Source: Hydrogenobacter sp. (GTDB lineage: Bacteria; Aquificota; Aquificia; Aquificales; Aquificaceae). Taken from it: a DNA stretch of 60,719 nucleotides. The DNA is taken from positions 1 through 60,719 of the forward strand of contig JBEULM010000019.1 of the NCBI GenBank assembly GCA_041287335.1. Reading direction: 5' to 3'. Positions 1-60,719 of the stretch are shown here, piece after piece (position 1 is the first letter of the stretch; each line of letters starts with the position of its first letter). Made by a program: the position numbers and the translations under genes. The notes under the pieces are model-generated. The model did not search any database. It worked only from the letters and a program-made list of their open reading frames with translations, and was not told where the DNA came from.

Positions 1-825
1 CCCGGAAAAGATCTCAAAAGTATAAGGGTTGAAGGCATATGGGGTGAGTTTGAGCAGAATGTCAGGGTGATAGATGACGTCTCTCTCATTCCTTACAGAC
101 CCAATGTTATAATTATCTGCGTAAAAAGCTATGATACTGAAAACGCTCTAAGGAGCGTTTCCAAATTGGTAAAGGAAGGCTCTTATATTTTGATAGCACA
201 GAACGGTTATGGCAATTACGAAAGAGCTGTAGAGCTTTTCGGAAAAGATAGAGTGATCCTTTCAAGAGTCATATTCGGAGCAAAGCTCTCAGAATTGGGA
301 AGTGTGAAAGTGACTGTATGTGCGGATGATGTAGTACTCGGTAGCCCTTCAGGTAGTGTAGAAGAAGCCTTTTTGAAAGATCTGGCACAGGCTCTGAGAA
401 AGGCTGGAATTCCCACGAGGTATGAGAGAGAAGTTTACAAGTACCTTTGGGAAAAGATTATATACAACTGCGCTCTAAATCCTCTCGGTGCTTTGTTTTC
501 GGCAACTTATGGGCAGCTTGCAGAAAATCCCCACACCAGAGAGATCATAGATGGAATAATAGATGAGATCTTTGAGGTTCTGACAGTTAGTAACATACAG
601 ACTTTTCACGCATCTTCTCAAAGATACAAGGAACACTTTTACAGCAAACTTTTGCCACCTACTGCGGAGCATTATCCCTCCATGCTTGAAGACCTAAAAA
701 GGGGAAGAACGGAGATAGATACCCTCAACGGTGCGATAGTTAAGCTTGCTTTTAAAGTAGGAATAAAAGCACCCATCAATCAGGTAATAACAGATATGAT
801 AAAGGCAAGAGAAAGCCTCAGGTAG
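1..825 (+). CDS. panE: 2-dehydropantoate 2-reductase (ketopantoate reductase), 5' end outside window
   Basis: The reading frame is open from the first base of the window, so the N-terminal NADP-binding glycine motif lies upstream and only about 274 codons are visible. ApbA/PanE family: reduces ketopantoate to pantoate with NADPH for coenzyme A synthesis in the cytoplasm. The visible part has the end of the Rossmann domain (IICVKSYDTENAL, then IAQNGYGN) and the helical C-terminal domain with the catalytic lysine region LWEKIIYNCALNPLGAL and the substrate-binding stretch RGRTEIDTLNGAIVKLA. The 3' end overlaps the convergent polX gene by 8 bases. Family assignment is secure; the true start cannot be given. 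Confidence 0.92.
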   Translation, partial: PGKDLKSIRVEGIWGEFEQNVRVIDDVSLIPYRPNVIIICVKSYDTENALRSVSKLVKEGSYILIAQNGYGNYERAVELFGKDRVILSRVIFGAKLSELGSVKVTVCADDVVLGSPSGSVEEAFLKDLAQALRKAGIPTRYEREVYKYLWEKIIYNCALNPLGALFSATYGQLAENPHTREIIDGIIDEIFEVLTVSNIQTFHASSQRYKEHFYSKLLPPTAEHYPSMLEDLKRGRTEIDTLNGAIVKLAFKVGIKAPINQVITDMIKARESLR

Positions 826-2560
826 CCATCATAAGCTTCCTCTTTTTGAGAACAAATTCTCTTATATCCCATACATCTCTCGTATTTAAAACAAGTTCAG
901 GCAAAGCCCAGCCTCTCCTTGCCAAACCTACTCCGAGATCTATATACTTAAGGTGTGAAGGCGCATGTGCATCGGTAACTATAGCTATGAAAACCCCCTG
1001 CTCCATACATTTGCGAACATTCTCAGGTGAAAGATCCGCTCTGAAGGTGTTTAGTTCAAGAGCCGTACCTGTCTCTCTTGCAGCTTCTATGATCCTGTCC
1101 ATGTCTAAGGGATAGCCCTCTCTGGTGCCGTAAGACTTTCCTGTAGGATGTCCTATGAGGTTCACGTAGGGATTTTCCATAGCCTTGAGTATCCTGTATG
1201 TGTTATTTTGTGAAAACCTCGCATGTATGGAGGCAACGACAAAATCAAACTCTGCAAGCAGATGATCCGGAAGATCAAGACTTCCATCAGGAAGTATGTC
1301 TACCTCACAACCTTTGAGTATGTAAAAACCTTGAGCTTCGTACCTTTCTCTGAGCTTATCTATTTCCTTCCACTGCTGTTTGTATCTTTGCATATCAAGA
1401 CCCTTTGCAACCCTTGAGGATTGAGAGTGATCACCTATCACCACATATCTGTGACCTATACGATAAGCTGTTTCAACCATCTCTTCCAAAGAGCCTATGC
1501 CGTCACTCCAGTTTGTGTGTATGTGAAAGTCCCCCTTTATATCTTCCCGTGAAAGAAGCTTGGGAAGTTTCCATTCAAGAGAAAGCTCCACTTCACCCGC
1601 ATTCTCCCTTATTTCCGGTGGAGGCATCTGCATACCTATCAGATTATAAACCTCCTCCTCGTTTTTGCCTCCCAACCACTCATCTGTGTCAGCTTTAAAA
1701 ACCCCATACTCGCTTATCTTTAAACCTTTTGCTTTGGCTATATCTCTTATCCTTATGTTATGCTCCTTTGAGCCTGTGAAGTACTGAAGGGCTGAACCCC
1801 ATTGATGCGCCTCAACTGTTCTCAGATCTACCTGTCTTCCATTTTTTAGTATCACACTTGACTTGGTTTCTCCCTTCAAAAGCACTTCCTTGACCTGAGG
1901 GAATTCCACAAAGTGCTGATGTACTTTGCTCCAGTTCTCTTTCTGAGCTGATACAAGTATATCTATGTCCCCAACTGTCTCCTTCCTTCTTCTCAAACTA
2001 CCCGCAAGCTCTATACCTTCAATTAAGTCTCCCAATTCCCTCATATAAGCGATATAATCCTCACCTATTTCGTAAGCTTCTATGAGGGTCATTCGCTCTT
2101 TGCTTTTTTCCCACAGCTCAATTCCCCTCATAATGTTCTGGAGTTTTTTCTCCCCAAAGCCTGGTAAGGTTGCCAGCATACCACTCCTAACCGCTCTCAT
2201 AAAATCTTCCCTACTTGTGACACCCAGCTTTTCGTAAGCGAGCTTTAATGTTTTAGGTCCTATGCTCGGAACGTTCATAAGCTCAAGAAGATCTTCAGGC
2301 ACTTTTCCCTTTAGCTCTTCGTATCTGGATATCTTTCCTGTTCTCAGGTACTCTATTATTTTTTCTATACTTGACTCTCCTATACCCGGTATGTGATATA
2401 TCTTACCGCTTTTTACCAGTTCTTCTACATCCACACTTAGCTCAGAAAGAACATTAGCCACACGTCTATACGTGGATATTCTGTAAGGATTGTCTCCGAG
2501 AAATTCGAGTATGTCAGCCATTTTTTCAAATATCTGAGCTATTTCTTTGTTCTTGCTCAT
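818..2560 (-). CDS. polX: DNA polymerase X family protein with C-terminal PHP domain
   Basis: 580 residues, the normal length for bacterial PolX. From the N-terminus: a Pol-beta-like 8 kDa region and helix-hairpin-helix motifs (HIPGIGESSIEKI, VPSIGPKTLKL, LPGFGEKKLQNI), a nucleotidyltransferase core with GSLRRR and the metal-binding DIDILV pair, then a PHP domain with HIHTNWSDG, GDHS and DAHAPSH. Family members are gap-filling repair polymerases whose PHP domain has 3'-5' exonuclease or AP-endonuclease activity. It is convergent with panE and divergent from hemC, with 29 bases between the two starts. All metal ligands expected for both active sites appear present, so it should be active in base excision repair. 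Confidence 0.95.
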   Translation of the reverse strand: MSKNKEIAQIFEKMADILEFLGDNPYRISTYRRVANVLSELSVDVEELVKSGKIYHIPGIGESSIEKIIEYLRTGKISRYEELKGKVPEDLLELMNVPSIGPKTLKLAYEKLGVTSREDFMRAVRSGMLATLPGFGEKKLQNIMRGIELWEKSKERMTLIEAYEIGEDYIAYMRELGDLIEGIELAGSLRRRKETVGDIDILVSAQKENWSKVHQHFVEFPQVKEVLLKGETKSSVILKNGRQVDLRTVEAHQWGSALQYFTGSKEHNIRIRDIAKAKGLKISEYGVFKADTDEWLGGKNEEEVYNLIGMQMPPPEIRENAGEVELSLEWKLPKLLSREDIKGDFHIHTNWSDGIGSLEEMVETAYRIGHRYVVIGDHSQSSRVAKGLDMQRYKQQWKEIDKLRERYEAQGFYILKGCEVDILPDGSLDLPDHLLAEFDFVVASIHARFSQNNTYRILKAMENPYVNLIGHPTGKSYGTREGYPLDMDRIIEAARETGTALELNTFRADLSPENVRKCMEQGVFIAIVTDAHAPSHLKYIDLGVGLARRGWALPELVLNTRDVWDIREFVLKKRKLMMAT

Positions 2561-2577
2561 AAGAAAAATTTAGTGCA

Positions 2578-2583
2578 TAAAAT
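2578..2583 (+). promoter_or_regulatory. Possible -10 box for a leaderless hemC transcript
   Basis: TAAAAT lies 6 bases before the hemC ATG in a 29-base divergent gap without a ribosome binding site. No convincing -35 box was found, so this is a weak call resting on spacing and the missing Shine-Dalgarno sequence. Confidence 0.3.
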
Positions 2584-2589
2584 GATATT

Positions 2590-3504
2590 ATGAGGTTAAA
2601 GATAGGTACACGAAAAAGTAAGCTCGCCCTTTGGCAGGCGGACTTTATAAAAAGGAAGTTACAACAGATGGGACATGATGTACAACTCGTTCTTATTACA
2701 ACTTCCGGGGACAAGATCTTGGATGTACCTCTTGCTAAGATAGGGGGAAAGGGGCTTTTTGTTAAGGAGATAGAAGATGCACTTTTGAGTGGGGAGATAG
2801 ATATGGCTGTCCATTCCTTAAAGGATGTTCCTATGACACTTCCCAAAGGTTTGAAGATTGGGGCTGTAACTGAAAGGGAAAATCCTTTTGATGTGCTTAT
2901 ATCCGTAGGAAATGTAACTTTTGAGGAGCTACCCACAAATGCCAAGATAGGCACTTCTTCCCTAAGGAGACAAGTTCAGATAAAGAGAAGGAGAAGAGAT
3001 CTTCAGGTTGAAACACTTAGAGGTAACGTGGATACGAGGATAAGGAAACTTCAAGATGGTCTTTACGATGCTATAATTTTGGCTTACGCCGGCATAAAGA
3101 GAATGGGATTTGAAGACAAGGTATCACAGGTACTATACGACTTTATACCGGCGGTAGGACAAGGCTGTTTGGCTATTGAGATAAGAGAAGATGACAGAGA
3201 AATAGAAAAAATAGTGAGTGAGCTTGACCACCTTCCGAGCAGAGTGAGGGCAGAATGCGAGAGGGCTTTTCTCAAAGAGCTTCAAGGTGGCTGTCAGGTA
3301 CCAATAGGTGCTTACGCATGGATAGAAGGGGAAGATATCTTCATAAAAGGTTTTGTCTCTGACCTTGAAGGAATTAAATTTATAGAAGGAATGAGGAGCG
3401 GAGAGGTAAAGCGTGCTGAAGAAATAGGAAAGGCGCTCGCGCAGGAGCTTCTTAGAAAAGGTGCTAAGGAAATCCTTAGGGAGGTTTACGAATGGAACAG
3501 GTAG
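2590..3504 (+). CDS. hemC: Hydroxymethylbilane synthase (porphobilinogen deaminase)
   Basis: 304 residues, typical length. Polymerises four porphobilinogens into hydroxymethylbilane in tetrapyrrole (heme, siroheme) synthesis. Visible family motifs are [32 protein letters not shown] and the cofactor-anchoring cysteine in GGCQVPIGA. No Shine-Dalgarno sequence precedes the ATG; a TAAAAT box at 2578-2583 would place transcription start at about the start codon, so a leaderless message is possible. The 3' end overlaps the next gene by 13 bases. Confidence 0.96.
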
Positions 3505-5150
3505 GCATAGTTCTCGGAACAAAACCTATATCTCCCCTTGAGTTCTGGATAGGTATAGAGGAAGAACACCTCCTTCAGCTTGATGATGTGGTGTATGTGG
3601 AGACAGCATTAAAAGACACTAAGGTTTTCTTTTATGGAATAGTTCAGGACGTGCAGAAATTCCTTGAGGGTGCAGAGTCAGTTTACGATGCCCATCTTGT
3701 CACGCGCGGTATCATACCCGTAAATATAGCTTATACGGCTAAGGTGAACGTTACCAGAGTAGAACCGGAAATCTTCGTTCCGCCAAGTCCCGGAGATCCC
3801 GTTTTTAAAGCTACTGGCAAACATTTTGAGAAGGCGCTCTATTACGATCACATGAAAGTTAAAATACCGGCTGGTCTTACAAGAAGTGGAGATCCGATTT
3901 ATTTGAATTATCACTTTCTTAACGGTAAAGAGGGCGCTCACGTGAGTATATCTGGTATGTCAGGTGTAGCTACAAAAACATCTTACGCGCTTTTTCTTTT
4001 GTATTCGTTGCTGAGCAAAGCTGACGATGTAAAGCAGGGTGTTCACGGTGTTATATTCAACGTAAAGGGAAAAGATCTCTTGTGGATAGATAAAAAAAAT
4101 AAGGTCTTTTCGGATGAGGACAGAAAAGCTTTTGAAAGACTTGGGCTAAAACCTGAACCTTTTAAAAAGGTGATCTTTTACGTTCCACCAGAAGAGAGTG
4201 ACCCTCACATTCCCGAATGTGAAAGACTTGATGATAAAGTAGTATCTTTCTACTGGAGCGTAAGGGAGTTCGCACAGGAGGGGCTTATAAAGTTTATGTT
4301 TGTTGAAGGCGAAGAAGGTATGTCCAACATAAACTACGCAATAGATAAGGTGGCAAACAAACTCTACGAACTTGCAAAGCGCAGTCCAGAAGGAAGACTT
4401 ATAGATGATTACGGTAGGGATATAGAGAGTTTGCAAGACCTGGAAAAAATCCTTGAGGAAGCTATTCAGGACAAAGAGCAGAACAAAAGTTCTGAGCTGT
4501 ACAAAGGTTGGTTTGGTGATGCACAACTCCAAACAGCTTATGCTTTCATGAGAAGGTTTCATAGGGCTAGTGAAAAAATAAGGAGGCTTATAAGGGAAAA
4601 CGTGTCTTCATCAGTAAAATGGAAGGAGCAAAAACTCTCCGTAATAGACATAAGCGGACTTCACAGTATAGCCAAAATGTTTGTAGTAGGTGCCATTCTT
4701 AAAAAGATCTTTAAAGAAAAGGAAGAAAGCTCTAACCCTTATCCGAAACTTTTTGTAGTGCTTGATGAGCTTAACAAGTATGCACCAAAAGAAGGTTGGA
4801 GTCCTATAAAAGACATAGTCCTTGACATAGCTGAAAGAGGGAGAAGCCTTGGGGTGATCCTGATAGGCGCTCAGCAAACGGCAAGCGAGATAGAAAAAAG
4901 GGTACTTGCCAACTCTGCTGTAAAGATAGTGGGTAGGATGGATAGCAGCGAGGTATTAAGTAAGGAGTACGAATTTCTGATAGGGAACTTCAGACAAAGA
5001 GCCATAATGCTTAAAAAAGGCACTATGATAATGTATCAGCCGGATGTTCCTACACCACTTATATTTAGGTTCCCAAGACCTCCATGGGCTACAAAAAAGG
5101 AGGAAGTAGAGGAGGAGGTGCATGTACCGGAAGATTTTAATAATTTTTAG
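3492..5150 (+). CDS. HerA/DUF87-like ATPase with altered P-loop
   Basis: 552 residues. The N-terminal ~110 residues look like a HerA beta-barrel (HAS-barrel), followed by a RecA/FtsK-type ATPase core. The Walker A position reads [10 protein letters not shown], one residue longer than the usual GxxxxGK[ST] and lacking its second glycine. The Walker B region is [15 protein letters not shown], and a later stretch [19 protein letters not shown] matches HerA-type motifs. HerA proteins are hexameric DNA translocases, often working with NurA nuclease, but no nurA is adjacent. The gene overlaps hemC by 13 bases and the amidase gene by 29, so it is probably cotranscribed with both. Family membership is good; enzymatic activity and role are uncertain. 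Confidence 0.7.
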
Positions 5151-6315
5151 TCTGCTTTGGGGTATCTCTTTCGGTCAGGCGATCAGCGTAAGGTACGGTG
5201 ACTATCAAGATAAGGAGAGAATAGTTTTGGACTTTGACCGCAGGGTAGATTACCGCGTTTTACTCCTTGAGGACCCTAAGAGGATAGTAGTGGATATACT
5301 TTCTCAAGAGGACTTTTCTTTGAAGATGCCAAAAGGGATAGCCTACCGTATAGGTAAACATCCCTTCGGTACAAGGATAGTGTTTGAAAAGGATTTTTCC
5401 AGCGTAAAAGCCTTTTCTCTGGAAGATCCTTTCAGGGTCGTCATAGATGTGTTTAAAAGTAAGGGTAGTGATAAAGCCCAAGCTGACAGTGAGGACGATG
5501 CACTCATAGCCATACTTGATCCCACAGTGCTTAAGGTAATACAATACAGCGATAACACAAAGGAAAGGGTGATAAGCGAACGCAAGAAGAACACTATAAT
5601 AACGCAGAGGAGGGTCATAGTTGTTGATGCTGGACACGGAGGGCATGACCCGGGCGCTATAGGATACATGGGCATAAAGGAGAAGGATATAAATCTCGCT
5701 ATAGCTAAGAAGTTGGCTCAGTATCTGGCTCAGGATGGACGCTTTAGGGTTATAATGACGAGAAAGGACGATACATTTATACCTCTTCAAGAGAGGGCAA
5801 ACGTAGCGCTCAGAAATAGAGCAGATCTTTTTATAAGCATACATACCAACGCATCTCCTCAAGGTATTTCTCACCACGCTGGGGGTACTTATGTATTTGC
5901 TATATCATCGGATGCGGCGAGAAAGAAGAAACGTCAGATAATAGATAACGATAGCTACGCCAGGCTTGTCTTGGGTACTTCGGATGTTCCTATAAGCGCA
6001 AAGAGAGTGCTTGCTGATCTTGCTATGGATGTTACCCTTTATGAGAGTGTATCTTTTGCTGAGAAGATAGCCAAAAGCGTAGCAAGGGAATTGGGTAGGG
6101 AAGTAGAGTTTAGAGGAATACAAAGAGCTGGCTTTGCTGTGTTAAAAACCCCTGGCATACCGTCGGTTCTCGTAGAAGTAGGTTTTATAACGAATCCTGA
6201 TGAGGCTACGCTTATGGCCGACAGGGACTTTCAGGACAAATTCGCTTACGCCATATACAGAGCAGTAGTAAACTACTTCTTCCCAACCGAGAATAAGCTT
6301 ACCTTAAGCCAATGA
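5122..6315 (+). CDS. amiC: AMIN-domain N-acetylmuramoyl-L-alanine amidase
   Basis: 397 residues. A signal peptide (about residues 1-19, hydrophobic core [12 protein letters not shown]) is followed by an AMIN domain (about 20-115), a linker, and an amidase_3 catalytic domain (about 165-390). Zinc-site motifs are visible: VVDAGHGGHDPGA, KEKDINLAIAKKL, FISIHTNAS and SVLVEVGFITNPDEA with the catalytic glutamate. It should cleave peptidoglycan amide bonds in the periplasm during cell separation. The start lies inside the preceding ATPase gene; the 3' end overlaps convergent queE by 17 bases. The symbol amiC is by domain architecture. Confidence 0.9.
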   Translation: MYRKILIIFSLLWGISFGQAISVRYGDYQDKERIVLDFDRRVDYRVLLLEDPKRIVVDILSQEDFSLKMPKGIAYRIGKHPFGTRIVFEKDFSSVKAFSLEDPFRVVIDVFKSKGSDKAQADSEDDALIAILDPTVLKVIQYSDNTKERVISERKKNTIITQRRVIVVDAGHGGHDPGAIGYMGIKEKDINLAIAKKLAQYLAQDGRFRVIMTRKDDTFIPLQERANVALRNRADLFISIHTNASPQGISHHAGGTYVFAISSDAARKKKRQIIDNDSYARLVLGTSDVPISAKRVLADLAMDVTLYESVSFAEKIAKSVARELGREVEFRGIQRAGFAVLKTPGIPSVLVEVGFITNPDEATLMADRDFQDKFAYAIYRAVVNYFFPTENKLTLSQ

Positions 6316-6955
6316 GCTTATGTGTTTGAGGTATTACCCTAACAGTGTAGCCCTCTTTAAGGAGGTGTTCTTGAATCTCCAGTGCCTTTAAGAGAAACTT
6401 TACTTTGTTACTTTCCGGCTGGAGTACTATCAGCTTTCTTTCAAGGAAGGGAAGAAAATCCTTTCTCTTCAATGCATGTATGGAGAGTTCATCGTCAACA
6501 ACAAACTTCAACTCCTTTGCGCTTTGAAGTATTGAAGGATGTACGTACCAGTTTACTACGGCTTTGGGTGAACATGTTATGTGTAACAAAGTTGCAACAT
6601 CTTTTAGCTTTTCGTTCCACAGTGTACCGTTTGTCTCTATCTGAACCGAGTATCCTCTGCTTAGGAGTTCGTAAATTAAAAGATGCAGAGACGGTTGAGC
6701 GAAGGGTTCTCCTCCCGTTAGGACCACATGTCTTTGTGGGTATTTAGCTATCTCTTCTAAAATATCATCTATATTCGCATTAGGTTTTTTGAAAGACAGG
6801 GCTGAAGGCTGATCACACCATGGGCATCTCAAATTGCATCCCTGAAACCTTACGAGAATACAAGGGGTCCCTATAAGCAAACCTTCTCCCTGCACGCTCG
6901 GATATATCTCGTTTATGATCAAAGCTGTGCCTGTTCTAACCTTATCTCGTAGCAT
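6299..6955 (-). CDS. queE: 7-carboxy-7-deazaguanine synthase (radical SAM)
   Basis: 218 residues from the ATG at 6955. Converts carboxytetrahydropterin to 7-carboxy-7-deazaguanine in queuosine synthesis. Motifs: [12 protein letters not shown] at the substrate end, the cluster motif [11 protein letters not shown] (Cx3Cx2C as expected for QueE) and [10 protein letters not shown]. The start is ambiguous. The ATG gives a 37-base overlap with infB, whereas a TTG at 6922 (just before IINEIYPS) would overlap the infB stop by 4 bases in a TTGA junction typical of translational coupling. The 11 extra residues from the ATG are not part of the conserved fold. Function is secure. Confidence 0.93.
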
Positions 6956-9156
6956 TCTATTACGTCACCCACCTTTATATCGTTGTAATCTTTCAGCTTT
7001 ATACCACATTCGTATCCCTTTGATACTTCCTGCGCATCCTCTTTGAATCTCTTTAAACCCTCTATCTTACCGTCATATATGACCACACCGTTTCTTATAA
7101 GTCTCGCTTTGGCATTCCTGACAACTTTTCCTTCAAGTACGTAACAACCGGCTACATTCCCTACCGACTTTATCTTAAAGACAGCTCTGACCTCAGCGGA
7201 TCCTAAAATGACCTCCCTCTCTACAGGCTTTAGCATACCTTTTAGTGCTTTCTTTACGTCATCTACCAATTCGTAGATTATGCCGTAAAGTCTCACGTCC
7301 ACCTTTTCCCGTTCCGCAGTTTCTTTGGCTTTCACATCGGGTCTTACGTTGAAGCCTATAACTATAGCACCACTCGCTTTTGCAAGCATAACATCGTTTT
7401 CGGTAATACCACCAACGTCTCCATGTATGATTTTAACGGTTACTTCTTGGGATGAGATTTCAGATAGAGATTTTTTTATAGCTTCCAAAGAGCCTACCGT
7501 ATCTGCCTTTACCACAAGCCTCAACTGAGTTATTTCCCCCTCCTGTATTTTCTTAAACACCTCTTCCAAGACTAAACCTTTTGATACCTTTTCCACATGT
7601 TCCTTTTGGAGTTTTCTCGCTTCGGCTATCTGCCTTGCCGTTCTTTCATCATCTACAACCTTGAAAGTATCCCCCGCCATAGGAAGTTCTTCAAAACCGA
7701 GTACCTCTACAGGTGTGGATGGACCTGCAGACTTTAATCTCTTCCCCTTGTCATCTATCATAGCTCTGACCTTGCCGTAAGTTGTTCCAGCCACGAATAT
7801 ATCACCCACGTTGAGGGTACCGTCCTGTATCAAAACGGTAGCTACTACCCCCCTCTGTTTGTCCAATCTTGATTCTATGATGGTACCCTTTGCCTTCTTG
7901 GTAGGGTCGGCTTTAAGTTCAAGCATTTCGGCTAAAAGCAGTATGTACTCAAGGAGCTGCTGTATATTCTGACCGGTCTTTGCAGAAACATCCACGAATA
8001 TAGTGTCTCCTCCCCATTCTTCAGGTATAAGTCCAAGCTCAGAAAGTTCCCTCCTCACCCTTTGAGGATCGGCTCCCGGCTTGTCTATTTTGTTTACAGC
8101 CACTAAAATAGGTACGTTGAAAGCTCTTGCATGGTTTATAGCTTCCACCGTTTGAGGCATAACTCCGTCATCCGCAGCAACTACGAGCACAGCTATATCA
8201 GTTACCTGCGCACCTCTCGCTCTCAAAGATGTGAAGGCTTCGTGACCCGGTGTATCTAAAAAAGTTATCTTTCTTCCGTCCGAAAGCTCAACCACTGATG
8301 CGCCTATGTGCTGGGTTATACCTCCCTTTTCCCTCTGTGCCACGTTTGTCTTACGAACAGCATCAAGAAGAGTTGTCTTTCCGTGATCAACGTGTCCCAT
8401 AACTACCACTACAGGTGATCTGGGTTGGAGATTCCTCTCTTCCTCCCTTTCCTCTTCCTCCTGTATTTTCTCTTCCATCTTTTTTATTTCCGCAAGAAAA
8501 CCCATACTTTCAGCTATAGATAGAGCAACATCGGAAGGTATAGTCTGGTTTATTGTGGCGAGGATACCTCTCTTGAGAAGTTCAGCCATCACCTGGTGAG
8601 GTGGGATTTTAAGTATTTCGGAGAGTTCCCTCACTGTAACTATCTGCGGTATCTCAACTATTTTCAGTTCTTCCTCTTTATTTTCTTCCTTTTTCTTTTT
8701 TTCTATCTGCTGCTCAAGCTTTTTAAGGAGCTGCTGTTCCTCTTTACTAATCTTCTTTTCTACAGGCGTTTCCTTTTTGGGTTTTTCCTCCACTTTCTGT
8801 TCCTTGGGCACTGACAAAGCTGGAGAGGTTTTCTGTGGAGGTTTTGGTTTTACCTCCTTTTTGCTACGAAACTCAGGTTTTGCCTCATCTTTTCTATACC
8901 TCTTTGGACTTTCCACAGTGTGTGGTTTTTCTTCCCTCTTTTCGGTTCTAATTTCCTCCTTTTTCGTCTCTTGCGGTTTTTGTTCCTTATCCTCCTCCTT
9001 TTCTGCGGTGAAATTATCGTATATGATCTGTAGCTCCTCCTCCTCAAGATGTGAAAAGTTAGATTTTTCTATTCCGTAAGTTTTTAAAAGATCCCTTATA
9101 TCCTTTACACTTTTACCTAATTCCTTAGCTACGTCCTGCAACCTCACTTTGCTCAT
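6919..9156 (-). CDS. infB: Translation initiation factor IF-2
   Basis: 745 residues. An N-terminal IF2_N helix bundle is followed by a long, highly charged Lys/Glu-rich linker (about residues 45-165), a second IF2_N-like segment ([20 protein letters not shown]), then the GTPase with [12 protein letters not shown] (G1), DTPGHEAF (G3), [10 protein letters not shown] (G4) and VSAKTG (G5), and C-terminal domains II-IV. It positions initiator tRNA on the 30S subunit and promotes subunit joining. It follows the LipM-like gene with only 8 bases between, within a long minus-strand run. Confidence 0.98.
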
Positions 9157-9164
9157 AGGATTAA

Positions 9165-9773
9165 TTATAAGCTTTTAAGTAGCGCTTGCAAAATCTCTTC
9201 CATACTGAGACCTATCTCATTTGCGCACACCAATCGTTCCATGAGATGATCCTTTGGTATGTGTATTATTTCACTCGCTCTTTCGTAATCAAGGTTAATA
9301 AAGATACTCCCGTGTATTAGAAAAGCTTCCCTCAAAGTTCTCATAGCGCACGCTACGAACTTTCTCCCTCCGACTGTCAACTCTCCGAAGGTAGGGAAGA
9401 AAAAGCAAAAGTAGCGATCGCCGTAACCTCCTTTCTGTTTGCATATCTCTATGCGGATATCAAAAACTCTCAGGGCGTTAGCAAGCTTTTCGCTGAAATT
9501 CCTGTATATATCGGTAAAGCTCTTTCCCCACCTTTCCCTATAATCTACCAAAGAAAAAGATATGTCCCATCCGTGTAGTAATGCACCTCCGCCTGTTGGT
9601 CTTCTCACAACCGGTACAGAAAATTCCCTCGGTTCTTGAGAATAACCTATGCTGATGGTGGGTTCGCTCCACATGTATATCCTGCTGGTAGGCTTTCCCC
9701 TCCCCTCCTCAAGAGCTATCAGATTTTCCCAGTCTATGATCATATTCTCTGCACCGGTTTTTACCTCTATCAT
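9165..9773 (-). CDS. LipM-like octanoyltransferase (BPL/LplA/LipM family)
   Basis: 202 residues, shorter than typical LplA or LipM (about 280-330) and lacking the C-terminal accessory domain. It carries [18 protein letters not shown], the lysine stretch [12 protein letters not shown] and the LIHGSIF segment of this fold. A cysteine at about residue 123 (RYFCFFFP, just before GELTVGGRK) aligns with the catalytic cysteine of LipM octanoyltransferases, which favours octanoyl-ACP transfer over lipoate ligation. That choice is inferred by eye from motif order; lipoate ligase is the alternative. Its start overlaps the bioB stop by 4 bases, so it is translated with biotin synthase. Confidence 0.75.
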
Positions 9774-10774
9774 TCAAGTATAGTGTGCAGTCTTTCAGCC
9801 TTCATGTCCTTGAGTAGCTGATAGTCCTTTTTTATATCCCTTCCCGCACGGGTAAGATACCCTCCTACCATCATGGCGTTTGTCATTAAAACAGCCATAC
9901 CATGAAAGTCTCGTAGCGTTTGTTCTCTCCCTCCGCACAATCTAAGTTCAGCTTTAGGATTAGTGAGCCTAAACATTGCTATGATCTTCAGAGCTTCAAT
10001 GGGATTAACTCCGGGAGCTTCCTGTAGAGGTGTACCTTCTATGGGCATGAGAAAGTTCAGGGGTATAGAGTCCACTTCAAGTTTCCTGTAGGTGAGTGCC
10101 AGATCTACCCTATCTTCGTCAGTTTCACCCATACCGAATATACCACCACAGCACGTGGAAAGCCCAACGGATTTTATACGCTTTATCGTTTCATACCGTT
10201 CCCTCCATGTGTGAGTCGTGACTATGTTTGTGAAAAACCTCTCCGATGTTTCAAGATTATGATTTATGCGCTTTACACCAGCAGATTTGAGCTTTAGAAG
10301 ATCCTCTTCATCAAGTGTACCTGCTGAAACGCACACATTTATAGGTAATCTCTCTACCTGCTTTATTTGTTTTACTGCATCCGCAATTCTCTCTACCTCA
10401 TCATGTGATGCACTTTTCCCGCTCAATACCACGCAATATCTGTTTGCTCCAAACTCCACACCTCTGTATGCACCTTCCAGTATCTCTTCCTTTGGAACGA
10501 GGGGGTATATGTTTATAGGTGTCTTATAAAACTTGGACTGAGCGCAGAACTTACAATCTTCCGAACAAGCCCCGCTTTTAGCATTTATGATAGAACAAAA
10601 CTCCACCTTTGAAGGTACAAAAAAGGCGTTTTTCACCTTCTGCGCTGTGTATACCAGAAAAGCCACATACTCATCCGGCAATCTAAGTATAGAAAGGGCT
10701 TCATCTTTTGTTAAAGGCTCATACTTCAGGGCTTTTTCTCCTACATCTATGATAAACTTCTCAAATTTATCCAT
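9770..10774 (-). CDS. bioB: Biotin synthase
   Basis: 334 residues, usual length. Radical SAM enzyme inserting sulfur into dethiobiotin. It has the SAM-cluster motif SGACSEDCKFCAQS (Cx3Cx2C), the auxiliary-cluster cysteines in NVCVSAGTL and STCCGGIFGMGE, and the conserved ELRLCGGREQTLRD arginine region. A strong Shine-Dalgarno (AGGAGG) precedes the ATG. It is the upstream partner of the octanoyltransferase gene, so two sulfur-cofactor functions are coupled. Confidence 0.97.
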   Translation of the reverse strand: MDKFEKFIIDVGEKALKYEPLTKDEALSILRLPDEYVAFLVYTAQKVKNAFFVPSKVEFCSIINAKSGACSEDCKFCAQSKFYKTPINIYPLVPKEEILEGAYRGVEFGANRYCVVLSGKSASHDEVERIADAVKQIKQVERLPINVCVSAGTLDEEDLLKLKSAGVKRINHNLETSERFFTNIVTTHTWRERYETIKRIKSVGLSTCCGGIFGMGETDEDRVDLALTYRKLEVDSIPLNFLMPIEGTPLQEAPGVNPIEALKIIAMFRLTNPKAELRLCGGREQTLRDFHGMAVLMTNAMMVGGYLTRAGRDIKKDYQLLKDMKAERLHTILE

Positions 10775-10797
10775 AGCATTCCTCCTATGTGGTGATA

Positions 10798-11454
10798 TTA
10801 TATGTATCTTCCTTCACTTCGCAACACAAAAAGAATTTTTTTCCCTTTCTGTATGACATCATTTACGCTATAGTCGTAGAAGTTTATCTTGGAAAAGTCT
10901 TCAAGCGCCAGATCCATCTCAGCTATGTAACGAAGAGTAAAAGCTCTGTGGCGCATGGGATTTCTCACTTTTTTCTCACCTCTGTAATACTCAAAGGTAA
11001 TCACCCGCTCGGCTGTAGAAAGTTCCAGCAAAGCTGTTTCCTTACCTACAAAGAGTACTACCTTCTTACCCTCAAAAAGCTTCCTTGTGAGGTTCTTTAT
11101 GTCTTGGATCCAGTAATCTTTTACCTTTACACCTTCGCATATGTCCTCCCAACCGAAGTGATACTCTGGGATTGGACTTTCCACAGAAGCGATACCAAAA
11201 AGAGGCGAAAGTACGAGGGATCTATCGTTTATACGTTTTTGAACTGCAGGTGGAAGCACCCAGTACTCAAGGCTATCCCAAAATCTGTTTTTGAACCTTC
11301 TCCAAAGTGGCAAAGGTTCTCCGTACACACCAAAGCATCGTATCAATCTTTCAGCTTTTTGGTGAAGGTGCGCAAATCTCTCTTCAAAAGTACCTATATA
11401 CTGACCGGCTTTCAGCCTGGACTGTCTTTTGCTTGACGGTAACACATAATACAT
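10798..11454 (-). CDS. YaaA/DUF328-like protein (divergent)
   Basis: 218 residues, no close family obvious at first sight. The order of features fits the peroxide-stress YaaA fold: an N-terminal MYYVLPSSKRQ where YaaA has its SPAK segment, a central RSLVLSPLFGIASVESPIP resembling the YaaA LSGLYGVLRPLD segment, VKDYWIQDI resembling YQFWGDI, and a late basic KVRNPMRHRAF. YaaA binds DNA and limits iron-driven oxidative damage. The gene lies 3 bases after rsmI in the same run. The assignment is by remote pattern and should be treated as tentative; that the gene is real is well supported by operon context. Confidence 0.55.
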   Translation of the reverse strand: MYYVLPSSKRQSRLKAGQYIGTFEERFAHLHQKAERLIRCFGVYGEPLPLWRRFKNRFWDSLEYWVLPPAVQKRINDRSLVLSPLFGIASVESPIPEYHFGWEDICEGVKVKDYWIQDIKNLTRKLFEGKKVVLFVGKETALLELSTAERVITFEYYRGEKKVRNPMRHRAFTLRYIAEMDLALEDFSKINFYDYSVNDVIQKGKKILFVLRSEGRYI

Positions 11455-11457
11455 CTA

Positions 11458-12126
11458 TCACTGCCTCCAGAGGATCACTATCTCTCCCTTTATTTCCCCT
11501 CTTGAGGAAAGGTCTTCGTAGACTTCTGAAAGTTTCCCTCTTAGAAACTCCTCGTGTATTTTGGTAAGTTCTCTCGCCACGCATACCTGCAGATCTCCTC
11601 CGAAAATACCTTTCATGATCTCCAAGCTTTTCAGGACACGATTTGGTGACTCAAAGGCTACTACGGTTGTATCCTGGTAGTTCTTTATATCTTCAAAAAA
11701 TCCGCTAAGACCTTTTCTTGGTAAAAATCCTACGAACAAAAATCTATCCGTTGGTAATCCAGAACCCACGAGTGCTGTCATAACTGCGCTCGGTCCTGGA
11801 ATTACTTCTACCTGTATACCTTTGTCTATACACGCCTTTATAAGCTTGTAACCCGGGTCGGATATACTTGGTGTACCTGCATCGGTTACCAAAGCCACAT
11901 CTTCCCTTTCAAGGAGCTTCAATATCTTAGGCACTTGTACGCTTTCTTTTGGCTCGTAATAAGAGAGAAGCTTTTTACCCTCTATCTTATAGTGATTTAG
12001 GAGAATGCTCGTTCTTCTTGTGTCTTCACAGGCTATAAAACTGACCTCTTTTAGTACTTCTAACGCTCTGAGTGTTATATCCTTTAGGTTTCCTATAGGT
12101 GTGGCAACTACGTAAAGTTTTCCCAT
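11458..12126 (-). CDS. rsmI: 16S rRNA 2'-O-ribose C1402 methyltransferase
   Basis: 222 residues; most RsmI proteins are about 270-290, so this one lacks most of the C-terminal extension but has the complete SAM-dependent methylase core. Motifs: LYVVATPIGNLKDITLRALE, CEDTRRTSILLNHY, VALVTDAGTPSISDPGY and EVIPGPSAVMTALVGSGLP. It modifies cytidine 1402 in the ribosomal P site. It sits between the Usp gene (1-base gap) and the YaaA-like gene (3-base gap). Confidence 0.96.
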   Translation of the reverse strand: MGKLYVVATPIGNLKDITLRALEVLKEVSFIACEDTRRTSILLNHYKIEGKKLLSYYEPKESVQVPKILKLLEREDVALVTDAGTPSISDPGYKLIKACIDKGIQVEVIPGPSAVMTALVGSGLPTDRFLFVGFLPRKGLSGFFEDIKNYQDTTVVAFESPNRVLKSLEIMKGIFGGDLQVCVARELTKIHEEFLRGKLSEVYEDLSSRGEIKGEIVILWRQ

Positions 12127-12127
12127 A

Positions 12128-15278
<3,151 letters not shown>

Positions 15279-15294
15279 TCACAGTTAAGAGAAG

Positions 15295-15370
15295 CACCCC
15301 CAGCGGGATTCGAACCCGCGATCTCCGCCTTGAAAGGGCGGTGTCCTAGACCGGGCTAGACGATGGGGGC
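15295..15370 (-). tRNA. tRNA-Glu (TTC)
   Basis: 76 bases, cloverleaf folded by eye: acceptor GCCCCCA/TGGGGGT with a terminal G-U, anticodon stem CCGCC/GGCGG with loop CTTTCAA (anticodon TTC), T arm with GGTTCGAATCC, discriminator G. CCA is not encoded. It ends 19 bases before gyrB on the same strand, so gyrB may be read through from the tRNA promoter. Confidence 0.97.
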
Positions 15371-15385
15371 TAACCTCTCAAAAAC

Positions 15386-15414
15386 ATTATAAGGAAATCT
15401 GAAAGAGTTGTCAA
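15386..15414 (-). promoter_or_regulatory. Sigma-70 type promoter for tRNA-Glu
   Basis: On the minus strand TTGACA (15414-15409), a 17-base spacer and TATAAT (15391-15386) form a perfect consensus promoter, with the expected start about 8-9 bases before the mature tRNA. The -35 box overlaps the last codons of bpsA. Confidence 0.9.
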
Positions 15415-16481
15415 GTAGTTGAGCCTTCTTCGTCAAGGTAAAAAACATCATCGGATATAGCCTCGTTCCATCTTTTAAAACCCGGAAGAGCCTCTATCCT
15501 GTACCACGAGGACCTGTACCATATGCCTTTCGGCTCTCTCTTGACAGGTGCTATTTCTGCAGCTTTTGTTTCTTTGTGATAGTCCCAAGTTATATACGCG
15601 TTAAAGTCCTGAACTATATCTGTTATAACTACCCCAAATTCCGATGTAAGTGCCACCTGAAAATCCCTCCACCTAAAGACGGAAGAATCTCTTAAGGTCA
15701 GACCAAAGTATCCCACGCCACCTTCCTCTTTCAGCGTTGCTATACCTCTGCCTATAAAGGCTCTAAAGGCAGGCAAGGTCTCTGGAGGATCAGAGACAAA
15801 AACGTCGTAATGACCCAGGATTTCCGAAGGGAATGGGTTTCTCAAATCCCAAACCTTAGCTTCAGCGTTATTTATACCCAGATCTTTAAATATACCGTTG
15901 TCAAAATCTATAAGCCTTTTATCTATGTCAATAACGAGAACGCTTTTAGCTTTTTTGCTCAGTGCCACCGCAAGACCGGTAAGATCATCCTCCGCACCTA
16001 AGACGATTATATCCTTGTTTCTTAAATCACCCCTTGAATCCATAAAAAGCACACGTGAAACGGTAGTCTCAGGCGTTACAGATCCCTGATCGTAATCCCT
16101 TATAGCTTTAGGTCTATCTTTCGTAATCTGGAGGAAGTTCCTGTAGAACTCAATGTCTATGTAAAAGGGTATGCCCCTTCCTTCGCAAGCTTGGCAAACG
16201 TAATCTACGTAAGGCTCTATACCAATTTCCTTCACAAGGTCGTAGCCCTTTTGTGTGAGCCTCACGTTCTCATCATCATCTATAAAGGCATATCCTTCCC
16301 TTACAAGTACCTTGATGATTCCAGATGCTGCAGGTACAGGAAGATCCGACATATCCACCACTTCCCAGAAATCTCCACTCCTTAAAAGTGCAGACAAAAC
16401 TCTCTCAACGTTCTTTTTGTAAACTCTCACCTGACTCTCTTCCCTTGCCTTTGAGGCTAACTCCGTCAATAAGCTCACCAT
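15411..16481 (-). CDS. bpsA: Branched-chain polyamine synthase (N4-bis(aminopropyl)spermidine synthase family)
   Basis: 356 residues from the ATG at 16481, which follows AAGGAGGTG; because the spacing is very short, the adjacent GTG at 16478 could be the real start. An open frame continues upstream to 16622 but would overlap the previous gene and has no conserved content. DUF43/BpsA family: an N-terminal winged-helix-like part, a Cys pair (YVCQACEGRG), then a methyltransferase-like aminopropyltransferase core with IIVLGAEDDLTGLAVALSK, LVIDIDKRLIDF and the active-site VFVSDPPETL. BpsA adds aminopropyl groups to spermidine to make quaternary branched polyamines that protect nucleic acids at high temperature. 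Confidence 0.88.
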   Translation of the reverse strand: MVSLLTELASKAREESQVRVYKKNVERVLSALLRSGDFWEVVDMSDLPVPAASGIIKVLVREGYAFIDDDENVRLTQKGYDLVKEIGIEPYVDYVCQACEGRGIPFYIDIEFYRNFLQITKDRPKAIRDYDQGSVTPETTVSRVLFMDSRGDLRNKDIIVLGAEDDLTGLAVALSKKAKSVLVIDIDKRLIDFDNGIFKDLGINNAEAKVWDLRNPFPSEILGHYDVFVSDPPETLPAFRAFIGRGIATLKEEGGVGYFGLTLRDSSVFRWRDFQVALTSEFGVVITDIVQDFNAYITWDYHKETKAAEIAPVKREPKGIWYRSSWYRIEALPGFKRWNEAISDDVFYLDEEGSTT

Positions 16482-16528
16482 CACCTCCTTTTCAAAAAGC
16501 TTAAGATGAGTTATTATACCACAACCTC

Positions 16529-17131
16529 TTAACTTTCTTCGGGTACATCGTGGATAACTATCCTTTTGCCAGCCATACGAGAGAGGATCTCGCATGCAAC
16601 CTCCACCCCTGAACCTGCGCAAGATGTAAAGTGAGAACTCAAACCTGCTAAGGTACCTACTACAAAAAGGTTGGGAAGCGCCTCAAAATCCTTATGCTTT
16701 ACCATTACCCTTCCGGGTTTGGGAGATTTTGCATTTTCTTTTACTTCTAATTCAAGACCTTCTATGTCAAAGCAATGAAAACCCACAGCCAAAACTATGT
16801 AATCCGCACTAAAGATCTTGCCTAAAGCTGTCTTTACGCTGTAAACTCCGTTCTCTCTGCTTACGCTTCTTACCTCTTCCTCAAGTGTTTCCACTCCTCC
16901 CCACTGTTGTATCTGCTTTTTTATCTTAATTAAAAGTTCTTTGCCGGGTATGGGATCAAGTCCCGGGACGTTCTTGAGGTATGCTTTGTTAAGATCCGAT
17001 CTGCCAACATCAAACAAAAGATAATTCCTGTTTTCTGCCCACTGCCAACCTCTACCTCTTGAAGAAGCAAGCGTCAAAGCGCACGAAAGCCCAGAAGCAC
17101 CTCCACCAATTATTATAACGTCGTACTTCAT
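16529..17131 (-). CDS. Short FAD-binding oxidoreductase-like protein without an NAD(P) domain
   Basis: 200 residues. The N-terminus MKYDVIIIGGGASGLSCAL is a classical FAD dinucleotide motif, and the C-terminus NLFVVGTLAGLSSHFTSCAG followed by SGVEVACEILSR matches the second FAD-contact motif of thioredoxin-reductase-like proteins. The NADPH-binding domain and the redox CxxC of thioredoxin reductase are absent, so the whole protein is only the FAD domain. Substrate and electron donor are unknown. It lies between gspN (13 bases) and bpsA (47 bases). Confidence 0.75.
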   Translation of the reverse strand: MKYDVIIIGGGASGLSCALTLASSRGRGWQWAENRNYLLFDVGRSDLNKAYLKNVPGLDPIPGKELLIKIKKQIQQWGGVETLEEEVRSVSRENGVYSVKTALGKIFSADYIVLAVGFHCFDIEGLELEVKENAKSPKPGRVMVKHKDFEALPNLFVVGTLAGLSSHFTSCAGSGVEVACEILSRMAGKRIVIHDVPEES

Positions 17132-17144
17132 AAAGCTTATTATA

Positions 17145-17795
17145 TCACTTTTTGATTTCTAATACAGGATTATCAAGGCTTCCATAAATTACGAATCTAA
17201 TACCACTACCCGCTATCGTACCGTTAAGCCGGGACTTAAGGATGTCTTCTCTATTTAAAATGAGTGTACCGCTACCGGTGAGCCTTTGTCCTGAAATTAA
17301 TCCTTGACCATCAAAAGTCTTTCCCTTGAAAGAAATTGATAAGTTATCTACTTTTGTATCCCTAACTTTCAAGTCAAGGAGTTCTGCAGTTCCTTCAATG
17401 CCATTATTTATGCTAAGGTTTATACTCTTTATTCTGAAGTTTTCAAAACATTTAAAGTTTTTAGCTTTTATATCTATCCCACCAAAAAGATACATCTTCA
17501 CATTTAGATTGCCGTCTGCACAAGTACCCTTTAAGAGTATGTAAGGTATACCCACGGATAAATCAAGTTTATCAAATCTGACCAATTTTGATTTTTTTGT
17601 ATAAAAACTTGCTTCTTTTAGGCTTAGATAAGTTAAACTTTCATGTACATTACTTGCTATCATGTAAATACCTTTTGACATCAGCCACTTATCAAAAAGG
17701 AGAAACTTGGGGAGGGTGATAGCCAAAAGAAACAGTGTGAAAAGTATATAGCCTACGAATAAAAACATGAGAAGTTTAAGGTTCTTTTTTCTCAT
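17145..17795 (-). CDS. gspN: Type II secretion protein N-like (GspN)
   Basis: 216 residues. One N-terminal transmembrane segment (about residues 8-32) is followed by a beta-rich periplasmic domain of short repeated amphipathic strands, as in GspN/AsmA-like proteins. Position directly after gspD with a 20-base overlap supports membership of the secretion system. Sequence conservation of GspN is low, so the name rests on topology and context together. Confidence 0.65.
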   Translation of the reverse strand: MRKKNLKLLMFLFVGYILFTLFLLAITLPKFLLFDKWLMSKGIYMIASNVHESLTYLSLKEASFYTKKSKLVRFDKLDLSVGIPYILLKGTCADGNLNVKMYLFGGIDIKAKNFKCFENFRIKSINLSINNGIEGTAELLDLKVRDTKVDNLSISFKGKTFDGQGLISGQRLTGSGTLILNREDILKSRLNGTIAGSGIRFVIYGSLDNPVLEIKK

Positions 17796-19773
17796 TACCT
17801 CTTTTTTCTCTCTTCTCCATTAGTTTTTTAAGCTCTTCAGCCAACTTCTGATGCTCCTGGGTTATTTTGGAAAGCTCTTCAGGCTTTTCTATAACGTAAG
17901 GTGTAAGGAATATAAAGAGGGAAACCTTGTCCTCGGTTTTTGTGTCACTTCTGAAAAGTCTTCCCAAAGCGGGAATGTCTTTAAGTCCCGGTACTCCCTG
18001 CGTACTTGTAAGGGTTTTGGTGTTTACAAGTCCGCCTATTATTACTGTCTGTCCGTTTTCCACAACCACATCCGAATTTACCTGCCTGTTAGATGTGACG
18101 GGAACTGCGTAGCTGAGCGTTCCTATTTGAGGTCTTATATAATCAATTATATCTTGAAGCTTTAATTTGATCTGCAGTCTTAGATCCCTGCCGGATATTG
18201 TTGGTGTAACTCCGAGATCTAAGCCTACCTCCTTGTAATCGTAAGTGATAACAGGCATACCGTTTATGTCAAACTTCACACCCGACGCGTAGGGTATTAC
18301 TTGACCTACTTTTATCTCAGCGGTTTGATTGTCCAGTGTTAAAACCTTGGGATTGGACACTATGTTAAAACCACTACCGCTTTCTAAAAGGGAAAACAAA
18401 AGTACCAGATCAGGGAAAAAGAGCTGTGTACCCCCTATGTTGATCGTCCTTCCTGCGGTACTAAGGACTCCCATAATGAAGTTTCCAGAAAGGAGGGCAT
18501 TATAAATATCCTGAATACTTCCACCGCCAAAAGCTGTGCCTCCCTGCGTTCCTATTATCTGCCACTTGACGCCTATGTTTAGAGCTTTACTCGTACTCAT
18601 CTCTACTACAGTTGCCGCTATAAGAACCTGCTTTCTTCTAACGTCTAATTTTTCTATAAGGGATTTTACACCTTCATACTCTTGCAAAGTAGCATAAAGT
18701 ATCACAGAATTTGTGCCTCTGTCAAAACCTATCCTCATACCCTCCTTTGTTTCTATAGGTACAAGCTGAAGCTGGGTTTGTTTGGGCTGTTCTTCCTTTT
18801 TTAGCGGTGTTTCTAAACCTCTTATCTCAGGTATTTGTGGCTGTAAAGGTGTATAAACTTCCTGAGGTTGGACGGTTGTTGTGGGACTCACCCCCCTGAA
18901 GAGGCTTTGCAGACTTCTGTATATTTCCTCAGCGGATATGAACTTCAGAGGTATGACATAAAAATTTCTCTCAAGTGTACCTAAACTTTCCTTGTCCAAA
19001 GTGTTTATAACCTCTTTGATTATATTCTGTACATTTTCGTTAGCTGCAACGATTATGGAGTTACTGTCTTTGTTAAAAGTTATAAAGGTAGGACTACCCA
19101 ATTGTTGTTGAAAGGCAAGACTCAACGTCTGCAGGCTTTGAAAGGCGGTATCCGCCTTTGCCCTCTTTAAAGTGTAAACCTCTACCTTTAGAGACCTTTC
19201 TGGAGAATCAAGCTCTTTCAATATGGTTTTAACTTTATCTATGTTTTTAGCTATATCGGCTATCAGGACAGTATTTGATTGTTGGTGTATGGCTACTTTG
19301 GCAAAAGGGGATAAGAAAGGTTGAACAGCCTGCTGTAATTGAAGGGCTTGTACGTACTGTGCCTTATAAAGATACACAACCACTTCTCCAGAAGTTGATG
19401 GTTTTTTCAAGTTTGCAAAAGATGTAGCTTGCTGAAGCGGTACTATCCTCACAAAATCTTTATCCTCTATCACACCATAGCCCTGCATAGACAACGAAAG
19501 AACGAACAGATCCCATGCCTCTTTTATACTTACCGGCTTTGCGGAACTGATCGTGAGACTTCCCTTAACGTTAGGATCAAGAACTATATTTTTACCAGTA
19601 AGTTCGGACATAAACTTGGCGACTGCAGAAATATCCGCATTCTGAAAGTTCAGATAAACTCTTCCTGCCCTTCTTTGCTCCTGCGCCTGCTTTTGCAACT
19701 CTTGTGCGGTCTGAGCATGTACGCTTAAGGTAAGAACTAAAAAAGAAAGTACGAAAAAAATACATCTTATCAT
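17776..19773 (-). CDS. gspD: Type II secretion system secretin
   Basis: 665 residues. Signal peptide at residues 1-20 (cleavage after SVHA). N0 domain (VYLNFQNADISAVAKFMSEL), N1-N3 repeats, a Pro/Gln-rich insertion in N3 (about 300-345), then the secretin core with VSNPKVLTLDNQTAEIKVG, GLDLGVTPTIS and VPGLKDIPALGRLF. It forms the outer-membrane multimeric channel. The C-terminus is Lys/Glu-rich. The start overlaps the gspC stop by 1 base. Confidence 0.97.
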   Translation of the reverse strand: MIRCIFFVLSFLVLTLSVHAQTAQELQKQAQEQRRAGRVYLNFQNADISAVAKFMSELTGKNIVLDPNVKGSLTISSAKPVSIKEAWDLFVLSLSMQGYGVIEDKDFVRIVPLQQATSFANLKKPSTSGEVVVYLYKAQYVQALQLQQAVQPFLSPFAKVAIHQQSNTVLIADIAKNIDKVKTILKELDSPERSLKVEVYTLKRAKADTAFQSLQTLSLAFQQQLGSPTFITFNKDSNSIIVAANENVQNIIKEVINTLDKESLGTLERNFYVIPLKFISAEEIYRSLQSLFRGVSPTTTVQPQEVYTPLQPQIPEIRGLETPLKKEEQPKQTQLQLVPIETKEGMRIGFDRGTNSVILYATLQEYEGVKSLIEKLDVRRKQVLIAATVVEMSTSKALNIGVKWQIIGTQGGTAFGGGSIQDIYNALLSGNFIMGVLSTAGRTINIGGTQLFFPDLVLLFSLLESGSGFNIVSNPKVLTLDNQTAEIKVGQVIPYASGVKFDINGMPVITYDYKEVGLDLGVTPTISGRDLRLQIKLKLQDIIDYIRPQIGTLSYAVPVTSNRQVNSDVVVENGQTVIIGGLVNTKTLTSTQGVPGLKDIPALGRLFRSDTKTEDKVSLFIFLTPYVIEKPEELSKITQEHQKLAEELKKLMEKREKRGNEKKEP

Positions 19774-20522
19774 TACTCCACCCTCAAATTCAATTCTAAA
19801 GGCTGTCCATCCCTTATGAGGTTTATCTTCAGGCTATTTTCGTTTCTCAAAGCCTGAAGTATTCTAAAAGCGTCCTCACCACTCTTTATCTCCTGATTAT
19901 TTATGGCTATTAATACATCACCCGCTCTTATACCAGCCTTTGAAAATACGCTCTGCGGATCTACCCATTCAAAGAGAAAACCTTTCGTCTGCCCTTTTTG
20001 TATGTACGGCACAAGCCTTATTTGTCTAAACATTATGCCCGGATCAGCCGTTACACTTTCCACTTCTCTCTTAGATACGGTAGCCTGAAGGCTTTGAGAT
20101 GGTGAAGATACAGATGGTATTTCCAAGCTTGTTGGCAAGCTTTTTGTCAGCTCAAAATTGAAACCTATAGCTTTCTTTTCCTGTCCATTACTCAAAAGTA
20201 TGTAGTTCCTCTGTATATCTACTACCTTGTAACCTCCTATGGAACTACCTATCCTCACCGTTTGCACTTTTGTACCAAAATCAACCAAAGCCAATCTTAC
20301 GCTACCACTTACTGTTGCTATCAGATGTATGTTTGCTGGACTTTCGCTAAGTACCTTTTCATCCTTGAAAAATGATCCAAAATCAGGTAAGCTGTATACA
20401 TTTTTCTGCAGTTGAGGAACGAAGAACTTCAAAGGGGGCAGAAGATAAAAATACCAAAGCAAGATGGCAAAAAGCGCTAAATTTGAAAGGAAAAAAATAT
20501 ACACCCCCGTCATATTGGACAT
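19773..20522 (-). CDS. gspC: Type II secretion inner-membrane linker protein GspC with PDZ domain
   Basis: 249 residues. A short cytoplasmic start, one transmembrane helix (about residues 8-30), a homology region (residues 65-120, VSGSVRLALVDFGTKVQTVRIGSS and following) and a C-terminal PDZ domain (about 165-249) with VFSKAGIRAGDVLIAINNQE. GspC connects the inner-membrane platform to GspD. It directly precedes gspD. Confidence 0.9.
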   Translation of the reverse strand: MSNMTGVYIFFLSNLALFAILLWYFYLLPPLKFFVPQLQKNVYSLPDFGSFFKDEKVLSESPANIHLIATVSGSVRLALVDFGTKVQTVRIGSSIGGYKVVDIQRNYILLSNGQEKKAIGFNFELTKSLPTSLEIPSVSSPSQSLQATVSKREVESVTADPGIMFRQIRLVPYIQKGQTKGFLFEWVDPQSVFSKAGIRAGDVLIAINNQEIKSGEDAFRILQALRNENSLKINLIRDGQPLELNLRVE

Positions 20523-20529
20523 AATTATA

Positions 20530-21051
20530 CTACAAAATCCTTATCACAAATTCCCTATTATTCATTTTCACGTATATGAGTTCAGGGATACCGTCAAAGG
20601 TATCGTAAAAGTTTCCCCCTTTGTATGCTCTGAAAGAAATAGTATCAAACCTTCCAAGTTTTATGAGTTTGTCCTCTTCGTAAAACCTTATATCCCCATA
20701 GGGATAAGGAAATTCGTAATAGTAAAGTATGCCATCTTTGTAAATGTATGCACACTTTACCATACCCTCGTAATAATCGCCTGCGGATGTGATGATAAAG
20801 AGTTTATCCTTTTCAAGATATATGGACTTAGAAGACAGAATTTTGCGCTGAATGTTCCATAGGAGGGATGCATCTTCTTTCAGCCTTTCGCTGTCCTTTG
20901 CGAGACTTAAGGAGTTTGTTACAAGAGAGTAAAATGTGTAAGATATGAGACCAAAGAGAATACCTATCAGAACGAGAACGAGTAAGACCTCTAAGAGGGT
21001 AAAACCTCTCTTACCTTTTCGGAACGTATATGTACATCTTTGCCTTTCCAT
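20530..21051 (-). CDS. Prepilin-type minor pseudopilin (GspJ-like)
   Basis: 173 residues. A basic leader ending in KGKRG is cut before FTLLEVLLVLVLIGILFGL, the class III signal of type IV prepilins, with the expected Glu at +5. The globular part is unrecognised but rich in Tyr and Phe. Position between a second minor pseudopilin and gspC suggests GspJ; GspH or GspK would be alternatives. The start overlaps the previous gene by 41 bases. Confidence 0.75.
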   Translation of the reverse strand: MERQRCTYTFRKGKRGFTLLEVLLVLVLIGILFGLISYTFYSLVTNSLSLAKDSERLKEDASLLWNIQRKILSSKSIYLEKDKLFIITSAGDYYEGMVKCAYIYKDGILYYYEFPYPYGDIRFYEEDKLIKLGRFDTISFRAYKGGNFYDTFDGIPELIYVKMNNREFVIRIL

Positions 21052-21298
21052 AAGAGTAAGTAAACTCCTCTATCTGCGGGTAATCTTTTAGCTCTTCCTT
21101 TTCTACCTCAAGTCCTTCTGTCTGATTCAGTGTGAGTTTGTTACTTAAAGTGATTATATCTTCGTAAAGCGCTTCCGAATAATAATAATCCCTCCGCGCC
21201 TTTGAAAGAAGTTCAAAAAGCACACCAAAAAAGAGTGCTAAAAGAACAGTTGCGACAAGCACCTCAAGGAGGGTAAAACCTTTAGAGCTTCCACACAT
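21011..21298 (-). CDS. Prepilin-type minor pseudopilin (GspI-like)
   Basis: 95 residues, short. CGSSKG followed by [19 protein letters not shown] is a class III prepilin signal with Glu at +5; the C-terminal part is Glu/Lys/Tyr-rich. Small size and position right after gspG suggest GspI. It overlaps gspG by 17 bases and the next pseudopilin gene by 41. Confidence 0.75.
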
Positions 21299-21683
21299 CT
21301 ATGTCATCTTCCGTACCGTCCTTACCGTCAGGACCTAAAGACTTAAGCTCGTAAGGGTGACCCACACCCGGAGATATGTATATAAAATCCCTATCCCAGC
21401 CGTCTTTTGGGATCTTGTCCAAATACTGCCTCCACCTTGCGGGTATAGGTGGTGTTGTGGGTTTTTCTACCAAAGCTTTCAAACCTTGCTCCGTGGTTGG
21501 ATAAAAGCCGTTGTCCAGTTTGTACTGTTCAAGAGCATCCTTTATCGCCTTCATTTGTACCTTCGTGGTTTCCACTTTAGCCTCTTCCACTCTTCCAGTT
21601 ATTTTTGGCACCACTATGGCTGCAAGAAGACCCAAAATTATGATAACTACCAGAAGTTCTATAAGTGTAAAGCCTTTCCTCAT
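21282..21683 (-). CDS. gspG: Type II secretion major pseudopilin
   Basis: 133 residues, standard size. Short leader MRKG, then [20 protein letters not shown] with Glu at +5, then [20 protein letters not shown] and [15 protein letters not shown], and the C-terminal calcium-site region [16 protein letters not shown] typical of GspG. It polymerises into the periplasmic pseudopilus. It begins 15 bases after the TPR gene. Confidence 0.96.
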
Positions 21684-21698
21684 AAAAAGTATTTTACA

Positions 21699-22178
21699 TC
21701 AGTTGAGCATACCAAGTATCTGATGCCTTAAGATGTGCGCAGGTTTGTAGTCAGGTGCCAGCCTTATGGCGTTTTCCAATTCCTCTATTGCATCTTTAAA
21801 TTTACCCATCGCTAAGTAAACGCGAGCTAAGTTCATATGCGGATAATGTCTCGGCTCGTAATTCTTTGCGATTATAGCTTTTTTGAGCCATGGGATAGCT
21901 TCCTCGTATCTTCCCAAAGCTATAAGGTAAGAGCCTATGTCATTGTATGGATTTCCAAGATCAGGATCAAGCTCTATTGCTTTCTTACAAAGCTCAATAG
22001 CCTTTTCATACTCTCCCAGCATGCTGTAAGCCCAGCCAAGGAAAGTGTAAGCTATGGCTGTAGGGTAGATCTCAATGGACTGTTCGTAAAACTTTATAGC
22101 TTTCTGTATATCTCCCATCATGTGATAGGTGTAAGCCTTATTAAAAAGCTCCTGAGCATCCTTCCTGATATCCTCCAT
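21699..22178 (-). CDS. TPR-repeat protein leading the secretion operon
   Basis: 159 residues, at least three to four tetratricopeptide repeats (for example AIAYTFLGWAYSMLGEYEKA, LGNPYNDIGSYLIALGRYEEA). No signal peptide, so cytoplasmic as written. A strong AGGAGGTAG ribosome site precedes the ATG. It is the first gene of the gsp operon, which hints at an assembly or scaffold role, though this is only positional. Confidence 0.85.
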   Translation of the reverse strand: MEDIRKDAQELFNKAYTYHMMGDIQKAIKFYEQSIEIYPTAIAYTFLGWAYSMLGEYEKAIELCKKAIELDPDLGNPYNDIGSYLIALGRYEEAIPWLKKAIIAKNYEPRHYPHMNLARVYLAMGKFKDAIEELENAIRLAPDYKPAHILRHQILGMLN

Positions 22179-22199
22179 GGAGACTACCTCCTTTTATTT

Positions 22200-22227
22200 A
22201 ATATAATCTTTTTAAAAAGTTTGACAA
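22200..22227 (-). promoter_or_regulatory. Predicted promoter of the TPR-gsp operon
   Basis: Minus strand TTGTCA (22227-22222), 16-base spacer, TATATT (22205-22200), about 20 bases before the TPR gene start. Confidence 0.6.
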
Positions 22228-22239
22228 TGTCATACTAAA

Positions 22240-23031
22240 TTATTCCCACTCCTTATCTCTTAAAGAACCTTGCAAGCTCTTAGGGATCTCAACTTTTATG
22301 CCGAAGAGCATTTTCATCTGAAGGGCGTTATAAACAGCTTGAGCTTTTGCGGTGTTATTAAAAAATATGTAAGTATCTTTATATCCGAGCTTTCTTATCC
22401 TGTCTTTGAGTTTTTTAAGCTCTTCAAGGGAGTAAAGGTAATCGTAAGGTTTTTGCGGATCTCTTCCGTGAAGCCTCACGTAATTTATGTTACCTATGGA
22501 TACCCAGGGTCCCACAAGAAACTTACTTTCCTTAGGTGCATCGCTGTTTACTAAGGAAAAACCGTTTTCTTCAAGGAATCTGTAAAAGTCCGCACTTTTA
22601 AAGCTCTTACTCCTAACTTCAACAACTTTTTCAATATCTCTAAAGTCTTCTGAGAGTTTTCTAATGTATTCAAGGTTTTCTTGCGTGCGGTGAAAACTTT
22701 CGGGAAACTGAAAAAGCATTGCTATGAATCTATCTTCTTCAAGTACTGGCTCTATACTGAAAAGGATTTTTTTGACATCTTCACTTTTGTAATGTCTAAT
22801 GTGGGTAAATATCCTATGAGCTTTCAAGGAAAATCTTAGGTATTTGCTCCTTGAAAGAAAACTTTTCACAGTGCCTTTACTGGGAAAAGAGTAAAAGGAG
22901 AAGTTAAGCTCAAGAACGTTGAAAAATCTTGAGTAATAAATTATAAACTCTTCTCTTCTTAAATCGTGGGGATAAAAAACTCCCCTCCATTCCTCGTAAG
23001 AGAAACCGCTACACCCTACATATACCTTCAA
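22240..23031 (-). CDS. DUF72 family protein
   Basis: 263 residues. Typical DUF72 start [20 protein letters not shown], internal [13 protein letters not shown], and YVRLHGRD late in the protein. The family has a TIM-barrel-like fold and no established biochemical role. The start overlaps the atpA stop by 4 bases (translational coupling). The 3' end is followed by the promoter region of the gsp operon. Confidence 0.9.
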
Positions 23032-24539
23032 GGTATAAACTTGGACTTGAAATCTTTGATAGCTTCCTCTATCTTTCTCTTTAGATCGTCGTCAAGCGCT
23101 TTCTTTTCTTTTATCTCCTTTAGGACATCGGATCTCTCCTTCTCCATGTAAGCGTAAAGTTCTTTTTCAAACTTCCTTACAGACTCTACCGGCATATCAT
23201 CAAGATATCCATTAGTTCCAGCGTATATGGCAACTATTTGCTTTTCAACAGGTATAGGGCTGTAAGGCTCCTGTTTGAGAAGTTCCACAAGCCTGAGCCC
23301 TCTGTTTATGGTTTGCTGAGTCGCCTTGTCCAGTTCAGCGGCAAATTGAACGAAGGCTTCCAGCTCTCTAAATTGGGCAAGATCAAGCCTTAGGGTGCCT
23401 GCAACCTGCTTCATGGCTTTTATCTGAGCTGCACCACCAACACGAGAGACAGACAAACCTACGTTTATGGCTGGTCTTACCCCTTTGTTAAAAAGGTCGG
23501 GTTCCAAATATATCTGCCCGTCGGTTATGGATATGACATTAGTGGGTATGTATGCGGCTACGTCGCCCGCCTTTGTCTCTATTATAGGAAGAGCAGTTAG
23601 GGAACCTGCGCCGAGTTCATCGTTAAGTTTTGCAGCCCTTTCAAGAAGTCTCGAATGAAGGTAAAAGACATCACCCGGGTAAGCTTCCCTTCCAGGTGGT
23701 CTTCTCATAAGTAGTGACAACTGTCTGTATGCTTCCGCATGCTTTGAAAGATCATCGTATACAACCAGAGCGTGCCTCCCACTGTCCCTGAAGTACTCAC
23801 CTATGGTACATCCTACAAAAGGTGCAAGGTACTGTAAGGATGCGGGATCTGTGGCGGAAGCTACCACTACGCATGTGTATTCCATTGCACCACTACGCTC
23901 TAAAAGCTCTATTATTCTTGCAGTGGTTGAACGCTTCTGACCTACGGCCACGTATATGCAATAAACATCCGTATCCTTTTGGTTGAGTATGGTATCTATG
24001 CATATGGTAGTTCTTCCAGTGGATCTGTCCCCTATGATAAGCTCACGCTGTCCCCTACCGATGGGTATCATGGCGTCAATAGCTTTTATACCTGTCTGTA
24101 GAGGTTCATGAACAGATTTTCTCTTTACAACACCCGGTGCTATCTTTTCAACTGGTGATCTGTATTCGTACTTTATAGGACCTTTCCCATCGAGTGGATT
24201 TCCAAGAGGATCTATAACCCTCCCTATGAGTCCGTCTCCCACAGGAGCGTCAAGTATCCTTCCTGTCCTCCTAACTATGGAACCTTCCTTAATCCCGCTT
24301 TCACTTCCAAGAATTATTATACCCACATTGTCCTCTTCAAGATTGAAGGCAAGACCCATAACTCCACTTTCAAACTCCACCAGTTCGTTTGCCATAACGT
24401 TATCAAGCCCATATGCCCTTGCAACACTATCTCCCACATAATAAACCACACCTATCTCTTCCATCTTTGCGGTGGCTTCAAAACCTTTTATGTGTTCCTT
24501 AAGGAGCTGCAGAGCTTCCTCATAGGTAAGTGTTGCCAT
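23028..24539 (-). CDS. atpA: F1 ATP synthase subunit alpha
   Basis: 503 residues, full length, strongly Aquifex-like. Non-catalytic nucleotide-binding subunit of the F1 head. Visible: [19 protein letters not shown], where the usual P-loop is GDRQTGKT, so the P-loop lysine is arginine (codon AGA). Other hallmarks are intact, including [30 protein letters not shown] (read in two parts), [18 protein letters not shown] and LAQFREL. Strong AAGGAGG site before the ATG. It is not in an atp operon: upstream is divergent recN and downstream a DUF72 gene. Dispersed atp genes are known in Aquificales. Confidence 0.97.
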
Positions 24540-24576
24540 AACAAACCTCCTTGTATAACTTTATAAAAATTATACC

Positions 24577-26142
24577 ATGTTGGTCAGAATACGTTTAGAA
24601 GATTTTCTACTCATAAAACAGCAGGAAGTGGAATTTGAAAATGGACTGAATGTTCTTACAGGAGAGTCAGGTACGGGAAAATCTCTAACAGTTTCTTCCC
24701 TTCTTTTTCTTATGGGCAATCAGCACAACTATCCTGAAGGCACAGCGGTTGAGGCTGAATTTATAAAGGATGATGAGCAGATAATCGTGAGAAGGGAAAT
24801 AAAGAAGGGTAAAAGCAGGTATTATCTGAATGGTATTGGGAGCGTCCAGAAGGTTGTAAGGGATATAGTCTCTAACATGGTGTTACTTCAAGGGCAAAAT
24901 GACAGATTGAAAATACTCAGAAAAGACTTTCAGAGGGATGTTTACGATAGGTTTGCTGATGTGCTTCATATAAGAAAAGAGTATGAAAAACTCTATGTGA
25001 AGCTCGAAGATCTAAAAGAAAAGATCGCAAAGTGGAACGAAAGGCAAAGGGAAAGAGCTATAAGGCTTCAAATACTCCGTGAAGAGCTAAAAGACATAGA
25101 GAGTGTAGGGTTAAGTAGCGAAGATTACGATAGGCTAAGGGATAGACTTATCATACTCAATCATATGGAAAAGATAAATGCTCTCATAGAGCGCGCTCTT
25201 GCTCACCTGAATGTGGAAGGTGGTCTTATGGACAGGATCCTTGACGTTAAGAAGGCTTTATCTCAACTTTGTGAGTATGACAGATCGGCTGAACCGCTCT
25301 TGAAAAGTGCGGAGGGTATATCAGATGAGTTAAGGTATTTAAGAGATCAACTTAGTTCCCGATTGCTTGAGGTGGATGCGGAAGAGATAAACAGGTTAAA
25401 CGAAAAGATTTATGCGGTGCAAAAGCTTGAGAGACGGTACGGTATGAAGTACGCTGAGGTGCTTGATTACGCAAAAAGTCTTAGATCCCAGATAGAAAGT
25501 TTTACCAAGGAGGAGGAAAGCAGAGAATTTTTGGAGGAGGAAATAATAAGCTTGAGGGAAGAGCTGTCCAAGTTAGGGGAGAGACTCTCTCAAGGTAGAT
25601 TTTCGGCGAAGGAAATCTTTGAAAAGAAGGTTCTTGAAACTCTCAAAGATATAGGATTAGAGAGGGCATCTTTTAGGGTAAAACTTTCGGAGGAAGAAGG
25701 TAGATACGGAAAGGAAAAGGTGGAGTTTCTCTTTTCGTCTTATGGCAGGGATGATGAACCTTTAGATAGTGTAGTTTCCGGAGGTGAGATATCCAGAATA
25801 GCTCTGGCTCTGTTTTTGCTTCTTCCAACGTCAGAAACATACATACTTGATGAAATTGATACAGGTATAAGCGGTGAAACATCCCTCAAGCTTGCCAGAC
25901 TTTTGAGGCGACTATCGGAAAACATGCAGATAGTGGTAATAAGCCACTCTCCAGCAATTGCGAGTGCAGCACACAGACACATACTTACAAGAAAGGAGTT
26001 CATAGGTAGTACAGCTTTTATCAGGATAGAAGAACTAAAAGGTGAGGAGAGGGTGAAAGAGATAGCGAGACTAATGGGTGTAGTTTCAGACAAAACAGTA
26101 GAAGGTGCAAAGGATCTCATAAGGGAGGTTTGCGGTGTTTGA
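24577..26142 (+). CDS. recN: DNA repair protein RecN
   Basis: 521 residues, SMC-like. N-terminal Walker A GLNVLTGESGTGKSLT, long coiled coil (about residues 130-330), ABC signature VVSGGEISRIALALFL, Walker B TYILDEIDTGISGET and the histidine switch VVISHSPAIAS. RecN organises broken DNA ends in double-strand-break repair. No Shine-Dalgarno site before the ATG. It overlaps the next gene by 8 bases, heading a four-gene run. Confidence 0.94.
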   Translation: MLVRIRLEDFLLIKQQEVEFENGLNVLTGESGTGKSLTVSSLLFLMGNQHNYPEGTAVEAEFIKDDEQIIVRREIKKGKSRYYLNGIGSVQKVVRDIVSNMVLLQGQNDRLKILRKDFQRDVYDRFADVLHIRKEYEKLYVKLEDLKEKIAKWNERQRERAIRLQILREELKDIESVGLSSEDYDRLRDRLIILNHMEKINALIERALAHLNVEGGLMDRILDVKKALSQLCEYDRSAEPLLKSAEGISDELRYLRDQLSSRLLEVDAEEINRLNEKIYAVQKLERRYGMKYAEVLDYAKSLRSQIESFTKEEESREFLEEEIISLREELSKLGERLSQGRFSAKEIFEKKVLETLKDIGLERASFRVKLSEEEGRYGKEKVEFLFSSYGRDDEPLDSVVSGGEISRIALALFLLLPTSETYILDEIDTGISGETSLKLARLLRRLSENMQIVVISHSPAIASAAHRHILTRKEFIGSTAFIRIEELKGEERVKEIARLMGVVSDKTVEGAKDLIREVCGV

Positions 26143-26809
26143 AGATATAGAACGAGCTATAAAATTGGTAGAAAGCTATGTAAAAAAAAGGGTAGAGGAA
26201 TTCAGAAAGCTAAGAGATGTGGGTATAACCCACTATGACTTTAGACCTTTTCTTGATGTTGATCTTGAAGCGGACGTATTTTCTGAGCTTTGCTTTTGTA
26301 TACTGACAGCAAATTCTTCTGCAAGTGTTGGCATACGCCTCCAGAAAGAGATAGGTATAGAAGGTTTTAAAAGTATGAGCCTTGAAGAGCTAACAGATGT
26401 AATATCAAGGCACGGGCATAGGTTCGCAAGACAGAGAGCCGAAAGGATAGTAAAAGCGAGGAAAGTTTTTGAAGATGTTATGGAACTTTTGCGTAGCGCA
26501 AGAAGCGGTAGAGAGATAAGAGAACTTCTCAGCGATGCGTGTTCCAAGTATAAGGTTGAAGGTTTCGGTCTTAAAGAAGCTTCTCACTTTTTGAGAAATA
26601 CGGGCTTTGACGATGTTGCCATAATAGACAGGCATGTTTTGAGATACCTAAAAGAAAAGGGACTCATACCTGACCAGAAAACGTTGACGAGAAGAATTTA
26701 CCTAATTGCCGAGGAAAGGTTACAGGAAGTGTGTTCTCAACTCGGACTCACTCAAGCTGAGCTTGATCTTTATATTTTTTACATAAAGACCAAGAAAGTT
26801 CTCAAGTGA
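26135..26809 (+). CDS. ogg: 8-oxoguanine DNA glycosylase/AP lyase, Ogg2 type
   Basis: 224 residues from a GTG start with GGGAGG six bases upstream. Helix-hairpin-helix glycosylase of the archaeal-type Ogg2 family: ILTANSSASVGIRLQKEIG early, then YKVEGFGLKEASHFLRNTGF with the catalytic lysine and VAIIDRHVLRYL with the catalytic aspartate. It should remove 8-oxoguanine and nick the abasic site. It overlaps recN by 8 bases and the Toprim gene by up to 4. Confidence 0.88.
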   Translation: MFEDIERAIKLVESYVKKRVEEFRKLRDVGITHYDFRPFLDVDLEADVFSELCFCILTANSSASVGIRLQKEIGIEGFKSMSLEELTDVISRHGHRFARQRAERIVKARKVFEDVMELLRSARSGREIRELLSDACSKYKVEGFGLKEASHFLRNTGFDDVAIIDRHVLRYLKEKGLIPDQKTLTRRIYLIAEERLQEVCSQLGLTQAELDLYIFYIKTKKVLK

Positions 26810-27207
26810 TGAGAGAAGCTTTAATTAATTTTGTAAAGGAACTGAGAGATGCGTCTAAAGACAAAGCGATCATTGTTGAAGGCAAAAGGGATAGGGAATC
26901 CCTTGAGATGTTAGGGATAAGAAACGTATTTACGCTCGGTGGAAAAAGGTTTAGGGATCTTCCCGACCTACTTGAAAGCTTTTCTGAAGTTATACCTCTC
27001 TTTGACCTTGATCCGCACGGTGAGAGAATAAACAGGAAGATAAAGGACATTTTATCCTCTCAGGGTTATATTTTAATAGAGGACTTCAGAGATAGAATGA
27101 GAGAACTTAATCTTCTTTTTGTGGAGGAGCTTTATGAAAAGGTCAGAGGTGTTGACAGCGGTTCTGGTACAAGACAGATTGATAAGACTAAACCTGCGCC
27201 TCCTTGA
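26806..27207 (+). CDS. Small Toprim-domain protein
   Basis: 133 residues. A compact Toprim fold: AIIVEGKRDRESLEMLGI with the catalytic glutamate and VIPLFDLDPHGERINRKI with the DxD pair. Resembles the small stand-alone Toprim proteins (UPF0292/RNase M5-like); the substrate is unknown. The start may be GTG at 26806 or the next codon ATG at 26809, whose A is the last base of the ogg stop codon. The last about 25 codons overlap the next gene in another frame. Confidence 0.8.
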   Translation: MMREALINFVKELRDASKDKAIIVEGKRDRESLEMLGIRNVFTLGGKRFRDLPDLLESFSEVIPLFDLDPHGERINRKIKDILSSQGYILIEDFRDRMRELNLLFVEELYEKVRGVDSGSGTRQIDKTKPAPP

Positions 27208-27634
27208 AGGTTTATTATTGGAAATAAAAGCTGACATAGAGGAGAGCAAGATCTTAGCTGATGCATGCCTTGAAGGTAAGGATAGGGATAACTACGAAAG
27301 AGCCATGATGATGATAGAGGAAAACCTTCTCCTTAAGATCTCGGAGGTTCTTGATCATGTGTATGACCTTTATGAGATCTTTAACTTTGATATCACCTTT
27401 TTAGCTTCATTACCAGAGGAAATAGAAAGGGAGATAGAGAGGCTTGATGCTCTAAACTCCATAAACACCAAACTTGAACTCATTTTATCCGTTATTGACG
27501 AACTTTTACTTTTTGAAAACGAAAGTGAAAAGCTCAAAGCCATACTTACACCTTTTAGGGTGTACAGGGAGGTGATAGAACATTCCATATCCTTCAACAG
27601 GAGGTTATGGGATCTTACCTTTCAAAGTTCTTGA
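27134..27634 (+). CDS. Helical protein of unknown function
   Basis: 166 residues from the ATG at 27134, preceded by GGAGGAGC; an open frame reaches back to 27119. Composition is almost wholly helical, acidic and Leu/Ile/Glu-rich, with no signal peptide or membrane span and no cysteines apart from one at ADACLEGKD. No family recognised. Cotranscription and a 74-base overlap with the Toprim gene link it to recN-ogg-Toprim, suggesting a nucleic-acid role by context only. It ends overlapping rnc by 13 bases, convergently. Confidence 0.65.
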   Translation: MKRSEVLTAVLVQDRLIRLNLRLLEGLLLEIKADIEESKILADACLEGKDRDNYERAMMMIEENLLLKISEVLDHVYDLYEIFNFDITFLASLPEEIEREIERLDALNSINTKLELILSVIDELLLFENESEKLKAILTPFRVYREVIEHSISFNRRLWDLTFQSS

Positions 27635-28320
27635 AGAAGTTCAAGGACTCTCTTTGCTGAAAGTTGTTCAGCTTCCTTTTTACTGTTCCCTACAGCAACA
27701 GCTCTTACTCCCTTTACTGAACACTCCACTTCAAAAACCTTACCGTGCTGAGGACCACTCACAGAAATCACCCTATAAGTAGGGCGTTCTTTCCACCTTT
27801 TCTGGGTTATTTCTTGAAGTATAGTTTTGTAATCCTTCCTATAGTCAGAAGACTTTGCCATAGTGACTATTCTTTCTCTATAGAGGTTTTCAAAGAGCGT
27901 TCTGGTCAGATTCGTATCCCTACCTGTATCCATATAGATAGCTCCCCATAAGGATTCAAAAGCATCTCCCAATATGGATACATTTACTTTAAACTTTCCC
28001 TTTTTGCCACCTACGAGTAAGTATCTTTCAAGCTCAAGATCATGTGCAAGCTGATGCAGAAATTCTTCGCTGACAAAGAAGGCTTTCATAGGTGCGAGTT
28101 CTCCCTCCTTCGCTTGTGGAAATTCGCACACGAGTATGTCAACTACAAAGAGGTTTACCAGAGCGTCACCTAAAAACTCAAGGGTTTCGTAACTCTTCAC
28201 ACCTTTTTCTATCGCATAAGACTTATGAGTAAGAGCCTGCTCTAAGAGTTTTTTATCCCTGAACGTGTATCCGAGTCTCTCCTCTAAGTCTTTATACTCT
28301 TCTGAATACGAGGCAGGCAT
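27622..28320 (-). CDS. rnc: Ribonuclease III
   Basis: 232 residues from the ATG at 28320, preceded by GGTGGA; an open frame extends to 28425 but would run more than 130 bases into fabF. RNase III domain with [15 protein letters not shown] (signature with Glu and Asp) and [17 protein letters not shown] (metal-binding Asp/Glu), then a double-stranded RNA-binding domain (about 160-230, ending [18 protein letters not shown]). Processes rRNA precursors, and pre-crRNA in type II systems only. It overlaps fabF by 29 bases. Confidence 0.94.
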
Positions 28321-29530
28321 TTGTTCCACCAAAGCCGAAGGAGTTGGATAAGGCAACATTGATTTCTTTACGAACCGCTTTGTTTGGTGTATAGTCAAGG
28401 TCGCATTCGGGATCTGGCTTTTCAAGATTTATGGTAGGTGGGATCACTCCTGTCTGTATGGTCTTCACTGTTGCCACAGCTTCAACAGCACCCGCCGCAC
28501 CCAGAAGGTGTCCTATCATAGATTTGTTGGAACTTATTTTGAGTTTATAAGCATGCTCACCAAACAGATTTTTTATGGCTAAGGTCTCGGCTCTATCGTT
28601 GAGAGGTGTGGATGTACCGTGAGCGTTTATGTAATCTACCTCATCAGGTTTTATTTTAGCATCTTCAAGAGCCAATTTCATACACATATACGCTCCTTCC
28701 CCATCCGCACACGGAGCGGTTATGTGATAGGCGTCATCCGTTGCTGAATATCCTACGATCTCAGCATAAATTTTTGCTCCTCTTGCCTTGGCATACTCAT
28801 ACTCTTCTAATACAAGCACACCCGCACCTTCCCCCATCACAAAACCGTCCCTTTCCATATCAAAGGGTCTTGATGCCTTTTGTGGCTCATGATTCCTGGT
28901 TGAAAGAGCTTTCATAGAGGCAAAACCCGCTATACCCAGCGGTGTGATGGCGCTTTCACACCCTCCCGCAATGGCTATATCTATATCTCCTTTTTGGATC
29001 AGTCTCATGGCATCTCCTATGGAGTGATTACCCGTAGCACAAGCAGACACGACACAGTAATTGGGACCTTTAAAACCGTACCTTATAGCAACAAGTCCCG
29101 CTGCCATATTGGATATACCGTAAGGTATAAAAAAGGGAGAAACTCTTCTGGGACCTTTTTCGGCAAGGATCTTCTGTTGTTCCTCTATGTCCCTTAGACC
29201 TCCTATGCCTGTGCCGATTATGACTCCCACCCTATAGGGATCAAACTTGCTTTCTCTAAGACCACTGTCTTTTATAGCTTCCTCAGAAGCTGCTACTGCA
29301 TACTTTATAAAGTCAGATACCCTCTGTAGGTCTTTTTTATCAAAATAATCTTCTGGATTAAAGTCTTTTACTTCAGCAGCTATATGAACAGAAAGCCCCA
29401 GCTCTATGGGATCAAACCTCTTTATGATGTCAACACCGCTCACACCTTCTGTTAGATTTTTCCAAAATTTTTCAACACCTGTACCTATAGGTGAAACCAC
29501 ACCCAATCCTGTTACCACAACTCTGCGCAT
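28292..29530 (-). CDS. fabF: 3-oxoacyl-ACP synthase II
   Basis: 412 residues. Condensing enzyme of fatty-acid elongation. Catalytic triad visible: Cys in [18 protein letters not shown], His in [12 protein letters not shown] and His in [19 protein letters not shown]. Ends [15 protein letters not shown] as usual. Its start overlaps the acpP stop by one base, giving the acpP-fabF-rnc operon common in bacteria. Confidence 0.97.
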
Positions 29531-29769
29531 CAGTCCTTCTTTACTTTCTCCTTAAGGTAGTTAAGCACATCCCCTACAGTTCTTATCTTTTCCGCATCTT
29601 CGTCAGGTATTTCAATACCGAACTCTTCTTCAAAAGCCATTATAAGCTCAACTACGTCAAGAGAATCAGCTCCGAGATCTTCAACAAACTTAGCTTCAGG
29701 ATTAAGTTTTTCCACCTCTACACCGAGCTGATCGGCTATAATCTCCTTAACCTTCTGTTCCAGATCCAT
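29530..29769 (-). CDS. acpP: Acyl carrier protein
   Basis: 79 residues, acidic. Phosphopantetheine attachment serine in [20 protein letters not shown]. Carries acyl intermediates in fatty-acid synthesis and octanoyl for lipoyl synthesis. The ribosome site is weak (GGGATTGAG) and is immediately preceded by a terminator-like hairpin and a complex leader, suggesting regulation at RNA level. Confidence 0.97.
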
Positions 29770-29922
29770 TACTCAATCCCGAAAAACCAGACCTGCTACT
29801 CAGTCTGGTACTGGGGTATTTGTATCCCGCCTTTTAAAGCACACCCTACCCCAGCAGGCGGTTTTAGGTGTGCCTTTACTTTAAAATAATCACTTACTAC
29901 TGAAGGGCTTTTTTTCATTCCC
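29770..29922 (-). promoter_or_regulatory. Structured acpP leader with three crossing helices (candidate riboswitch or autoregulatory RNA)
   Basis: The predicted transcript leader of about 153 bases holds three long complementary pairs: A, GCACACC (29873-29867) with GGTGTGC (29845-29839), extendable by 3 bp past a bulge; B, CCGCCT (29861-29856) with AGGCGG (29832-29827); C, CTGGGGTA (29854-29847) with TACCCCAG (29818-29811). The 5' arms come in the order A, B, C and the 3' arms in the same order, so every pair crosses every other. A terminator-like hairpin follows. I do not recognise the structure as a known RNA class. What is seen is the pairing; function is inferred. Confidence 0.6.
29782..29809 (-). 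terminator. Terminator-like hairpin just before acpP
   Basis: On the minus strand ACCAGAC (29809-29803), a 10-base loop and GTCTGGT (29792-29786) form a 7 bp stem followed by a T run (29786-29782). It lies only 12 bases before the acpP start codon, so it could act as an attenuator or as a block to translation rather than as an operon end. Stability is modest. Confidence 0.55.
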
Positions 29923-29928
29923 TGAAAC

Positions 29929-29957
29929 ATTATACAACTTTTTCAGGCATTTTTCAA
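29929..29957 (-). promoter_or_regulatory. Promoter of the acpP-fabF-rnc operon
   Basis: Minus strand TTGAAA (29957-29952), 17-base spacer, TATAAT (29934-29929), near-consensus. The -35 box overlaps the end of the upstream gene. Predicted start is near 29922. Confidence 0.85.
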
Positions 29958-31096
29958 GAAAGCTCCTTAGGTAGTGGTGGCAAGCTTCTTAGCTTCCTTT
30001 TTATTATATCCTGTGAGTATTTCTCCAGATAATGAACAATGGTCTCAACTCTTATTTTTATACTTCCTGCAGGTTTTGTTTCATCAAGTTCTCCGAACTT
30101 AAAAAAGAGCGTTCCCCTACTTTCAACTATCTTTTGCACAGGTGTATATGTTGGTTGATCCATGCCACACTCATAAGAAGAAAGCCTTATGACCCCAGTT
30201 ATCCATGGGAATCTGCTCGCAAACTTGGAAGCCCATATTATCTCGTTGGTATTTGAGCTGTAGGAGGATGTCCAAACATCGGAGATATCGAAAGGGCTTT
30301 TTATGATTCCTGCTTTTATATCATGACCAAAAAGCCAATCCAAAAGCCAGTCATTTATAGGAAGATAATTGTACCACAAAACTGGATATCCGTAAGTTTG
30401 AAACTCCCCATCTATCTCGTGTCCTATACCTGTATCCATATGATAAGGTCTCGCAAGCACCAAAATAGCTGGTCTATTTTCTTTAACGCACCACTTTACA
30501 ATGTCTAAGCTCTTACTCCTCATGTAAGCGTCAAAATCCTCTAAAGCCTTTAGCCCGTTTATCACAGCATCCCGTACCTCTTGGTAAGACACATCAATAA
30601 CTTGTTTTAAGGATTCGTAAAGTTGCTTAGGGAGCAGTTCCGGTTCACCAAAGGTCACAAAAGGTGAGATATACTTAACACCCCTCTCTTTAAATTCATC
30701 CCTTTCCCTCAAAAAGCCCGCCTTTATATTCTCGGGAGCCATCATAACTCTCGTACAGCTAAGAGTGTCAAGTACATGACCTCTCAAAAAGGAAGGTAAA
30801 GAGTATATCATCGGGGTAAAGATTATATCCACGTTTTTTGCAAGCAGTTCGCCTATATGCCCAGCAAGGGCTTTTACCGGAAAGCAGGAATCCATAGTTA
30901 TCCTTCCCTTTCCAAAGGTGCGGTACTGTTCTTCGGATGTGTCCGAGCTGAAAACTACCCTTAGCCCAAGGGAGCTAAAGAAACCAATCCAAAATTGATG
31001 CGTACCCCACACGTTCAAAAACTTTGGGATACCCACCTTAATGCCGGTTCTATCCTTGCCAAGCGATCTGATTTTTCTTTTGAGTATTTTCAGCAT
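29954..31096 (-). CDS. 2-hydroxyacyl-CoA dehydratase/activase-related protein (DUF2229-like part)
   Basis: 380 residues. Starts VGIPKFLNVWGTHQFWIGFF, as in the DUF2229 region of the very large BadF-type activase proteins. Cysteines in MDSCFPVKALAGH, LSCTRVMM and SSYECGMDQPTY are placed like those that bind iron-sulfur clusters in the HgdB/HgdC family. Family members couple ATP hydrolysis to low-potential electron transfer for radical dehydration or reductive reactions. Here it is a separate gene, 3 kb from two other parts of the same system (34249-37915). Substrate unknown. Confidence 0.75.
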   Translation of the reverse strand: MLKILKRKIRSLGKDRTGIKVGIPKFLNVWGTHQFWIGFFSSLGLRVVFSSDTSEEQYRTFGKGRITMDSCFPVKALAGHIGELLAKNVDIIFTPMIYSLPSFLRGHVLDTLSCTRVMMAPENIKAGFLRERDEFKERGVKYISPFVTFGEPELLPKQLYESLKQVIDVSYQEVRDAVINGLKALEDFDAYMRSKSLDIVKWCVKENRPAILVLARPYHMDTGIGHEIDGEFQTYGYPVLWYNYLPINDWLLDWLFGHDIKAGIIKSPFDISDVWTSSYSSNTNEIIWASKFASRFPWITGVIRLSSYECGMDQPTYTPVQKIVESRGTLFFKFGELDETKPAGSIKIRVETIVHYLEKYSQDIIKRKLRSLPPLPKELS

Positions 31097-31143
31097 GTCC
31101 TCCTCCTATTCATCTTAAGTTAATCTACGCATCATAATTTAAA

Positions 31144-32376
31144 ATGTGTAGCATGTTAAGAAAAATATCCTTTTTTCTTACTATACTTATCATCTTCTTG
31201 GGCATCTTTTGGTTTTACCTACACAGAAAGGGAAATAGGGAAAGTGAATTTAAACTGGAAAGGGTTTCGCGCGGAGACATAATCTCTAAGGTTTCTGCTA
31301 CAGGGACTATAAATCCTGTGGCTACAGTTATAGTAGGATCTCAAGTTTCTGGAAAGATAGTTGCCATATACGCGGACTACAACTCCCGTGTCAAAAGGGG
31401 TCAGGTGCTTGCGGAGATTGACCCTTCCCTTTTTGAGGCACAGGTTCAGCAAAGCAGAGCCTCCTTAGAGACCGCAAAAGCTAACCTTGAGAAAGAAAAA
31501 AGAAACATGCAAGTTCTTATGGCAAATTTGGAAAATGCACAAGCTATGCTGGAAAAAGCAAAAAGGGACTTTCAGAGGGCTAAATACCTTTATGAGGAAA
31601 ACTTACTTTCTGAGAGTGATATGGACAGTGCAAAGCAAACTTATGAGAGTGCATTGGCAAATGTGGAATCCATAAAGTCTCAAATAAAAGCTCAAGAGTT
31701 TGCTATAAAAGCTGCGGAAGGTCAGCTTATGCAGTCTCTGGCAAGCTTGAAAAACGCAGAGACTAACCTCAGATACACCAAGATAGTTTCTCCAGTTGAC
31801 GGTGTTGTGGTAACCAGAAACGTAGAAGTAGGGCAGACGGTGGCTGCGAGCTTTCAAACACCTACGCTTTTCCTGATAGCGAAAGACCTTTCCAAGATGC
31901 AAGTAGAGGCTACAGTTTCTGAAGCAGATATAAGTAAGATAAGAGAGGGGCAAGAGGCTGAGTTCACTGTAGATGCTTATCCCGGAAGGATTTTCATGGG
32001 AAGGGTATCACAGGTAAGGTTATCACCCGTAAGCGTTCAGAATGTAGTTACATATACAGTTATCATCCCTGTAGATAACACCCATATGCTCCTAAGACCC
32101 GGTATGACGGCCAACGTATCCTTCCTTGTAGCTAAAAGGAGAAATGTCCTTAGAGTTCCAAACGTAGCCCTCAGGATAAGGATAGGAGGTGAGAGACAAA
32201 AAGGTGCAGGTGTATGGGTTCTCAGAGACAATAGACCGGTTAGAGTTCCTATAAAGACGGGTATAAGCGACGGCACATATACGGAGGTAGTTTCTGGAGA
32301 CTTGAAGGAAGGTGATGAAGTTATAGTAGGTTTAAGGGAAGAAAAGAGAGGCACAACCGCTCCGAGGTTCTTCTGA
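31144..32376 (+). CDS. macA: MacA-like periplasmic adaptor (HlyD/RND-MFP family)
   Basis: 410 residues. N-terminal membrane anchor (about residues 8-24), lipoyl-like half motif around VSATGTINPVATVIVGSQVS, alpha-helical coiled-coil hairpin (about 95-205), second half SPVDGVVVTRNVEVGQTV, and beta-barrel/proximal domain. It links an inner-membrane ABC exporter to an outer-membrane channel. The stop overlaps the ATPase gene start by one base. No clear Shine-Dalgarno. Confidence 0.9.
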   Translation: MCSMLRKISFFLTILIIFLGIFWFYLHRKGNRESEFKLERVSRGDIISKVSATGTINPVATVIVGSQVSGKIVAIYADYNSRVKRGQVLAEIDPSLFEAQVQQSRASLETAKANLEKEKRNMQVLMANLENAQAMLEKAKRDFQRAKYLYEENLLSESDMDSAKQTYESALANVESIKSQIKAQEFAIKAAEGQLMQSLASLKNAETNLRYTKIVSPVDGVVVTRNVEVGQTVAASFQTPTLFLIAKDLSKMQVEATVSEADISKIREGQEAEFTVDAYPGRIFMGRVSQVRLSPVSVQNVVTYTVIIPVDNTHMLLRPGMTANVSFLVAKRRNVLRVPNVALRIRIGGERQKGAGVWVLRDNRPVRVPIKTGISDGTYTEVVSGDLKEGDEVIVGLREEKRGTTAPRFF

Positions 32377-33047
32377 TGGCTCTCATAGAGCTAAGGGATG
32401 TCAAAAAAAGCTACAAGTTAGACAGCATAGAAATTCCAGTATTGAAGGGTATAAGTATGATCGTTGAGAAAGGGGAGGTAGTGGCTCTTGTTGGTCCATC
32501 AGGTTCTGGAAAGTCTACACTTATGAATATAATCGGCTGTCTTGATGTCCCCACTTCGGGAGAGTATATACTGGATAATATCCCCGTTCAAAATATGAAC
32601 AGTGATCAGATAGCGCACATAAGGAATAAGAAGATAGGTTTCGTTTTCCAAAACTTTAATTTGATAGCAAGACTTACCGCTCTTGAAAATGTGGAACTTC
32701 CTATGATATACGCAGGTGTGGGTAGGAAGGAGAGAAAGGAAAGAGCCATGGAGCTTTTAAATATGGTAGGTCTATCAGATAGAAGCGGTCATTATCCCAC
32801 ACAGCTATCTGGCGGACAGCAACAAAGGGTTGCGATAGCAAGGGCGTTGGCTAACAACCCTTCTATAATACTCGCAGACGAGCCAACGGGAAGTTTGGAT
32901 ACCGCAACAGGCAAAAGCATAATGGAACTACTTTTGTCTTTAAACGATAAATTTGGAACTACTCTTATAGTAGTCACCCACGACCCTACAGTAGCTTCCT
33001 ACTGTAGACGCACAGTAAAAATAAAAGATGGTCTTTTGGTGGAGTGA
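32376..33047 (+). CDS. MacB-type ABC exporter ATPase
   Basis: 223 residues. Walker A VGPSGSGKSTLMNIIG, Q-loop FVFQNFNLIARLTALENVELP, signature LSGGQQQRVAIARAL, Walker B IILADEPTGSLD, H-loop VVTHDP: the LolD/MacB exporter subclass. The ATPase is a separate polypeptide here, unlike MacB of E. coli where it is fused to the permease. Confidence 0.95.
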   Translation: MALIELRDVKKSYKLDSIEIPVLKGISMIVEKGEVVALVGPSGSGKSTLMNIIGCLDVPTSGEYILDNIPVQNMNSDQIAHIRNKKIGFVFQNFNLIARLTALENVELPMIYAGVGRKERKERAMELLNMVGLSDRSGHYPTQLSGGQQQRVAIARALANNPSIILADEPTGSLDTATGKSIMELLLSLNDKFGTTLIVVTHDPTVASYCRRTVKIKDGLLVE

Positions 33048-33050
33048 GAT

Positions 33051-34262
33051 ATGAGCTTTTATGATCTTCTTTGGATGGCTATGAGGGCTTTCAAAGCAAA
33101 CAGGATTAGGTCCTTTTTAACCACCTTGGGTATAGTTATTGGGGTTTCTGCAGTTATTGCTATGCTTTCTGTGGGCAAAGGGGCAAGCGAAAAGATACAG
33201 GAGCAGATAGCGAGCATAGGAAGCAACCTAATTATCGTGCTTCCCGGCAGTACTACGGCAGGAGGCGTGAGGATGGGGCTTGGAACACAGCCAACCCTTT
33301 CCATAGGGGATGCTCAGGCTGTGGCCAAGGAATGTCCCAGTGTTTTGCGTGTCGCACCGATTAGAGCAGGTGTAGCACAGGTAGTTTATGCAAACATGAA
33401 CTGGGCAACAGGTGTAGTAGGCACCATTGAAGATTACTTTGAAATGAGAGATTGGAAGGTAGTCTCTGGAAGAGTCTTCAGCGACGAAGACGTAAGAAGC
33501 GCCTCAAAGGTAGCGGTCTTAGGTCAAACGGTTGTGGACAACCTTTTCGTAGGAGAAGACCCAGTAGGCAAGGTTATCAGAATAAAAGGCATGCCCTTTA
33601 CAGTTATAGGAGTTCTTGAAAGAAAAGGACAGTCTCCAATGGGTCAAGATCAGGACGATACGATAATAGTTCCAGTATCTTCTGCGCAAAGGTTTCTTTT
33701 TGGAACTACCTTTCCCGGTCAGATAGATAGAATGATGGTGCAGGCTATAGGACCGCAGTATATGGAGGACGCGCAGGAAGAAGTGAAACAGACTATACTA
33801 CAAAGGCATAAACAGGAAGACTTTACAGTTAGAAACCTTACACAGTTTCTGCAAGTTCAGGAGCAGTCAGCCAGAGTTATGTCTTTACTTTTACTCTCTG
33901 TAGCCTCTGTTTCCTTGATAGTGGGAGGTATAGGCATTATGAACATTATGCTTGTTTCTGTTGCGGAAAGGACAAAGGAGATAGGTATAAGGATGGCTGT
34001 TGGTGCTAAGGTATGGGACATAAGAATGCAGTTTCTTTTAGAAGCTGTAATTCTGTCAACTCTTGGAGGTTTTGTTGGAATAATACTGGGGGTTGTTTCC
34101 TCCTACCTAATGTCTAAAGCCTTTAGTTGGAACATACTCATATCTATTCCTGACATCCTCATAGCTTTCAGTTTTTCCTTCTTTGTAGGTATCCTCTTTG
34201 GCTTTTACCCAGCTTACAAAGCGTCAAACCTCAACCCTGTAGATGCTCTTAGGTACGAGTGA
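33051..34262 (+). CDS. MacB-type ABC exporter permease
   Basis: 403 residues. One N-terminal transmembrane helix (about 20-42), a large MacB periplasmic core domain (about 50-240), and three C-terminal helices; the motif GGIGIMNIMLVSVAERTKEI and the following IRMAVGA are the FtsX/MacB family signature. With the two genes before it, it forms a tripartite efflux pump for a peptide, lipid or small molecule not predictable here. Convergent 14-base overlap with the activase gene. Confidence 0.93.
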   Translation: MSFYDLLWMAMRAFKANRIRSFLTTLGIVIGVSAVIAMLSVGKGASEKIQEQIASIGSNLIIVLPGSTTAGGVRMGLGTQPTLSIGDAQAVAKECPSVLRVAPIRAGVAQVVYANMNWATGVVGTIEDYFEMRDWKVVSGRVFSDEDVRSASKVAVLGQTVVDNLFVGEDPVGKVIRIKGMPFTVIGVLERKGQSPMGQDQDDTIIVPVSSAQRFLFGTTFPGQIDRMMVQAIGPQYMEDAQEEVKQTILQRHKQEDFTVRNLTQFLQVQEQSARVMSLLLLSVASVSLIVGGIGIMNIMLVSVAERTKEIGIRMAVGAKVWDIRMQFLLEAVILSTLGGFVGIILGVVSSYLMSKAFSWNILISIPDILIAFSFSFFVGILFGFYPAYKASNLNPVDALRYE

Positions 34263-36405
34263 GCTTCTTGAAAGCCTCCTTCCTTACAAAGTCGGACACA
34301 TTGGGGAAATTCTTCTTTATACTTTCCATCTGCTCCTTTATTACCTTTAACTCCCTTTCATCCTCCACAAGACCCTTTGGACAGGAGTTATTGACAATAA
34401 GCCTTACCCATCCCCTTTCTAAAGGTACCTTACTCCATGGTCTTCCCTCACCTTCTCCCAAATAAACATCTATAAAAGTCCTCTGACAGTTTATAGGACA
34501 CCAGTGGCATACGGTTTCCTTTGAGGTGGTGGTCCTGTAGGTAAGCTCTTCAATTACCTCAAAGCCCCTAAAGCGTGTGCTTTTATGCTTTTCATAGTGC
34601 TCAAGAGCTATCAAGGCTGAGCCTATGGCTCCCGCCTCTCCTGAGTATGGATGCACGTATATTTGAGCCTCTGGCACTTTGGACTTTATAAAATCTATCT
34701 GAGCTTTTACTACAGCAAGGTTTCTGTGAGTGCCTCCTTGAAGTATGAACTTTCTGCCCACCTGAGAGAGGTTGTTTATGTTGCCTGCATAGACCCATAC
34801 GTTCAGAGGAAGCACTTGGCAAAGTCCTGCCAGAATTTCTTCCGCCTTCCAGCCCTTTCTTTGCTGATTGACTATGTCGCTTTGCAAGAAGACACCACAG
34901 CCCATGGTAAAGTTAGGCATTGCCTTTGCCTGAAAGGCTCTGTCCGCTATCTCACTGAGGGGTATGTTAAACCTTTCCGCCACGCCCTGCAGAAAGGCAC
35001 CATTTCCGGAAGAGCACTGAGAGTTTAGCCTGAAATCTACCACAGACCCCTGCCTTATTATCATGATTTTTACATCCACACCACCCACGTCGCATATACA
35101 GTCCGCATCAGGAAAGAAATAAAGCCCCGCGGTGGCATGAGCTACTGTTTCCACTACCGCCACATCAGCCCCAAGCACATCTTTAAGAAGGTCCTTACCG
35201 TAGCCTGTAAGACCGAGGGCAAGCACCTTCACATCTTGCCCGAAAAACTCCCTAATTCTTCTGAAAATTTCCTTCGCATCTTCTATAGGGTTTCCCTTGC
35301 TCAGGCTGTAGCAGGAAAAGACAAGCTCTTTGTCTTTGCTCATACAGACCGCCTTTGCGGTGGTGGAGCCAAAATCACAGCCTATGACGATTTCAGATAC
35401 TTTCTTTGGCACTATCTTGTTTTCTATTACATAAGAAAACTTCTTCTTAAACTCTAAAAGCTCATTCTCAGAGCTTACAAGACCTTGTTTTCCTTCTTTT
35501 AGCTTTTGAAGATGCTGACCTTCTTCCACCCACCACAGAAGCCTATCTTTGCCCGCATAAACGACTCCTTCCTCACCCATGGCTGTAAAGACACAGCCAA
35601 GAGCTGCATAAAAAAGAGAGTTTTCAGGCACTATCACCAGCTCCTGCATCTGCTCCTTGCTGAAGTCTCCTATTCCTCTTTCTTTCCAGAGCCTCTGAAG
35701 GTGAAACCTCCAAGCCTGTTGAAGACCTCTGAAAAATAGATTAGGACCTCCGAGAAGCAAGACCTTTGGAAGAGGAGTGTTGCCTTTGGTAAGCTGAGAG
35801 AGGTTTTGATAGACAACTGCTTCAAAGAGAGAGGCTATTATCTCTTCCTTTGGCACGCCAGCCTTTACTAAGGAATTTACATCCGCCTCCGCAAATATAC
35901 CGCACTTGGCACTTATTTTGTGGAGGGTGTATCCTTCGTAGCCCATCTGAGATAGAAGCTCTGAAGGTATGCCCAGCTTTCTTGCAGACTTTTCTATAAA
36001 GGTGCCTGTCCCACCAGCACACACGTTCTGCATATAGACCTGTCTGTTTTTCTTGCCCTCCTGCTCCTTTATGAAGACCGTCTTCATATCCTCCGCGCCT
36101 ATTTCACTGACAAACCTCACATCAGGGTGAAGTTTTTCTACCGCTGTGGCTACTGCCACCACCTCCTGAACAAACCTTGCACCTATCAGCTCCGCTATAA
36201 AACCTCCGCCAGAGCCTGTCATATAGACCCTGTCCCTGCCCGGACTAAAGCCAAAGCTGTTTTCAAGCCTGATGAGAAACTCAAGTACTTTCTCCGCCTG
36301 CCTTGTATTGTGCCTCTCGTAGGCTTTATCTAAAATATTACCCTTTTGGTCTGTTAGCACATACTTGCATGTGGTGGAACCTACATCTATGCCAAGCAGG
36401 AGCAT
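34249..36405 (-). CDS. BadF/BadG/BcrA/BcrD-type ATPase with two ASKHA domains (activase part)
   Basis: 718 residues. Two acetate/sugar kinase-Hsp70-actin ATPase domains: the first begins LLLGIDVGSTTCKYVLTD with cluster cysteines in VCAGGTGTFIEKSA and SAKCGIFAEAD, the second begins IVIGCDFGSTTAKAVCMS with CSSGNGAFLQGVAERF and FTMGCGVFLQSDIV. The C-terminal CHWCPINCQRTF and NNSCPKG add cysteines that look metal- or cluster-binding. Related to activators of 2-hydroxyacyl-CoA dehydratases and benzoyl-CoA reductases, which use ATP to drive an electron to the partner. It follows the next gene with a one-base gap. Confidence 0.85.
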   Translation of the reverse strand: MLLLGIDVGSTTCKYVLTDQKGNILDKAYERHNTRQAEKVLEFLIRLENSFGFSPGRDRVYMTGSGGGFIAELIGARFVQEVVAVATAVEKLHPDVRFVSEIGAEDMKTVFIKEQEGKKNRQVYMQNVCAGGTGTFIEKSARKLGIPSELLSQMGYEGYTLHKISAKCGIFAEADVNSLVKAGVPKEEIIASLFEAVVYQNLSQLTKGNTPLPKVLLLGGPNLFFRGLQQAWRFHLQRLWKERGIGDFSKEQMQELVIVPENSLFYAALGCVFTAMGEEGVVYAGKDRLLWWVEEGQHLQKLKEGKQGLVSSENELLEFKKKFSYVIENKIVPKKVSEIVIGCDFGSTTAKAVCMSKDKELVFSCYSLSKGNPIEDAKEIFRRIREFFGQDVKVLALGLTGYGKDLLKDVLGADVAVVETVAHATAGLYFFPDADCICDVGGVDVKIMIIRQGSVVDFRLNSQCSSGNGAFLQGVAERFNIPLSEIADRAFQAKAMPNFTMGCGVFLQSDIVNQQRKGWKAEEILAGLCQVLPLNVWVYAGNINNLSQVGRKFILQGGTHRNLAVVKAQIDFIKSKVPEAQIYVHPYSGEAGAIGSALIALEHYEKHKSTRFRGFEVIEELTYRTTTSKETVCHWCPINCQRTFIDVYLGEGEGRPWSKVPLERGWVRLIVNNSCPKGLVEDERELKVIKEQMESIKKNFPNVSDFVRKEAFKKLTRT

Positions 36406-36406
36406 C

Positions 36407-37915
36407 TTATAACCTCCTCATCAACCTTGCCACATGCATAACATAGTTAGCGGACGTGCCCGCATAGCCATAGTGAGGCACCTTGTAAGTAGCCTTTCTG
36501 AGCTCAGGTTTTTCCTCCTCAAATTCCCTTATTTTTTCAAGTGTCAGTCCAGTTTTCTCTAAAGCTTCTTCAAACTCTTCCTTTGCTCTTCTTTTGGCTT
36601 CTGTAAGCACCATTTGACAGCGCGAATAGGCATGCACTTCCGCATCCCCCTTTATCTCAATGGGAGCATAAAGAAGGTCTGGATAGTCTCCGAGCACTTT
36701 AGCCATGGCACCTACTGACATAGTATTTGGAAGACATCCATAAGGTGAAAGCTCGCAGACCATGTGTGCCTGCTTGTTTTTGTAAGCATATAGAGCCTTA
36801 CCTATCAGCATATGTCCCTCTCCACCCGTGAGCCTGTAGTAAAAGTATGGTTTTGCAAGTTCTTTTAGCGTCCTCTGGTCTGGAAGGGGGTTTGGTATGT
36901 CATTTAAGGCTTTTCTTAGCCTGTTATAAACGAACCTATAAAGCCATGCTATTGTCTGAATGGCAATTTTTTTAAGGTAATACTTTTTCACAAAACCTTT
37001 TGCATCTTCCAGCTTGAAAAGCTCCATGTTTATAAGGTAGTCCATCCATACCGCTATGGGAGGTGGTATAACCTCCGCACCTTCCTTCTCTAACCACCTT
37101 TTTATGTTGTAGTTGCCATCCCCCTCGTGGGTTTGAAGCCAAAACTCGCCCGTTATCTTAACCTTTGGCTTTACCCTTAGCCTATCTACCTGTATGTGGT
37201 CCCATACTTCTCTTCTTACCTCCTCCAAAGTCTTAACAAAGTAGTTTGTAAGCACGTGCCAAACAAGAGAATCAAGCTTTTTACCCCTTACCTGTCTTTT
37301 CCTAAACTTTTCGTAGAGCATTTCTATACTATCTTTTACAGCCTTGTCTGTTTGACCCTCTACAAGCTCGTAGGGTCTTGTGGCATACTCCATGTCTGTG
37401 ATAAGGTCTCCCAAAAACATGGCATAGACAAGACCGAAGGTGAGGTTCATATCAATCTCAAGACCACCCCCCGGTGCAGACTGCTCCATTCTAAGAAGGT
37501 CAAGTAGATAGAGCCTAAAGTCTGTGAGGTTAAGCCCCTCTAAAACTCTTTCGTAAGACTCGTGATACTGTCCGAACCTACAGGGACCGCAGGCACCTAC
37601 GGTGACGAAAATATAGTTGTTCTTTACTCTATCTCTTCCTTCCCTTTTTTCTATATCCATGAGCGTTCTTGCCAAATTGCCAGCGGTAAAGGTGGTAGGA
37701 CAGCAAGCGCCTACATCTATGTATTCCTTGCCTATATCAAGATCTATTCTTTTTATCTCTTGCAAAGGTTCTGCTTTATATCCCATATTCTCAAGGGAAG
37801 CCTTTATGAGCTTTTCGTGTTTCCACGTTAATCCGCCAAATAGTATTGTAGTTTTAACTCTCTCCTCTTTAGTGAAGGGTCTGGGTTTGTAAGCTCTATA
37901 ATCAAGTACCTCCAT
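36407..37915 (-). CDS. 2-hydroxyacyl-CoA dehydratase-like protein (C-terminal part of large activase family)
   Basis: 502 residues from the ATG at 37915, preceded by AAGGAGG eight bases away; an open frame continues into tRNA-Sec and is not coding. Cysteine motifs GACCPTTFTAGNLART, VGACGPCRFGQYHESYERVL and CELSPYGCLPNTMSVGAMAK look like cluster ligands of the HgdB/double-cubane family. With the ASKHA gene after it and the DUF2229-like gene at 29954 it reconstitutes the domains normally fused in about 1400-residue proteins. Reaction unknown. Confidence 0.8.
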   Translation of the reverse strand: MEVLDYRAYKPRPFTKEERVKTTILFGGLTWKHEKLIKASLENMGYKAEPLQEIKRIDLDIGKEYIDVGACCPTTFTAGNLARTLMDIEKREGRDRVKNNYIFVTVGACGPCRFGQYHESYERVLEGLNLTDFRLYLLDLLRMEQSAPGGGLEIDMNLTFGLVYAMFLGDLITDMEYATRPYELVEGQTDKAVKDSIEMLYEKFRKRQVRGKKLDSLVWHVLTNYFVKTLEEVRREVWDHIQVDRLRVKPKVKITGEFWLQTHEGDGNYNIKRWLEKEGAEVIPPPIAVWMDYLINMELFKLEDAKGFVKKYYLKKIAIQTIAWLYRFVYNRLRKALNDIPNPLPDQRTLKELAKPYFYYRLTGGEGHMLIGKALYAYKNKQAHMVCELSPYGCLPNTMSVGAMAKVLGDYPDLLYAPIEIKGDAEVHAYSRCQMVLTEAKRRAKEEFEEALEKTGLTLEKIREFEEEKPELRKATYKVPHYGYAGTSANYVMHVARLMRRL

Positions 37916-38009
37916 GATCTTACCCTCCTTAAAGGCTTTTTTTAAAAAATTAACTCCAGATGAAAAGGTTTGTCTGTTTAATATCATAAAGAGGTTTCCA
38001 ACTCGTTTT

Positions 38010-38109
38010 TGGCGGGAGAGCAAGGGAATCGAACCCTCCGGAGATCGCCTCCAGCGACCTCCCACGGGATTTGAAGTCCCGGGGCGGCACCAGCCAGCCA
38101 CACTCTCCC
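38010..38109 (-). tRNA. selC: tRNA-Sec (TCA), selenocysteine
   Basis: 100 bases including an encoded CCA (38012-38010). Acceptor stem of 8 bp (GGGAGAG plus U-G), anticodon loop CTTCAAA giving anticodon TCA, very long variable arm (GGAGGTCGC paired with GCGATCTCC), T loop TTCGATT. These are the hallmarks of bacterial tRNA-Sec, which decodes UGA with SelB. The first base is the third base of the TAG stop of the upstream gene, and no promoter separates them, so it is likely cut out of the formate dehydrogenase operon transcript. Confidence 0.96.
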
Positions 38110-38633
38110 TACCTTTTAGGAAGGCATTCTATTCCTTCCCTACTTATTATAGTTCTTATGATTTCTAATATGTCATCAGCTCTCTTAAGTCTCTTTATGC
38201 TCTCTTCATCGGAAGACTTTATCCTGACTATCCACGTCTCGTATGGATGGCTGACTATCGGAGATGGATCCTTCTCAAGTGCATGATTCACCTCAACTAT
38301 CTTACCGCCTATAGGTGTTGGGAAAGTGGATACCCTTTTGCCAGCTTCAACTATAGCTAAATTATCGTCATACTCAAGCAATGTCCCAACAGGTTTTATT
38401 TTTATTGAATAAAGTGGATAAGCGAGAGAAGCTAATATGGACATAAAACCTATAGAATAAATATCTTTCTTCTCTTCCTTCACCCATTGAAAAAGCATTC
38501 TCTCCTCGTTTACTCTGTATAACCTGTCCTTCTTTATTACGCAACCTTTTATAACTATGTCTTCCATGTTTTTAGCTCGCGAAAACAGAGAAGAAGCCAG
38601 AAAAAACTTTAATACCTCTCTCCTGCTTATCAT
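38109..38633 (-). CDS. GcvH-like lipoyl-domain protein with Tat-like N-terminus
   Basis: 174 residues. Residues about 28-165 match glycine cleavage H-like proteins (GCVIKKDRLYRV, then VGTLLEYDDNLAIVEAGKRV, with the lysine at the lipoylation position, then GGKIVEVNHALEKDP and PYETWIVRIK). The N-terminus is ISRREVLKFFLASSLFSRA, close to the Tat consensus SRRxFLK. Starting instead at Met23 would give a plain cytoplasmic protein, but that ATG has no ribosome site, whereas the first overlaps the fdhE stop by 4 bases (ATGA). No other glycine cleavage genes are nearby. Function in this operon is unknown; export is inferred. Confidence 0.72.
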   Translation of the reverse strand: MISRREVLKFFLASSLFSRAKNMEDIVIKGCVIKKDRLYRVNEERMLFQWVKEEKKDIYSIGFMSILASLAYPLYSIKIKPVGTLLEYDDNLAIVEAGKRVSTFPTPIGGKIVEVNHALEKDPSPIVSHPYETWIVRIKSSDEESIKRLKRADDILEIIRTIISREGIECLPKR

Positions 38634-39406
38634 AGACCTATTATGTTTCTTTCAAACTTTAAAAAACCTCTCTCCTTAGCCCACAGGTCTAAAGAAAGTG
38701 TAGCTATATCATCAAGGTGTGGCACTGCAAGTCCGTCAATTCTCATGTCTATAACCTTTATGTAAGTATCGCATTTTTTACAAACTTGCAGTAATACGTA
38801 TTTTTCCCTTTCATCATAGTAATACTCAAGGGTATTATCTTCGTTATTAGCGCATCTGACACACTGAGTTCTGTTGTAGAGCCATTGAGTATTACACAAA
38901 ACACAGCTGAGATATCTTCCACCTTCTACATCCTCATTGTCCGCTATATAGGAAACACACGGTTTAAAACCGCACACTGGACATCTATTCTTTAGCCATT
39001 GGTCTTTTTTTAAATCCATATTTTCGGAGATCTTGGAGAAGAAGGGATTTAGGAAGGTTATAAAGATGAATCTCTCTTCGTCAGGGGCATCCTTCTCCTT
39101 CAAAAATTTTTCCAGTTTATAGGTGAGAGCATCTCTATCAAGGCTCTTAAGATCTTGAGCCTTTTTTTGCAGTAACGAACTTGCACCATTCTCACATAAT
39201 TCAAAAAGATGGTAAATTTTCTTTATTTGACCTTTCCAATCACCATCTTTTATGCTTTCATACAGTTCCTTCTGAAACAGCATAGTACTTTGGAGAAAAT
39301 CCAATATGTGAGAGATTTCTTGATGCTTCCTTTTTAATACAGTCAGCCTTTCTAAGTGATACTCCCTTTCTCTCAACCTAAATAGCTTCACTTTATAACT
39401 CCACAA
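38630..39406 (-). CDS. fdhE: Formate dehydrogenase accessory protein FdhE
   Basis: 258 residues. Rubredoxin-like cysteine pairs: RCPVCGFKPC, YLSCVLCNTQW, QCVRCANNED and VCKKCD. FdhE is needed to make active respiratory formate dehydrogenase, acting on the exported selenoenzyme or its cluster. It lies between sodC (19-base overlap) and the GcvH-like gene (4-base overlap). Confidence 0.9.
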   Translation of the reverse strand: MWSYKVKLFRLREREYHLERLTVLKRKHQEISHILDFLQSTMLFQKELYESIKDGDWKGQIKKIYHLFELCENGASSLLQKKAQDLKSLDRDALTYKLEKFLKEKDAPDEERFIFITFLNPFFSKISENMDLKKDQWLKNRCPVCGFKPCVSYIADNEDVEGGRYLSCVLCNTQWLYNRTQCVRCANNEDNTLEYYYDEREKYVLLQVCKKCDTYIKVIDMRIDGLAVPHLDDIATLSLDLWAKERGFLKFERNIIGL

Positions 39407-39912
39407 GCTATCCTTGCCCCCGCATCACCGGCGGGATCCGTTTTATAGTCGTCACGATGGTGATGTATCATCAATGCGGTACCTCCTTCCTTCATAAGAC
39501 TGTTCTCTTTTCCACGCTCTAAGGTTACGTAAGTGTTGAGGACATGAACCTTAAGGTTGCCATCGCTATCCGTAAAAACGTTTGGCATATCTCCAGCGTG
39601 ATGTCCTTCAGGATTTAAAAGACCATGCTTTTTCTTGTAAGGGTTGAAGTGCCCCTTAGCAGACATAAAGTCAGGTGGATCACACTTTCCAAGTTCGTGT
39701 ATGTGGAAGGCAAGCTCTGAGCTGGGTGGAAGCCCTGAAGCCTCAAGTTTTATGAGAACTCCATCATTGGTCTGTAAAAGCTCAGCGATTCCTATCTTTT
39801 CACCCTTCTGGTTTATGAGATCAGCCCTTGCCTTAAGTTCCTGACCAGCTGAGAAAGAAAGGAAGATGGCGCATAGCGCCATCCCCTTTGCCAAACAGCT
39901 AAGCCCCCCCAT
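39388..39912 (-). CDS. sodC: Copper-zinc superoxide dismutase, exported
   Basis: 174 residues from the ATG at 39912, preceded by GGAGGTGAG; the frame is open to 39969 but that part overlaps fdhI. Signal peptide with core GMALCAIFLSFSAG. Metal ligands in ELAFHIHELGKC, KGHFNP, GHHAGDMPN and the late MIHHHRDDYKTDPAGDAG; disulfide cysteines near KCDPP and RIACGVIK. Removes superoxide in the periplasm. Embedded between fdhI and fdhE, so expressed with formate dehydrogenase. Confidence 0.95.
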   Translation of the reverse strand: MGGLSCLAKGMALCAIFLSFSAGQELKARADLINQKGEKIGIAELLQTNDGVLIKLEASGLPPSSELAFHIHELGKCDPPDFMSAKGHFNPYKKKHGLLNPEGHHAGDMPNVFTDSDGNLKVHVLNTYVTLERGKENSLMKEGGTALMIHHHRDDYKTDPAGDAGARIACGVIK

Positions 39913-39917
39913 AGCAC

Positions 39918-40556
39918 TCACCTCCTCACCTCCTCCCTGAACCATTTGGGATGGTGCCTCATAGCCCAAAGAGCTGAGACTTTCCCTGTTATCATACCGG
40001 ATAGAGAACCGGGAACTCCTACAGTTCCCATATAAACATGGACTATGAAACCTGCACCGACTATTATAAAGGAAAGGTCATGAAGTACTATGGAGATTCT
40101 CGTAAGCGTTCTTGGAAAACTCTCAGGAAACCACATAAGAATACCAGTGACCAAAAAGATAACACATCCTATAAACACCATCCAGCCAAAGATCTTCTGC
40201 CCTGCATTGTATTTGCTCGCTTCTGGTAGTTTTTCCTCTTCACCCTTTACATAGTACTTTACACTTTTGAGCCATGTAATGTCATCCTGTGTCAGGAGAA
40301 AGTCCTTAGACCACTTTACAAACATGAGAAGCACTCCCACCGAGAAGACTAACCCTGCCCAAGGGTGAAGCCATCTTGCAAATTCAGTACCTCCAAGTAT
40401 GAGAAGAAGCCACGCAAACTTTGGTGAATATATACCAAGACCTGAGAGAAAAAGGTAAAGGAAACTTATGGCTACCACCCAGTGCAGTACTCTATCAAAC
40501 TTGCTAAACCTCTCTATCTCCATCTCTTCAAGGTTTTTTGTCTCTTCCATGATCAA
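39918..40556 (-). CDS. fdhI: Formate dehydrogenase cytochrome b subunit (gamma)
   Basis: 212 residues. Four transmembrane helices; histidines in DRVLHWVVA, RWLHPWAGLV, IVLHDLSFI and GFIVHVYMG are placed as heme b ligands in FdnI/FdoI. Passes electrons from the periplasmic iron-sulfur subunit to membrane quinone. Overlaps fdhB by 4 bases. Confidence 0.93.
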   Translation of the reverse strand: MIMEETKNLEEMEIERFSKFDRVLHWVVAISFLYLFLSGLGIYSPKFAWLLLILGGTEFARWLHPWAGLVFSVGVLLMFVKWSKDFLLTQDDITWLKSVKYYVKGEEEKLPEASKYNAGQKIFGWMVFIGCVIFLVTGILMWFPESFPRTLTRISIVLHDLSFIIVGAGFIVHVYMGTVGVPGSLSGMITGKVSALWAMRHHPKWFREEVRR

Positions 40557-41446
40557 CCCTCCTTCTTCTTACCCACTTTTATAGGTCCAAAGAGTATGAG
40601 CTGTAAAAAGGCTCCGAGCAGTGTACCCCACAAAACTATGGCACCTAAGACTTTTATGGGACCTTTCCACAAGCTCACCCACGGTGATATGCTTGCCTCT
40701 TTGGGAAGTCCGTACATCTCCGGCATATCCCCATGAGGTAGAACGTATATGTAACCTGTGCCACCCACCCCTTTGGGATCGTAAACGGTAGCTTTGTCAA
40801 ACCCTCTCTTTTTCAGCTCCTCTACCAGTTTGTTAGCTCTAATGAGCATCTCCTCTTTTATACCAAAGTGTAAAGCGTTCGTTGGACAGGTTTTGACGCA
40901 TGCAGGCTCAAGTCCTGCGGAAACTCTATCTATGCAGAAGTTACACTTCCATGGCTTGTTGTTTGCATCGTATCTTGGGACATCAAAGGGACAGCCAGAA
41001 AGGCAGAACTTACATCCTATACATTTGGAATGGTCAAAATCCACTATGCCGTTTTCATACTGGATTATCGCACCCGGAGAAGGGCAAGCCTTTAGGCATC
41101 CCGGATCTCCACAGTGCATACACTGGTATTTAGTTATAAACCATGTGATACCCCTTTGTGTCTCACCTTCCTGAAACCTCATATACATAAACAGGTTCGG
41201 CAAAAGCCCAGGACCTGATTCGTATCCTGCAAAGAACATCTTTTTACTCTCATGGGGATATATGGGGGGTTTGAGATCATGCCACTGAGTACATGCTGCC
41301 TCACACCCTTTGCAACCTATACAGCTTGATACATCCACAAGTATAGAGAGGGTATCCGCACGCTTTATATTCTGATCAGGTAGTTTGGAGGCAGACACCC
41401 TCTTTAACCCAAGCCCAACTGTTCCATCAGTGGTGACAGTACTCAT
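40553..41446 (-). CDS. fdhB: Formate dehydrogenase iron-sulfur subunit (beta)
   Basis: 297 residues, as in E. coli FdnH. Four 4Fe-4S motifs: SSCIGCKGCEAAC, QCMHCGDPGCLKAC, SKCIGCKFCLSGCP and CNFCIDRVSAGLEPACVKTCP. A single C-terminal membrane helix (about 262-285) anchors it. Takes electrons from FdhA to the cytochrome b subunit. It starts 12 bases after the fdhA stop. Confidence 0.96.
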   Translation of the reverse strand: MSTVTTDGTVGLGLKRVSASKLPDQNIKRADTLSILVDVSSCIGCKGCEAACTQWHDLKPPIYPHESKKMFFAGYESGPGLLPNLFMYMRFQEGETQRGITWFITKYQCMHCGDPGCLKACPSPGAIIQYENGIVDFDHSKCIGCKFCLSGCPFDVPRYDANNKPWKCNFCIDRVSAGLEPACVKTCPTNALHFGIKEEMLIRANKLVEELKKRGFDKATVYDPKGVGGTGYIYVLPHGDMPEMYGLPKEASISPWVSLWKGPIKVLGAIVLWGTLLGAFLQLILFGPIKVGKKKEG

Positions 41447-41458
41447 CTTTATACCTCC

Positions 41459-44400
41459 TCAAGCTTTAACCTTCTCTATGTTGCACAAAAATCCTTTGTA
41501 TTCAGGAGTTTGGGAGTTAGGATCCCACACAAAAGGCGTAGTGAGATTGGCAAGTGAGCCCTTCACTATCCCTTCAAAACCCCAATGTATGGGTATGCCA
41601 ACGGTATAAACCTTCTTACCGTTTACAGTGAGGGGTTTTATCCTTTTTGTGGGTATGGCGTGAGCTTGTACGGATCCCCTCGCTGTTGAAACCTTTACGA
41701 GATCGCCCATCTTTATGCCTAGCTCATTAGCAAGCTCTTCGGGAATTTCAATAAACATCATGCTCATCAAAGCTGATGTGCCGTATATGTGCTTCGTCCA
41801 GTAGTGGAAGTGTTCCACAACCCTGTAGGTAGTTCCTACGTAGGGGAACTTATCAGGTGTTCCCAAAAGATCAACGTCGGATTTAAAGACCTTCACTACA
41901 GGATTATGCGGGGTTTTGGGATGAAGCACGTTTTCAACGGGTGACTCATAAGGTTCATAATGTTCTGGAAAAGGTCCATCTACCAGTGCAGAAGCAAAGA
42001 GCCTCCCCCTACCTTCAGGGAGCATTATAAACGGTCCGTAATCGGGTGTTAGATCAGGCTTTATATCAGGTACATCGTAACCTACCCATTTTTGTTCCTT
42101 TTCGTCCCACCATATGTATTTCTTTTTGGGACTCCATGGCTTTCCACTTGGGTCTGCGGAAGCTCTGTTGTAAAGTATCCTTCTATTTGCAGGCCAGCTA
42201 AAGCCGTAACCTGGATAAACACCTAAACCTGATGGATCGGAGAGATCCGTTGATTTTGCTCTGTTGCCAGACTGAGGGAATACCCCAGAATAGAGCCACA
42301 TACCGCAGGCTGTAGTGCCATCATCTTTAAGAACCACAAAGCCCGGCAGTCTCTCACCCTTTTTTACTACCACATTGCCTTTATCATCCGTTATATCCGC
42401 AAGAGCGTACCCGTTCATTTCGTGAAGTACCTCTTCAGCGGTAGGATAATAGGGATTTTTGAAGTTCCAAGTGAGGTTCAGTATGGGGTCAGGAAATTTA
42501 CCACCTTCCTTCTGATATAGACCTTTTATTTTCATCCAAAGCTGACCTATGATCCAGTACTCATCTTTTGCATCACCGGGAGGATCCAAAGCTTTGTATT
42601 TCCACTTTATGGTTCTTCCGCTGTTGGTATAAGAGTTCTCTTTTTCAGCAAATATAGCCGATGGGAGCAAGAACACCTCCGTCTTTATGCTTTCAGGGTT
42701 AGTGTGATGTTTCCAAAAAGCTGCCATTTCGGTTTCAAAGGTATCTATAACCACCATCCACTTTAGTTTTCCGAGACCATCGGCAGTCTTTTTGACGTTG
42801 GGATTGCTTGCCAGTATGTTCATACCTACAGATACCATTCCCTCCATCTTGCCCCTGTACATTCTGTCAAGGATTTCGCTCATATCTATGATCTTTTCCA
42901 TCTTGGGAAGATAGTGGTAAGCAAACTCGTTCTCCGGTGTTGCAGCATTTCCAAACCAAGCTTTCAGGAGACTCACGTAAAATTTGCCGTAGTTGGACCA
43001 ATAATTCATTGAAAGATCAACAGCTTTTGGTGTATTGGCATCTATGTGGTCCTTTAAAGTTTGCTGAGGTGCGCTTGGCGGTTTGAGATAACCTGGCAGA
43101 AATCTCCCTTCACCTGCCAAGTCAGTCATACCCTGCACGTTGGAATGACCCCTCAGGGCGTTTATCCCACCTCCTGGAACCCCTATATTCCCAAGAAGTA
43201 GCTGAAGTATAGCCATAGAGCCTATCACTTGAGTACCCCAAGAGTGGTGTGTCCACCCTAAAGCGTAAAGGTGGGTCATGGATTTGTCAGGAGATCCCGT
43301 TTCAGCTACAAGTTTTGCCACCTCAAGAAACTTCTCTTTGGGAACTCCAGTTATCTTTTCAACTACTTCAGGTGTGTATCTTGAATAAAACTGCTTGAGG
43401 AGTTGGAAAACACATCTGGGATGTTCAAGGGTCATATCCTTCTTTGCCTGTCCTTTTTCATCAAGCTCGTAGCTCCACAGGGACTGATCGTACTTTCTCT
43501 TTTCCGGATCATATCCCGAAAAGAGTCCAGTTGTCGGATCAAAGTTGTAAGTGTCCTTTACTATGTATGCTGCATTTGTAAAGTGCTTTATATACTCTTC
43601 GTTGTATTTCTTGTTTTGTATAACGTAGTTTATCAGTCCTCCCATAAAGGCTATATCCGATCCGGGTCTTATCTGAACGAAGATATCTGAAACTGCCGCA
43701 GTTCTGTTAAACCTCGGATCCACACATATTATCTTAGTTCCTTTTTCATGCCTTGCCTTTATTGCCCATTTGAAACCGCATGGATGGTTTTCCGCAGGGT
43801 TTCCTCCCATAACGAATATCAGATCCGCGTTCTTTATATCCATCCAGCCGTTGGTCATTGCACCTCTTCCGAATCTTGCGGCCAAACTGGCCACCGTTGG
43901 TGCGTGTCACACCCGTGCCTGCGTCTCTCGTGCCACAAGCCCGAGGGCTACACCCGTTTTCACCCAAAGGTAACCCTCCTCGTTTCCGAGCGTGCTTCCA
44001 ACAACCCACGCTATACTTTCGCATCTGTTTACGATCCTCCCCTGATCGTCCTTCTCTATAAATGTTCTGTCTCTTGTATCCTTTATAAGCTTAGCTATTC
44101 TGTCTAAAGCTTCTTCCCAGCTTATCTCCTGCCAGTCCTTAGCACCTGCAGGTCTGTAGAGTGGCTTTGTAAGTCTCTGCGGAGAGTTTACAAAGTCCCT
44201 AAGCGTTGCCCCCTTCGGACAGAGGGTTCCTCTGTTTACAGGATCATCTGGGTTCCCCTCTACGTGTACAACTCTGGGCTTTACATTCATTGCACCATCA
44301 GTCAGCGTGTATATTAAAACACCGCACGAAACGGAACAATAGGGACATATGCTTTTGGTAACGTTAGCCTTTGCTATCTTCAGGTCCCTAACCCTGGCAT

Positions 44401-44494
44401 GAGCGGGTGTAAGGTCAAAACCGAGACCTCCCACAAGTCCGGCACCTATTGAAATTCCAGAAAGCTTCAGAAAACTTCGTCTAGTGAGTTCCAT
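41459..44494 (-). CDS. fdhA: Selenocysteine-containing formate dehydrogenase alpha subunit (in-frame UGA)
   Basis: 1011 residues if the UGA at 43909-43907 is read as selenocysteine. The ATG at 44494 has GGAGG eight bases upstream; an upstream GTG at 44503 is less likely. Tat signal LTRRSFLKLSGISIGAG, 4Fe-4S motif CPYCSVSCG with later LCPKG, then molybdopterin-guanine dinucleotide domains. The context around UGA, ARETQARV-Sec-HAPTVASLAARFGRG, matches the selenocysteine site of FdnG/FdoG, and both flanks are collinear with that family. A SECIS-type hairpin follows. Periplasmic, oxidises formate to carbon dioxide using molybdenum or tungsten. Automated annotation would split it at the UGA. Confidence 0.96.
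43860..43903 (-). promoter_or_regulatory. Bacterial SECIS element in fdhA
   Basis: Directly 3' of the UGA on the coding strand: lower stem GCACC (43903-43899)/GGTGC (43864-43860) and upper stem GTGGCC/GGCCGC (43894-43878) capped by loop AGTTT, with the GU of the loop about 22 bases past UGA. Position and shape match SelB-binding elements such as that of E. coli fdhF. Confidence 0.85.
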
Positions 44495-44552
44495 ACCTTT
44501 CACCTCCTCACTAACAATTTATGACCTTTTTTTCCTCTTTTATTTTGAAAAT

Positions 44553-44568
44553 TTCAAAGATAAAGCCA
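44553..44568 (-). promoter_or_regulatory. Weak sigma-54-like site before the fdh operon
   Basis: Minus strand TGGC, 7 bases, TTGAA: spacing fits sigma-54 but the -12 C is missing. The gap 44504-44593 holds no better promoter by eye. Confidence 0.25.
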
Positions 44569-44593
44569 TAGACATTTCAATATTAGAATTAGC

Positions 44594-47209
44594 TTAAGAA
44601 AGCATGGCGATAAACTTCTCTAAAGGCACAGGCTTGCTCAGGTAAAAACCCTGCAGATAATCACAACCTATGTCTCTGAGTATGTTCAGTTGGGACTCTC
44701 TCTCCACACCTTCAGCCACCGTTTTTATACCGAGAGTCTTTGCCACGTTCAGTATAGCCATCACAATCCTGAAGATTTTCTCATCAGTATCAACGAGTCT
44801 CACAAAGGATATATCTACCTTTATATAGTCCACGGGGAACTGGGTAAGGTAGGAGAGTGAAGAGTACTTTACTCCAAAATCATCAAGCGTGATCAGAAAA
44901 CCGCACTTTTTCAACGCTTCCATCACTTTCTTTGCACGCTGTATGTCTTGAACGATCACCTCTTCCGTAAGCTCTACGTTCAAGTATCCGGGAGATACAC
45001 CGTACTTTTCTACTATCTGACATAGTTTTTCTACGAGATCCTCCCGCTGTAACTGTAAAGGTGAGAGATTTACACAAATGGGTACATTTATACCGTATTC
45101 TTTAATTATTTGGGCGCATTTATCAAATACGTAGTAGCCAATATCCACAACTAAACCTATCCTTTCAAGAAGTGGGATAAATTCTCTCGCCTGCAAAAGT
45201 CCGAACGTTCTTGAGTTCCATCTTAAAAGTTCCTCAGCCATGACTATCTTGAGATCCGAAGATCTATAAATAGCTTGAAAGTAAATTGAAAACTCATTCC
45301 TGTCAAAAGCACCCCTCAATTCTTCTTCCATCTTTACAAATCGAGAGAGTCTTTCGCCTTCCTCTCTGTTATAAAACTCGTAGCTTCCGGGAACATCTTC
45401 CATAGACTTTCTAAGTGCTATTTCTGCATTATTAAGAAGTTGATTGGCGTTTAATCCGTCCGCTGGGTAAAGGGATATACCTATATGAAGTCCCAATCTA
45501 TGCGTATGACCTTCTATGTTCAACTCTCCAGCTTTAAATACACCACTTATGAGTTCATACACCTCCTCTATATTATCCACCCTTTTAAATAGGGCAAATT
45601 CGTCGTTCCCATAACGTGCGCAAAAACCCGGGAGCATAGAAAGATTCTTCGCAAATGCTTTTAGAACCTCATCACCGAAGTTTGATCCAAAGGTAGCATT
45701 TATGCCTCTCATGTTATATATGTCTACCAACAAAACAACGAAGTTGCTTTCAGGTGTTTTTTCTACAGCGCTTTCCAACTCACTGAAAAAGCTGTTTTTG
45801 TTAGGTAAGTTCGTCAAAAGGTCGTAGTTAAGCATTTTGTGGATTCTTTCTTCCATCTGTCTTACGTAAGTTATATCCCTTGCGGTGGATACAAAATTGA
45901 TGATACTTCCACTTTCGTCTTTTATTGGACTTATCACAGCATCAAGGTAGAAAATACTTCCATCCTTTTTCCTGTTTACAAAAATCGCCGAAAACTCTCT
46001 TCCAGAAAGCAGGGTTTCCCAAAGTTCTTTATAAAACTCCCTGCTGTGAAATCCAGATTTGAACACACGTGGCGTTTTTCCAAGAAGATCCTCCCTTTTG
46101 TAACCGCTTATGCGCTCTACAGCAGGATTGGCGTAAATTATTCTACCATCAGTATCCGTTATTAATATCCACTCGTAAGATTGTTCAGCTATCATGTACA
46201 TGATCCTCATGTTTTTAAGAAGATCTATGTGTTCTAAAGCGAAAGATAGATCCTCACCAAGCTCCTCTATAAGCTTTACGACCTCATCGGTAAAAAAGCC
46301 CTTTTTATCAGAGTAAAAGTTTAAACTACCTATGACCTCATCTTTGAATTTTATTGGATAGGCACAGCTTGAAAGATAACCCCTCCTTAACATCTGTGCG
46401 CGCCAGGGCAAAATTGTTGGGTTTGTTTCCGTATCGTTATTTATCTGAGGAGCCTTTTCCAAGATCGCCCTTGCGGAAGGACCTTTGTTTAGTTTTTCGT
46501 CATGTATGTTTATATTGATGTTTTCAAGGTAATTTTCTACGTATCCGTAAGATGCTACTGGCTTTAAGTTTCCCGCATCATCAAGAAGACCTATCCACGC
46601 CATTCTTAAACCTGCTACCTCAACAGCTATCCTGCACACTTCCTGAAAGATCTCCTCTCTGCTCTTGGCTTTTATAATAGCCTGATTTACAGAAGACAGC
46701 GTCTTGTATAGACTGACTGTAAATGACACCTTTTGCCTTTCGTAAATATAACTCAGGAAAACTGAGGCAGAAAGAAGCAGTGCAACATAGTCCTTTTCCC
46801 CAGATTGTGAGCGATCAGCCCTTTCGCAAAGTATAAAACCTTCTACCTTACCCTCTCGCAAAAATGGTGCTATTAGAACTGCCTTTGTACCTTCAAAATT
46901 AATATACTCTCCCAGGCATTTGCTTACTATCCTATCTTTTAACGCTTCTTTGGAAATTAAAATCCCCTCACTTTCCAAATACTCAATCAACTCAATACAG
47001 CTTTCCTTTTTGACCAAAAGCCCTCCTATGAATTCCTCACTTTCCTTTATGTACATATATTCGCAAAAGAGAACGTCCTCCTTTACACTCCAAAAACTTA
47101 CCCTATCCGCATCTAAAGCTTGCGCGCACAACTTCAACAGATCCTTTAGAGCAAAGTCCTCAGAAGTGATAAATTGGGAAGCCTTTTTAAAAAAATCAAA
47201 GGGTTTCAT
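44594..47209 (-). CDS. GAF-GAF-PAS-GGDEF-EAL signalling protein
   Basis: 871 residues, no membrane span, cytoplasmic. A GAF-like domain (about 10-155), a second GAF (about 165-335), PAS with PAC (about 340-460), a GGDEF domain whose signature reads RYGNDEFALF (G to N, probably not a cyclase) and an EAL domain whose signature is EELLRW rather than EALLRW. The EAL metal and base residues otherwise look intact (VNLSPLQLQ, ELTEEVIV, TLDDFGVKYSS, IKVDISFV, AEGVE). Probably a cyclic di-GMP phosphodiesterase controlled by sensor domains. It is transcribed alone; a promoter and a C9 tract lie upstream. Confidence 0.9.
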   Translation of the reverse strand: MKPFDFFKKASQFITSEDFALKDLLKLCAQALDADRVSFWSVKEDVLFCEYMYIKESEEFIGGLLVKKESCIELIEYLESEGILISKEALKDRIVSKCLGEYINFEGTKAVLIAPFLREGKVEGFILCERADRSQSGEKDYVALLLSASVFLSYIYERQKVSFTVSLYKTLSSVNQAIIKAKSREEIFQEVCRIAVEVAGLRMAWIGLLDDAGNLKPVASYGYVENYLENININIHDEKLNKGPSARAILEKAPQINNDTETNPTILPWRAQMLRRGYLSSCAYPIKFKDEVIGSLNFYSDKKGFFTDEVVKLIEELGEDLSFALEHIDLLKNMRIMYMIAEQSYEWILITDTDGRIIYANPAVERISGYKREDLLGKTPRVFKSGFHSREFYKELWETLLSGREFSAIFVNRKKDGSIFYLDAVISPIKDESGSIINFVSTARDITYVRQMEERIHKMLNYDLLTNLPNKNSFFSELESAVEKTPESNFVVLLVDIYNMRGINATFGSNFGDEVLKAFAKNLSMLPGFCARYGNDEFALFKRVDNIEEVYELISGVFKAGELNIEGHTHRLGLHIGISLYPADGLNANQLLNNAEIALRKSMEDVPGSYEFYNREEGERLSRFVKMEEELRGAFDRNEFSIYFQAIYRSSDLKIVMAEELLRWNSRTFGLLQAREFIPLLERIGLVVDIGYYVFDKCAQIIKEYGINVPICVNLSPLQLQREDLVEKLCQIVEKYGVSPGYLNVELTEEVIVQDIQRAKKVMEALKKCGFLITLDDFGVKYSSLSYLTQFPVDYIKVDISFVRLVDTDEKIFRIVMAILNVAKTLGIKTVAEGVERESQLNILRDIGCDYLQGFYLSKPVPLEKFIAMLS

Positions 47210-47266
47210 TTATTCCCTCCCTCAACATCACGAGCAAAAACCTTGAAAATCAAGCGTTTTATTAAC

Positions 47267-47275
47267 GGGGGGGGG
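47267..47275. repeat. Homopolymer tract of nine G (C on the coding strand)
   Basis: Nine G in a row, 58 bases upstream of the signalling-protein start, between it and the predicted promoter. Such tracts are prone to slippage. The surrounding gap (47210-47407) holds otherwise only the promoter and AT-rich sequence. Confidence 0.8.
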
Positions 47276-47319
47276 TAAACACCTTTTTATATTTTTGAGC
47301 GCTTCCACCATGGTGACAT

Positions 47320-47347
47320 AATTTAACACTTTTTAACATAAAGTCAA
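47320..47347 (-). promoter_or_regulatory. Predicted promoter of the GGDEF-EAL gene
   Basis: Minus strand TTGACT (47347-47342), 16-base spacer, TAAATT (47325-47320); leader of about 100 bases including the C9 tract. Confidence 0.5.
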
Positions 47348-47407
47348 GGTGGCTTGAAAGGATTCTTTTAGGTAATAAACTGACGAATTTTTTGTGAAAA
47401 TTATGTA

Positions 47408-47496
47408 CGGAGGGGGAGGGATTCGAACCCCCGGTAGGCTGGAGAGCCTACTGGTGCTTTCAAGGCACCCGCCTTCGTCCACTCGGCCACCCCTCC
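47408..47496 (-). tRNA. tRNA-Ser (TGA)
   Basis: 89 bases, class II with a long variable arm (GTAGGCT/AGCCTAC). Acceptor GGAGGGG/CCCCTCC, anticodon stem GGTGC/GCACC with loop CTTGAAA (anticodon TGA), T loop TTCGAAT, discriminator G; CCA not encoded. A TATAAT lies about 11 bases upstream on its strand, without a good -35. Confidence 0.97.
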
Positions 47497-47525
47497 TGAT
47501 ATGTAATTATAAATCCCTCACACTC

Positions 47526-47554
47526 TTGACAGACACTATTTAAGCTTTTAATAT
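47526..47554 (+). promoter_or_regulatory. Promoter of tlpA-ccdA
   Basis: TTGACA (47526-47531), 17-base spacer, TAATAT (47549-47554). Predicted start about 47561, only two bases before the tlpA ATG, which lacks a Shine-Dalgarno site. Confidence 0.8.
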
Positions 47555-47562
47555 TGTAAACT

Positions 47563-48078
47563 ATGAGAAAGATATCTTACCTTTTGGCTCTTCTACTTCT
47601 CGGAGGTTTGCTTTTTTTCGCTTTTGTGCACAAAAAGGAAGATGAAGAGGGTTACAGCGTTAGCCCTTCATCCGCACAAAGCTTTCCAGATTTTACCTTT
47701 ACCGGGCTTGACGGGAAGGTTTATCGTCTCTCTGACTTTAAGGGGAAGATAGTGCTTTTGAACTTCTGGGCAAGCTGGTGTCCGCCTTGCAGAGAAGAGA
47801 TGCCTTTATTTGAGAAAGTTTATGAGGATTGTAAAAAGTATGGCTTTGTGATTTTGGCAGTTAGTATGGATACAAACTCTTCCCTTAGAGACAACTACCT
47901 GAAGGAGTTAAAACCCTCTTTTCTAATTTTGGAAGGTAACGACGACATAAAGCTTGTTGGTCTACCTACATCTTATTTAATTGACAGGAATGGGAAAGTT
48001 TATAAGGTAAAGCTTGGGGTGTACAGGGAAGTTAAAGAGGATATAGAAAAACTGCTCGGTCCTAACGAGAGGTGCTAA
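47563..48078 (+). CDS. Thioredoxin-like thiol-disulfide protein (TlpA/ResA family)
   Basis: 171 residues. N-terminal membrane anchor (about 5-22), then a thioredoxin fold with active site NFWASWCPPCREEMPLFEKV and cis-proline LPTSYLID. Membrane-tethered reductant facing the periplasm, likely receiving electrons from the CcdA-like protein encoded next, for cytochrome c maturation or other thiols. Confidence 0.93.
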   Translation: MRKISYLLALLLLGGLLFFAFVHKKEDEEGYSVSPSSAQSFPDFTFTGLDGKVYRLSDFKGKIVLLNFWASWCPPCREEMPLFEKVYEDCKKYGFVILAVSMDTNSSLRDNYLKELKPSFLILEGNDDIKLVGLPTSYLIDRNGKVYKVKLGVYREVKEDIEKLLGPNERC

Positions 48079-48080
48079 CC

Positions 48081-48920
48081 ATGTTTGAAGTATCTTTTCT
48101 CTTAGCTTTTACCGCCGGCATACTGGCTTTTTTATCTCCATGCGTGCTTCCCATAATACCCGGGTACATATCTTACATATCTGGTATGGGTGCGCAAGAG
48201 ATAAAGGAAGAGAGAAAAAACTTTAGTTGGCGCATACTTTTTGCATCGGTGCTTTTTGTGCTTGGCTTTTCTTTAGTCTTTACTATGCTTGGTGCGGGGG
48301 CGAGCGCTGTAGGTCAGGTGCTTAGGGATTACCAGAGTTTGATAGCCAAAGTAGGGGGTGCGGTGGTTGTATTTTTTGGTTTTCACTTTGCGGGAGTTTT
48401 CCTTAGAAAGAATTTTTTGAAGGAAGCTGTGGGAATAGGATCTTTGCTGACTGCCCTTTACTTTCTCGGTGTTCTGCCACAGAAACTCTTTTTTGATCTT
48501 GCAGGTATTTTGCTCGTGTGTTTATCTCTGTACCTATTTGGAATTCATGAAATGCTGTACAAACAAGCAAGAAAGGAAGCAAAGAGTGACTTACCCTTAC
48601 TTGGAGCTTTTCTTTTGGGTGTTTTTTTTGCTTTTGGTTGGAGTCCGTGCATAGGTCCGGTGCTCGGATCTATCCTCCTTTACGCATCACAACAAGAGAC
48701 GGTTACCAGAGGTGCTTTATTACTGTTTGTTTTCTCAATGGGTTTGGGCTTGCCTTTCGTAATAGCCGGTGCTCTTTTGTCAGCCTTCCTCAGTTTTGTA
48801 AAAAGGTTCAGTAAGTTTTTTGGATTGGTGGAGTTCGTAGGTGGGTTGCTTCTCATAATTCTCGGTATTTTGCTCACAACAGGAAAGCTCAGCGAAATAT
48901 CGGCTCTTTTAGGAGTATAA
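48081..48920 (+). CDS. ccdA: CcdA/DsbD-type transmembrane electron transporter
   Basis: 279 residues from the ATG at 48081, preceded by GAGAGGTG; a GTG at 48072 overlapping tlpA is possible. About seven to eight hydrophobic helices. Redox cysteines in FLSPCVLPIIPGY (helix 1) and FGWSPCIGPVLGS (about residue 190). Transfers reducing power from cytoplasmic thioredoxin to the periplasmic TlpA-like protein. The central stretch has an extra pair of helices compared with minimal CcdA. Confidence 0.92.
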   Translation: MFEVSFLLAFTAGILAFLSPCVLPIIPGYISYISGMGAQEIKEERKNFSWRILFASVLFVLGFSLVFTMLGAGASAVGQVLRDYQSLIAKVGGAVVVFFGFHFAGVFLRKNFLKEAVGIGSLLTALYFLGVLPQKLFFDLAGILLVCLSLYLFGIHEMLYKQARKEAKSDLPLLGAFLLGVFFAFGWSPCIGPVLGSILLYASQQETVTRGALLLFVFSMGLGLPFVIAGALLSAFLSFVKRFSKFFGLVEFVGGLLLIILGILLTTGKLSEISALLGV

Positions 48921-48926
48921 ATTCTT

Positions 48927-49535
48927 ATGATAGCTCTCATAGATTATCGTATGGGTAATTTAAGGAGTGTCAGTAAAGCCTTGGAGAGGGTGGGACTATC
49001 TCCAGTAATAACTTCGGATCCTTCTGTAGTTTCCAAAGCTGATGCTGTAGTTCTTCCCGGGGTAGGAGCTTTCAAAGACGCTGTTCGTAACTTAAAAAGC
49101 ATGGGTCTTTTTTCACCTATAATAAAACATATAGAGAGGGGTAAACCTTTTCTCGGTGTGTGTTTGGGGCTTCAGCTTCTCTTTGAAAGAAGTTACGAAT
49201 TTGGCATTGAAAGGGGCTTTGGTATATTTGAGGGAGAAGTTGTTCTCTTTCCTCTTAGTGTAAAGATACCTCATATAGGTTGGAATCAGATCTGGAAGAG
49301 GAAGGAAAGCTTCCTCTTCAAAGGTATAAACGATGGAGAATACTTTTACTTTGTACACTCTTATCATGTGGTTCCTAAAAAGATGGAAATTGTAGCCACA
49401 CTTACCGACTACGGTATATATTTTGTTTCTTCCGTTGAGTATCAGAACGTTTTTGGCGTTCAGTTTCACCCTGAAAAAAGCCAAAAGCTCGGACTTAAAC
49501 TTTTGGAAAATTTTAGGAAGGCTGTATATGGCTAA
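48927..49535 (+). CDS. hisH: Imidazole glycerol phosphate synthase, glutaminase subunit
   Basis: 202 residues. Class I glutamine amidotransferase: oxyanion strand region VVLPGVGAFKDAV, nucleophile GVCLGLQLLFE, and His/Glu in GVQFHPEKSQKLG. Provides ammonia to HisF in histidine synthesis; hisF is not nearby. Overlaps pyrF by 8 bases. Confidence 0.96.
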   Translation: MIALIDYRMGNLRSVSKALERVGLSPVITSDPSVVSKADAVVLPGVGAFKDAVRNLKSMGLFSPIIKHIERGKPFLGVCLGLQLLFERSYEFGIERGFGIFEGEVVLFPLSVKIPHIGWNQIWKRKESFLFKGINDGEYFYFVHSYHVVPKKMEIVATLTDYGIYFVSSVEYQNVFGVQFHPEKSQKLGLKLLENFRKAVYG

Positions 49536-50214
49536 ATTGTGTATAGCCCTTGATGTGGACTACTCAAAAGCCAGAAAGATAGTAGAAGCTCTCAAAGGCT
49601 ATCCCATAATCTTCAAGGTGGGTTACAAGCTATTTATAAATCACCACAGAGCTATAACGGACATCATAAAAGAACTTGGATTTGAGCTTTTCCTTGATCT
49701 TAAGCTTCACGATATACCCAACACCGTAAAAAATGGGGTGATATCCTCTGCGGACCTATCTCCTGATTACCTGACGATCCATGCCCTTTCTGGAAGAATG
49801 GCTCTCAAAAGCGCAAGCGAGGTAAAGGGAAATATAAAACTGCTTGGTGTTACACTTTTGACGAGTCTTGATGAAGACTTTCTTAGAGAGATAGGGATTG
49901 GTATCTCTTTGCGCGATCTCGTTTATAAGCTGGCAAGCCTGAGTCTGGAGGAGGGGCTTGATGGGATCGTGTGTTCTGGGAAGGAGGTAGGATTTTTAAA
50001 AGAAAATCTCGGAAGAAACTTTATAGCGGTTGTGCCAGGTGTTAGTCTTGATGCAAAAAAGACGGATCAAGTAAGAAGTGTTAGCCTTACGGAAGCTTTA
50101 AAATTTGGTGCTGACGTAGTTGTAGTGGGGAGGGACATAGTTGAAGATAAAGATCCAATTAAAAAAGCTGATCAAGTTCTTAAACTTCTGACAGCCCAGA
50201 TGTTAAATTATTAA
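49528..50214 (+). CDS. pyrF: Orotidine 5'-phosphate decarboxylase
   Basis: 228 residues from the ATG at 49528 with AGGAAGG upstream; the frame is open further into hisH but not conserved there. Motifs CIALDVDYSKA, FKVGYKLF, catalytic FLDLKLHDIPNTV and VVPGVSLDAKKTDQVR, VVGRDIVEDKDP. Last step of UMP synthesis. Confidence 0.96.
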   Translation: MAKLCIALDVDYSKARKIVEALKGYPIIFKVGYKLFINHHRAITDIIKELGFELFLDLKLHDIPNTVKNGVISSADLSPDYLTIHALSGRMALKSASEVKGNIKLLGVTLLTSLDEDFLREIGIGISLRDLVYKLASLSLEEGLDGIVCSGKEVGFLKENLGRNFIAVVPGVSLDAKKTDQVRSVSLTEALKFGADVVVVGRDIVEDKDPIKKADQVLKLLTAQMLNY

Positions 50215-50215
50215 T

Positions 50216-50731
50216 GTGGAAACTCCCATACTTGACGGAGTGCTTTTTATACTCGCCCGTATAGTAGAGTTTATAAATATAGGCATGATAATACTCTTTG
50301 CAGTAAGGGGTGTACCTGCAAGGTACATATACGCTGTGCTGTTGGTGACTGTAATCAGCCTTCTGTTTTTCGTCGTATCCCTGCTTTTTAGAAGTGAAGA
50401 TGCCATAAAGTTTTCCTTTTTAGTAACCGTTGGAGCTTTCGTTGTGATGATCCTCATAGCCCGCCACGCTCTGAACAAGGCAAGTGTAGACATAATAATA
50501 CCGGAAGCTTCAAGGTGTCCTGTATGTAGTGCTTTTGTAAAGCAAGAGGGTGCAATAGCTTTGCATGTAGGACACTCATATCTTTTCTTTGATCAGGAAC
50601 AGCATCTGAGGAAATTTCTTGAATCTCCTGAAGATTACGCAAAAATAAGACGGATGGAAATAAAAAGCGACATGATAGGCAAGGCGTATGTGTATAAAAA
50701 CGGTGTGTGGCTTGAATTAAAAAACACTTAG
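50216..50731 (+). CDS. Membrane protein with C-terminal NosL-like CPVC domain
   Basis: 171 residues from a GTG start right after the pyrF stop. Three hydrophobic helices (about 8-28, 36-58, 66-84) precede a soluble domain with SRCPVCSAFVKQEG, HSYLFFDQEQHLRKFLESPE and KAYVYKNGVWLE. The CPVC followed by a Phe-rich strand and WLE-like end resembles copper-binding NosL/DUF domains, by pattern only. No nos genes nearby. Function unknown. Confidence 0.6.
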   Translation: METPILDGVLFILARIVEFINIGMIILFAVRGVPARYIYAVLLVTVISLLFFVVSLLFRSEDAIKFSFLVTVGAFVVMILIARHALNKASVDIIIPEASRCPVCSAFVKQEGAIALHVGHSYLFFDQEQHLRKFLESPEDYAKIRRMEIKSDMIGKAYVYKNGVWLELKNT

Positions 50732-50779
50732 TCAGATTTTCCTATCAGAGGGAGTTATATATATAGCAGGAGGGAAAAA

Positions 50780-51769
50780 ATGAAAGGATTGACCTTAACG
50801 GTAATAACTCACAGAGCAACTGGAGGTCTCAATTACGGTGAGACCTTTGGCAATGTGTCCACACTTAAAAAGCTCACCTTAGGTGACAACACTCAGCTGG
50901 TGTACATTTCAGATAAGGCGCTGAGATACAGCATTCGTATGTGGCTAAAGGAAAATAAAAATTGGAGGCTTCTTGACGGACTTGTGGCTAACTTAGTGAA
51001 TGGTAATCTAAAAGAGAAAGAAACACTTGATGTGGATAGCTTTGCCAAACAGCTTATAGAGATGTATCAGGAGTTTGATCTTTTTGGTGGGCTTTTTACG
51101 AACTTGAAGACCTCTGAGGGTAAAAAGGCAAAATTAAGCACAGGTGACAGTATAAAGCGCACATCCGTTGCCAAGTTTACCTACGCTTTTGCCTTAAACC
51201 CCTATAAAGGTGATGCGGACTTTCTGAATAACATAGATGCCTTCAACAGATACATAAAATACGTAGAAGACAAAGGTGAACAAGCGATAGCTTACACCGA
51301 ACAGCATACATCTCACTACGTTTACACCCTTACGGTGGATCTTAACAGAATAGGAGTTTGGGAAAAGGAAGATGGCTCCGTTGAAGATGTGCTTCCTCCA
51401 CAAGAGAAAGTGAAAAGGGTAAGAGATCTGCTTGACGCTATATTCAATCTAAGTAGAGGGATAAGGGCAAGACATGAAAATTTAGGACCCATTTTTCTGA
51501 TAGGTGGGATCTTTCACACTAAAAATCCCTTCTTTGTGGACTGCATAGATGTGAAAGAGGAAGAAGGAAAACTTTACTTAAATATTCGGAAACTCCTTGA
51601 TTGTGTTGCACTTGTTCCTGAAAAGGACAATGTTATTTGTGGAATGCTCTCTGGCTTCTTTGCCAACGAGGAAGAAATAAGAAAAAACCTTAATTGTAGA
51701 AGCATGGCGGAGGTACTTGAATCTTTCAAAAAAGCTGTGAGGTACTCCTATGGAAGTTCTGAAGTTTGA
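50780..51769 (+). CDS. cas7: Type I-B CRISPR Cascade backbone Cas7 (Cst2/DevR family)
   Basis: 329 residues. Begins with the RAMP strand GLTLTVITHRATGGLNYGE, with the glycine-rich TGDSIKRTSVAKF later; matches the Cst2/DevR group of Cas7. Coats crRNA in Cascade. Good ribosome site (GGAGGG). First gene of the cas operon; no cas6 precedes it. Overlaps cas5 by 20 bases. Confidence 0.9.
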   Translation: MKGLTLTVITHRATGGLNYGETFGNVSTLKKLTLGDNTQLVYISDKALRYSIRMWLKENKNWRLLDGLVANLVNGNLKEKETLDVDSFAKQLIEMYQEFDLFGGLFTNLKTSEGKKAKLSTGDSIKRTSVAKFTYAFALNPYKGDADFLNNIDAFNRYIKYVEDKGEQAIAYTEQHTSHYVYTLTVDLNRIGVWEKEDGSVEDVLPPQEKVKRVRDLLDAIFNLSRGIRARHENLGPIFLIGGIFHTKNPFFVDCIDVKEEEGKLYLNIRKLLDCVALVPEKDNVICGMLSGFFANEEEIRKNLNCRSMAEVLESFKKAVRYSYGSSEV

Positions 51770-52433
51770 GCTTTTTTCTCCTACAGCTTGCTTCAAAACT
51801 CCCTTTTCGTTAAAGGGTATAGAAACTTACCCACTCCCCACTTACTCTACCATAATTGGGCTTTTGTACACAGCTTTGGGCAGAAAGTGGCAGGGGGAAA
51901 GGTTTGATATATCGCTTCAGGGAAGGTACGAGACGCTATTTAGGGATCTGGTAAGATTCAGAAAGTACAACTTTAAAGATAAGGTGTTGGAAACCTTACC
52001 GCTATCTGTTCCTACCTTTCGCAACTTAAAAGTTGTTGTTCACATCAGAGGTGAAAAGTCCCTGATTGAACAGTTCAAAAACGCCTTAGAAAAACCCGCA
52101 AATTACCTATTTCTTTCGGGTGGAGAATATCCCGTAAAGATAAGTAAGGTAAGTTATGTCAGTGTGAAACAAGAGGAGAGAACTGTAAGAAACAGGTATT
52201 ATTTAACATCGGATATATACGCTTCGGAAAAAAGCAACGTGGATGTGAAATTTGCACAAAAAACGGGAATATGCTACCGGCTTCCCCATTTTTTAAAGTC
52301 TTTAGAGCCAAGGGAGTATATGTGGACTTTAGTGTATTACTATCCTGCAGGAACGCCTGTTTACGGAAAGCTTTTGATTGACCAAGAGGGGGATACGGTA
52401 TGGTTGTGCGATTTTACGCAGATAACTGGTTAA
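51750..52433 (+). CDS. cas5: CRISPR Cascade subunit Cas5 (Cas5t type)
   Basis: 227 residues. N-terminal LKFELFSPTACFKTPFSLKG and TYPLPTYSTIIGLLYTALG is the Cas5 RAMP signature. Binds the 5' handle of crRNA. Overlaps cas7 by 20 and cas8 by 34 bases. Confidence 0.9.
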   Translation: MEVLKFELFSPTACFKTPFSLKGIETYPLPTYSTIIGLLYTALGRKWQGERFDISLQGRYETLFRDLVRFRKYNFKDKVLETLPLSVPTFRNLKVVVHIRGEKSLIEQFKNALEKPANYLFLSGGEYPVKISKVSYVSVKQEERTVRNRYYLTSDIYASEKSNVDVKFAQKTGICYRLPHFLKSLEPREYMWTLVYYYPAGTPVYGKLLIDQEGDTVWLCDFTQITG

Positions 52434-53956
52434 TGGCTTCAGCCATAGTTGGCTTTTTGAGAGCTTGCGATGCGAGCACTATAGATTGGAAAAGCTGGGT
52501 GAAGGATAAGGTGTTGGAAGTGCCAGAGGAGATCTGGAACAAAGGAAGCGACATTCTGACTGAGGCTATATGGAGTAAGGAAATTGGAAACTACAAAAAA
52601 CGTTTAGAGAAATTAACCAATCCTAAAGAAAAGAAGATCTCAGAAAAACTCAAAAAACCATACAACAGCTTAGTTTTGCCTGTTATAGGAGATTTTCACA
52701 GTAATAGTTCTTTGACAAATCCCTCATCAAAGCATACGAAAGATATAGAAAGCTGGTTCAGAGGCAAGGTTCTTGAAAATAAAAGAACCGATGAGGAGTT
52801 AAAAAAGGGTCTTGAGACGATCATCCGTAAAGAAAGCTTTTGGGAAGAACTCAAAGATCGTATCAAAAAAGCAATAAGGGAAGGCTTGTCTACTCTTGAA
52901 GAAAGTAACAGCCGGACACATAAAGCTCCACTATGCTTTTTCTGTAAGGAAAGAGAAACATACACATATAAAGGAAGATTCAGAACTTTTGACGCAATTC
53001 ACTTTACTCCCCTTTCCGCAAGCTCCGAAACTCTGTCTAACTTCTTTTATAATGGTAAAAACACCCTTTACTTGTGTTCTCAATGCGAAAGGCTCCTCTT
53101 TTTCTCATCTTTAGCTTATACTAAATTTAACAACAACTACATTTTTGTGTATCTGGCGGAAAATATAGAACAGATTTACCACTTAAATAGAATGCTTTCA
53201 CATCAAGGCACCATAACGAAGGACTTTTTGAGGGAAGCTGTAGCTGTAGGTCTTAAAGAGATCCGTAGTATGCAGGTTGAATATGCGTATAAGAACATAT
53301 ACGTGGTTGAGATAGAAAAGGTTGGAGATGCTAAAGCGAACATCCACACCTTCACTTTCAACTTAAGGCTCGTAGAGGCTTTCAACGAGCTTCTTGATGA
53401 ATACCCTGAAAAGTTTCTGAAAAGCGCCTTTGACATCTTTCTTAGTTACGCATACTCTGGCAGGAGTCTTTATGAGTTTTTAGACTACATTCTGTCAGGA
53501 TTCTTTTATAAAAACCGTTATAAAAATTTGGGAAGTTCATTTTCAGGGAGACTCTTAAGGGTTGGCGCAGAGCTTGATTTTTTGCCAAAAAGTTTGACTT
53601 ACTTCATAAAGTTTCAAGAGTACTTACAAAAGGAGGAAACCATGCTTGAAAGACAAATTTACCAAGCGTATGAGGAAGGAAGGAAACTCAAAAGGAAGCT
53701 TTTTGAAAACCACGGTGATGACAGAGCCAAAAAGAGAGCAGAGACGCTCTCCTACAGAATACTGGAAGCTATAAGAAGAAGAGACATTGACGCTCTTCAG
53801 CAGAACTTAATAAGAGCGTACCTTGAGTTAGAACAGGAGATACCTCCAGTTTTTAGAGATACACTCTTGGAGAAAAGTTTCAATCGTGTAGCTTACGCCT
53901 TTCTGATAGGTCTAAACGGAGAGGAAAAGAAATATGAAGCTGGAGGAAAAACTTAA
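52400..53956 (+). CDS. cas8: CRISPR Cascade large subunit Cas8 (Cst1-like, CXXC-CXXC)
   Basis: 518 residues. Paired zinc-type motifs LCFFCKERE and LYLCSQCERL about 60 residues apart are characteristic of the Cst1/Cas8a1 group; the rest is poorly conserved, as expected for Cas8. Start ATG has GAGGGGGA upstream. Should recognise the PAM. Overlaps cas3 by 23 bases. Confidence 0.82.
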   Translation: MVVRFYADNWLMASAIVGFLRACDASTIDWKSWVKDKVLEVPEEIWNKGSDILTEAIWSKEIGNYKKRLEKLTNPKEKKISEKLKKPYNSLVLPVIGDFHSNSSLTNPSSKHTKDIESWFRGKVLENKRTDEELKKGLETIIRKESFWEELKDRIKKAIREGLSTLEESNSRTHKAPLCFFCKERETYTYKGRFRTFDAIHFTPLSASSETLSNFFYNGKNTLYLCSQCERLLFFSSLAYTKFNNNYIFVYLAENIEQIYHLNRMLSHQGTITKDFLREAVAVGLKEIRSMQVEYAYKNIYVVEIEKVGDAKANIHTFTFNLRLVEAFNELLDEYPEKFLKSAFDIFLSYAYSGRSLYEFLDYILSGFFYKNRYKNLGSSFSGRLLRVGAELDFLPKSLTYFIKFQEYLQKEETMLERQIYQAYEEGRKLKRKLFENHGDDRAKKRAETLSYRILEAIRRRDIDALQQNLIRAYLELEQEIPPVFRDTLLEKSFNRVAYAFLIGLNGEEKKYEAGGKT

Positions 53957-56117
53957 AAAACTCTGGGCTAAAGGTGACGGGACGAGCATAAGGGAGCATA
54001 CGGACAGACTTCATTACAACCTGAAACGGTTAAGGAAACTTTACGGGGAAAGCATTGAAAGGGTACTTACTGAAAACGGCAGAAGGATCTTCTGGAACAT
54101 GTTGACTCTTGCCTGTGAGTATCATGATTACGGAAAAATTTACGCACATTTCCAAAAAGATGTAGGAAATCCTGAATATCAAAATTTGAAGACAGCTTTG
54201 CCAAAAGTGAGGCACAACTTAATCTCCCCAGCTTTCTTGCCACAACTGGAAGATGAGCTTTTAAGGGATATTGTGGCACTACTTATAATTAATCATCATA
54301 AGCATAATCAAGAAAAACCAGAGACTCTAATGAAAATCCTTAGGGAAGATTTTTCCGTTGAAGACGTGTGGTATGAGCATCTGATCACAAATCACGATTA
54401 CGGGATAATACATGACTACTATAGAGACAAAGAGGAAATTCAGAAAGTCTACACCCTTGCCAAGGGTTTCCTGTTGCGCATAGATCACGCAAGCAGTAGC
54501 AGTGTTGGGATAGTTGAAAATAAGCCTGTAGAGGATACGGAGGTAAAGGTCAAAACCTATCTGCAAAATAAAAACTCGGATCTTAATGACCTTCAAAGAT
54601 GGGTTCTCCAAAAAAGGAACAAAAGTCTTTTGGTGGTAGCCTCCACTGGTATGGGTAAAACGGAGGCAGGTTTTCTCTTCTTAGGAAGAAAAGGTTTTTT
54701 TATTCTGCCTATGAAGACTTCCGCAAATGGTATATACATGAGAGCTGTGAGTGTATTTGGAAAGGATGCTTGCGGACTTTTACATTCCTCTTGCGTCAGT
54801 TTTCTCATCTCTGAAGATAAGGGGGATGATGTGAGCCGAAACCTTTATGAGAATGCGCTGAACGATATTGCGGAAGCCAGAAACCTTGCAAAGCCTTTAA
54901 TCGTATGTACTCCTGACCAGCTTTTCCCTTTTGTCTTTAGATTTTACGGCTTTGAAAAATACCTCAGCATCTTTTCCTATGCGAAAGTTGTTTTAGATGA
55001 AATTCAACTCTACGAACCCCACACCTTAGGATTTATAGTGAGCGCTTTAAAGCTTATACACAAATGGGTAGACGGAAAAGTGATGGTAATGACTGCAACG
55101 CTACCTGAGTTTGTGAAGGGGGATTTGGATTTTTTAGAGATCTCTCCTCGCTTTTTGTTTAAGAATGTCAGGCATCACTTGAAAGTGGAGTCACAATCCA
55201 TTTTAAGCGAAGTTGCTCTTGAGAGGATGGTAGAGAAGGGGAAGGAAGGAAAGGTTCTGGTAATTTGCAACACAGTTCAGAGAGCCGTTGAGGTTTACAG
55301 CAAACTCAAAGAAGGCTACGCAAAGCCGAACCTTTTACACGCAAGGTTCACACTTCAGCACAGACAGAAAAAAGAAGAGGAAATAAAAGCTTTCTTTAAT
55401 TCACAATCCACAGGTATCTGGATAACTACCCAGCTTGCAGAGGTATCTTTGGATCTTGATGCTGATCTTTTATTTACCGAGCTTTCCACTGTGGACAGCC
55501 TCCTTCAAAGACTTGGTAGGGTAAACAGAATGGGTAAGAAAGATACAGGCGAACCTAACGTCTTTGTATATGTGGAGGATTGCTCAGGTATACCTCAGGT
55601 ATACAGGAAAAGTCTTTTTGAAATGACAAAGGAAAGATTAAGGGATGGCTTGCTGACAGAAGAGGAAAAGATAAGGATCGTAGAGGAAGTTTATTCGGAG
55701 GAGACCCTGAAGCGTAAAGATGATAAGTATCTCAGAGATTACATAAACGCAAAGGAATATATAGAAAGCCTTTGGAATAGCTTTTCTTACATGAAGGATA
55801 GTTTTAACAAAGGGAATGCTCAAAAACTTTTCAGGGACATAGACAGTGTATTGGTTATTCCAAACAAATACAGGGATAAGGTTGAGAGGCTATTGAGGGT
55901 GTATGCAAACGCTAAAGATCCTTTAGAAAGGATAAAAAAGAGGGAAGAGATCTATAGCTACACTATAAATACACCAAGTTACTGGATGGACAGCAAGCTT
56001 TTTGCGGGACGAATTGGAGAAAAAATCTATCCACCAATTTACTTTATAAATGCAAATTATGATGAAGAGCTTGGACTTGAATACACCAAAGAAGGTGATC
56101 AGGATAACTTAGTATGA
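53934..56117 (+). CDS. cas3: CRISPR helicase-nuclease Cas3 (HD plus helicase)
   Basis: 727 residues. N-terminal HD nuclease with REHTDRL, CEYHDYGKIYAHFQ and INHHKHNQE; then helicase motifs VVASTGMGKTEAGFLF (I), LDEIQLYEP (II), VMTATLPEF (III), and WITTQLAEVSLDLDADLL with SLLQRLGRVNRMGK (V-VI). Degrades target DNA after Cascade binding. All key residues look intact. ATGA overlap with cas4. Confidence 0.94.
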   Translation: MKLEEKLKKLWAKGDGTSIREHTDRLHYNLKRLRKLYGESIERVLTENGRRIFWNMLTLACEYHDYGKIYAHFQKDVGNPEYQNLKTALPKVRHNLISPAFLPQLEDELLRDIVALLIINHHKHNQEKPETLMKILREDFSVEDVWYEHLITNHDYGIIHDYYRDKEEIQKVYTLAKGFLLRIDHASSSSVGIVENKPVEDTEVKVKTYLQNKNSDLNDLQRWVLQKRNKSLLVVASTGMGKTEAGFLFLGRKGFFILPMKTSANGIYMRAVSVFGKDACGLLHSSCVSFLISEDKGDDVSRNLYENALNDIAEARNLAKPLIVCTPDQLFPFVFRFYGFEKYLSIFSYAKVVLDEIQLYEPHTLGFIVSALKLIHKWVDGKVMVMTATLPEFVKGDLDFLEISPRFLFKNVRHHLKVESQSILSEVALERMVEKGKEGKVLVICNTVQRAVEVYSKLKEGYAKPNLLHARFTLQHRQKKEEEIKAFFNSQSTGIWITTQLAEVSLDLDADLLFTELSTVDSLLQRLGRVNRMGKKDTGEPNVFVYVEDCSGIPQVYRKSLFEMTKERLRDGLLTEEEKIRIVEEVYSEETLKRKDDKYLRDYINAKEYIESLWNSFSYMKDSFNKGNAQKLFRDIDSVLVIPNKYRDKVERLLRVYANAKDPLERIKKREEIYSYTINTPSYWMDSKLFAGRIGEKIYPPIYFINANYDEELGLEYTKEGDQDNLV

Positions 56118-56629
56118 TTGAAGAACTTAATACGCTTAAGTTCAAAGGTACGCAGGTTGCTTACTTTGTAGTTTGTGAAAGGAAGCTTTGGCTTTTTACT
56201 AAAGGGGTGAGCTTTGAACATACTTCTGAGAAGGTGGCTCTGGGTAAGTTTCTTGACGAAGTCAGCTTCAAAAGGGAACAGAAATTGGATCTGTGCGGAG
56301 AGCCGGTGAGCATAGATTTCATCACAACTGCCAAAGGTATAGTGATCAACGAAATAAAACATTCTGACGCATTACAAGAGGCCCACATTTTACAGGTGAA
56401 GTATTACATTTTTTATCTCAAAAACAAGGGAATCTCTGTCTCTCACGGAGTTTTACATTATCCAAAGCAAAAGAGGATAGTACGTGTGGATATAAGTAGG
56501 GAAGATGAGAAACTAATAAAGGAAGCTCTTGAAAAGATGGATCACCTTTTGTCTCTACCCAAACCACCTCAGAGGATAAATGCACCTTATTGTAAAAAGT
56601 GTGCCTACTACGAGTTTTGCTATGGGTAA
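56114..56629 (+). CDS. cas4: CRISPR adaptation nuclease Cas4
   Basis: 171 residues. Iron-sulfur cysteines: one in VVCERKLWLF and three in YCKKCAYYEFCYG; nuclease residues around IDFITTAKGIVINEIKHSDA. Trims prespacers and selects PAM with Cas1-Cas2. Overlaps cas1 by 8 bases. Confidence 0.93.
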   Translation: MIEELNTLKFKGTQVAYFVVCERKLWLFTKGVSFEHTSEKVALGKFLDEVSFKREQKLDLCGEPVSIDFITTAKGIVINEIKHSDALQEAHILQVKYYIFYLKNKGISVSHGVLHYPKQKRIVRVDISREDEKLIKEALEKMDHLLSLPKPPQRINAPYCKKCAYYEFCYG

Positions 56630-57575
56630 AATCTACTACATCACGAGTCACGGTGAACTAAGCAGGCATGAGAACACACTGCTTTTTAAAAACTCACAAA
56701 TGAGAAAGAGTATACCCATAGAGGATGTAGATGAAATCTTTATTTTTGGAGAACTTTCTTTGAACACAAAAGTGTTGAACATTCTTGCTTCTAACGGTAT
56801 AGTTGTTCACTTTTTCAATTATTACGGCTACTATGCGGGCAGCTTTTACCCGAGGGAAACAAATCTATCCGGTTACCTTCTTATTAAACAGGCTCAGCAC
56901 CACCTTGAGCCATCAAAAAGACTTTACCTCGCCAAAGCTTTCATTTACGGAGCCTTGCTTAATATCTCAAAAGTATACGATTTTGATGCTTCAGAATTTT
57001 ACGATAGATTGGACAGAGCTAAGAAAACAAGTGAAGTGATGCAAATTGAGGGTGACTTCAGGAAATTGTGCTACCAAATTCTTGAGAAGCAAACCGGCTG
57101 GATTTTTGGTAAGAGAACAAAAAGACCTCCTCAAAACCCTCTCAACGCCTTGATCTCCTTCGGAAACTCTTTAGTCTATGCCAAAGTGTTGGGAGAAATT
57201 TACCAAACACAGCTTAATCCTACGATAAGCTACCTTCATGAGCCATCCACAAAGAGATTTTCCTTAGCTCTTGACGTGGCAGAGGTTTTTAAGCCGTTAT
57301 TCTCTGATTGTTTGATCTTAAAGCTTCTGAAAGAGGGAAAGCTAATAGAAGATGCACACTTTTTACAGGAGATGAATTACGCATACCTGAGTCCAGAAGG
57401 AAGACGTATCTTCATCTCGGAATTCAACAAACTTTTAGAAGATACATTGAACCACAAAAAACTCAAAAGGAAAATTTCCCATAAAACACTCATAAAACTT
57501 GAACTTTACAAGCTTATAAAACATCTTTTGGAAGAAGAGACGTATTTACCGCTCAATTACGCAGTATGTGGATAA
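56622..57575 (+). CDS. cas1: CRISPR integrase Cas1
   Basis: 317 residues from the ATG at 56622 (GKIYYITSHGEL); the longer frame from 56580 only reads the cas4 cysteine region out of frame. Metal residues: Glu in MQIEGDFRKLCYQ, His in ISYLHEPSTKRFS, Asp in ALDVAEVFKP. Catalyses spacer integration. Overlaps cas2 by 10 bases. Confidence 0.95.
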   Translation: MGKIYYITSHGELSRHENTLLFKNSQMRKSIPIEDVDEIFIFGELSLNTKVLNILASNGIVVHFFNYYGYYAGSFYPRETNLSGYLLIKQAQHHLEPSKRLYLAKAFIYGALLNISKVYDFDASEFYDRLDRAKKTSEVMQIEGDFRKLCYQILEKQTGWIFGKRTKRPPQNPLNALISFGNSLVYAKVLGEIYQTQLNPTISYLHEPSTKRFSLALDVAEVFKPLFSDCLILKLLKEGKLIEDAHFLQEMNYAYLSPEGRRIFISEFNKLLEDTLNHKKLKRKISHKTLIKLELYKLIKHLLEEETYLPLNYAVCG

Positions 57576-57847
57576 TACTCGTTTATGATGTTTCTTTCTC
57601 GGATAAGAGTGGACAAAAAAGATTAAATAAGGTCAGGAAGATAGCCAGAAAATATGTACATCACATTCAGAAATCCGTTTTTGAGGGAGAGATAACTTTA
57701 TCAAACCTTGAAAGGTTAAAGCACGAAATAATGCAGGTAGTGGATAAGGAGAGGGATTCTGTAATCCTCTACATATTTGAAGACCTTGTGAAACACAGAA
57801 GGCAGATTCTTACAAGCATACACGATCCCACGGATCCGCTACTTTAA
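57566..57847 (+). CDS. cas2: CRISPR adaptation protein Cas2
   Basis: 93 residues. Ferredoxin-like fold starting WIILVYDVSFSDKSGQKRL, with YVHHIQKSVFEGEI next. Structural partner of Cas1. Last gene of the operon; no repeat-spacer array follows before pdxA, 32 bases on. Confidence 0.95.
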   Translation: MWIILVYDVSFSDKSGQKRLNKVRKIARKYVHHIQKSVFEGEITLSNLERLKHEIMQVVDKERDSVILYIFEDLVKHRRQILTSIHDPTDPLL

Positions 57848-57873
57848 CACAGAAAAAGATGATGCTCTATAAT
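57844..57873 (+). promoter_or_regulatory. Predicted promoter of pdxA
   Basis: TTAACA (57844-57849), 18-base spacer, TATAAT (57868-57873). Predicted start coincides with the pdxA ATG at 57880; no Shine-Dalgarno site is present. Confidence 0.55.
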
Positions 57874-57879
57874 TAGTTT

Positions 57880-58857
57880 ATGTTAAAGATCGGTATAACC
57901 ATAGGAGATCCCGCTGGTGTTGGTCCTGAGCTGATAATAAAGCTTTTGGATCACGTAGATCCAAAGAAGGCATACATCATATATGGTGAAAGAAAGATCT
58001 TAGAAAGCGCAAAGAAACTTTTAGAAAAGGACATCAACATGAAGGAAATACACACCACGGATGAGGTAAAGGTGCCGGGGATTTACATAGCCGATTTGGA
58101 CATATCTGAAACGGATAGACCTATGCCGTCACTAACTTCAGGTAAAGTTGCTATTGCGTACCTTGGGCGCGCTGTTGTTGACGCAGTTATCGGTAACATA
58201 CACGGACTTTTAACTATGCCTATAAATAAATTCTGGGCTAAGCTTGCAGGCTTTTCTTACGAGGGACAAACTGAGTTTTTGGCTCAGGCTTCTAACGTGA
58301 GGGAGTATGCCATGCTTATGTATTCGGAAAAAATAAAGGTGGTGCTTCTTTCAACGCACCTTCCTCTGAAGGTAGCTATAGAAAAAGTCAGTAGAGAGAG
58401 TGTAAAGGGTAAGGTAGAGCTTGCCCATAGGGAGTTCAAAAGACTTTTCGGGTATGAACCATCGATCGGGGTTGTTGGACTAAATCCCCATGCTGGTGAG
58501 ATGGGACAGATAGGAAGAGAAGATGTAGAAGAGATCCTCCCAGCGATAGAGGAGCTAAAAGGTAAAGGCATAAAGGTTGAAGGACCTCTTTCGCCAGACA
58601 GCGCTTTTTTAAAAACTGACGCCTTTGATGTTTTTCTGTGTATGTATCACGATCAAGGTCTAATACCCTTTAAACTGCTTGCTTTCAGAGATGGTGTGAA
58701 TCTGACCTTGGGTATACCTTTTGTGAGAACGTCTCCTGATCACGGAACAGCTTACGATATAGCATGGAAAGGTATAGTGGATATGTCATCCGCTCTTCAC
58801 GCTCTTAGACTGTGTGAAAAACTTGTTGAAAGAATCACCTCTTTTCCAGCTTTTTAA
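57880..58857 (+). CDS. pdxA: 4-hydroxythreonine-4-phosphate dehydrogenase
   Basis: 325 residues. Begins KIGITIGDPAGVGPELIIK; later TMPINKFWAKLAGF, LLSTHLPLKVA, GLNPHAGEMGQIGREDVEEI, MYHDQGLIPFKLL and RTSPDHGTAYDIAWKG, including the metal-binding histidines. Pyridoxal phosphate synthesis (DXP-dependent route). Its 3' end overlaps the convergent TPR gene by 23 bases. Confidence 0.97.
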   Translation: MLKIGITIGDPAGVGPELIIKLLDHVDPKKAYIIYGERKILESAKKLLEKDINMKEIHTTDEVKVPGIYIADLDISETDRPMPSLTSGKVAIAYLGRAVVDAVIGNIHGLLTMPINKFWAKLAGFSYEGQTEFLAQASNVREYAMLMYSEKIKVVLLSTHLPLKVAIEKVSRESVKGKVELAHREFKRLFGYEPSIGVVGLNPHAGEMGQIGREDVEEILPAIEELKGKGIKVEGPLSPDSAFLKTDAFDVFLCMYHDQGLIPFKLLAFRDGVNLTLGIPFVRTSPDHGTAYDIAWKGIVDMSSALHALRLCEKLVERITSFPAF

Positions 58858-59749
58858 TCTCCGATTGTACTTGTTTCATCCCGTCTTTATCACCAAGCGA
58901 AACGTATATTTCGTAAGCTCTCTTGAAAAAGATTCTTGCAGATTCAATATCTCCCTTATCTTTGTATAACAGACCAAGTCTGGCGTAGGCATAAGCTTGA
59001 AGTTTTTTATCTCCCTCTCTTTTTGCTAATTCCAATCCTTTTATGAGGTACTCAGATGCATTCTTAAAGTCCCTCAAGCGCCTATAGGTATCTCCCACAT
59101 TTACAAGGCTTATGGCTATAAGTTTTTTGTCTTGCGTTTTCTTTGCTTGCTCGTAAGATGCAAGATAGCTTTCAAGAGCTTCCTTTTCCTTTCCTTCCTT
59201 TATGTATATGCGTGCTATGTTGCTGTATGCAAAAGCTGTATATGTAGGATCTGTACTTACTTCTAAGGATCTTCTATAATAAAAAAGCGCTTTCTGAACA
59301 TCACCCATACTCTGGTATATATCCGCCATATTAAACATAGCGACAGTTTCACCTTTTGCGTCACTTAGTTCATGACTGATCTTCAGATGCTTTTCATGAT
59401 AGTAAAGTGCGGTATTGAGATCTCCCTTCAGATGATATATAAGTCCTAACCTGTTGTATATAACCGCAAGATCCTCGTAAGAGGGTGCGACTTTTTCAGC
59501 CCGCTTCAAAATGTCTATAGCTTTTTCAGGATCACCCTTCTTGAGATAAACGCTACTTATACAGATGTAAGGCTCTATATTTCTGGGGTATAGATCTATG
59601 GCTTCCTTCCCCATCTTTATAGCTCGCTCATAATCTCCAGCCTCAAGATAGCGCTGGCAATCATTACTGTAAAAGAGCGCATTGGCGCAAGAAGTGAGAA
59701 AGATAAGAATCCAGAGCATAAGAACCTTTTTAATAACTTGTCTTTTCAT
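58835..59749 (-). CDS. TPR-repeat lipoprotein
   Basis: 304 residues. Signal peptide with lipobox LTSC (Cys about residue 21), then at least six tetratricopeptide repeats (for example LAVIYNRLGLIYHLKGDLNTA, AYSNIARIYIKEGKEKEAL). Periplasmic, probably membrane-anchored scaffold; partners unknown. Confidence 0.85.
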   Translation of the reverse strand: MKRQVIKKVLMLWILIFLTSCANALFYSNDCQRYLEAGDYERAIKMGKEAIDLYPRNIEPYICISSVYLKKGDPEKAIDILKRAEKVAPSYEDLAVIYNRLGLIYHLKGDLNTALYYHEKHLKISHELSDAKGETVAMFNMADIYQSMGDVQKALFYYRRSLEVSTDPTYTAFAYSNIARIYIKEGKEKEALESYLASYEQAKKTQDKKLIAISLVNVGDTYRRLRDFKNASEYLIKGLELAKREGDKKLQAYAYARLGLLYKDKGDIESARIFFKRAYEIYVSLGDKDGMKQVQSEIKKLEKR

Positions 59750-59765
59750 CGGGATGCATTATAAT
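59738..59765 (+). promoter_or_regulatory. Predicted promoter of the DUF503 gene
   Basis: TTGTCT (59738-59743), 16-base spacer, TATAAT (59760-59765). The sequence ATTATAAT also gives a TATAAT on the other strand (59763-59758) for the TPR lipoprotein gene, though without a clear -35. Confidence 0.6.
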
Positions 59766-59786
59766 ATAGAACTTTGTAAAACTGGT

Positions 59787-60074
59787 ATGTTCTTGGGTGT
59801 ATTGAAGCTGGAGCTGTTTTTCCCTGAAAATGGATCTTTAAAGGAGAAGCGTTACTATCTCAGATCCATAAAGGACAGACTGAAAGGGAACTTCAATGTA
59901 TCCGTGGCTGAAACTGATCACCACGATCTGTGGCAGAGATCCCAAATAGCCGTTGCTTGTGTGGGTATGGAAAAGCAAGCTGTTGAGGAAACACTTACCA
60001 AAGTTAGGAACTTTCTTGATAGAAACTACCCAGAATTTATACTGAGTGTAAGTTTAGAGTACTTGAAAGTGTGA
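59787..60074 (+). CDS. DUF503 family protein
   Basis: 95 residues from the ATG at 59787, where the family normally begins (MFLGVLKLELFFPENGSLKE, then KRYYLRSIKDRLKGNF and VSVAETDHHDLWQRSQIAVACVG). A longer open frame from 59682 includes the TPR gene promoter and is not conserved. Small ferredoxin-like protein; often near ribosome-binding factor genes elsewhere, role unknown. Confidence 0.9.
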   Translation: MFLGVLKLELFFPENGSLKEKRYYLRSIKDRLKGNFNVSVAETDHHDLWQRSQIAVACVGMEKQAVEETLTKVRNFLDRNYPEFILSVSLEYLKV

Positions 60075-60079
60075 ACTAC

Positions 60080-60104
60080 TTCATCTTTTCAAAGGAAAGA
60101 TGAA
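60080..60104. repeat. Hairpin at the left end of an IS200/IS605-type element
   Basis: Perfect 9 bp inverted repeat TTCATCTTT/AAAGATGAA with a 7-base loop, 5 bases after the DUF503 stop and 25 before tnpB. Subterminal hairpins of this kind are the recognition structures at IS200/IS605 ends. Confidence 0.65.
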
Positions 60105-60128
60105 AGCAACCATTATATACAGGGGCAA

Positions 60129-60719
60129 ATGAGGAACAAAAGACGGGCAAACTACTCCTACAAGTTCAAGCTCTATCCGACAAAGGAGCAAAAACAGTTC
60201 TTAAAAAGAGCTGTAGGTTCTGTGAGGTTTGTTTATAACTACATGCTTGCCAGAGCAAAAGAAAATTATCATCTGGCAGGTCAGAAGTGGAATGTTTATG
60301 AGTATAAAAAGCTTTTGCCTTTGCTGAAAGAAGAGTATCCTTTTCTTAAAGAATCTCCTTCTCAATCTTTACAGGAAGCGGTGTTTAACCTTGACAAAGC
60401 CTTTAAAAACTTCTTTGCTGGAAGGTCGGATTTTCCAGCCTTTAAAAAGAAAGAGCATGGGGGTAGCTTTTATCTTCCTCCAGGTTTTAAGATTGAAAGG
60501 ATTAATCAAAAGTGGGGACTTTTATATCTGCCTAAATTGAAAGAGCCTATAAAAGTGAGGCTACACAGAGATATTGAAGGGGATATAGTAGCTATAAATG
60601 TGAGATTAACTCCGGCTGGTTCTTTTTATCTGACTGTGAGGGTTTGCAAAGAAATTCAAAAGTTAGAGGCGGTGGATAGAATATGTGCCATAGATGTAGG
60701 AGTTAAGCATTTTGCCACC
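60129..60719 (+). mobile_element. tnpB: TnpB (RNA-guided nuclease of an IS605/IS1341-type element), 3' end outside window
   Basis: 197 codons open to the window edge, ATG with AGGGG upstream. N-terminal helix-turn-helix YKFKLYPTKEQKQFLKRAVG and VRFVYNYML, middle beta-barrel part, and the RuvC-I motif CAIDVGVKHFA with the catalytic aspartate just at the edge. TnpB is the ancestor of Cas12 and uses an RNA read from the element's right end, which is out of view. No tnpA is seen on the left side. Confidence 0.93.

Follow-up and report, generated by a model that had tools for sequence, protein, structure and literature searches.

The window analysed here spans 60,719 nt, and the locus under study lies on its minus strand, where an open reading frame of 79 aa with a Pfam PP-binding match encodes acyl carrier protein (acpP, 29530–29769). 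A consensus scan places a promoter upstream of this gene at 29929–29957 with 11 of 12 matching bases, consisting of a −35 box TTGAAA (29957–29952), a 17-nt spacer and a −10 box TATAAT (29934–29929), in agreement with an earlier note on this DNA that had described a near-consensus promoter. The gene upstream of the acpP leader (29954–31096, minus strand) encodes a protein with a CoA enzyme activase domain, DUF2229, and its TGA stop codon overlaps the −35 box (TCTTGAAA). The window also contains a selenocysteine tRNA gene at 38014–38109 on the minus strand (Rfam tRNA-Sec, 74.7 bits).

On the minus strand the leader reads ...AAAGGCACACC-TAAAA-CCGCCT-G-CTGGGGTA-G-GGTGTGCTTT-AAA-AGGCGG-GATACAAA-TACCCCAG-T-ACCAGAC...GTCTGGT-TTTTCGGGATTGAGTA-ATG and includes three perfect stems. 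Helix A pairs GCACACC (29873–29867) with GGTGTGC (29845–29839) through 7 Watson-Crick pairs, with a possible outward extension by G-U and A-U pairs; helix B pairs CCGCCT (29861–29856) with AGGCGG (29832–29827) over 6 bp; and helix C pairs CTGGGGTA (29854–29847) with TACCCCAG (29818–29811) over 8 bp. The arms follow one another in the order A-B-C-A'-B'-C', each helix crossing both others, so the three mutually crossing helices reported in the earlier note are indeed present. Hardly any bases separate the 5' arm of B from the 5' arm of C, or the latter from the 3' arm of A, so that the three helices could stack into one rod. The strand joining B' to C' (GATACAAA, 29819–29826) has the consensus GATANAAATA and is near-invariant in the copies read. 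Helix C is followed by a hairpin, P4 (29786–29809, ACCAGAC...GTCTGGT), and by a 16-nt spacer to the ATG (29770–29785) with a weak ribosome site, CGGGA; in the full-length elements described below, its place is taken by the CCAGG right end and the spacer after it. Dinucleotide shuffling of the 66-nt acpP segment gave no case in 3000 of three crossing stems with 6, 6 and 7 bp or more, as expected from the earlier claim that chance rarely produces such pairings; when the 111-nt leader was shuffled, 2 of 1000 sequences had them. A covariance-model search of the leader against Rfam found no family that reaches its gathering score and no meaningful hit at E-values up to 10, which disposes of known Rfam classes, including RAGATH-18, as an identification and agrees with the first impression that the leader is unlike known RNA classes.

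Five genomes of the genus were searched, the window's own among them, and each has the leader before acpP; the same type of promoter lies upstream of it in the four sister genomes. A diverged acpP leader is found in another genus (L024), where helix A has changed from GGCACACC to GGGTGTCC together with its partner arm, B from CCGCC to GCGCC and C from CTGGGG to CCGGGT, the partners again changing in step; a check on related genomes thus finds the pairings conserved with compensatory changes. In the other genera examined acpP mostly lacks the leader, and in many of these genomes it follows an AGGAGGT-like ribosome site or lies in a fab operon. Compared with AGGAGGT, the GGGA found here is as poor a ribosome site as had been noted. 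The hairpin before the ATG had been read as attenuator-like. The hairpin itself is real and its stem covaries (see below), but the T run that follows it is not preserved when the leader is compared between sister genomes (GGTTATTATTGGG, GGTTATTGGG). A transcription attenuator or terminator needs a hairpin and a conserved U run; the second of these is missing here, and the attenuator reading is rejected.

A covariance model was built from six acpP leaders and limited to helix C and P4 because MAFFT misplaced the A' arm of L024. At E ≤ 1 this home-made model, whose E-values are rough, has hits in 93 of 136 Aquificota genomes, and most of these hits are far stronger than that limit; there are 10 copies in the window's own genome, and 31, 20 and 18 in G050, G101 and G018, respectively. 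The matches listed from a pattern scan of GTDB genomes include Thermoanaerobacter, Caldanaerobacter, Fervidicola, Thermovorax, Carboxydothermus, Caldicoprobacter, Thermodesulfobacteriaceae, Caldisericum and others, with a few rows (e.g., L111, L146, L156, L193) that resemble chance matches in coding sequence; judged by name, the hosts among the matches listed are mostly thermophiles. One viral contig of 172 kb (L224) is among the pattern-scan matches, with an RNA of the full-length type at 3861–3964 on the plus strand. Three AT-rich sequences (L140, L153 and L211, from an uncultured bacterium and Deltaproteobacteria MAG RSWP7) contain the B and C strands with a much longer spacer between C and B', and may belong to the family as divergent members.

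Helix A reaches at least 6 bp in 173 of 178 distinct copies, which come from Aquificota, thermophilic Clostridia and other thermophiles, compared to 11.6% when arms are swapped between copies, and helix C reaches at least 6 bp in 173 of the 178, compared to 47% with swapped arms; the copies are related, so these counts overstate the number of independent events. A best-stem search picked both helices, and the same search was applied to the swapped arms. The two arms of A covary throughout this set: there are 139 distinct arm combinations, and each position has every type of Watson-Crick pair. When fixed columns are compared instead, the outer B pair changes from C-G to G-C in 12 of 138 copies, and helix C has compensatory changes at several positions, many at two of them and few elsewhere. 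The cleanest test comes from the htpX locus, where 9 pairs have changed on both sides among the orthologs of 11 genomes (6 in A and 3 in the P4 stem), a number reached in none of 500 shuffles; helices B and C are invariant within this locus, so covariation there does not speak to selection on them. The core RNA is able to form a pseudotrefoil (A-B-C-A'-B'-C') followed by hairpin P4. Almost every copy is able to form A, B and C, and each of the three is under constraint, which favours the pseudoknot proposed in the earlier note over chance pairings; a possible alternative is that the pairings represent mutually exclusive states rather than a pseudoknot.

The copies occur at a characteristic distance from start codons. 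In sets of 108 and 61 copies, which represent two rough classes, an ATG open reading frame of at least 60 codons begins 6–22 nt past P4 in 84 and 49 copies, respectively, compared to 5.6% of control positions, and the distance from P4 to the ATG has a sharp peak at 13–17 nt. The genes found after the RNA include rplQ, rplY, rpmF, rpsR, hfq, rho, ndk, ftsH, htpX, hsp20, tatA and glyA as well as transaldolase, lexA and a CoA-binding (succinyl-CoA-synthetase-like) protein; the products include L25, L32, L17 and S18, and htpX, hsp20 and others were assigned by their start peptide. No pathway is common to these genes. A role specific to acpP or to fatty acids, which the earlier note had suggested, does not survive the finding of the same RNA before dozens of unrelated genes, and we reject an acpP-specific sensor on account of this number of targets. 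Solo leaders are found at the same gene in distant genera or families for rho (L038, L047, L200) and for ftsH (L046, L321), which would make them either very old leaders or products of repeated insertion at the same ribosome site.

Many copies of the RNA form the 3' end of a longer repeat encoding a protein of ~480–580 aa that scores above cut-off with the NCBIfam TnpB models TIGR01765 and TIGR01766 and has the invariant D, E and D of the RuvC site. The best PDB matches of its predicted fold are to Cas12f, with Fanzor2, ISFba1 TnpB and ISDra2 TnpB also listed, a match that is supportive only, given a mean pLDDT of 68; a Pfam search of the protein gave no TnpB match, and a sequence search of the PDB found no relevant entry. 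In 19 TnpB loci the RNA is encoded at the 3' end of tnpB, and in the Aquificota copies it overlaps the open reading frame; many genomes hold TnpB genes. Full-length elements directly follow a host GGAGG Shine-Dalgarno sequence and consist, in order, of a left end with a promoter, tnpB, the RNA and CCAGG. The left ends, found by sequence inside the element without any requirement on the flank, are preceded by GGAGG in every distinct insertion except one (GGTGG). At the right end the sequence is ACCAGG, and the start codon usually comes 6–8 nt later; beyond the constant CCAGG of full-length copies the host DNA is variable and constitutes a potential guide. Orthologous empty sites have the form GGGAGG-spacer-ATG. 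In Thermoanaerobacter relatives the empty site GAAGGGAGG-TAGTATTT-ATG corresponds to the filled site AACCAGG-TAGTATTT-ATG, and in Hydrogenobacter relatives AAGGAGG-TTAAAGC-ATG corresponds to AACCAGG-TTTGCT-ATG. It follows from the comparison of empty and filled sites that insertion occurs at the Shine-Dalgarno sequence and that the right end restores AGG in register. The assignment of the full-length copies as TnpB right-end RNAs (reRNA or omegaRNA) is well supported at the level of sequence, with binding by TnpB and guided cleavage as putative functions.

The 178 copies differ in two features of the guide pseudoknot, namely an end of the CCAGG type and, upstream of A, a hairpin whose loop reads C[C/T]TGG: 54 copies have both, 25 have one and 99 lack both. 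The acpP leader belongs to the class with neither, and has no adjoining tnpB, no guide-adjacent right-end strand and no first stem-loop. It is probably derived from functional reRNAs and is not a member of them, and its role as a guide RNA appears to have been lost. Core-only copies keep the core with compensatory changes and keep the same distance to the start codon. A −10 box ends 0–12 nt before helix A in 28 of 93 core-only copies, compared to 6.6% in the control, and about one third of core-only messages are therefore predicted to begin with the knot; the acpP promoter is located further upstream than these. Upstream of core-only copies there is no enrichment of a leftover GGAGG (11 of 93, compared to 11.5% in the control), a result that weighs against the reading proposed below. 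Intact copies are found in G018 (18 copies), G057 and G062, and are likewise kept in G037, G042, G043, G046 and G033, all without a match to TIGR01766, though a very divergent TnpB could escape detection. Some copies in the window's own genome have a recognizable structure. Before the L17 gene (L082, G000:C3:21386-21479), AGGAGG stands ~30 nt before the core, an arrangement such as a deletion fusing the left flank of a transposon to its right end would produce. Copies L084, L086 and L087 have truncated TnpB sequence fused directly to the RNA (read for L084 and L086) and are internally deleted, MITE-like derivatives.

We propose, with a probability of about 0.6, that the leader of acpP descends from the right-end RNA of thermophile TnpB transposons, of which it keeps only the core, and that it has been exapted as a 5' leader acting in cis. 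The identity of the element as the core of the right-end RNA of a TnpB transposon, which the earlier note missed, is well supported, as is the transposon origin of the leader; the function in cis is suggested by conservation and position. Insertion would displace the ribosome-binding site of the host gene while the right end restores AGG in register, and the restored AGG would allow the element to be tolerated before well-expressed housekeeping genes that the host needs. The transposon would later decay, leaving the core as the 5' end of the mRNA, where it may be retained because it is useful for expression in cis and the displaced start codon stays translatable. The core probably shields the 5' end from decay, making the message stable, and keeps the start region single-stranded. 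The broader proposition that this TnpB family homes to Shine-Dalgarno sequences and half-rebuilds the ribosome site, and that its core has been repeatedly exapted as a leader of housekeeping genes in thermophiles and constitutes a new class of cis-acting RNA, seems to us to stand slightly above even odds.

The relationship could also run in the opposite direction, with the core being an old cellular leader RNA that TnpB transposons captured as a guide scaffold. Such a history would agree with the recurrence of solo leaders at rho and ftsH in distant genera (htpX recurs within one genus) and with their occurrence without TnpB. We nevertheless regard it as doubtful because the leaders stand as far from the start codon as insertion at a Shine-Dalgarno sequence would place them, tnpB remnants are still present on some solo copies of the window's own genome, and the right end is the usual place of TnpB RNAs. 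The direction from transposon to leader is favoured on the basis of spacing and parts, not of a tree. It is quite improbable that the solo RNAs are still selfish guides, maintained by homing as TnpB supplied in trans cuts alleles without the element: the core is common with that of TnpB right-end RNAs, the start-codon distance is equal and TnpB genes are present in many genomes, but 99 distinct copies lack both guide-pseudoknot partners that known reRNAs need (PMC10711439), and genomes in which TIGR01766 has no match still hold intact copies.

Two further explanations assign the leaders a sensory role. The solo leader could be a riboswitch or thermosensor, a cis regulator sensing a ligand or temperature in which the pseudotrefoil exposes or occludes the ribosome site in front of housekeeping and stress genes. 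Several targets are heat-stress genes (hsp20, htpX, ftsH), the RNA directly precedes the ribosome site, B and C are invariant and the joining strand GATANAAATA is near-invariant, which would all be expected of a sensor; the last of these is, however, also accounted for by origin as a TnpB-binding scaffold. The absence of a pathway shared by the downstream genes, the lack of any conserved alternative pairing with the ribosome site among those seen and, for a riboswitch, the lack of a conserved terminator make this explanation unlikely. The model of the earlier note, an attenuator or fatty-acid sensor specific to acpP, draws on acpP having a structured leader, preceded by a promoter of its own, in five of five genomes of the genus, and is scarcely tenable given the occurrence of the same RNA at dozens of unrelated genes, the predominant absence of the leader from acpP in other genera examined and the unconserved T run.

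If exaptation of the transposon RNA core is correct, the fields of TnpB/Cas12 guide RNAs and of 5' leader RNAs become joined, a guide-RNA scaffold has been retained without its nuclease, and thermophile mRNAs gain a structured 5' end that is open to direct testing. It would also suggest a reason for AGGAG-type TnpB motifs, namely landing at the ribosome-binding sites of indispensable genes. The scale amounts to hundreds of guide-scaffold copies across heat-loving bacteria, many of the stripped-down ones being predicted starts of ordinary mRNAs, and the rare ABCABC fold is now deeply sampled.

We found no paper in the open-access literature on the present RNA, on solo leaders or on TnpB at Shine-Dalgarno sequences, which is weak evidence; the main text of a published survey of Aquificales noncoding RNAs contains neither acpP nor UTR (PMC4227106). 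The ABCABC pseudotrefoil was represented by 51 sequences in a survey with 1688 simple ABAB pseudoknots (PMC3390330); it has the same helix order as the RNA described here and denotes a topology class, not a family. Among the closest known systems are IS607 TnpBs with a RAGATH-18-derived reRNA such as ISFba1, which require AGGAG or GAGGG beside the target (PMC11061315), a motif that fits the GGAGG found here. Both systems have a RuvC TnpB, an reRNA at the right end, a Shine-Dalgarno-like TAM and a pseudoknotted scaffold (PMC11061315). Unlike ISFba1, the present RNA has no match among Rfam models; it overlaps the open reading frame in Aquificota, whereas the ISFba1 reRNA lies wholly outside it, and it has the A-B-C core in place of a scaffold of three stem-loops and two pseudoknots (PMC11061315). 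Neither Shine-Dalgarno sequences, the ribosome, start codons nor leaders are mentioned in that paper (PMC11061315). Recombination of IS607 elements at GG dinucleotides (PMC10711439) fits the GGAGG and CCAGG ends of the present elements. In the reRNAs of both ISDra2 (PMC10097598) and IS607 (PMC10711439) the guide-adjacent bases pair with the loop of the first stem-loop, and the co-occurrence of CCAGG and the C[C/T]TGG loop in the 54 full-length copies resembles ISDra2 in this respect (PMC10097598). The full-length RNA also resembles the ISDra2 omegaRNA in overlapping the tnpB 3' end and the right end, but stems 2 and 3 of ISDra2 are nested hairpins where three crossing helices are found here, and its TAM is TTGAT rather than GGAGG (PMC10097598). 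IStrons, which combine a group I intron with an IS element (PMC4227781), offer a functional parallel in that an element's own RNA may make its insertion tolerable to the host gene; IStrons splice out of the transcript (PMC4227781), whereas the present elements stay in the message and seem to rebuild the ribosome site.
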